A stretch of 27,983 bases of DNA from a virus. Every line of letters begins with the position of its first letter. The first letter of the stretch is position 1. A model generated the notes under the pieces. That model did no database searches and had not been told where the DNA came from. It saw only the letters and a list, made by a program, of their open reading frames with translations. The stretch is from the IMG/VR virus record IMGVR_UViG_3300043015_001304, positions 1-27,983 of that record; one strand, written 5' to 3'. A program made the translations under genes and the position numbers. Positions 1 through 27,983 of the stretch are shown here, one piece after another.

Positions 1-1
1 C

Positions 2-151
2 CGTTTGCCAATCATTCGACACATCAGATGGTGGATTTGGAAACGCCGTGTAGATGCTCACTATGCACTATGGAAACAGCTTGGGAGCCATGACGGAAAC
101 CGTGTGAGCGATGATGCACATTTGCAAGATATTTGGGATGGGAGAGCATGA
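2..151 (+). CDS. C-terminal end of an unidentified protein (partial)
   Basis: The reading frame is open from base 2 to a TGA at 149-151 and gives the last 49 residues of a protein whose start lies before the window. The fragment is rich in Trp, Arg and His, with RHIRWWIWKRRVDAHYALW near its start and DIWDGRA at its end. It looks like a real coding end because the next gene's ribosome site (AAGGA at 157-161) follows at once. Base composition is slightly richer in G+C than the genes downstream. I do not recognise the family and no function can be given. Confidence 0.5.
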   Translation, partial: RLPIIRHIRWWIWKRRVDAHYALWKQLGSHDGNRVSDDAHLQDIWDGRA

Positions 152-169
152 TTGATAAGGACAAAACCG

Positions 170-400
170 ATGGATGAAGAACAAACTAAAGAAGTAAATA
201 CTATAGCCGCAGACAAGTTCAAAAAACTATTAGAACAATGCAAAGACGAGCTACCCACCATTGAAGAAGAAATTCAGATTATGGGGGAGTGCTATGGTAT
301 TATGCTATTCCTAGAGATGTTGGGCTATAATGTAAAAGGTTTAGCTAAAGACGCTAAGTCAGGTATAGAAAAGCTGAAAGGAATGGTAGAAGATGAGTGA
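170..400 (+). CDS. Small acidic protein, unknown function
   Basis: A 76-residue protein starting MDEEQTKEVN. I chose ATG 170 because AAGGA (157-161) lies eight bases before it; a TTG at 152 in the same frame would add six residues but has no better ribosome site. The protein is rich in Glu and Lys and predicted helical, with a central hydrophobic stretch (YGIMLFLEMLGY) that is amphipathic rather than membrane-spanning. Its stop overlaps the next start by eight bases, so it belongs to the co-translated array of tiny genes. The family is not recognised; an accessory early protein is the best guess from position and size only. Confidence 0.6.
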   Translation: MDEEQTKEVNTIAADKFKKLLEQCKDELPTIEEEIQIMGECYGIMLFLEMLGYNVKGLAKDAKSGIEKLKGMVEDE

Positions 401-662
401 TATAAAGATTTTGTGTATCACATTTCCTTGGGGATGCGATTGCTGTGGTTATGGTCAGCATGTTGCTGTTTCTATCTATGATAATAAGGTGCTAATATGG
501 AGAGGCACCTATAATGACCAGTTTGGGGGTCCGCTAACAGAAGGGGATGAGGTTATAAGAACCTCAGATGCTTACGAATACGTTTCTGGCATGAGAAAAG
601 CTTACGAGGTTATGGGCCACGAAGTGACGCTTTACATGGATGGAGTTAAAGTAGATGAGTAA
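393..662 (+). CDS. Small cysteine-containing protein, unknown function
   Basis: An 89-residue protein that starts at an ATG inside the end of the preceding gene (overlap 393-400). Near the N-terminus it has CDCCGYGQH, a Cys/His cluster that could bind metal, after a hydrophobic strand (IKILCITFPW). The rest looks like mixed alpha/beta, ending VTLYMDGVKVDE. There is no signal peptide or membrane segment. The overlap suggests translational coupling. The family is not recognised, and metal binding is only inferred from the Cys spacing. Confidence 0.65.
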   Translation: MSDIKILCITFPWGCDCCGYGQHVAVSIYDNKVLIWRGTYNDQFGGPLTEGDEVIRTSDAYEYVSGMRKAYEVMGHEVTLYMDGVKVDE

Positions 663-861
663 AAATACACTAGGAGTTATTGGAGTAGAAGAAGTAGAAG
701 AACATGAAGATGGTTCAGCAACTTATCATTTTCATTTCGATGACTCAACACGAGATAGAATGGCTCAACTAGGTATTGAGCTTGTTATGTACTGTGCTGC
801 TTATAAGTGGGATATCCAAGACGCTCTTGATTCTTTAAAAAGAGAAGAAAATGACACATAA
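655..861 (+). CDS. Small protein, paralogue of the gene at 2528-2773
   Basis: A 68-residue acidic protein overlapping the previous gene by eight bases. Residues about 11-60 match the later gene at 2528-2773: both carry a VEEV-EHEDGSATY block, then a DD-T acidic segment, then a hydrophobic strand ending MYC or LYC, then an amphipathic helix. The shared block shows an old internal duplication within this gene array. There is no catalytic motif or membrane segment. The fold looks like a beta hairpin followed by two helices. Function is unknown. Confidence 0.7.
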   Translation: MSKNTLGVIGVEEVEEHEDGSATYHFHFDDSTRDRMAQLGIELVMYCAAYKWDIQDALDSLKREENDT

Positions 862-1192
862 TATATACACTCCTGATAACTGGGTTGTAATTAAGATCAA
901 TAACCCAAAAGACCCTCACTACAGAGTACTTGGAGGTTGGTATGGTGGTTACACCCAAGGAAATAGTTGGAGACTTAACTCTGGAATAACTAAACATGAG
1001 TTTGATGGAGATTACTGGTACTTTTATGGTTCTTCCGGTAGTTGTTATGAGTGTTATATAGACAGTTACAGGATGACTACAGTTATGGCCGGAATCTACA
1101 AAGAACTGCAAGACAATGTGCAAAAGATTAAAATAGAACTAGTAGATGATCAAGCTTGGATTAAAGAAGATTGGGATTGGGGTATTAAATGA
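851..1192 (+). CDS. Aromatic-rich small protein, unknown function
   Basis: A 113-residue protein very rich in Trp, Tyr and Gly, for example RVLGGWYGGYTQGNSWRL and DYWYFYGSSGSCYECY. The pattern suggests a compact beta-rich fold with an exposed aromatic surface, followed by a C-terminal helix (MAGIYKELQDNVQKIKIEL). It overlaps the gene before it (851-861), and the next gene starts within its stop codon (ATGA at 1189-1192). No signal peptide or known motif is visible. I do not recognise the family. Confidence 0.65.
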   Translation: MTHNIYTPDNWVVIKINNPKDPHYRVLGGWYGGYTQGNSWRLNSGITKHEFDGDYWYFYGSSGSCYECYIDSYRMTTVMAGIYKELQDNVQKIKIELVDDQAWIKEDWDWGIK

Positions 1193-1335
1193 GTAATTTT
1201 CGGATTAAGTATGATGAACTCACAGAAGAATACTATGTGATTGGTAAAGATGAATTCTTAGCTTATTTTTACGGGAGGTACGCTTACTCAAATGCAAAAA
1301 AATGCCTTAAAGCTATGAGTGAAAAGTATGAGTAA
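1189..1335 (+). CDS. Very small protein (48 residues), unknown function
   Basis: A short frame starting ATG at 1189, inside the stop of the preceding gene (ATGA), and ending TAA at 1333-1335. The product starts MSNFRIKYDELTEEYYVIGK and ends LKAMSEKYE. The stop/start overlaps on both sides (the next ATG is at 1328) fit the continuous chain of coupled genes here, which is the main support for its being real. It looks like a beta hairpin followed by a helix. No function can be assigned. Confidence 0.55.
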   Translation: MSNFRIKYDELTEEYYVIGKDEFLAYFYGRYAYSNAKKCLKAMSEKYE

Positions 1336-1573
1336 ATACTTACATCGTGTATTTATTGCTTTATCAGTGCTTTTAAATGTAATTCTTGGTGGACGATCTA
1401 ATCAAACCTTTAGTGCTAGGAACTATCAGTGGAAGAAAGATAGTAAGTTAAACTTAGTCTGGCTGATTGATTATTTACTAGGGGAGCATCATTGTGTTGA
1501 AGCTTGGACTTACTGGATTATCAGACTAGAACCTAATGGAAGAGAATATTATGTTAAAGAAAAATTACGTTGA
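1328..1573 (+). CDS. Small membrane-associated phage protein (NxxLGGxxNQTFSARN type)
   Basis: An 81-residue protein. I chose ATG 1328, which overlaps the preceding stop (ATGAGTAA); a GTG at 1319 would add three residues. The N-terminal hydrophobic segment (VFIALSVLLNVILGG, about residues 8-22) is followed by RSNQTFSARNYQW and a second hydrophobic patch around LVWLIDYLLG. I recall this NQTFSARN pattern from small proteins of many gammaproteobacterial phages and prophages, but know no established function. A C-terminal WTYWIIR segment may also be membrane-associated. A holin-like role is possible but unsupported by position, since the lysis genes lie elsewhere. Confidence 0.7.
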   Translation: MSKYLHRVFIALSVLLNVILGGRSNQTFSARNYQWKKDSKLNLVWLIDYLLGEHHCVEAWTYWIIRLEPNGREYYVKEKLR

Positions 1574-1760
1574 ACTGTGGTCTGAAAGAGTAAATCTAGA
1601 CAATGGAAATAGCTATTCTTACTCGGAAGTAATCGATATTCTTAATAATCTATTTATAAAGGCTGAAGATAAAGGTTTAAAAGATAAGAGATTTTTCTTT
1701 GAAGTAGATGAGGATGAATATATAAATATAGCAGTATCGGGGGTAAGATATGAAAATTAG
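1551..1760 (+). CDS. Small acidic protein, unknown function
   Basis: A 69-residue protein starting MLKKNYVELW. I prefer ATG 1551 over the in-frame ATG 1536 because GGAAGAG (1538-1544) is well placed as a ribosome site for 1551. The start lies within the preceding gene, and the stop overlaps the next start (1750). The sequence has an N-terminal strand, a helix (YSEVIDILNNLFIKAEDKG) and an acidic C-terminal part (FFFEVDEDEYINIAV). The family is not recognised. Confidence 0.55.
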   Translation: MLKKNYVELWSERVNLDNGNSYSYSEVIDILNNLFIKAEDKGLKDKRFFFEVDEDEYINIAVSGVRYEN

Positions 1761-1923
1761 TTTTTACGATCAAACAATTAGGGCTGAAGTAGTATTTACT
1801 ATTGATGAGGATGCTGATATCCATGAGATGACTTCATCTTTTGAACGAGTACTAAAAGCAGCTGGCTATCTTTTACCTGATAATGGCTACATTGATATTT
1901 GTTACTGGGAAACGATCGACTAA
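1750..1923 (+). CDS. Very small protein (57 residues), unknown function
   Basis: ATG at 1750 lies ten bases before the end of the previous gene, and the TAA at 1921-1923 shares its last base with the next ATG (TAATG). The product starts MKISFYDQTIRAEVVFTIDE and ends DICYWETID. The pattern is strand-strand-helix-strand: an edge hairpin, a helix around EMTSSFERVLKAAGY, and a last strand. The overlap on both sides is the main reason to accept it. No family is recognised. Confidence 0.55.
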   Translation: MKISFYDQTIRAEVVFTIDEDADIHEMTSSFERVLKAAGYLLPDNGYIDICYWETID

Positions 1924-2114
1924 TGGCTATCTTAGTTAAATTCAGGAACGGTTATACTATTCAACCTGATAAGAGAGAGTATCTTAGGATTTATACTGAG
2001 AATGAGTCAGTATGTTTCTATGTTAACTCTGAACAACAATACTGGGAAGCAGTTAATGTTATTGTTTCTCAGTACGGCTATGTACCTCAATATGAAGTGG
2101 TGAAGCTAAAATGA
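1923..2114 (+). CDS. Very small protein (63 residues), unknown function
   Basis: I chose the ATG at 1923, which shares one base with the preceding stop; an upstream in-frame start would lengthen it by eight residues but would overlap coding sequence without a ribosome site. The product (MAILVKFRNGYTIQ... to ...YEVVKLK) looks alpha/beta with a helix around QQYWEAVNVIVSQYG. It resembles its neighbour 1750-1923 in size and strand-helix-strand pattern, but no clear residue identity supports a duplication. Function is unknown. Confidence 0.5.
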   Translation: MAILVKFRNGYTIQPDKREYLRIYTENESVCFYVNSEQQYWEAVNVIVSQYGYVPQYEVVKLK

Positions 2115-2188
2115 CTGGTTATGAGATTGGGGTATTAGTTAGTATTGCTATGTTTTTCATTATTTTAATTTTTAATTTTTGGGACTAA
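2111..2188 (+). CDS. Tiny single-pass membrane protein (25 residues)
   Basis: ATG 2111 overlaps the preceding stop (ATGA, 2111-2114) and TAA 2186-2188 ends the frame. The whole product, MTGYEIGVLVSIAMFFIILI followed by FNFWD, is essentially one membrane helix with a short polar N-terminus and an acidic C-terminal residue. Only its position in an unbroken chain of overlapping genes and the clean hydrophobic helix support it. It could be a small membrane effector, or simply a translated coupling segment. Confidence 0.45.
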   Translation: MTGYEIGVLVSIAMFFIILIFNFWD

Positions 2189-2195
2189 TAAATAA

Positions 2196-2375
2196 ATGAC
2201 TTATAAAGAAAAGATTGCTAAGTTGACCCGTATGAAAGAAGACTTAGAAAAGAGTTTAGCTATGGCTAACCTATCAGAGTTTATTACAGAAGAAGATTTA
2301 AAGGAAACTAAAGCCTTTATTGAGTCTTTAATTGCAGATATGGAAAACTTAGATGGCCTTGAAGAAGTTAGTTAA
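2196..2375 (+). CDS. Small coiled-coil-like protein (59 residues)
   Basis: Frame from ATG 2196 to TAA 2373-2375, seven bases after the preceding gene. The product (MTYKEKIAKLTRMKEDLEKS... to ...LDGLEEVS) is made almost entirely of charged helix with heptad-like Leu/Ile spacing, so a helical hairpin or dimeric coiled coil is likely. The next gene starts inside it (2353). There is no strong ribosome site; AATAAATA lies just upstream. It has no known family that I can name. Confidence 0.55.
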   Translation: MTYKEKIAKLTRMKEDLEKSLAMANLSEFITEEDLKETKAFIESLIADMENLDGLEEVS

Positions 2376-2538
2376 AGAGCTATTTGAAATACTAGATACA
2401 GAAGAACAAACTGATGAGGGTCGGTACTTTAGACCAACTACTTTTAGTTCTTGTAGAACAGACCATGTAATTAAGTTAAATAAGATCTTAGAAGAAATGA
2501 GAGTGCATATTAAAGGAGTTAATAAAGATGATCAGTAA
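2353..2538 (+). CDS. Very small protein (61 residues), unknown function
   Basis: Starts inside the preceding gene and ends inside the next one (overlap 2528-2538). The product begins with a helix (MALKKLVKELFEILDTEEQ), has a central segment RYFRPTTFSSCRTDHVIKL and ends with a charged helix. The RYFRPTTFSSCRT segment with one Cys could be a conserved site, because it is polar and irregular between two helices. The family is not recognised. Confidence 0.5.
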   Translation: MALKKLVKELFEILDTEEQTDEGRYFRPTTFSSCRTDHVIKLNKILEEMRVHIKGVNKDDQ

Positions 2539-2773
2539 AGAAGATATTGATGCGTTTACTACAAGTACAGAGCGTACTATTAAAGTTGAAGAGGTAAAAG
2601 AACATGAAGATGGTTCTGCTACTTACTCTCTAGACTTAGATGATGAGACTGCCAGTGACTTAGCAGCAATTGGTGTTAAAGTAATGCTGTACTGCACTGC
2701 TGCTAATATGTCCTTAAACGAGCTATTTGATATCCTAACTCAATACGTAGAAGAGGTTAAATCCGATGTCTAA
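2528..2773 (+). CDS. Small protein, paralogue of the gene at 655-861
   Basis: An 81-residue acidic protein. AAAGGAG (2514-2520) is a good ribosome site before ATG 2528. Residues about 19-70 repeat the block of the gene at 655-861: VKEHEDGSATY, then a DDETA segment, a hydrophobic strand ending MLYC, and an amphipathic helix. Compared with that copy it has a longer N-terminal arm (MISKEDIDAFTTSTERT) and a longer acidic tail. Its stop overlaps the next start by eight bases. Function is unknown. Confidence 0.7.
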   Translation: MISKEDIDAFTTSTERTIKVEEVKEHEDGSATYSLDLDDETASDLAAIGVKVMLYCTAANMSLNELFDILTQYVEEVKSDV

Positions 2774-3128
2774 CTTTGATAAAGTTAAAGAACTTAAGGA
2801 AGAGTATCAAAAAGGAGTTGATACCCTGCTATCTACAATGGTACAATCTGGATTTGTAGATAACATGATTAAATTAGAGATGACTACCTGTTTGAATAAC
2901 ACCCTAGATGAGATTGAGTCTACTATTAATAAAGATGAAATTCCACTGAATAAACGTGAAGACTTGAGGTATAACATTAAGTTGTGTTACTCTTTGATGA
3001 ATCTCTTAAATTACTATGACTTTTATTCTGCCTTTAAAGAAGAGCGAGAATTACTGAAGAAAGCTTACTCGGATCTATACGACCATACTAAAGTAGAGAC
3101 CGATATGATTTCCGATCCTTCTTACTAA
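2766..3128 (+). CDS. Helical protein, last gene of the small-gene array
   Basis: A 120-residue, largely helical protein starting MSNFDKVKELKEEYQKGVDT, rich in Glu, Lys and Leu, with Tyr pairs in the middle (LLNYYDFYSAFKEE). There is no signal peptide, membrane segment or recognisable catalytic motif. It is the last gene before the 33-bp hairpin terminator at 3159, so it ends the transcription unit. The family is not recognised. Confidence 0.65.
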   Translation: MSNFDKVKELKEEYQKGVDTLLSTMVQSGFVDNMIKLEMTTCLNNTLDEIESTINKDEIPLNKREDLRYNIKLCYSLMNLLNYYDFYSAFKEERELLKKAYSDLYDHTKVETDMISDPSY

Positions 3129-3131
3129 CTA

Positions 3132-3153
3132 CTGAGTTTTTAACGAAGCTCTT
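3132..3153 (+). repeat. 22-bp direct repeat, copy 1
   Basis: The 22 bases beginning CTGAGTTTTTAACG and ending AAGCTCTT recur at 3377-3398 with one difference (T to C). Partial copies follow at 3364-3374 (first half) and 3399-3410 (TAACGAAGCTCT). The two full copies lie on either side of the hairpin terminator and the promoter-like motif. Confidence 0.75.
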
Positions 3154-3158
3154 AACTG

Positions 3159-3240
3159 TACCCCTCTCGGTATCTCTGCTTACTTGTCCTTTATTAAGGA
3201 TAGGTAGGTGGAGGTATCGGGAGGGGTAGTTATTTTTTTT
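3159..3240 (+). terminator. 33-bp hairpin terminator after the small-gene array
   Basis: Bases 3159-3191 pair with 3196-3228 without a single mismatch or bulge when G-U pairs are allowed (25 Watson-Crick and 8 G-U pairs), leaving a 4-base loop TATT (3192-3195). A run of T follows (3230-3242). The G-U pairs would be A-C mismatches in the other strand's RNA, so the fold is maintained for + strand RNA. It should end transcription of the small-gene array. A stem this long is also a plausible RNase III substrate. Confidence 0.85.
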
Positions 3241-3276
3241 TTCTAACAAAATAACTTATTGTTTTTATTATGAAAT

Positions 3277-3297
3277 AAATAGTTGACCTTTAAGAAT
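3277..3297 (+). promoter_or_regulatory. Phage promoter-like motif, copy 1
   Basis: Contains AATAGTTGACCTTTAAGAAT (3278-3297). It is identical over 24 bases (3277-3300) to copy 3 (23889-23912). Compared with the SP6 promoter as I recall it, the shared elements are TAG-TGAC in the upstream half and A-GAA at the start site, placing a putative start at G 3294. It lies between a terminator and a structured leader. A host sigma-70 reading (TTGACC at 3283 with TACTAT at 3305, 16-bp spacing) is possible for this copy, but the other copies lack a matching -10. Confidence 0.6.
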
Positions 3298-3338
3298 AAA
3301 CGTCTACTATAAGTTAGGCTGAGATTCTTGCTAGGCTC

Positions 3339-3561
3339 TGTCCTGTTAATACCTATCTACCTACTGAGTTTTTATACTGAGTTTCTAACGAAGCTCTTTA
3401 ACGAAGCTCTATTGGGACTTCTACTGACATCTGAAAGAAGTATCCTGTATGCCCCCCGATGATGTCCTATGTAGAAACTAAGTTCTTTTAGCTCTTAGTA
3501 GTGTCTCTTTTTAGAGATGCTATGCGGGGGGTTTAAAAGGTAGATAGGTATTAACAGGATA
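3339..3561 (+). ncRNA. Branched structured RNA or packaging-site element
   Basis: Bases 3341-3362 and 3538-3559 are perfect 22-bp inverted repeats (TCCTGTTAATACCTATCTAC plus CT on the left), extended to 24 pairs at 3339-3561. Inside are a stem of ACTTCT/AGAAGT (3417-3422/3436-3441), a CCCCCCG/CGGGGGG stem (3452-3458/3525-3531), and within that two hairpins, ACTAAG/CTTAGT (3477-3482/3494-3499) and an 8-bp stem around 3501-3520. Together these make a multi-branched fold. There is no T-run after it, so it reads as a leader or DNA site rather than a terminator. It starts about 45 bases after the promoter-like start and ends 142 bases before the small terminase gene. Confidence 0.6.
3377..3398 (+). 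repeat. 22-bp direct repeat, copy 2
   Basis: Second copy of the unit at 3132-3153, with C instead of T at 3385. Its neighbours 3364-3374 and 3399-3410 are partial copies of the left and right halves, giving a small cluster of repeats inside the outer inverted repeat. Confidence 0.75.
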
Positions 3562-3703
3562 CCCTAGTGTATTGATTATTATATAAATAAAATTTAATGT
3601 TTTCATATAGTTAATTATTAAATTATATGATGATGTTTTTAATGGTTTTTTATTTCAAATTGTAAAAATAACTTGCCGTATCGAACAACAAAAGGAGGTT
3701 CAC

Positions 3704-4069
3704 ATGCCGGATAATCGTAAAGACAAACGTGGTGGTTATAAAGAGGGCGGTGGCCGTCCTAAAGGTTCTAAGAATATTAACTCTATGGCTAGTGTTAAGA
3801 AGCTACAAGAACTTGGTTTTGACCCCATTGAGATGATGGTAAAGAAATATAAAGAAATTCAGAAAAAGCTAGATAAGTTAGAGACTCAAGGTAAAGACGG
3901 TACAGGAGCTTATGCTCAGATGACTGCTACCCAAGGCACCTTGATTAACAATCTAATGGCTTACGGTTATAAGAAGATCCCTGATAAACTAGAGCAAGAG
4001 ATTACTGAGAAGAAACCTATTGCTATTAAACTAACTACTAATACTGCTACAGAAGAAAATAAAGAATAA
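3704..4069 (+). CDS. Terminase small subunit-like protein
   Basis: A 121-residue basic protein. It starts after a strong AAAGGAGG site. Near the N-terminus GGYKEGGGRPKGSKN (about residues 10-24) is the Gly-Arg-Pro-Lys arm typical of phage DNA-packaging small subunits, which can contact DNA in the minor groove. It continues with helices (VKKLQELGFDPIEMM and YKEIQKKLDKLETQ) and a polar tail. Position supports the call: it opens the packaging block 560 bases before the large terminase. Small subunits recognise the packaging site and load DNA onto the large subunit; the structured element immediately upstream could be that site. Confidence 0.75.
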   Translation: MPDNRKDKRGGYKEGGGRPKGSKNINSMASVKKLQELGFDPIEMMVKKYKEIQKKLDKLETQGKDGTGAYAQMTATQGTLINNLMAYGYKKIPDKLEQEITEKKPIAIKLTTNTATEENKE

Positions 4070-4080
4070 GGGGATCACCT

Positions 4081-4350
4081 ATGGCGGAGAATAATAATGA
4101 GCCTTGGCATATGTCTCGTAGTTTTAATGTATCACAAGTTTTAGCTATTGTAGGTCAAACAGTAGCTTTAATTTGGTTTGTATCTGCATTAAACAGTGAG
4201 GTTGAAGCTAATAAGGCTATTAATATTAAACAAGATGCTAAGATTGAGTCATTAGAAAAAATTGTTCAAAACCAAGCTGTTACTATGGCAAGGATGGATG
4301 AGAATATTAAAGCAATTAGAACTGCTGTAGAGTCTATGGCAAAACGTTAA
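4081..4350 (+). CDS. Single-pass membrane protein with coiled coil
   Basis: An 89-residue protein. AAGGGG (4069-4074) precedes ATG 4081. Residues about 18-36 (SQVLAIVGQTVALIWFVSA) form one membrane helix, and residues 37-85 form a long charged helix with heptad spacing (AKIESLEKIVQNQAVTMARM). Small proteins of this layout are common in phage packaging/structural regions; some are annotated as holin-like or Rz-like. A complete lysis cassette exists at 22947-23894, so a lysis role here would be additional. Function is not established. Confidence 0.65.
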   Translation: MAENNNEPWHMSRSFNVSQVLAIVGQTVALIWFVSALNSEVEANKAINIKQDAKIESLEKIVQNQAVTMARMDENIKAIRTAVESMAKR

Positions 4351-4365
4351 TAAAAGGAATATACT

Positions 4366-4470
4366 ATGCCTAAAGTTGGAAACAAGACTTATCCTTATAC
4401 TAAAGCTGGTAAAGCTGCTGCTAAGAAAGCTATGGCTGCTAAAAAGAAATCTACTAAGAAGAAAAAGTAA
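4366..4470 (+). CDS. Tiny basic phage protein (34 residues)
   Basis: From ATG 4366 (AAAAGGAA site at 4352-4359) to TAA 4468-4470. The product starts MPKVGNKTYPYTKAGKAAAK and ends in a run of lysines (KKSTKKKK). I recall the MPKVG-K-YPYTK-GK-AAKK pattern as a widespread tiny protein next to packaging genes in many tailed phages. Its extreme positive charge suggests binding to nucleic acid, but no role has been shown to my knowledge. Confidence 0.75.
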   Translation: MPKVGNKTYPYTKAGKAAAKKAMAAKKKSTKKKK

Positions 4471-4472
4471 TT

Positions 4473-4622
4473 ATGGCTAAAAGAGGCTTATACGCAAATA
4501 TTCATGCTAAACGTAAACGTATAAAGGCTGGTTCTAAAGAGAGAAAAGCTAGACCGGGAGAAAAGAATTACCCCTTAGCTAAACAATTTAAGAAGGCTTC
4601 TAAAACAGTTAAAAAGAAATAA
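4473..4622 (+). CDS. Tiny basic phage protein (49 residues), GLYANIHAKRKR family
   Basis: From ATG 4473, two bases after the previous stop, to TAA 4620-4622. The product starts MAKRGLYANIHAKRKRIKAG, has a central RPGEKNYP turn and ends SKTVKKK. The GLYANI-AKRKRI-AGS pattern is one I recognise from small conserved proteins near portal and terminase genes of many T7-like and siphovirus phages. It is highly basic with no membrane segment. It is probably translated by coupling to the gene before it. Role unknown; nucleic-acid or capsid binding is an inference from charge. Confidence 0.75.
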   Translation: MAKRGLYANIHAKRKRIKAGSKERKARPGEKNYPLAKQFKKASKTVKKK

Positions 4623-4628
4623 TTAATT

Positions 4629-5960
4629 ATGTCAGATATAGTATTACATGCTAAACAGTCTAAAGTTATTCAAGACTTGTTTGTAGACAAAACTTGTAGA
4701 TATGGTGTAGTTACTGCTAGTCGTGGTTTTGGTAAGTCTTACTTAGCTGCTGCATCTGCATTAATTGCTGTACAAGAGCTAATGGATCTTCCACCAGATA
4801 CTCCTAATAAGAATGTTGCTTTAATCGCGCCTACTTACTCTCAAGCTGTAGATATTTATTATCCCCTTATTGCTTGGCAAATGGGTATGGAGGATTATGC
4901 AGATAAGTCTTCTAAAGCAGCAGGTACTTTTTGGTTCCCCAACAATGTTATATTAAAACTATGGTCCTATGAAGCATCTCAACGGATGCGTGGTACAGGA
5001 CAATACTTTGTTGTTGCTGATGAGGTAACATCTTGGAAAGGTGCTGGGATGAACCTAAAAGAATCTTGGGAGTCTGTTATTCAGCCCTGTGTATCTACAC
5101 GTTGGTCTAGACAAAATGCAGAGAAATATGGTGCTAATCCCGGTAGAGGTTTGATTATTAGCACACCAAGTGGTTATGATTATTTTTACGAAATGTATAA
5201 TAGGCAAGAGTACGATGATGATTGGAAAAGCTATCATTTCGATTACAAGGATTCTCCATTTCTTGATGAAGAAGAAATTGAGAGAGTAAAGAGGACACTA
5301 GACCCTCTGAAGTTCGCAAGAGAATATCTTGCTAGCTTTGAAGACTCTGGTAATAATGTGTTTTATACCTTTAATAGAAAAGAACATCTTGATAGCACTT
5401 TACCCTACTTCGAAGCGGGTGAAGATGTACATGCTGCTATTGACTTTAATGTCGGTATTCAAGCAACAGTATTATTTGCTATTAGAGGTAATCAAGTTCA
5501 TATCTTAGACGAAACTCAGGGCCACCCTGATACAGAGTCTTTAGCTAATTATCTTAAAGATAAGTTTAAAGGACATCGTATTATATCGTATCCTGATCCT
5601 GCAGGTAGGGCCAGAAAGACGTCTGCTGCTGTTGGAATTACAGATTTTAAGATATTAGAGTCTAAAGGTATTATTACAAGAGCACATAATAAAGCACCAC
5701 CTATTATTGATTCTGTTGCTGCTGTAAACAGGAAATTTAAAAATGCTAGTGGTGATATAGATATGTATATTCATCCCAGAGCAGTAAATACTGTAAAATC
5801 CATTGAAAGAACTCAATGGGTAGAATCTAACCCTGATTCTGCAACTATTGATAAGAAAGAAGGGGTAGAACATTGGTCAGATGCTCTCCGTTATGCTATA
5901 GAGTATTTGTACCCAATTCGAGCTGGAACTAGACTTACTGTAAAAGGGTTTGGTTTCTAA
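4629..5960 (+). CDS. terL: Terminase large subunit (packaging ATPase and nuclease)
   Basis: A 443-residue protein that pumps DNA into the prohead and cuts the concatemer. The ATPase domain has a Walker A-type loop SRGFGKS at residues 31-37, Walker B FVVADE at 127-132 (Glu 132 catalytic) and a coupling motif STPSG at 178-182. The C-terminal RNase H-like nuclease shows its acidic residues in AIDFNVG (Asp 272), YPDPAG (Asp 323) and HWSDALRY (Asp 418). Length is normal for the family. The ribosome site is weak, so translation may be coupled to the tiny gene ending seven bases before. Unusually, the portal gene is about 18 kb further on rather than next door. Confidence 0.95.
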   Translation: MSDIVLHAKQSKVIQDLFVDKTCRYGVVTASRGFGKSYLAAASALIAVQELMDLPPDTPNKNVALIAPTYSQAVDIYYPLIAWQMGMEDYADKSSKAAGTFWFPNNVILKLWSYEASQRMRGTGQYFVVADEVTSWKGAGMNLKESWESVIQPCVSTRWSRQNAEKYGANPGRGLIISTPSGYDYFYEMYNRQEYDDDWKSYHFDYKDSPFLDEEEIERVKRTLDPLKFAREYLASFEDSGNNVFYTFNRKEHLDSTLPYFEAGEDVHAAIDFNVGIQATVLFAIRGNQVHILDETQGHPDTESLANYLKDKFKGHRIISYPDPAGRARKTSAAVGITDFKILESKGIITRAHNKAPPIIDSVAAVNRKFKNASGDIDMYIHPRAVNTVKSIERTQWVESNPDSATIDKKEGVEHWSDALRYAIEYLYPIRAGTRLTVKGFGF

Positions 5961-5976
5961 TTATAGGAGTAGATAA

Positions 5977-6297
5977 ATGGCATTGGAAAAAGTGCGATCT
6001 TTCCTCCAAGAAAGAAGAGTTAGGCGTTTTAATAAGAAGGCGCATGAGATGACTCCGGCTCGAAGAGCAGCATTAAAGAAAGCTATCTTAGCTTCTGCTA
6101 AAGCAAGATCCGCTCGTGCTGGAAAACGAGTAGGCAAAATAACTAAAGAAGCAACTAGATTGACAGACGCTAATTATGCTCTTCAAGTCAAAATCGCTAA
6201 AAATCAACAAACAATGAATGAGCTTAAAAAGAAGGCAGAAGCCGAAATGGCTAGAATTCTAAAAGCTCAAGAACGTATTTCTAAATACGGTAAATAA
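5977..6297 (+). CDS. Basic helical protein with TPARRAALKKA motif
   Basis: A 106-residue, highly basic helical protein. ATG 5977 follows TAGGAG (5964-5969). Residues about 25-49 read MTPARRAALKKAILASAKAR, a motif that recurs near the C-terminus of the next gene's product (FTAARKAALMKAVRASAAKR). The rest is a long coiled-coil-like helix (LQVKIAKNQQTMNELKKKAE). I recall T-ARR-AALKKA-ASA-R segments from other phage proteins, where they appear as short DNA-binding-like modules; function is unproven. A virion DNA-condensing or packaging accessory role is the best guess from charge and position. Confidence 0.65.
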   Translation: MALEKVRSFLQERRVRRFNKKAHEMTPARRAALKKAILASAKARSARAGKRVGKITKEATRLTDANYALQVKIAKNQQTMNELKKKAEAEMARILKAQERISKYGK

Positions 6298-6315
6298 ACA
6301 AAAAGGAATTTAATA

Positions 6316-6663
6316 ATGGCAAACATTCGTAGTCGCGCAAAAGCAGCTTATGGTAAAGCAAAGAGCAAAGCAAAGTCTAAGTACAGCAAAGCAAAAACTG
6401 CTGTAGGTGAAGCACGCTCTGGTTATAAGACTGCTCGTTCTGGTGGTAGCATTCAACCTAAGAAACTTAGCCGCATGGACAAGCTCCGTGGCAAGAAGCC
6501 CGGTGCAGCTCCTTCTAAGGCAAAGCAATTTGGTGCTCGTGCTGGTACAAAAGTTAATTCTGCTTACAAGTTCACTGCAGCTCGTAAGGCAGCTCTTATG
6601 AAAGCTGTTAGAGCATCTGCTGCAAAGCGTCGTGGTAAGAAGTCAGCTAACACTGCAGTTTAA
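6316..6663 (+). CDS. Histone H1-like basic protein
   Basis: A 115-residue protein dominated by Lys, Ala, Ser and Gly. The N-terminal half has repeated SKAKSKYSKAK-type units reminiscent of bacterial histone H1-like tails. The C-terminal part (FTAARKAALMKAVRASAAKR, about residues 84-103) is a diverged copy of the motif in the preceding protein. AAAAGGAA (6300-6307) is the ribosome site. The gene is the last before a terminator, so it closes the packaging block. Non-specific DNA binding is likely from composition; whether it enters the virion is unknown. Confidence 0.65.
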   Translation: MANIRSRAKAAYGKAKSKAKSKYSKAKTAVGEARSGYKTARSGGSIQPKKLSRMDKLRGKKPGAAPSKAKQFGARAGTKVNSAYKFTAARKAALMKAVRASAAKRRGKKSANTAV

Positions 6664-6676
6664 TATTACTACTACT

Positions 6677-6706
6677 AAGGCTCATCCATTCTGGGTGGGC
6701 CTTTCC
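6677..6706 (+). terminator. Rho-independent terminator after the packaging block
   Basis: AAGGCTCATCC (6677-6687) pairs with GGGTGGGCCTT (6693-6703): 11 pairs including two G-U, with loop ATTCT. A short T-run follows (TTTCCCTTT). It separates the packaging genes from the fibre genes; the G-U pairs again favour + strand RNA. Confidence 0.8.
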
Positions 6707-6746
6707 CTTTAACTACCCATCTGAGGATCGGTAAGGAGGACATAAA

Positions 6747-7196
6747 ATGCCTAGATCAAGAATTAACTCTGCATCTAAAGATCTGATTACAGATGATGGT
6801 GCAGTACTTGCTTCAGTTGTTGAGGGAGAGCAAGTAGGGATTAATATTACCCTTAACTGGATAACGAATTTATCCGGATACAGTCTTACAGTTAAAGCAG
6901 TAGAAGCAGATATGTCAGGTGAAGTAGATGATAATGGTTATCCACTAACTGTTAAAGAGAGTGGCCAAGTAATTCAGCTACCTATTATTGACGTTGACTT
7001 TACAGATAACAAGTTTGAAATTATTATTCCAGAGGATCTTACAGACAACTGGACTACAGAACCAGAACCAAACAAACCCTCCTATGCTTGGATTGGTTTA
7101 GAAGTTCGTGATACAGGTATTGGCAGTGAGCAAAAGATTTGGAAGCCACTACGAGGATTAATCGAGGTGCTATATTCTCCTACTGAGGAGATTTAA
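6747..7196 (+). CDS. Probable tail-fibre or baseplate-associated beta protein
   Basis: A 149-residue, acidic, beta-rich protein after a strong GTAAGGAGG site (6731-6739). The N-terminal arm MPRSRINSASKDLITDDGAV precedes an Ig-like beta sandwich pattern (ITLNWITNLSGYSLTVKAVE), and a long acidic loop runs through to LRGLIEVLYSPTEEI. It is the first of a series of fibre genes and is separated by only two bases from the next, so it is probably an adaptor or small fibre component. I do not recognise a named family. Confidence 0.5.
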   Translation: MPRSRINSASKDLITDDGAVLASVVEGEQVGINITLNWITNLSGYSLTVKAVEADMSGEVDDNGYPLTVKESGQVIQLPIIDVDFTDNKFEIIIPEDLTDNWTTEPEPNKPSYAWIGLEVRDTGIGSEQKIWKPLRGLIEVLYSPTEEI

Positions 7197-7198
7197 TT

Positions 7199-7684
7199 AT
7201 GTCATACTCTATCTCGGTTAATTCAGATAGTATTGTTGTTAACTCGGAGACCATTGATTATAAAGTAGACTCAAAGACTAATGAGTACTCTGTTTCTTTA
7301 TCAAGAGCAGGGGGTCAAGGTTCTAAAGGTGATTCAGTTACTAATGTCTATATTGACAGTAATAAAGACCTTATTTTTGAGATCTCTAACTCTTTAGGAA
7401 CAGTTGTAGAAACTGTAAACGCTGGCTCATTTAAAGAGTTAATTAACTTAGTCGATTTATTAGATGTAGACTATAACTTAATTTCTGACAATGACGTTAT
7501 TCAATATGACTCAGCTACTAATAAATTTACGTCTCACACTTTAACTACAACATCTATTTCGGACATAGACAATACTAACAAAACAGATGGCGCAGTTTTG
7601 CTTTATGATGGTAATTCTAAAAAATATAAAGCAACAACCAATTTAGACAATTCTAATACTGTCATTATAGGAGGAACATTCTAA
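7199..7684 (+). CDS. Tail fibre-like protein (ends IIGGTF)
   Basis: A 161-residue protein. GAGGAG (7185-7190) precedes ATG 7199. The N-terminal part is beta-rich, a short Gly-rich stretch follows (RAGGQGSKGDSV, about residues 36-47), then a strand-rich region (SVTNVYIDSNKDLIFEISNS). The C-terminal half repeats a DGAVLLYDGNSKKYKATT-type pattern and ends VIIGGTF, which I know from fibre proteins of marine phages. The stop shares its last base with the next start (TAATG at 7682-7686), so the two are probably made in linked amounts. It probably forms part of the adhesin complex. Confidence 0.6.
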   Translation: MSYSISVNSDSIVVNSETIDYKVDSKTNEYSVSLSRAGGQGSKGDSVTNVYIDSNKDLIFEISNSLGTVVETVNAGSFKELINLVDLLDVDYNLISDNDVIQYDSATNKFTSHTLTTTSISDIDNTNKTDGAVLLYDGNSKKYKATTNLDNSNTVIIGGTF

Positions 7685-8565
7685 TGGCTACAAAAATTAT
7701 TCTTAAAAAGTCTACTGCTAGCGGCGCAGCACCTCTTGTTGCAGATCTGGATCAGGCAGAATTAGCGATTAACCTTGCTGATCGTAAAATTTATACCAAA
7801 GACAATAGTGGAGCTATTGTTAAGCTTGATGGTGCTTATGTAGACCCCGTTGCACCTGGTAATCCGTCTAAAGGCGATATTTGGTATGATACAGAAAATA
7901 ATTATCTTAAAGCTTACAACGGTTCAGCGTGGGTTAATGCTGGTTATACAACTCTTGGAGAGTTTGGTATTACAGCAACCGCATCAGAACTAAATATCCT
8001 TGATGGTGCTACTTTAACTACTATTGAGTTAAACCATGTGGATGGTGTTACTGGCCCTATCCAAACACAACTAGATGGTAAAGCTGCTTCCGTTCATACT
8101 CATACCTCTACTAATATTACAGATTTTAATGAAGCTGCTCAAGACGCAGTAGGTGGCATTATCTCAGGTGCGGGTATTGTTTCTGTTACTTATGATGATA
8201 ATACAAATACTATTACTGTTTCCGCAACTGAAGCAGACACTCTTGACTCTGTAACAGATAGAGGTAATACTACTGGTAACAGTATTACTGTAGGTTCTCT
8301 TCAAACAACAGCTAATGTTACAGTAGGTGGTAATCTGATTGTTAACGGTACTACTACCACTGTCAACTCAAACGAAGTTAATATTGGTGACTCTACTATT
8401 CTTCTCAACTCGGATGAAACGGGTAATCCTAGTCTAGACGCAGGGTTTGAAGTAAATCGTGGCACAGAGAATAATGTTTCTTTTGTATGGAATGAAACAG
8501 ACGATGCTTGGGACATGGGTAACGAGACACTTCAGAATGTTATAATCGACGGTGGTGCTTACTAA
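7684..8565 (+). CDS. Tail fibre protein with Mtd-like N-terminal domain
   Basis: A 293-residue protein. The N-terminus (about residues 1-48, MATKIILKKSTASGAA through AINLADRKIYTKD) resembles the small anchor domain at the start of the major tropism determinant of phage BPP-1 and many fibres. Residues about 58-84 are a GDIWYDTENNYLKAYNGSAW module. TASELNILDG near residue 100 is a known phage fibre repeat, and the C-terminal part has GNLIVNGTTTTVNSNEV, typical of marine phage fibres. The next gene carries a paralogous N-terminal domain. It probably anchors to the tail tip and binds a receptor or further fibre parts. Confidence 0.75.
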   Translation: MATKIILKKSTASGAAPLVADLDQAELAINLADRKIYTKDNSGAIVKLDGAYVDPVAPGNPSKGDIWYDTENNYLKAYNGSAWVNAGYTTLGEFGITATASELNILDGATLTTIELNHVDGVTGPIQTQLDGKAASVHTHTSTNITDFNEAAQDAVGGIISGAGIVSVTYDDNTNTITVSATEADTLDSVTDRGNTTGNSITVGSLQTTANVTVGGNLIVNGTTTTVNSNEVNIGDSTILLNSDETGNPSLDAGFEVNRGTENNVSFVWNETDDAWDMGNETLQNVIIDGGAY

Positions 8566-8589
8566 TTAAATTAAAAAGGAGTCATCTAT

Positions 8590-9648
8590 ATGGCTACTAA
8601 AATTATTCCTAAAAAGTCTAGTGTTGATGATAAAGTTCCTTTAACAACAGACTTAGATGTTGGTGAGATTGCTATCAATTTAGCCGACAAAAAGCTATTT
8701 ACTAAAGACGGTGCTGATAATATTATTTCTTTAGGTAATACTGAAGAACAAAGAATTCCTATTAAAGCTGACGTTGCTTTATCTAAAGGTGATGTTTTAT
8801 ATGCAACAGGTGCTGTTGGTGCTTCTGGCAAAATCACTGTGGATAAGTATATTGCTAATAATACTATTGACGAAATTTATTTAATTGGTCTAGCTGACAG
8901 AGATTTATCGATTGGTGAAATTGGCTATGCTATTAGCTTTGGTGAAATTAAAAAAATTGATACAACAGGTACAGCAGTAAGTGAAACTTGGGTAGATGGT
9001 ACAATATTATACGCTTCCCCTACTACAGCAGGTAAGCTAACTAATGTACAACCTGATGCACCTAATCAAGATATTACTACTGCTATAGTTATTCGTGCTC
9101 ATGCTAATACTGGTATCCTGTTTATTAGGCCAAAGCAAGGATATCACTTAGATGAGATACATGATGTTTATGCTCCTAGCCCTACAGATGGTCAAGTTCT
9201 TAGTTGGAACAATACCAATTCACGTTGGGAAGCTGCTACCGTAGAAGGTGGAGGTGGTACAACAGGAGCTTCAATTACCGCAAGTGATACTCCTCCTAGC
9301 TCTCCTAGTGCCGGGGATTTATGGTTTAATACTTCTGATATGTCTCTTTCAGTGTATTACCAAGACGCTGATTCAAGCCAATGGGTAATAACAAGCGGAC
9401 CACAAGGTGCTGCTGGTGTTGCTGGTGCTGATGGTCAAGATACTACTGTTACTGCAAGTAGTACTGCGCCTTCTAATCCTGAACAAGGGGATCTATGGTT
9501 TAATACTACTGATTCTTCTATGTATTTTTACGATTCGGGGCAATGGGTAGCTATTAGTGGGCCAACAGGCCCAGAGGGACCAGAAGGACCAGCAGGAGAA
9601 GGTATTTCAACAGGCAAAGCTATTGCTATGGCTATTGTGTTCGGATAA
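8590..9648 (+). CDS. Tail fibre protein with repeated GDLWFNT modules and collagen-like end
   Basis: A 352-residue protein after AAAAGGAG (8574-8581). Residues 1-48 are paralogous to the start of the preceding fibre (MATKII-KKS and INLADKKLFTKDG). Two copies of a module with GDLWFNT, an aromatic strand and QWV-SGP lie at about 226-274 and 286-324. A short collagen-like run (GPTGPEGPEGPAGEG, about 324-338) leads to a terminal GKAIAMAIVFG. The end is not globular and resembles C-termini of other marine phage fibres, so the receptor-binding tip is probably supplied by a following protein. Confidence 0.75.
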   Translation: MATKIIPKKSSVDDKVPLTTDLDVGEIAINLADKKLFTKDGADNIISLGNTEEQRIPIKADVALSKGDVLYATGAVGASGKITVDKYIANNTIDEIYLIGLADRDLSIGEIGYAISFGEIKKIDTTGTAVSETWVDGTILYASPTTAGKLTNVQPDAPNQDITTAIVIRAHANTGILFIRPKQGYHLDEIHDVYAPSPTDGQVLSWNNTNSRWEAATVEGGGGTTGASITASDTPPSSPSAGDLWFNTSDMSLSVYYQDADSSQWVITSGPQGAAGVAGADGQDTTVTASSTAPSNPEQGDLWFNTTDSSMYFYDSGQWVAISGPTGPEGPEGPAGEGISTGKAIAMAIVFG

Positions 9649-9660
9649 AGGATAAAGTAA

Positions 9661-10023
9661 ATGGCAGCACCTAATATAGTAAATGTAGCTACAATCACTG
9701 GTAAAACAGATGTATTATCAGCTACAACAACAGCAACGGCTGTTACAACAAATTCTGCAGCTAGTGGGCAAGTATACAAAATTAATTCTGTTATCGTTGC
9801 TAACGTCGATGGAGTAAATAATGCAGATATTACAATTGATTTATTCAGATCAAGCACTGCTTATAAACTAGCAAGTACTATTACAGTACCAGCAGATTCT
9901 ACTTTAGTAGTATTAGCTAAAGATACAGCAATTTATTTAGAAGAAGGTGATTCTATTCGTGCTACAGCAAGCGCAAATGGAGACCTTCAAGTTATTTGTA
10001 GTTATGAAATTATTTCAGAGTAA
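9661..10023 (+). CDS. Small beta-sandwich virion protein
   Basis: A 120-residue protein starting MAAPNIVNVATITGKTDVLS. It is rich in Thr, Ala and Val, with an all-beta pattern (YKINSVIVANVDGVNNADIT, ASTITVPADSTLVVLAKDT) ending CSYEIISE. I recall near-identical openings in conserved structural proteins of cyanophages and pelagiphages, where they occur next to fibre genes. It is too small for a complete fibre; a trimeric knob or decoration protein is likely. It begins 12 bases after the preceding fibre gene with AAAGGATAAAG upstream, in the same operon. Confidence 0.65.
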   Translation: MAAPNIVNVATITGKTDVLSATTTATAVTTNSAASGQVYKINSVIVANVDGVNNADITIDLFRSSTAYKLASTITVPADSTLVVLAKDTAIYLEEGDSIRATASANGDLQVICSYEIISE

Positions 10024-10036
10024 AGGAGAGGTATAA

Positions 10037-11110
10037 ATGGCTATTAATTTTCCAAATAGTCCCACAATCGGCCAATCTTATGAATTAGATGATATCTTTT
10101 TTGTATGGAACGGTACTGCTTGGGCCGTAGAAGATCCTCTTCAAAACGTAATTCAGTACATTAAATCAGGTACAGCGGCAGAAAGACCTGTTGTATCTTC
10201 CCCTACTCTTTACTACAACACAGATCTTGATGGCTTAGAGTTATACTATCCTGAAGTAGATGCTTGGGAGGTAGTTAACACCTTCACAACACAACAAGAC
10301 CCTACAGCAGCCTCTGGTCAAGCTTTATATACTTCACCGGGAACTCATTCTTGGATTTGTCCTTTAAACGTTTACAGCGTTGACGTAATCTGCGTTGGTG
10401 GTGGTGGTAGCGGTTGGTATTCGAGCTCTGGTGGAGGCGGTGGTGGAGGCGGTGGCCTTGGCTACAAAAACTCTATTAGCGTTACACCGGGGCAATCTTA
10501 TACCGTTGTTGTTGGGACAGGTGGCCCTACCGATGTAAGCAGCAGCACTTCTAGTACTACTGGTGCAAACGGAGGAAATAGCTACTTTATTAACACATCT
10601 ACTGTAGTTGGATATGGTGGAACACGGCCAACAAGCTACTCAACAGTGGGCGTAGGCGGCTCTTATTTTCCTTTAGGGGGAAGTGGAGGAAACGGTGGGT
10701 CAAAATCAAGTCAAGCTCCCGGCGGCGGTGGCGGTGCTGGAGGCTACTCTGGTTCTGGAGGTAACGGTGGTCTTGGATATGGTAATCCGGGTTTTGCTGG
10801 TACTGGTGGTGCTGGTGGCGGTGGCGGTGGTGGAGATACGAGCTTTGTTGGTGGCGGTGGCGGTGGCGTTGGAGTTCACGGAGAAGGTGCTTCTGGTTCT
10901 GGCGGAGCAGGCTCTACAACTACTAATGCTTCTCCCGGCACAGGTGGTTCATCAGGACAAACAGGTCAAGGGCAAGCAGGTGGCGCTTACGGTGGTGGCG
11001 GCGGTGGCTCGGACTCTCCTTCTGGCGGAGGTGCTGGCGGAAGTGGCGCTGTTCGCATCATCTGGGGTTCAAATCGTGCCTTTCCTTCAACTAATACAGG
11101 AGACGTATAA
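10037..11110 (+). CDS. Glycine-rich tail fibre adhesin
   Basis: A 357-residue protein after AAAGGAGAGG (10022-10031). The N-terminus has the FPNSPTIGQSYELDDIFFVW module seen in cyanophage fibres, and about residues 50-82 repeat a similar aromatic pattern. From about residue 112 (VDVICVGGGGSGW) to 345 the chain is built of Gly runs separated by short Ser/Thr/Tyr loops, ending SGAVRIIWG. Such glycine-rich domains form packed polyglycine-II helices in adhesins such as S16/T2-type gp38, with variable loops contacting receptor. It is the best candidate for host-range determination here. The next start overlaps its stop (TAATG). Confidence 0.8.
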   Translation: MAINFPNSPTIGQSYELDDIFFVWNGTAWAVEDPLQNVIQYIKSGTAAERPVVSSPTLYYNTDLDGLELYYPEVDAWEVVNTFTTQQDPTAASGQALYTSPGTHSWICPLNVYSVDVICVGGGGSGWYSSSGGGGGGGGGLGYKNSISVTPGQSYTVVVGTGGPTDVSSSTSSTTGANGGNSYFINTSTVVGYGGTRPTSYSTVGVGGSYFPLGGSGGNGGSKSSQAPGGGGGAGGYSGSGGNGGLGYGNPGFAGTGGAGGGGGGGDTSFVGGGGGGVGVHGEGASGSGGAGSTTTNASPGTGGSSGQTGQGQAGGAYGGGGGGSDSPSGGGAGGSGAVRIIWGSNRAFPSTNTGDV

Positions 11111-11751
11111 TGCTTATATCTTATAAAGGCGCACAACCACAAGAGCTACCTAAAGAGTTTGAGAGTTACACAGTACAACAGTTGACTGAGCTAGGTATTA
11201 AAATTGTATCAGAGTTACCCGTAGTAAGTTTTAATCAACGTGCTGTTTGGAATGGTAACGATTGGGTCGTACAATTAATTCCTGATCCAGAGGTAGCAAT
11301 TCAGCGTCAATGGCTAAAAAATGAAGTAGTAAGACTTCTTAAAGAATCCGATGAAAGAATTATTGAGTTGCAAGAAAAGAGTATTACTATTCCTAAGTCA
11401 ATCTCAGATTATCGAGATGCTCTACGAGAAGTACCAAATACAAGTAATCCTTTTGATGTAGTTTGGCCTGAGCATCCTGTAGTTGATATTACAATCAACG
11501 ACTTAGTTAAGGCTGAAGCAGCTAGACGTATTCTTGAAATTTGTCCAGAATGGAAACAGCGTAATCTCACAGCACAAGCTGCTATTCTTGCAAAAAAGGG
11601 TGAGGCTAATTGGACTCCTGAAGAACAAGCTGCATGGGAAGCTGGTGAACAAATTTGGGCTGCTATTGCTATAATTCGTTCTAAATCCGATGAATTAGAG
11701 AATACAGGGGATATCCCTTCAGACTTTAAAGATGACAAGTATTGGGTGTAA
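11110..11751 (+). CDS. Tail fibre assembly chaperone-like protein
   Basis: A 213-residue protein whose ATG shares one base with the adhesin's stop. The middle (LQEKSITIPKSISDYRDALR, then VPNTSNPFDVVWPE) matches the pattern I know from phage tail-fibre assembly chaperones, where a helix is followed by the F-VVWPE segment. The C-terminal region is a long amphipathic helix pair (TPEEQAAWEAGEQIWAAIAI). Chaperones of this type are normally encoded directly after the adhesin they fold and are needed for its trimerisation, which fits the position here. Confidence 0.7.
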   Translation: MLISYKGAQPQELPKEFESYTVQQLTELGIKIVSELPVVSFNQRAVWNGNDWVVQLIPDPEVAIQRQWLKNEVVRLLKESDERIIELQEKSITIPKSISDYRDALREVPNTSNPFDVVWPEHPVVDITINDLVKAEAARRILEICPEWKQRNLTAQAAILAKKGEANWTPEEQAAWEAGEQIWAAIAIIRSKSDELENTGDIPSDFKDDKYWV

Positions 11752-11752
11752 T

Positions 11753-13078
11753 ATGAACAATGAAAGACTTATAGGCGCATATATACCTACAAAAACTACA
11801 GAACGATATGGTATCAATAGAGAAGAGGGTTTAACTTTAACTAGGACAGAAAGTGTATCTAATTTTACAGCTTATGACGCTACAGAGCGTGGGCAAGACG
11901 TAGTATTCTCGTGTGATATTACTTTTCCAAATCCTGCTGTAGATGGCCAATTATTTAAAATGGGCGGGACAGGAACTGGCTGTTGGGTTGGTATCCGTGG
12001 TGGTGGCACTGTTTTTAGATTAAGAGCAAGTGATGGTGCTGAAGACGCTCCTACTACAAATTCTAGTGATAACGCACTACTTGATATTACAGACTTTCCA
12101 CAAGATGACGAAGTACATAATGTAACTTGGGAATTTAAAGTAAACCAAGGAAGAATTCGTCTCTGGATTGATGGGGTATTTAAAGGGGAATCTTACGCAA
12201 AATCTGGTCCTATGAAAAATAGTATTTGGACTGGGACTAACACTGGGGCTTATATAACAACTGCTTCCGATACTGGTCCTGCAGGGGAGCCAGCAACTGC
12301 TTGGCAAGGTACTAATCAAGGATCTGGTCTTAGAGTTTACACTAATCAACTTGTTACTAATGATGAAGTTAGTAATAAGAAGAATTCTGGCATTTGGAAA
12401 CTTAATTCACAGTATTCGGCTTCTTTAAATTCTGATTGGGAGCTTTCTAATGGGTTTTTTGTTGAGCTTCCTACTCCTACTTTTAGCGATACAGATACTA
12501 CATCTTGGCAATTTACTTCTCAACCTTTGGGGAGTAAAGATGATGTTGATAGGGTTATGTATATCATTCCACAATATGAATACGTTGCAGCTAACGGCCT
12601 TGTTACAGTATCGTCTTTAACAGTAGGAAATTTAGATGCTAAGTGTTTACTTCTAGGTTCTGCTTACACATCGAATTATGGCATAGCAGAAATTTGGAAA
12701 GTTACTATACCAGCTGGTACTGGAAGCTCTGCAACTATAACAGTAAATACCCCATTTGCTACAGCGCCTTATCGATTATCCATAGGTACAATGATTGTAT
12801 ATGGCGAACGAGGATATCAAACGGCAGTGAATGTTGGTACCAATAATTCGATTACTTTACCTGTTGTAGAAAAAGGTGCTGTTTTCTCAGGGTTTCATTG
12901 TGTTGATGATGTTGCAGTTACTTGGCCATCTGATTTGACACAAACATTCGATTCAGCAGTTACTAACAGTGAATTGCTCTATGCAAAAGATGACACAATT
13001 CTTTCTACAGAAAACAAACAATACTCTGTTACACAAGCAAATTCAGGTGGAATACTCATAGGAATTTCTGTTTGGTAA
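11753..13078 (+). CDS. LamG/concanavalin-like fibre or appendage protein
   Basis: A 441-residue protein. I chose ATG 11753, two bases after the previous stop; an in-frame ATG at 11732 overlaps that gene and would add seven residues, and neither has a strong ribosome site. Residues about 40-200 follow a lectin-like jelly-roll pattern: VVFSCDITFPNPAVDGQLF, then VGIRGGGTVFRLRA, then VTWEFKVNQGRIRLWIDGVF, the last being characteristic of LamG/ConA-like sandwiches. The remainder is beta-rich without named motifs. A carbohydrate-binding virion protein is likely; the ligand is unknown. Confidence 0.65.
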   Translation: MNNERLIGAYIPTKTTERYGINREEGLTLTRTESVSNFTAYDATERGQDVVFSCDITFPNPAVDGQLFKMGGTGTGCWVGIRGGGTVFRLRASDGAEDAPTTNSSDNALLDITDFPQDDEVHNVTWEFKVNQGRIRLWIDGVFKGESYAKSGPMKNSIWTGTNTGAYITTASDTGPAGEPATAWQGTNQGSGLRVYTNQLVTNDEVSNKKNSGIWKLNSQYSASLNSDWELSNGFFVELPTPTFSDTDTTSWQFTSQPLGSKDDVDRVMYIIPQYEYVAANGLVTVSSLTVGNLDAKCLLLGSAYTSNYGIAEIWKVTIPAGTGSSATITVNTPFATAPYRLSIGTMIVYGERGYQTAVNVGTNNSITLPVVEKGAVFSGFHCVDDVAVTWPSDLTQTFDSAVTNSELLYAKDDTILSTENKQYSVTQANSGGILIGISVW

Positions 13079-13103
13079 TATTAAATTATAACAAAGAGGC
13101 TTT

Positions 13104-13799
13104 ATGTCTAAAAGAAAATCTCGCTACAGAAATAAACAATCCGAAGATAATGTTGTTAAGCTATTTAGGATCAACATTTTACCTAAGAATAAAAAACAAG
13201 AAAGCTTAATTAAAGCAATTGAAGAGAATAAAATTGTTGTTACGTTAGGTTGCGCTGGTACAGGTAAAACTTATTGCAGTGCAGGTACTATAGCTAAACT
13301 TTATTCTAAAGGCGGCTATGAACGTATTGTTCTAGCAAGGTCTAACATGCCTACAGGTAAGTCTTTAGGTAGCTTTCCCGGTGATATTAAAGACAAACTT
13401 ACTCCATTTCTAATGCCTATGTTAGATGTTCTTAAAGAGCTATTTGGTAAAGGTAAGTACGAGTATATGCTTAGTAAGGGTGAAATTGAAATGCAACCTA
13501 TTGAAACAGTAAGAGGGCGTTCTTTTAAGAACTCTCTTATCTTAGTAGATGAAGCTCAAAACCTTACAATGGACGAGTTAAAGGCTCTAAGCACTCGTCT
13601 AGGAGAAAATTCTAAGCTAATCTTCATGGGTGACCCTGCTCAGTCAGATCATAAGAATGGCCAAGACTTGAACAGATTTGCTAACTTACTTATTAAAAAC
13701 AACATTGAAGTACCTGTTATTAAATTTAATGCTAATGAGATTGTTAGATCAGACATCGTGGCAGATTTAGTTAAAATGTTTATTAAAGAAAACATCTAG
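13104..13799 (+). CDS. phoH: PhoH-like P-loop ATPase
   Basis: A 231-residue ATPase of the PhoH family. Walker A is GCAGTGKT at residues 49-56, followed by the family's ARSNMPTGKSLGSFPGD segment; Walker B is LILVDEAQN at 145-153, with FMGDPAQSD after it. Length is normal for the single-domain form. The first 20 residues are very basic (MSKRKSRYRNK). PhoH genes are common in marine phages; suggested roles are in RNA metabolism or phosphate stress, and none is settled. Here it sits alone between fibre and tail-tip operons and directly before promoter copy 2. AGAGG (13094-13098) is the ribosome site. Confidence 0.9.
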   Translation: MSKRKSRYRNKQSEDNVVKLFRINILPKNKKQESLIKAIEENKIVVTLGCAGTGKTYCSAGTIAKLYSKGGYERIVLARSNMPTGKSLGSFPGDIKDKLTPFLMPMLDVLKELFGKGKYEYMLSKGEIEMQPIETVRGRSFKNSLILVDEAQNLTMDELKALSTRLGENSKLIFMGDPAQSDHKNGQDLNRFANLLIKNNIEVPVIKFNANEIVRSDIVADLVKMFIKENI

Positions 13800-13802
13800 T
13801 TA

Positions 13803-13823
13803 TAATAGTTGACCTTAAAGAAG
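13803..13823 (+). promoter_or_regulatory. Phage promoter-like motif, copy 2
   Basis: AATAGTTGACCTTAAAGAAG (13804-13823) differs from copy 4 at one base (A for T). The putative start is G 13820. The transcript would begin with a small hairpin (AGGTC/GACCT, 13822-13826 and 13830-13834, loop GGA) followed by AAAGGAG and the first tail-tip gene at 13861. GACCTT/AAGGTC (13811-13816/13821-13826) is also an inverted repeat overlapping the motif. It lies four bases after the phoH stop. Confidence 0.6.
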
Positions 13824-13860
13824 GTCGGAGACCTATGTATATAAAAGAAAGGAGCTTAAA

Positions 13861-14457
13861 ATGGCTACTTACTATTTTGAGGGGCAACAAATTCTAGCTC
13901 CTTTCACAATTGAATCAGTACAAGTTGTATTATCTTCAGAAACTGTTTCTGGTAAAATCTTTAAAAGTAAAAGTAAAGGACAAAGATGGGACTTGTCCTT
14001 TAATATAATTACTAATGAACCTGCTGCTGTTTTCGCTGCTTTACTAGAAGATGATGTGGTAGAAAAATCAATGATTATGCCTCAACTCTTAGACGTTGAT
14101 AAAGCTTTAGAAAATGCTGCTCAATACTATGGTTATGTAAATGGTGGTGTATCCTCAGGCTCTACAGTAGTACCTATGACAAGTATTTTGGGACTTCTCC
14201 CTCAAGGTTCGTTTATTCAGTTTTCAGGGCATGATAAGATTTATACTGTTTTAAATTCATTAACTACTAGTGGTAATGCTAACATTTATCCTGCTTTACA
14301 AAAAGATCTTGCTAATGGCACCCAAATAAAACTCCCAAATAGCGTAGTAAGACCTTCTTTTCATTATAAGCGTTCAGTAGATACTTTAGCAGGTATGGTT
14401 TTTACAGATGGTATTATTGCTAACCCCGGTACAATTACTTTAAACGAAGTGGTATAA
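13861..14457 (+). CDS. Minor tail protein (M-like position)
   Basis: A 198-residue beta-rich protein after GAAAGGAGC (13847-13855). It starts MATYYFEGQQILAPFTIESV and has a segment (QRWDLSFNIITNEPAAVFAA) resembling minor tail proteins that join tube and tip in siphoviruses. There is no membrane segment. It is the first of four genes whose order (this, a Cys-peptidase-like protein, an L-like protein, a J-like hub) mirrors M-K-L-J of lambda and HK97-type phages, although K and L are swapped. Function is inferred mostly from that order. Confidence 0.6.
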   Translation: MATYYFEGQQILAPFTIESVQVVLSSETVSGKIFKSKSKGQRWDLSFNIITNEPAAVFAALLEDDVVEKSMIMPQLLDVDKALENAAQYYGYVNGGVSSGSTVVPMTSILGLLPQGSFIQFSGHDKIYTVLNSLTTSGNANIYPALQKDLANGTQIKLPNSVVRPSFHYKRSVDTLAGMVFTDGIIANPGTITLNEVV

Positions 14458-14460
14458 TAA

Positions 14461-14937
14461 ATGAATAAGTTAGACTTCAGTACAGAACATAAGTTAGATT
14501 GCTTAAACAAAGCGTATAAAGAAAATAATCGTTTAAAGAAAAATCTGTATGGATACAAGTATGGTAAAACAGATTGCTTTAATTTATTTACTCTTTATGA
14601 TAATAAGCTAAGAGCAGGAAAAAGTACTTTACACGGTAAGATTAAAGTATACAATACTCACAAAATCTTTCATGCTAAAGTAAAGCGATTAGGTTATGCT
14701 GATGTAAAAGACTTTGTTCTATCTAATGGCTATAAAGAAGTTAGTTTCGAAGAAGTTAAGTTAGGTGATACAGTGTTCTTTGACTCTATTGTAGTTGATA
14801 TCACAGTAGCTATTTATGATGGCGTAACTTGGATTAGTAGCTCAGACGATCCTAAGTATGAACGCTTGCCAAACAGATTTATTGAGCCTAGAGTTAGATT
14901 TGTTGTTAGACCGGAGAAAAATTATGAAAAGCTATAG
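14461..14937 (+). CDS. NlpC/P60-like tail-tip protein, possibly inactive
   Basis: A 158-residue protein three bases after the previous stop. GYKYGKTDCFNLF (about residues 31-43) looks like the catalytic-Cys helix of NlpC/P60-like peptidases found in tail tips (lambda K type), and VKLGDTVFF (about 99-107) matches the G-D-VFF strand that precedes the catalytic His. At the expected His position the sequence reads VVDITVAIYDG, with no His, so the enzyme may be inactive or use another residue. In active relatives this protein helps DNA cross the peptidoglycan. The next gene starts inside it at 14924. Confidence 0.6.
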   Translation: MNKLDFSTEHKLDCLNKAYKENNRLKKNLYGYKYGKTDCFNLFTLYDNKLRAGKSTLHGKIKVYNTHKIFHAKVKRLGYADVKDFVLSNGYKEVSFEEVKLGDTVFFDSIVVDITVAIYDGVTWISSSDDPKYERLPNRFIEPRVRFVVRPEKNYEKL

Positions 14938-15502
14938 CACATTTGTATACAACGAACTACAAAAACAAAATATTGTTACTTATACCTTATTTGAGTTTGA
15001 TATTCTTTACAGAACAGGCCCGTCTATTTTAAGGTTTTGCTCAGAAAATTTTCCAATTGAGTTTAATGGTAACACCTACGAGCCAAACATCGGATTACTA
15101 GATTATACTACCCCTATCCAATCAAATATTATTGATAGACAATCCTTTAATATTTCATTAACAGATAACGAAAAAAGATTTCAAGGCAACATTTCAAATT
15201 CTAATTCTGGCAGAGATGCTTCAATATATATTGGTTTTTATAACTCAGACGGAACCCCCCGAACAGCTATTTCTGATGTTATTTTGGCGTATAAAGGTTT
15301 TATTGACGGTACTAGTTATAGTAATGATTTTGAAGAGTCAATCTTTAATATTGAGCTATCATCACCAATGGGGGACTTATCATTAGTAAATACCTTAGTT
15401 ACTACAAAAAGCAGCCTCAAGCTAAGAAATTCAGATGATACCTCTTTTGATAAAGTAATTGACCGTCAAGAACAAATCATTAAATGGGGCAAGGAGGAAT
15501 AA
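14924..15502 (+). CDS. Tail-tip hub-associated protein (L-like)
   Basis: A 192-residue protein. I chose ATG 14924 because CCGGAG (14911-14916) is correctly spaced; the longer in-frame start at 14858 would overlap 80 bases of the previous gene. The sequence (LRFCSENFPIEFNGNTYEPN, then FNISLTDNEK, ending IIKWGKEE) follows the pattern of minor tail protein L and DUF2163-type proteins, which bridge tube and J hub. The two Cys-poor ends do not show the iron-sulphur cysteines of lambda L. The next gene starts two bases after its stop. Confidence 0.65.
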   Translation: MKSYSTFVYNELQKQNIVTYTLFEFDILYRTGPSILRFCSENFPIEFNGNTYEPNIGLLDYTTPIQSNIIDRQSFNISLTDNEKRFQGNISNSNSGRDASIYIGFYNSDGTPRTAISDVILAYKGFIDGTSYSNDFEESIFNIELSSPMGDLSLVNTLVTTKSSLKLRNSDDTSFDKVIDRQEQIIKWGKEE

Positions 15503-15504
15503 TT

Positions 15505-18500
15505 ATGTCAGGTACTATAGCTATTGCTGTGACAAGCACGCTAACAATTAGTATTTCCGTCAGTCAAGTTGTATTGTTTGCAGCCTCTATTATTTATCAA
15601 CGGCATCAACAAAAGAAAATGCAAGACGCCTTAGATAAACGTAAAGGTTTTGAAATTACTCAAAGACAAGAAGCAGGAAATCTGCCTGTATTTTACGGTT
15701 TTAACAAATCAGGTAGCTTAATTACCGATATTAAAGTTAGAAATAACTGGAACTTTAGCAGCCCAGCTAATTACAGCAATGCTGTTTTTGATCCATCTGA
15801 AAATCAATTTCGATATGACGATAATCATAGACTTAATGTATCAATTAGTTATACTCAAGAGCAAACAAACGGAGACAACTGGTACACATTATTAAATGTA
15901 ACCTATACTATTATCTGGAACGGTGTTACGGTATATTCTAAAAGTAAAACATTAGGAGATAGGTGGCGATATCCTTCTGCTTCGGAATTTGAAAGAGATG
16001 TGTTGTCTACTTTAAGAAGTATTTCAGTAGATGGTAATACTAGATATTATTTTAATGATTATCATAAAATATCAAATACACAATATAGTTTTCCTGTAAG
16101 AAAAGCTTCATTTTCGGGCATAGAGCCTTCTTGGTTTTCTATTATGAAAAACAGCAAGTCTGGTTTAAAAAATGAAATTTTAATTATGCAACAAGCTTTG
16201 TGTTTTGGGGGTATTAATCGTGTAGTTGATGTAGATTTTGATGATGTTAATCACACAAATAGGAAATTTGGTAAATATAGAAATAAAACTAAAACAGGTG
16301 AATCGGGCTACGATGTTAGAATTTATCATGAAGGTAACGTAGCAGACACTGTGGCAGTTAATAATGGTTTTCCCAATTCTAATGTATTTACAGACACTTG
16401 TTACGCAAACTCAACTTTCATGTTGAATAGAGATGATCCTGCGTTTAGTGGTATCCCAAATGTATCTTTTTACATTGAAGGTCAAAAAATACATGATATT
16501 GAGGAAAATAATGGAAGTTACCAATTAAGTGCTACTAAAAAATTTTCTAATAACAGCGCTTTAGTTCTTTTAGATTACTTAACAAATGAAAAGTACGGAA
16601 GAGGACTACCCTTATCCCGTATTGATTTAAAATCTTTTTATGAATCTAAATTAGTATGCGATAAGGTTGTTGCCACAGAGGCAGGAGAAGACTCAAAGGC
16701 GGTATCAGGCAGAGTTTATGGCGGTGTTCAATTAAGAGAATTTAAACTTTACGAGTTTAATGATGTAATTGATACTGAAGAAGAAGTTAGAGCAAATACT
16801 CAAAAAATAGTAGAATCTATGGGTCAGGCATTTTTAATCTGGTCTGAAGGAGTTTATAAGCTTTCATGTTATTATCCTGAAGAGCAACCTTCTGTTACAA
16901 ATGAATTAATCGACCCATCTCATGTTTTTACAGATGAAGATATTATTCGTGAAGATATTAACATCTCATGGCCGAATTCAGAAAATAAATTTAATCAAGT
17001 AACTGTAAAATTTCCCAACGCCTTTAAAGATTTTAAAAATGATGATGCGACATGGCCAGAGTCTAATAGCCCCGTACATTTGACATTCTTGCAAGAAGAT
17101 AACAATCAACCATTAAAGTCTGAAATACAAATCCCCGGAATTGTAGACCCTTATAGGGCTAAAGCAAGAGCCGAGCAAATTGTTAGAATGAGCAGAAATA
17201 CTCATAGTATTGACATTACTTTTTCTAGAAAAGCAATTAAGCTAGAACCGGGAGACTTTTTTATTTTAGATTCTGAAATTGCAAACATAGATGCCCAAGT
17301 CTATAGGGTAGAAAAAATTGAGTTTGATTCAGAGTTTAATGTAAAAATTTCAGCATACTCTTTTAATTATTTAAACTTAGCTTGGAATATAGAAGATGAC
17401 GCTATTTGGACCGGATCCCAGGTTATTGAAAGTGAGCTATTTCCCCCTTCAAATTTATTGTTTGAAACAACAGAGTTAAACAGTACTACTGCAAATGTAA
17501 CAGGTAGGTTGTCTTGGACTAAAACAGTCTCTTTAAACTCTGAAATTCAGTATCAAGTTGATATTAGCAAAATTAATCCTCCACAAGTAGAAAATCCTGT
17601 ATCAGATCCAGAACAAATTGGAACAAGGGAACAAGACATTTACGATTTATATCAAGAAGTTTTTTACAGACCTCCAAGTCAATCGGAATTTGAATTGTAT
17701 ACACAAACAGATTTGTCTGCTGTTGAAGAACTAAGAACTGAATTTTACAATTCAGAAGAAAAAAATTGGGTAAATGTAGGTAATACGAGTCAAACACAAA
17801 TAGAAATCCCTAATTTAACATCAGGTGTTTATGATTTAAGCGTAAGAGCTATTGAAAGTCAAACAAGTACTTTGTTAGGTGGCGCAACATCGTCCCCTAA
17901 TAACTTTTCAGTATTTGTATCAGGTGGAAAATCAGATAGAGCAATTCTTAGTAATAAAAGTATTGAAAGACGAGACCCTGTTGCAATTTACATAGCACCT
18001 GTTAGTGGGTTAAGTATTAATAAAAACGTCAATAATAGTTACACTGCTGACTCCTTAGATTTTGATATTGAAGCTTATCAAATAGACGAACTAGTTAGTA
18101 AAAAACGTATTAGAATAAATCGGGTAGATGATACATGGGATACCTTACCAGAGGATAGGTCTTTCGATATTGCTCCAAATCAGCTTAATACTGATAGGAT
18201 TACAATTGGAAACCCTATAGAAATTAGTACAGACGGGTTAACAGCCACTTTAACTGTAAATTATTCTTATAATAATATTATTTCTATAGCAAGCATTTCA
18301 GCTAGTATTCAAATACCTAACGCAGCTATTTTTGTGAGCATTGAAACAAGTAACGGTAATGTTTTTAAAAACTCTGCAGGAGATTCTAAGACATTAACAG
18401 CAGTGGTGAGTGTAGGGGGTGAGTACCCAGATGAAAACACTTATTTAGGATACAGCTACAAATGGCTTTATAACGGAGAAACTGTCTACATGGACAATAA

Positions 18501-18690
18501 CAGAAATATTTTAGATTATAATGGGTACCCATTAACTGACCCAGTAATCGCTGCAGGAATTTTTGGTGCAGAACCTGCGGATAGTACATTAACAACAAAT
18601 TACTCAGGATCATTGAGATCAATTAACCTTGGACCAGAAGACGTAACAAATTCAGTTAAATTAAAAGTAGAAGTAGGAGGAATAGAATAA
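15505..18690 (+). CDS. J-like central tail-tip hub protein
   Basis: A 1061-residue protein. I chose ATG 15505 with AAGGAGG (15491-15497) ahead of it. A hydrophobic N-terminal helix (residues 2-32) precedes the hub: AGNLPVFYGFNKSGSLITDI (about 55-74), DYLTNEKYGRGLPLSRIDL (about 355-373) and RAKARAEQIVR...PGDFFILD (about 549-590) are typical of lambda J-type hubs. FN3-like sequence starts near 645, interrupted at about 705-755 by a DUF4214-like helical insert. The C-terminal 120 residues are an Ig-like domain also found in the next protein. Its stop TAA 18688-18690 shares its last base with the next ATG. The hub penetrates the outer membrane or contacts the receptor. Confidence 0.85.
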   Translation: MSGTIAIAVTSTLTISISVSQVVLFAASIIYQRHQQKKMQDALDKRKGFEITQRQEAGNLPVFYGFNKSGSLITDIKVRNNWNFSSPANYSNAVFDPSENQFRYDDNHRLNVSISYTQEQTNGDNWYTLLNVTYTIIWNGVTVYSKSKTLGDRWRYPSASEFERDVLSTLRSISVDGNTRYYFNDYHKISNTQYSFPVRKASFSGIEPSWFSIMKNSKSGLKNEILIMQQALCFGGINRVVDVDFDDVNHTNRKFGKYRNKTKTGESGYDVRIYHEGNVADTVAVNNGFPNSNVFTDTCYANSTFMLNRDDPAFSGIPNVSFYIEGQKIHDIEENNGSYQLSATKKFSNNSALVLLDYLTNEKYGRGLPLSRIDLKSFYESKLVCDKVVATEAGEDSKAVSGRVYGGVQLREFKLYEFNDVIDTEEEVRANTQKIVESMGQAFLIWSEGVYKLSCYYPEEQPSVTNELIDPSHVFTDEDIIREDINISWPNSENKFNQVTVKFPNAFKDFKNDDATWPESNSPVHLTFLQEDNNQPLKSEIQIPGIVDPYRAKARAEQIVRMSRNTHSIDITFSRKAIKLEPGDFFILDSEIANIDAQVYRVEKIEFDSEFNVKISAYSFNYLNLAWNIEDDAIWTGSQVIESELFPPSNLLFETTELNSTTANVTGRLSWTKTVSLNSEIQYQVDISKINPPQVENPVSDPEQIGTREQDIYDLYQEVFYRPPSQSEFELYTQTDLSAVEELRTEFYNSEEKNWVNVGNTSQTQIEIPNLTSGVYDLSVRAIESQTSTLLGGATSSPNNFSVFVSGGKSDRAILSNKSIERRDPVAIYIAPVSGLSINKNVNNSYTADSLDFDIEAYQIDELVSKKRIRINRVDDTWDTLPEDRSFDIAPNQLNTDRITIGNPIEISTDGLTATLTVNYSYNNIISIASISASIQIPNAAIFVSIETSNGNVFKNSAGDSKTLTAVVSVGGEYPDENTYLGYSYKWLYNGETVYMDNNRNILDYNGYPLTDPVIAAGIFGAEPADSTLTTNYSGSLRSINLGPEDVTNSVKLKVEVGGIE

Positions 18691-19805
18691 TGGCAAGAAC
18701 AGGTATTGCAGAAACAACAATTGTAGATATTTCAGACGGTGTTAACCCCGTTTCAGTATTTTTAGATAATGAGAATCACACATTTGCGGCTAGTGAGACG
18801 GGTGTTGTGTCTGACGTAAATGCTTTTAGCTCTACTTTACAAGTATTTGTAGGGCAAGTCAAAGCCACTTATAATACAAATCTTTTAAACATTAACACGT
18901 TTAAGTATACAGACGTTAGCTACGTGGGGAGCGCTACAGGGTGGGGCGCTCCTACTTATAGTACAACTACAGGTAAAATCACTATTCCCTCTATTTCAAG
19001 TGATCATTCCTCGTCTGCTATTATTCGAATAACTTTTTCTGTTAAAAACTCTTTAGGAGGTACTGTATCAGGGTTAACTAAAGATATTACTCTTGCTATT
19101 GCTCAATCAGGTGCTGGCGGACAAGTTATTAACCTTGCTGCAGAAAGTAATGGCTTTTTCGCTGGCCCGGATGGAACATTAGATTCCGGTCAAGATGATT
19201 CAGACATTTCTATTACTAAACAAGGTTTAACAGGTAATTACTCATTCTTTACATCACTTAATGGTGAATCTTTTGCTCAACAAATGTCCACAAGCACAGA
19301 GGCAGGTGGTATTTCAGCTTACTCTACTAATGGGAGCACTTTCTCTACAGGTACAATTAGTTCTTCTTCTACTGTAGCGTTACGAATTTCGCCTGGCAAC
19401 TTGGGTAATGGAAATAATACCCTTACAGTACGAGTCACAGGTGCTGTTGGTGGTTCAGATTTCGTAACCTTTTACGCTATTAAAAAAGGTGATGAAGGCG
19501 AATCTGCTCTTGTAGTAGCTATCCAATCAGACAATGGAACAACCTTTAAAAACAACGATGGTCCTGATAAAACACTTACTTGTAAAGTTTATGATGCTAA
19601 AGATGGTTCGGAGATCACTAGCGGGGTAACTTATACTTGGAAACGTAACAACGGTGCTGCAGTCTATGTAAATAACTCTACAGATAGAGAAGTGCAACCT
19701 TTTTCCAGCACTGAGGCTACTGGTACTGATTATTCTAGTATTGTTGTTGGCGCAGGAGATGTAGATGAAAGCGAAACGTTTTCATGTCAGGTGAGCGTAG
19801 CTTAA
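18690..19805 (+). CDS. Tail-tip extension protein with Ig-like domains
   Basis: A 371-residue, all-beta protein. The N-terminus TGIAETTIVDISDGVNPVSV is repeated in diverged form at the start of the next gene. Residues 20-130 look like an Ig-like sandwich (VFLDNENHTFAASETGVVSD) of the kind found inside long J proteins, and residues about 273-371 (AIQSDNGTTFKN, then KTLTCKVY, YTWKRNNGAAVYVNN) repeat the Ig-like domain at the C-terminus of the hub. The start shares a base with the hub stop, so translation is probably coupled. The picture is of a J-type chain encoded as separate polypeptides. Confidence 0.7.
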   Translation: MARTGIAETTIVDISDGVNPVSVFLDNENHTFAASETGVVSDVNAFSSTLQVFVGQVKATYNTNLLNINTFKYTDVSYVGSATGWGAPTYSTTTGKITIPSISSDHSSSAIIRITFSVKNSLGGTVSGLTKDITLAIAQSGAGGQVINLAAESNGFFAGPDGTLDSGQDDSDISITKQGLTGNYSFFTSLNGESFAQQMSTSTEAGGISAYSTNGSTFSTGTISSSSTVALRISPGNLGNGNNTLTVRVTGAVGGSDFVTFYAIKKGDEGESALVVAIQSDNGTTFKNNDGPDKTLTCKVYDAKDGSEITSGVTYTWKRNNGAAVYVNNSTDREVQPFSSTEATGTDYSSIVVGAGDVDESETFSCQVSVA

Positions 19806-19817
19806 AGGAGTCTTAAG

Positions 19818-21968
19818 ATGAAAACAGGCTACGCGGAAATTACAATTACAGACATTACTGATGGCGAAAATGGTCTAGACGGTGTCCCTGTCTCTGCTCT
19901 AACTTTTAATTACAGATCTGATATTGATAATACTCCTGATAAAAACGGTGATATTTATGTTGGTGAATCCGGCAGCGCGGCAGATAATGGTGAAGTTTGG
20001 AGCAATGTGATTGAATTAGGGTCATTTAACAGAGACTCTAATGGTGTTGATCGGAGAAGTGAATTAGATAAAATTGTTGTAGGTAATACTCTTACATTTG
20101 TAGAAGATAGCCTGAATTGGGCAACCTTTAAAGTTAATTCTATCGATGATACCTCAACAAACTATATAGTTTTTCAAGTAGAATTGCTAAGCTCTTTGGG
20201 CGTATACCATAGATACACAGATTATAAATTTGGGTTTCCATCTAATGGTGTTGATGGAGAAGACGGCTATACTCCTATTAAGGGTTTTGATTACTTTGAT
20301 GGTGTCAATGGTGTATCCGTAAAACTTCAATATAGTGTTAATGGCTCTACTAATTGGCATGATACTTATCAATCTGGTGACTTCTATATTAGATCTGGAA
20401 CTTTGACCCCACCTGATACAACTTATGTTTATGGTCCTGCTACTAAATTTGTACCAGAAAAAGGTGTACAGTATGATGATGGTATCGACGGATTACCTTC
20501 TTATATTCATATTGCTTATGCAGATGATGCTTCTGGGAGTGGATTTAGTCAATCTCCAACAGGGAAAGAATACTTAGGTAGCTACACTGACAGTAACCCT
20601 ACTGACTCTAATAATCCTAATGATTATACTTGGGTAAAAATTAAGGGTGAACAAGGCCCAGAAGGTCCAGAAGGTCCAGAAGGTCAAAATGGTCTTTCAG
20701 TTTATTTTGCTTCAATCTTTAGAAGATCTTCAAGCGGTCTCTTTACTCCTTCTGACGGTTCTTACAATTTTGATACTAAAACACTTACACCACCTACAAA
20801 TTGGTTTACAAGTATCCCTGCTGGGACAGATCCTGTGTATACCTCTACAGCTACAGCTAGTATCGAAGGGAATTCTGGAGTCGATAGTACTTTAACTTGG
20901 TCCCCGCCAGTCGTTATTGCTCAAAACGGAGAGAAAGGTATAGATGGGGGCCGTGGCCCCGGTCGTTGGAATATCCCTGTAACTATCTTACCTACAGATA
21001 ATACTTCTGCACAAGCTGCTTGGGATAATGATTCAACTGTTCCTGATCCACCTATAAAAGACGACCAAGCTTGGTTTTATACAGATACTCAATCTAACCC
21101 TACAAGTCAAGCTGTATTTATTTACAACGGAATTTCTTGGTTTGAACAAAATGAGGTTATTGATGGTAATCTGTTGGTTACTGACACTATTACTGCTTCA
21201 AAGCTGTATATTAAAGACTTATCAAAAGTATTTTTAGACTCCTTTGAGTCTGAAACTTCTATTTCCGAATGGTTTAATTCTTTAGGTAATGGAGAACTTA
21301 GTATTGAGACAGATCCTGATTCTGAATTAGGGGGTTTTGTCTTGAAAATAGGTGATAACTTAGATAATGATCAAGTCTGGCTTTCTTCTATTGCGAATAT
21401 TCCTTTTGATCCTAACATAACTTATAAGATTAAAGTTAGAGCAAAACAAACTTTAGGAACAGGTACTGCCTACTTCGGTTTAGTTGGGGTTGCTGCAGAC
21501 GGAACTACACTTGTAAATATAACGGGGGTGGATAGCTTTGCGTCACAACACTACCATGTTGCCTCAGGAACAGATATACCTCCTGTTTACACTACCTATA
21601 CTGGCTACACAAAAGGTTTCGGATTAGAATTTGGAACTTCAGGCTCATCGCCTGATTCTGATTCTGCTGGTAAAATGCACCCTGATGTTAGATATATCCG
21701 CCCTGTAATGATTGTAAATTATAATGGTCAAAGCGGTATTACGTATGTAGATTATATGAGCATAGAGTCTATGGCGGGTGCAGATTTAATTGTAGACGGG
21801 GCTGTGACTGCTGATAAACTCAATGTTAATCAACTTGACGCAGTTTCAGCAAATATTGGCACTTTTCAGAGTGCAGCTTCAGGAGCGCGATTAGTAATTA
21901 AAGACGACACTATAGAAGTTTATGACGATTCAAACAATTTAAGAGTAAAAATAGGAAATTTAGCATAA
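19818..21968 (+). CDS. Tail-tip adhesin with collagen-like linker and J-type C-terminus
   Basis: A 716-residue protein after AAAGGAG (19804-19810). It starts KTGYAEITITDITDGENG like its upstream neighbour. A collagen-like linker (GEQGPEGPEGPEGQNG) lies at about 277-292. Residues about 470-655 (VFLDSFESETSISEWF onward) look like a carbohydrate-binding, galactose-binding-like sandwich. The last 60 residues (VTADKLNVNQLDAVSANIG, then RLVIKDDTIEVYDDSNNLRV) match the DUF1983-type end of lambda J-like proteins. Finding the J-type end here rather than on the hub supports a split J. The stop overlaps the next start by one base. Confidence 0.75.
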   Translation: MKTGYAEITITDITDGENGLDGVPVSALTFNYRSDIDNTPDKNGDIYVGESGSAADNGEVWSNVIELGSFNRDSNGVDRRSELDKIVVGNTLTFVEDSLNWATFKVNSIDDTSTNYIVFQVELLSSLGVYHRYTDYKFGFPSNGVDGEDGYTPIKGFDYFDGVNGVSVKLQYSVNGSTNWHDTYQSGDFYIRSGTLTPPDTTYVYGPATKFVPEKGVQYDDGIDGLPSYIHIAYADDASGSGFSQSPTGKEYLGSYTDSNPTDSNNPNDYTWVKIKGEQGPEGPEGPEGQNGLSVYFASIFRRSSSGLFTPSDGSYNFDTKTLTPPTNWFTSIPAGTDPVYTSTATASIEGNSGVDSTLTWSPPVVIAQNGEKGIDGGRGPGRWNIPVTILPTDNTSAQAAWDNDSTVPDPPIKDDQAWFYTDTQSNPTSQAVFIYNGISWFEQNEVIDGNLLVTDTITASKLYIKDLSKVFLDSFESETSISEWFNSLGNGELSIETDPDSELGGFVLKIGDNLDNDQVWLSSIANIPFDPNITYKIKVRAKQTLGTGTAYFGLVGVAADGTTLVNITGVDSFASQHYHVASGTDIPPVYTTYTGYTKGFGLEFGTSGSSPDSDSAGKMHPDVRYIRPVMIVNYNGQSGITYVDYMSIESMAGADLIVDGAVTADKLNVNQLDAVSANIGTFQSAASGARLVIKDDTIEVYDDSNNLRVKIGNLA

Positions 21969-22930
21969 TGGCGTTTGGAAACGAATTAAATGTAGCTTTT
22001 GGATCTAATGATGTTTCGGATTTAAATTCTTTTAGAAGGTATGCTGTTCAAACTAAAACACAGAGTGTTACTACTTCCGCACAAACTTTTAATTACACTG
22101 CGCCCTCAGGTTGGAACACTAGTAATGGCACTTTTTATGTTTTGCCAAATTCTTCAGGAATTCTACCTCATTTTTCGGCTAGTGGTACTACAGTCACTGC
22201 TGAATTTCAAGCCTTTAATTCTAGTTTAAAAGCTAACTCTTGGAAAATATATTATTATATTGAGTCTGTTAGTGATTCTGCAACGGGTTACGGTATCCAA
22301 ATTAAAAACGGAAACAACTACACAATTATTGGAGATAACTATCCTGTTTATCAAGTAAAAAGCGGGGGTACTTTAAATTACAATACAATAACAAACACTA
22401 GCTTTAGGCTTTTTAATTTACCTACCGGATTTAATATAAACGAAGATATAATTTTTGTAAAGCTAACTAATTCAGGAAACTTATTTGCTTTATCTAGATT
22501 AAGATATAACGAATCAGTAAATTATAGATTAGGTAGTTCTACAACAAATTCTTTGGAATATAGAGTTATTACTACTGCAAATAATTTACCCTTAGCTAAT
22601 AACTACGGTTTAACTATATATGATGGTAATAGTAATAAAGTCTATGATAGTGGTTATGATATATTTCCATCTAATGGGCAATTTTTGTTGTTAAATGGTT
22701 CTAATACTGCAACTGTTGATAATTTAAAAGATGTTTGGATTAACTTACCTTTTGGAGTTCCTGCTCCAATTTGTCCTAATCCTAGTTTTTTGCCTACTTT
22801 TAATCTTATTAATGGTATAAAACGCTCCTCTAGCACTTTATCTTATGAGCAAGTTAGTGCTGTAGATGATGCTCCGTCTCTTGCGCAGTCTTTTCCGCAT
22901 TTTACAAATGCAAAAATAGTTCAAAGATAA
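21968..22930 (+). CDS. Terminal tail-tip protein, beta-rich
   Basis: A 320-residue protein whose ATG shares one base with the preceding stop. It is rich in Asn, Ser and Tyr, all-beta, and contains two similar patterns, GYGIQIKNGNNYTIIGDNYP (about residue 98) and YGLTIYDGNSNKVYDSGYDI (about residue 217), a repeat I know from small proteins encoded after J genes in gammaproteobacterial phages. There is no catalytic motif. Position at the end of the tail-tip operon suggests it caps or decorates the tip, possibly contacting the receptor. Confidence 0.65.
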   Translation: MAFGNELNVAFGSNDVSDLNSFRRYAVQTKTQSVTTSAQTFNYTAPSGWNTSNGTFYVLPNSSGILPHFSASGTTVTAEFQAFNSSLKANSWKIYYYIESVSDSATGYGIQIKNGNNYTIIGDNYPVYQVKSGGTLNYNTITNTSFRLFNLPTGFNINEDIIFVKLTNSGNLFALSRLRYNESVNYRLGSSTTNSLEYRVITTANNLPLANNYGLTIYDGNSNKVYDSGYDIFPSNGQFLLLNGSNTATVDNLKDVWINLPFGVPAPICPNPSFLPTFNLINGIKRSSSTLSYEQVSAVDDAPSLAQSFPHFTNAKIVQR

Positions 22931-22946
22931 ATAAAAGGAGCTTTAC

Positions 22947-23411
22947 ATGCGTAAATTTAGTTCAAGGTCTTGGAGTCGTTTACAAGGTGTTCACCCTGAT
23001 CTTGTTGAAGTAACAAATACAGCATTGCAGTTATCAAGCGTAGACTTTGGGATTACTCAAGGTCTGCGTACTGTTGAACAACAAAGAGAATACGTCCGTA
23101 CAGGCAAGTCTAAAACAATGAAGTCTAGACATCTTACTGGTCACGCTGTAGATGTTATTGCCTATGTTGACGGAAAATACACTTACAAACCGTTCGACTT
23201 ATACACACAAATTGCAGAGGCTTTCAGAGAGGCCTCTCTACAACACGGAGTACCTGTTCTATGGGGAGCGGCATGGTTAAGATCACTTGATACCTACTCG
23301 TCTGCCTCTGTGGCACTCTCAGACTATGTAGATACAAGGCGGGCAGAAGGCCGTAAGCCTTTTCTAGACGGTCCACACTTTCAATTAACTTGGAAAGACT
23401 ATCCGGTATGA
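22947..23411 (+). CDS. Endolysin, M15 zinc peptidase (L-alanyl-D-glutamate type)
   Basis: A 154-residue lysis enzyme after AAAAGGAGC (22934-22942). The zinc-site motif SRHLTGHAVD (residues 60-69; His 62, Asp 69) and the late GPHFQL (His 144) are those of the VanY/T5-endolysin peptidases that cut the peptide stem of murein. There is no signal peptide, so export needs a holin. Length is normal for the family. Its stop TGA overlaps the next start (ATGA at 23408-23411). Confidence 0.9.
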   Translation: MRKFSSRSWSRLQGVHPDLVEVTNTALQLSSVDFGITQGLRTVEQQREYVRTGKSKTMKSRHLTGHAVDVIAYVDGKYTYKPFDLYTQIAEAFREASLQHGVPVLWGAAWLRSLDTYSSASVALSDYVDTRRAEGRKPFLDGPHFQLTWKDYPV

Positions 23412-23617
23412 AACAAAAAACTTGGAAGAGAGAAACTGCTTGGGCTTTACTGCTCTTCCTTGGTTGGGTAATTATAGGAGAGCAAGATGCAGAAATGGCT
23501 AAAGTCTTGGTTTGGCCCACGTTTACGTTTGCTGGTCTTGCTTTTGGGCTTGATTGGAATAGTAAGCAGTTGCGGAGCGACAAGTCCCTTGAGCCTTTTG
23601 ACAGGGAGCGGCCCTAA
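23408..23617 (+). CDS. Holin candidate (two membrane segments)
   Basis: A 69-residue protein starting at ATG 23408, overlapping the endolysin stop. Two hydrophobic segments (TAWALLLFLGWVIIG, about residues 8-22, and MAKVLVWPTFTFAGLAFGL, about 29-47) are joined by an acidic loop, with a charged polar tail. The size and layout fit a class II holin, and position between endolysin and spanin supports it. I recall similar proteins (…VLVWP…FGLDW…SKQ) in gammaproteobacterial phages. Its last 131 bases also encode the start of the u-spanin in another frame. Confidence 0.7.
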   Translation: MKQKTWKRETAWALLLFLGWVIIGEQDAEMAKVLVWPTFTFAGLAFGLDWNSKQLRSDKSLEPFDRERP

Positions 23618-23894
23618 CGTAGCTGCTAATACTCAGGCAGGGAAAACCAACAATCAAACAATAGGTACAACTGAAGTAGATGAAGGACAAAAGATAGTAA
23701 GACCGAAAGCTAGAGATATTACTCAAACTAGTGAGGAAAACTCTAACAAAGTACAATCGGATAAAATTGAAACCGTAGTAGTAAATGAACTTGATCCAAA
23801 GTTCTTATTAATGTTTATTTTTGCCTTTATTGTATGGTCTTATTTCCTTTATATGCTGCCTTCTCCTGATCAAATTTGGAAGAAGAAAAAATAG
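23487..23894 (+). CDS. Unimolecular spanin (u-spanin) candidate
   Basis: A 135-residue protein after TAGGAG (23475-23480). The N-terminus is a lipoprotein signal: basic MQKWLKSWFGPRLR, a hydrophobic core, and lipobox VSSC with Cys 29. The middle is polar and Thr/Asn-rich (SGPNVAANTQAGKTNNQTIG). The C-terminus has a membrane helix (FLLMFIFAFIVWSYFLYML, about 106-124) and a lysine tail. An outer-membrane lipid anchor plus an inner-membrane C-terminal helix in one chain is the layout of T1 gp11, and the length is similar. It would fuse the two membranes at lysis. The stop TAG is part of promoter copy 3. Confidence 0.8.
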   Translation: MQKWLKSWFGPRLRLLVLLLGLIGIVSSCGATSPLSLLTGSGPNVAANTQAGKTNNQTIGTTEVDEGQKIVRPKARDITQTSEENSNKVQSDKIETVVVNELDPKFLLMFIFAFIVWSYFLYMLPSPDQIWKKKK

Positions 23895-23909
23895 TTGACC
23901 TTTAAGAAT
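23889..23909 (+). promoter_or_regulatory. Phage promoter-like motif, copy 3
   Basis: Contains AATAGTTGACCTTTAAGAAT (23890-23909), and is identical over 24 bases to copy 1. It overlaps the u-spanin stop codon (TAG 23892-23894). The putative start is G 23906. No reading frame follows; the next 80 bases form two hairpins. Confidence 0.6.
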
Positions 23910-23990
23910 AAAGAGACAGGTTTAGACTCTCAAGTTTACCTGAATGTCTCTTTATGGGTGTAGTTAATTTCTATTGCTACACCCCTCATT
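23906..23990 (+). ncRNA. Possible short two-hairpin RNA
   Basis: From the putative start of promoter copy 3, the first hairpin pairs 23909-23918 with 23945-23954 (10 bp, TAAAGAGACA/TGTCTCTTTA) plus three inner pairs after a 4-base bulge. The second is the stem at 23956-23984. The transcript would be about 80-85 bases with no start codon in a useful context. It could be a small RNA or an RNase III processing site between the lysis and head operons. Confidence 0.4.
23956..23990 (+). terminator. Terminator-like hairpin between lysis and head operons
   Basis: GGGTGTAG (23956-23963) pairs perfectly with CTACACCC (23977-23984), plus one G-U pair inside and a loop of about 11 bases. The following CTCATTTAT is a weak T-run, so termination may be partial. 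It sits before promoter copy 4. Confidence 0.55.
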
Positions 23991-24002
23991 TATAACACAA
24001 AT

Positions 24003-24023
24003 AAATAGTTGACCTTTAAGAAG
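24003..24023 (+). promoter_or_regulatory. Phage promoter-like motif, copy 4
   Basis: AATAGTTGACCTTTAAGAAG (24004-24023) matches the SP6 promoter, as I recall it (TTTAGGTGACACTATAGAAG), at 13 of 20 positions. The putative start is G 24020, giving a 16-base leader to ATG 24036 that consists almost wholly of the ribosome site. It would drive the portal/head operon. Confidence 0.65.
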
Positions 24024-24035
24024 GAGGAACCCTCT
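24022..24035 (+). promoter_or_regulatory. Ribosome site in a small hairpin
   Basis: AGGAGG (24022-24027) is ideally spaced from ATG 24036. GGAGG (24023-24027) can pair with CCTCT (24031-24035; one G-U) around a 3-base loop, so the ribosome site could be partly masked in RNA starting at 24020. Confidence 0.4.
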
Positions 24036-24323
24036 ATGGCTAGAGAAAAAGATCCTCGACTAGCACGGGCTGGAGTAGCTGGTTTTAATAAGCCTAAGAG
24101 AACTCCTAATCACCCTACTAAGTCACATATTGTTGTTGCTAAAGAAGGCGACAAAGTAAAAACAATTAGATTTGGTTCACAAGGAGTTAAAGGTTCTCCT
24201 AAGAAAACTAATGAATCAGAGTCTTATAGAAAAAGACGTGAAGGTTGGAAAGCTAGACATGCTACTAATATTGCCAAAGGTAAAATGTCTGCTGCTTACT
24301 GGGCTAATAAAGTAAAATGGTAG
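24036..24323 (+). CDS. Conserved small basic phage protein (MAREKDPRLARAG family)
   Basis: A 95-residue basic protein. I chose ATG 24036, right after AGGAGG, over an in-frame upstream ATG at 24009 that would lie inside the promoter motif. The sequence DPRLARAGVAGFNKPKRTPN, then SHIVVAKEGDKVKTIRFG, and the end NIAKGKMSAAYWANKVKW are a pattern I recognise as a widespread conserved protein next to portal genes (I believe DUF5872, not certain). Its function is unknown; the basic composition suggests nucleic-acid contact. The portal gene starts ten bases after its stop. Confidence 0.8.
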   Translation: MAREKDPRLARAGVAGFNKPKRTPNHPTKSHIVVAKEGDKVKTIRFGSQGVKGSPKKTNESESYRKRREGWKARHATNIAKGKMSAAYWANKVKW

Positions 24324-24333
24324 GAGCATAATA

Positions 24334-25902
24334 ATGGCATTGTTAAAACAACCTAATAAAAATTATAAAAAGAGTGTAGCTGATCCTACAGATAAGTATC
24401 ATTCTTTGTATCCTCTATGGAAAAAGTCTAGAGCTATCCTACAAGGGCAATCTAATGCTAAAGCACATGATTACAACTTAGAAGTAGATTTCAGTAATCT
24501 TCTAATTCCTTTTTCTCCTAGTATGACACCTGCTCAATATGAGTTTTATAAGTCAGAGGCAGAACTACCGGGATTAACTTCTCAATACTGCAAAGTGCTT
24601 ATTAGTGCTCTACTAAGAAAAGACTCGACTTTAACTTTACCAGAGCAGCCACCAGAGGACGCTTTTAATTGGATTAAAAACGAATTTACTGCTGAAGGTA
24701 AATCATTATTTAACTTTTTAGATAAAGCTCTTTGGGAAGAACTACAAACTTCTAATGCTTGGGTTTTTGTAGATAGACCTTTTGTTTCTGATGAAGAATA
24801 TGATATGATGACTCCTGAAGAAAGAGAGACTATTAAACCTTATCCTACCTTGATCGAGGCAGAAAATGTTATTAACATTCAAACCTCAACTCATCCCGTT
24901 ACTCGTAAAAAAACTCTTAGTAGATTTATTACTAGATATCTTACTGAGAAGTATAAATCAGATAACCCTTGGCATCCTGATTATGTTGATACTGTTGCTG
25001 ATCATTACTTAGATGAACAAGGTTTTCTTGTTATTGATATTTATCAAAAAGAAGACTCTAACAACGAGATTAAAGTTCTTAATGGTGAAGCAAGACAGGA
25101 GTATCCTAGAGATGCTCAAGAGCTAGGGTTTGAACTAGTTGATCGTAAAATGCCAATGATTTTCGGCAAACGTTTAGACAGAATTCCTGCTTGGCCTTTA
25201 AATGGTCAGCTAGACTACGTTGAACCAGTGCTAATGCCTTTAGTTGATAGAGAAATTTCTTTATACAATAAGGTATCCCGGCGTAATCACTTGTTATACG
25301 GTGCAGCTACTTATACTCCTGTAGTTCAGTCCGATATGACAGATGAAGAGTTTGAAGAACTAGTTGGAGCAGGTTTAGGTACATGGCTAAGAGTTCGTAA
25401 AGACGAATCAATTACTGTACTAGAAACCCCTACTAGTGCATTATCTGATATGGATAGGGCAATTACAGCTACAGTAGAAGAAATGGCTAAAATGGGTATC
25501 CGTATGCTATCCCCTGAAATGGCTGCTTCTGGAGTTGCCTTGGAAATTAGGAATGCCTCACAAACAGCACAGCTAGGGACTCTTAACGCTAAGATTTCTG
25601 CTACAATGAAAGAAATTATTGCTTTTATGATAAACTGGAAGTATGATTCTGATTTCACAGCAGATGATATTGAATTCCAGCTATCAAGTGATTTCTCACC
25701 AATGGTAGGTGGAGAAGGTGCGATGCGGCTTGTTTCAGAGTGGTATCAAACAGGCATTATTTCTCGTGAAACATTTATTAATATTGCTAAATACAATGAT
25801 TTCTTACCTGCTGATTATGATGATGAATCTGCTATTGAACAAATTCAAACTGATCCGTTAACTCAAACTCCAGCAGATGATCAAGTAGCAATAGAAGAAT
25901 AA
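24334..25902 (+). CDS. Portal protein (DUF4055-like)
   Basis: A 522-residue protein starting after TAGGAGC (24322-24328). The opening (YHSLYPLWKKSRAILQGQSN, then PFSPSMTPAQYEFYKSEAEL) and the segment DKALWEELQTSNAWVFVDRP fit the DUF4055 family of phage portal-like proteins. The C-terminal half has a long helical stretch (MAASGVALEIRNASQTAQLG), as in the stem/clip region of portals. It should form the dodecameric ring through which DNA enters the head. A MuF-type head protein follows, the usual partner of a portal, which supports the call. Confidence 0.8.
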   Translation: MALLKQPNKNYKKSVADPTDKYHSLYPLWKKSRAILQGQSNAKAHDYNLEVDFSNLLIPFSPSMTPAQYEFYKSEAELPGLTSQYCKVLISALLRKDSTLTLPEQPPEDAFNWIKNEFTAEGKSLFNFLDKALWEELQTSNAWVFVDRPFVSDEEYDMMTPEERETIKPYPTLIEAENVINIQTSTHPVTRKKTLSRFITRYLTEKYKSDNPWHPDYVDTVADHYLDEQGFLVIDIYQKEDSNNEIKVLNGEARQEYPRDAQELGFELVDRKMPMIFGKRLDRIPAWPLNGQLDYVEPVLMPLVDREISLYNKVSRRNHLLYGAATYTPVVQSDMTDEEFEELVGAGLGTWLRVRKDESITVLETPTSALSDMDRAITATVEEMAKMGIRMLSPEMAASGVALEIRNASQTAQLGTLNAKISATMKEIIAFMINWKYDSDFTADDIEFQLSSDFSPMVGGEGAMRLVSEWYQTGIISRETFINIAKYNDFLPADYDDESAIEQIQTDPLTQTPADDQVAIEE

Positions 25903-25911
25903 TTAACTTAT

Positions 25912-25967
25912 GACCGAAAGTCCCTGATGTTGTCTAGTTACTTCATTACACCTCGGTCGTCTAACTA
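25912..25967 (+). promoter_or_regulatory. Possible pseudoknot leader before the MuF gene
   Basis: GACCGA (25912-25917) can pair with TCGGTC (25953-25958), and TAGTTA (25935-25940) with TAACTA (25962-25967); the interleaved order is that of an H-type pseudoknot. It ends four bases before the AGAGGAG ribosome site. Each stem has only six pairs, so chance is a real alternative. Confidence 0.3.
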
Positions 25968-25983
25968 CTCAGAGGAGTACTAG

Positions 25984-27983
25984 ATGGATATTAATCAAAA
26001 AATTTTTGACAGTATAGTTGAACATATGACCGATGTTAGGCTGTATGAAGAAGGCGTACAGTTGCAAAACAGGCGTATTTTAAAACGTCATAGAGAAAAT
26101 TTAAGTAAACTTTTAGGAAAAGACGTAAAATCTAATGTTGCTCCTGAAATTAAAAGATTTAATAAAGAATTAAACTCTCATTTAGTTTCTTCTATTAAAG
26201 AATTTTCTACTTCGCAACTATCATTTCATAGTGATAACTTTTACAAAGAAACTAAAAAGTTTTATAAAGTTACTCGGCCTAATACTAAAGAACTTTTAGC
26301 AGAAATTGTTGGTCCTAATATTAAAGGGGACAAAACTCTTGTTAAAAATTTGAATAATATCTCATCAGGTGAACTTGTTCGTGTTCAAACTAAAGTACGA
26401 GCAGGTTTAGCTAAAGGTACTCCTCCTAAAGAAATTATTGCAAGTGTTTTAAAAACTACAAAGTTAACAGAAGCACAAGCTAAGACTTTAACACGTACCT
26501 CTATTACAAGCACTCAAACTGCTGCATTAAACAAAGTTGTTGAAAGTAATAAACCTTTAATTAAGGGTTATATGTTTACTGCTATTTTAGATAGTAGAAC
26601 AAGCCCTATCTGCTCTTATCATAATGGAAAAATTTATGATGTAGATGATATGAGGTTTAAACCGCCTTTGCATTGGAATTGCCGTAGCACTTTGGTACCA
26701 ATTATCAAGTCTAAAGATGAGCTTTTAGATACAGACAGTAATAGGATTAAAAAGAATGTTTTGAAACAAGAAGATCCTACGAAGCTAACAGGGATAGCAG
26801 CTAAAAAGGAAACTTTTGGAGAATGGTTAAAAAGACAAACCTTTGAAACTCAAACTAATATTTTAGGTAGTATGGATAAGGCTAACTTATTCAGGGAAGG
26901 AAAACTAAAATATGAGCAATTTATTACTCAAGCGGGTAAAGCACTTTCTATTCAGGCTCTCCGTAGCCGCGCTGCTCAAGCGGTTTCCGTATTCTTACCA
27001 AAACAAAAGCTACGAGAACAAACCGTCGATATCAGAGTTTCAAGGCCCAGTTCCCTTATTAACAACCCTAAGAACAAAGAAGAGCTCAAAAACCTCTTTG
27101 TATTAGACAGCGATGATTATTCTAAGACTTTATCACTAACAGATTTTAAAGGTACTACGTTAGCAGGTAAAACTGCTTCTAGACGTAGAACAGGTAATGT
27201 GTTTGATGAACGCAACTTTTCGGCTGATCCTCTAACAGGAGAAATTAAGAATAACTTAATGTACGATCCTGATTTTAATTTGCTGCAAGAGCGGTTAGAC
27301 TTTATGAAAGCCTCTAAACTTTTAAAAGCGGATGAAAAAGACTTTATTGAAAGCACTGTTTTATCGTTAGATGATAAGATTTCTGTTAATCAACAAACGG
27401 TAATAGTAGAAAACTTAAGGGTTGTATTTGAACGTTATGCTAAAGACAAAAAGCCTTGGGATGATTTTGCGGCAGTTGTAAGAGCAGAAAATAGGTTTGC
27501 TGTACAAAACGTTTCTAGGCTTCTTGATACACGATCAAGGAAAAAATCTGAATTGTTTCTTAGCTACATGAATGTTAAAGACGACGTTCCTAAAGTACAG
27601 ATTATGGGTAATTATTATTCCTTCGATGATCTTCAGGAAGATCTTTTAAAAGACCAAAGATTTATTGACAATTGGCGAGCTAAACAAGGGGCTAAGCTAG
27701 CTAAGAAGATATACTTTACAGGCAGATTGCCTATGAAAGCTTATTTTCGTAAATTTACTGCAAAGTATCCTGATGAAAAAAAGATCAAAAAAGGTATAGA
27801 AAAGATAATAAAATCCGATCCAAAAACAAAGTTACTCTATAATATCTGGAAAAATTGGGGAAAACCTACTGAATCCTTTTTTGAAAAGTACAAAAGAGAA
27901 TTTCGAGAAGAGGTTCGTCAAATATTAGATCTTGAGTTTTTATTTAAAAAGAAGAAACCAACTTCTAAAGTAATGGATGATAA
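25984..27983 (+). CDS. MuF/SPP1 gp7-type head morphogenesis protein with long extension (partial)
   Basis: Open from ATG 25984 (AGAGGAG site at 25971-25977) through the window end, at least 666 residues. Residues about 201-239 contain DSRTSPICSYHNGKIYD and then PPLHWNCRSTLVPI, the C-x(n)-HG and H-NCR signature of Mu gpF and SPP1 gp7. These proteins sit with the portal and help prohead assembly or enter the head. Typical members end soon after this signature; here at least 425 further residues follow, mostly charged helix and mixed alpha/beta (DLQEDLLKDQRFIDNWR, FFEKYKREFREEVRQ), with no domain I recognise. The end lies outside the window. Confidence 0.85.
   Translation, partial: MDINQKIFDSIVEHMTDVRLYEEGVQLQNRRILKRHRENLSKLLGKDVKSNVAPEIKRFNKELNSHLVSSIKEFSTSQLSFHSDNFYKETKKFYKVTRPNTKELLAEIVGPNIKGDKTLVKNLNNISSGELVRVQTKVRAGLAKGTPPKEIIASVLKTTKLTEAQAKTLTRTSITSTQTAALNKVVESNKPLIKGYMFTAILDSRTSPICSYHNGKIYDVDDMRFKPPLHWNCRSTLVPIIKSKDELLDTDSNRIKKNVLKQEDPTKLTGIAAKKETFGEWLKRQTFETQTNILGSMDKANLFREGKLKYEQFITQAGKALSIQALRSRAAQAVSVFLPKQKLREQTVDIRVSRPSSLINNPKNKEELKNLFVLDSDDYSKTLSLTDFKGTTLAGKTASRRRTGNVFDERNFSADPLTGEIKNNLMYDPDFNLLQERLDFMKASKLLKADEKDFIESTVLSLDDKISVNQQTVIVENLRVVFERYAKDKKPWDDFAAVVRAENRFAVQNVSRLLDTRSRKKSELFLSYMNVKDDVPKVQIMGNYYSFDDLQEDLLKDQRFIDNWRAKQGAKLAKKIYFTGRLPMKAYFRKFTAKYPDEKKIKKGIEKIIKSDPKTKLLYNIWKNWGKPTESFFEKYKREFREEVRQILDLEFLFKKKKPTSKVMDD

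Follow-up and report, generated by a model that had tools for sequence, protein, structure and literature searches.

The pseudoknot in the T4 gene 32 leader is an operator near the start of one gene, and the hairpins and RNase III sites of T7 late mRNAs are simple hairpins. The RNA described here resembles the former as a pseudoknot in a probable phage mRNA leader, and the latter as a structured RNA in predicted transcripts of a single-subunit phage polymerase; it differs from the former in that the next gene and the spacing vary, and from the latter in having a junction, a pseudoknot and an invariant core. GOLLD and ROOL, the ornate RNAs that phages and prophages encode, are ~660 to >800 nt long and often lie near tRNA islands, and, like the present element, they are phage-encoded orphans, supported by covariation, pseudoknotted and engaged in kissing interactions (PMC12286853); they are far larger than the 239 nt found here, and the present RNA has no Rfam match. 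Flaviviral exonuclease-resistant RNAs form a compact pseudoknotted block to 5'-3' decay (PMC5760640), at most a functional analogy, with a different topology and no homology.

The pRNA of phi29 is likewise a phage RNA with a closing helix, a three-way junction and two hairpins with complementary, covarying loops, with packaging genes nearby. A three-way junction with covarying loop complementarity is found here as well, where the pairing may be within or between molecules. Unlike pRNA, which has no sequence or covariance-model match here, the present RNA pairs a loop with a stem interior over 6 bp, and its genomic neighbor is a canonical large terminase (TerL; Terminase_6N, PHROG) rather than gp16, with close TerL relatives that lack the RNA.

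An inverted repeat upstream of the terminase genes

The window (the whole stretch of DNA analyzed) is an isolated virus record of 27,983 nt. A preliminary description had reported a perfect 22-bp inverted repeat (24 bp with flanks) around 175 bases, and this is exact: the arms at 3341-3362 and 3538-3559 are complementary at 22/22 positions with a spacer of 175 nt. By our own arithmetic, at this length and base composition, chance alone would yield ~3e-6 such perfect 22-nt repeats per window with spacers of ≤350 nt allowed. Addition of the flanks, U3339-A3561 and one G-U pair at 3340/3560, gives a helix, P1, of 24 pairs; the outer stem had also been called free of G-U pairs, which holds for the 22 pairs but not for the 24 (G3340-U3560). 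An outer helix, P0, extends P1 beyond a short internal loop, and the C6G/CG6 inner stem of the preliminary description was located at 3452-3458/3525-3531. The minimum free energy of 3339-3561 is -91.9 kcal/mol versus -51.3 ± 4.4 kcal/mol for dinucleotide shuffles (z = -9.15, 0/200). Absent from that description is a pseudoknot between GACATC (3426-3431) and GATGTC (3461-3466). From P0 to P0, the RNA comprises the 239 nt given above, and its parts and surroundings are as follows.

3159-3240, + strand: terminator-like hairpin and T-run at the end of the upstream operon; 33-nt arms, 76% complementary, 4-nt loop
3278-3294, + strand: T7-type phage promoter AATAG-TTGACCTTTAA-G; G3294 is the predicted first base
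3330-3335, + strand: P0 5' strand, from the fold; 6/6 P0 pairs show two-sided change in the family
3339-3362, + strand: P1 5' strand, 24 pairs here; 11/12 modeled pairs show two-sided change in the family
3366-3409, + strand: extra hairpin in J1/2, in this phage only, from the fold; partly repeated at 3130-3153
3414-3445, + strand: P2 hairpin, 3414-3422 with 3436-3445, A3442 bulged
3423-3435, + strand: L2, the 13-nt loop of P2, ACUGACAUCUGAA; flanks UACU/UGAAA conserved
3426-3431, + strand: pseudoknot 5' half GACAUC; 5/6 pairs with two-sided change, 99.6% of cells paired
3452-3458, + strand: P3 5' strand CCCCCCG; six P3 pairs invariant in 41 distinct sequences
3461-3466, + strand: pseudoknot 3' half GAUGUC, beginning 2 nt past the P3 5' strand
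3467-3524, + strand: apical part of P3, variable, with additional hairpins, from the fold; length differs across relatives
3525-3531, + strand: P3 3' strand CGGGGGG, from the family alignment
3538-3561, + strand: P1 3' strand, from the inverted repeat and fold
3563-3568, + strand: P0 3' strand, from the fold and family alignment
3569-3690, no strand assigned: AT-rich stretch, 83% A+T; in relatives it accompanies the terminase gene rather than the RNA
3704-4069, + strand: putative small terminase (TerS), 121 aa, from position, size and synteny in all loci
4629-5960, + strand: TerL, 443 aa (PHROG E 8.8e-34; Pfam Terminase_6N E 1.6e-11)

The gene order 3' of the RNA is thus putative TerS (3704), a small ORF (4081) and TerL (4629). 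The 121-aa ORF at 3704 has no match in a Pfam search, and we assign it as putative TerS by position, size and synteny; it is 39.6% identical over 76% to its counterpart in the DSS3 phages. TerL is 65-66% identical to the TerL of the Ruegeria phages DSS3_PM1 and DSS3_VP1 (Naomviridae). The carriers of the RNA are an uncultured, widespread phage lineage of marine type related to Naomviridae, to which these dU-DNA roseophages belong.

Searches for known RNAs returned nothing at the element. Rfam 15 at the gathering score gave no match in the window and none at the element in 15 relatives, and a search of three members with E up to 5 gave chance matches only, the sole one in the window being U7 at 12.2 bits. 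ARAGORN on the window found nothing, and tRNA and tmRNA were set aside. Against 50,697 phage records, neither the region nor the RNA of a relative had a blastn match, and searches of the open-access literature turned up no description of the element. A hammerhead was rejected, with CUGA...GAAA present and CUGAnGA missing. A pattern scan of 84,980 bacterial and archaeal genomes gave six matches, all lacking the pseudoknot complementarity and attributed to chance; one pattern match with this complementarity, in L211, lies outside the family context and is probably chance as well. The leader of DSS3_PM1, considered as a hidden homologue, has an unremarkable folding stability (z = -1.0) and no model match. 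A group I intron was also set aside: the one in the relative L002 (6422-6693), near the terminase genes, is located downstream of the RNA. The DSS3_VP1 TerL is likewise annotated as two pieces.

Covariation and apparent block exchange in the RNA family

We collected 80 loci with homologues of the TerS ORF from IMG/VR, all on contigs that are fragments and from collections that may omit the closest relatives of the window. Many relatives harbor an inverted repeat of different sequence at the same place, and at least 40 distinct relatives have a common architecture upstream of the same putative TerS gene. P0 and P1 form the outer helices and lead to a three-way junction, the hairpin P2 ends in a 13-nt loop, P3 is the invariant stem CCCCCG/CGGGGG, and a 6-bp pseudoknot pairs the P2 loop with the interior of P3. 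The shared core reads UACU-[6 nt]-UGAAA in the P2 loop, then CCCCC(C)G, 2 nt and a sequence exactly complementary to the six loop letters. R2, a covariance model built from ten members with the pseudoknot left out, retrieved the window (E 1.1e-12) together with divergent members, including L023, L061 and L063, which the first pattern had overlooked. The match in the window spans only 3409-3539 because a 44-nt hairpin is inserted there between P1 and P2, which sets the window apart from most relatives; unrelated hairpins occupy J1/2 or J2/3 in others. There is one RNA copy per contig, and the antisense matches of R2 are as expected from inverted repeats.

In an alignment of 43 members, 41 of them distinct (A4), 99.1% of the cells form standard pairs versus 40-47% with the partner slid, and 28/37 pairs show two-sided (compensatory) change; for each measure, 0/500 shuffles reach these values. 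By helix, two-sided change was found in 6/6 pairs of P0, 11/12 of P1 and 5/6 of P2, counts that are biased toward the structure in that A4 was fitted to P0-P3; the corresponding 5/6 in the pseudoknot is free of this bias since the pseudoknot was left out of R2, although the pattern that supplied some of the loci placed a loose constraint on its 3' half. The sequence and length of P1 change completely (~7 pairs in L040/L043, 24 in the window and ~50 in L133). The six CCCCCG/CGGGGG pairs of P3 do not vary among the 41 distinct sequences, and a scan that dropped the C-run requirement returned only loci already known to carry the C-run. Pairing is thus kept in relatives through compensatory change, so that the refutation test that the preliminary description had set beforehand, a lack of such conservation, does not refute it. 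The helices P0, P1, P2 and P3, the three-way junction and the 6-bp pseudoknot are shown by comparative sequence analysis. That this is a real structured RNA family is, on these grounds, virtually certain. The preliminary description had suggested a noncoding RNA that matches no known class and lies after a promoter in the leader of the packaging operon; the covariation, the promoter (see below) and the lack of an Rfam match lend this strong support.

With exact complementarity required for each label, the pseudoknot occurs in eight versions (GACATC, GGTACT, GATACT, GGTATC, GATATC, GACATT, GACAGT and AACATC), each with its complement; mapped onto a tree of TerS with weak inner branches, they require a minimum of 12 changes. 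Between L038 and L041, the 48 nt from promoter to P1 are identical and the stretch from the P3 3' arm to TerS agrees at 96.4%, while identity across P2, the pseudoknot and the P3 5' arm is only 60%; each of the two kinds of block is also seen elsewhere (L008/L029/L041 versus L006/L013/L038). The P2/pseudoknot block looks as though it is exchanged as a unit, by recombination of a module that needs an internal match, and selection for differing pairing codes is possible.

Association of the RNA with a predicted phage-polymerase promoter

A motif AATA[C/G]-N11-G lies upstream of the RNA in most loci. Its N11 differs by clade (CTGACGTTTAA, TGCCGACTAAT or TGCCCCCTTAT) at constant spacing, and the motif is found one to three times per contig in relatives, on the gene strand only; further copies in the window are at 23894 and 24008. 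A T7-like RNA polymerase is encoded in the near-complete relatives and in both DSS3 phages. The locus thus has the fixed upstream block, the fixed spacing to a G and the cognate single-subunit polymerase in relatives of a T7-type promoter, with a predicted start. By analogy to T7, the G would be the first transcribed base, and position 3294, which the preliminary description gave in placing the element after promoter copy 1, coincides with this predicted start. In most members, transcription would begin ~30-40 nt upstream of P0; in L040/L043, P1 itself opens with the predicted first base. Because a T7-type promoter precedes it at most loci and the predicted first base opens P1 in these two loci, the RNA very probably belongs to the 5' part of a late transcript made by the phage polymerase.

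The RNA is upstream of the terminase region at every locus, with differing neighbors. In L189, a 247-aa gene (at 8456) begins 20 nt past the RNA and TerS follows later. The same gene lies between RNA and TerS in L013, where it also parts the RNA from the AT-rich stretch, which sits before TerS. A small ORF precedes TerS in L133, and additional small genes intervene in L040, where TerS is ~1.3 kb from the RNA. In four loci (L051, L053, L054 and L056), the promoter is retained 176 nt upstream of TerS but the RNA is absent. R2 has no match in the whole DSS3-phage genomes, and several relatives with terminase genes have no RNA on the contig searched. As far as these partial contigs show, the RNA follows the promoter and not the terminase gene, since the next gene and distance vary while the promoter stays, and it appears dispensable in some lineages.

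One of the roughly three late promoters per genome carries the RNA. 5' hairpins also come after other promoter copies of the family, and several of them are more stable than shuffles (z to -5.5). At 23894-24020 of the window, two promoter copies with portal-side genes downstream flank a short conserved hairpin, GAGACAG...CUGa..GUCUC, with an asymmetric bulge, and a strong second hairpin follows; L240, L241, L242 and L244 are similar with differing loop sequences. These hairpins are possibly a second small RNA or a processing or termination element. For W01:42912-44033, W02:24386-25507 and G001-G004, a virion protein of ~1450-1510 aa, annotated "minor head protein-like" in DSS3_PM1, was noted besides the T7-like polymerase; it scores marginally above the Pfam RNA_pol cut-off and could be a virion-carried RNA polymerase.

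Proposed function and alternative explanations

We tentatively favor, at somewhat under an even chance, a 5'-end module acting in cis as the role of this new RNA family, which would make up the 5' domain of late (packaging/structural) transcripts, because of the promoter link, the independence from the next gene, the position of P1 at the predicted first base in L040/L043 and the simpler hairpins at other late promoters. The RNA would fold cotranscriptionally while leaving the phage T7-type polymerase, the long P0/P1 helix would conceal the 5' region and the pseudoknotted junction would provide a compact, nuclease-resistant head, such that a long late mRNA may be protected or marked at its 5' end regardless of the gene that comes next. 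Protection in cis as the main function is plausible but doubtful. An invariant P3, the loop letters UACU/UGAAA and the pseudoknot are unneeded for plain protection, which suggests a specific partner; plain protection also does not predict the block exchange in L038/L041, which counts against it, as do the restriction of the RNA to one of about three late promoters and the relatives with promoter only. A specific partner of the invariant core seems better explained by a stand-alone small RNA acting in trans, which an RNase III-type cut of P1 or 3' trimming would release as a stable pseudoknotted RNA and which would bind a phage or host protein in the late phase. P0 and P1 join both ends, as in many stand-alone RNAs, the long P1 of the window and L133 would suit it, the junctions tolerate extra hairpins, the unvarying P3 and the conserved loop letters hint at a partner and there is no dependence on the downstream gene; however, no terminator was recognized by eye directly 3' of the element, and the P1 of L040/L043, by inspection, is too short for RNase III. 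We regard this trans-acting RNA as the main rival, though rather unlikely overall.

The position in a leader and the compact pseudoknotted junction with conserved loop letters, such as aptamers have, would suit a cis-regulatory sensor, either a riboswitch or an operator bound by a protein, that adjusts transcription or translation of the first late gene (terminase, for example), but inspection revealed no pairing that would compete for a ribosome-binding site or a terminator, P0/P1 seems too stable for switching and the next gene and spacing vary. Such a sensor is improbable, and the earlier idea of a leader controlling terminase gains no support in that form, with an RNA that stays with the promoter as gene and distance change and promoter-bearing relatives that lack it. 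A packaging-motor RNA acting with the adjoining terminase, its loops possibly pairing between molecules, would share the general plan of phi29 pRNA, a junction with interlocking loops (PMC5340915), and would account for the location upstream of terminase genes at all loci and for loop specificities that vary and are exchanged as blocks. Against this stand the canonical Terminase_6N TerL, the DSS3 phages, which have no RNA-model match genome-wide at 65-66% TerL identity, the several relatives whose searched contigs encode terminase but not the RNA, and the absence of a pRNA match in Rfam, which make a packaging role highly improbable. Fainter still is the chance that loop pairing between molecules builds a homo-oligomer with a self/non-self pairing code whose types are swapped among phages, and that this serves packaging as a second, so far unrecognized kind of packaging RNA alongside an ordinary terminase. 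A DNA-level site, either the cos/pac end of the preliminary description or a transcription-primed replication origin with an AT-rich melting zone, would fit the adjoining terminase, the AT-rich DNA downstream and contig ends that cluster 5' of TerS, 30/52 of those ≤5 kb away falling in the first 1 kb and 8 in the nearest 100 nt upstream. This cluster may mark the end of the genome or places where hairpins and AT-rich DNA broke the assembly; the ends are spread with no single base, and strong hairpins break assemblies. Moreover, pseudoknot complementarity and strand-specific loop letters are single-strand features useless in duplex DNA, orientation and spacing are fixed relative to the promoter, and the AT-rich stretch parts from the RNA in L013, all of which leave a DNA site the slightest of chances.

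What is new here is a well-supported RNA class outside Rfam at the head of a late operon in a widespread uncultured phage lineage, an RNA family and not a proven new mechanism. Its eight covarying pseudoknot versions, the differing blocks in near-identical phages and the lineages without the RNA make up a natural mutational series, which lets one test what a phage gains from so elaborate an RNA on its late mRNA.

Two further observations concern the flanking DNA. The sequence ACTGAGTTTYTAACGAAGCTCT occurs at 3130-3153, before the upstream terminator, and again at 3376-3397 in the extra hairpin of the RNA, which looks like the duplication of a small hairpin unit. Finally, a conserved-looking segment at 3640-3690, after the AT-rich stretch and shortly before TerS, reads, for example, ATAACTTGCCG in the window and ATATCTTGGCA in relatives, and might be another promoter or a site bound by terminase.
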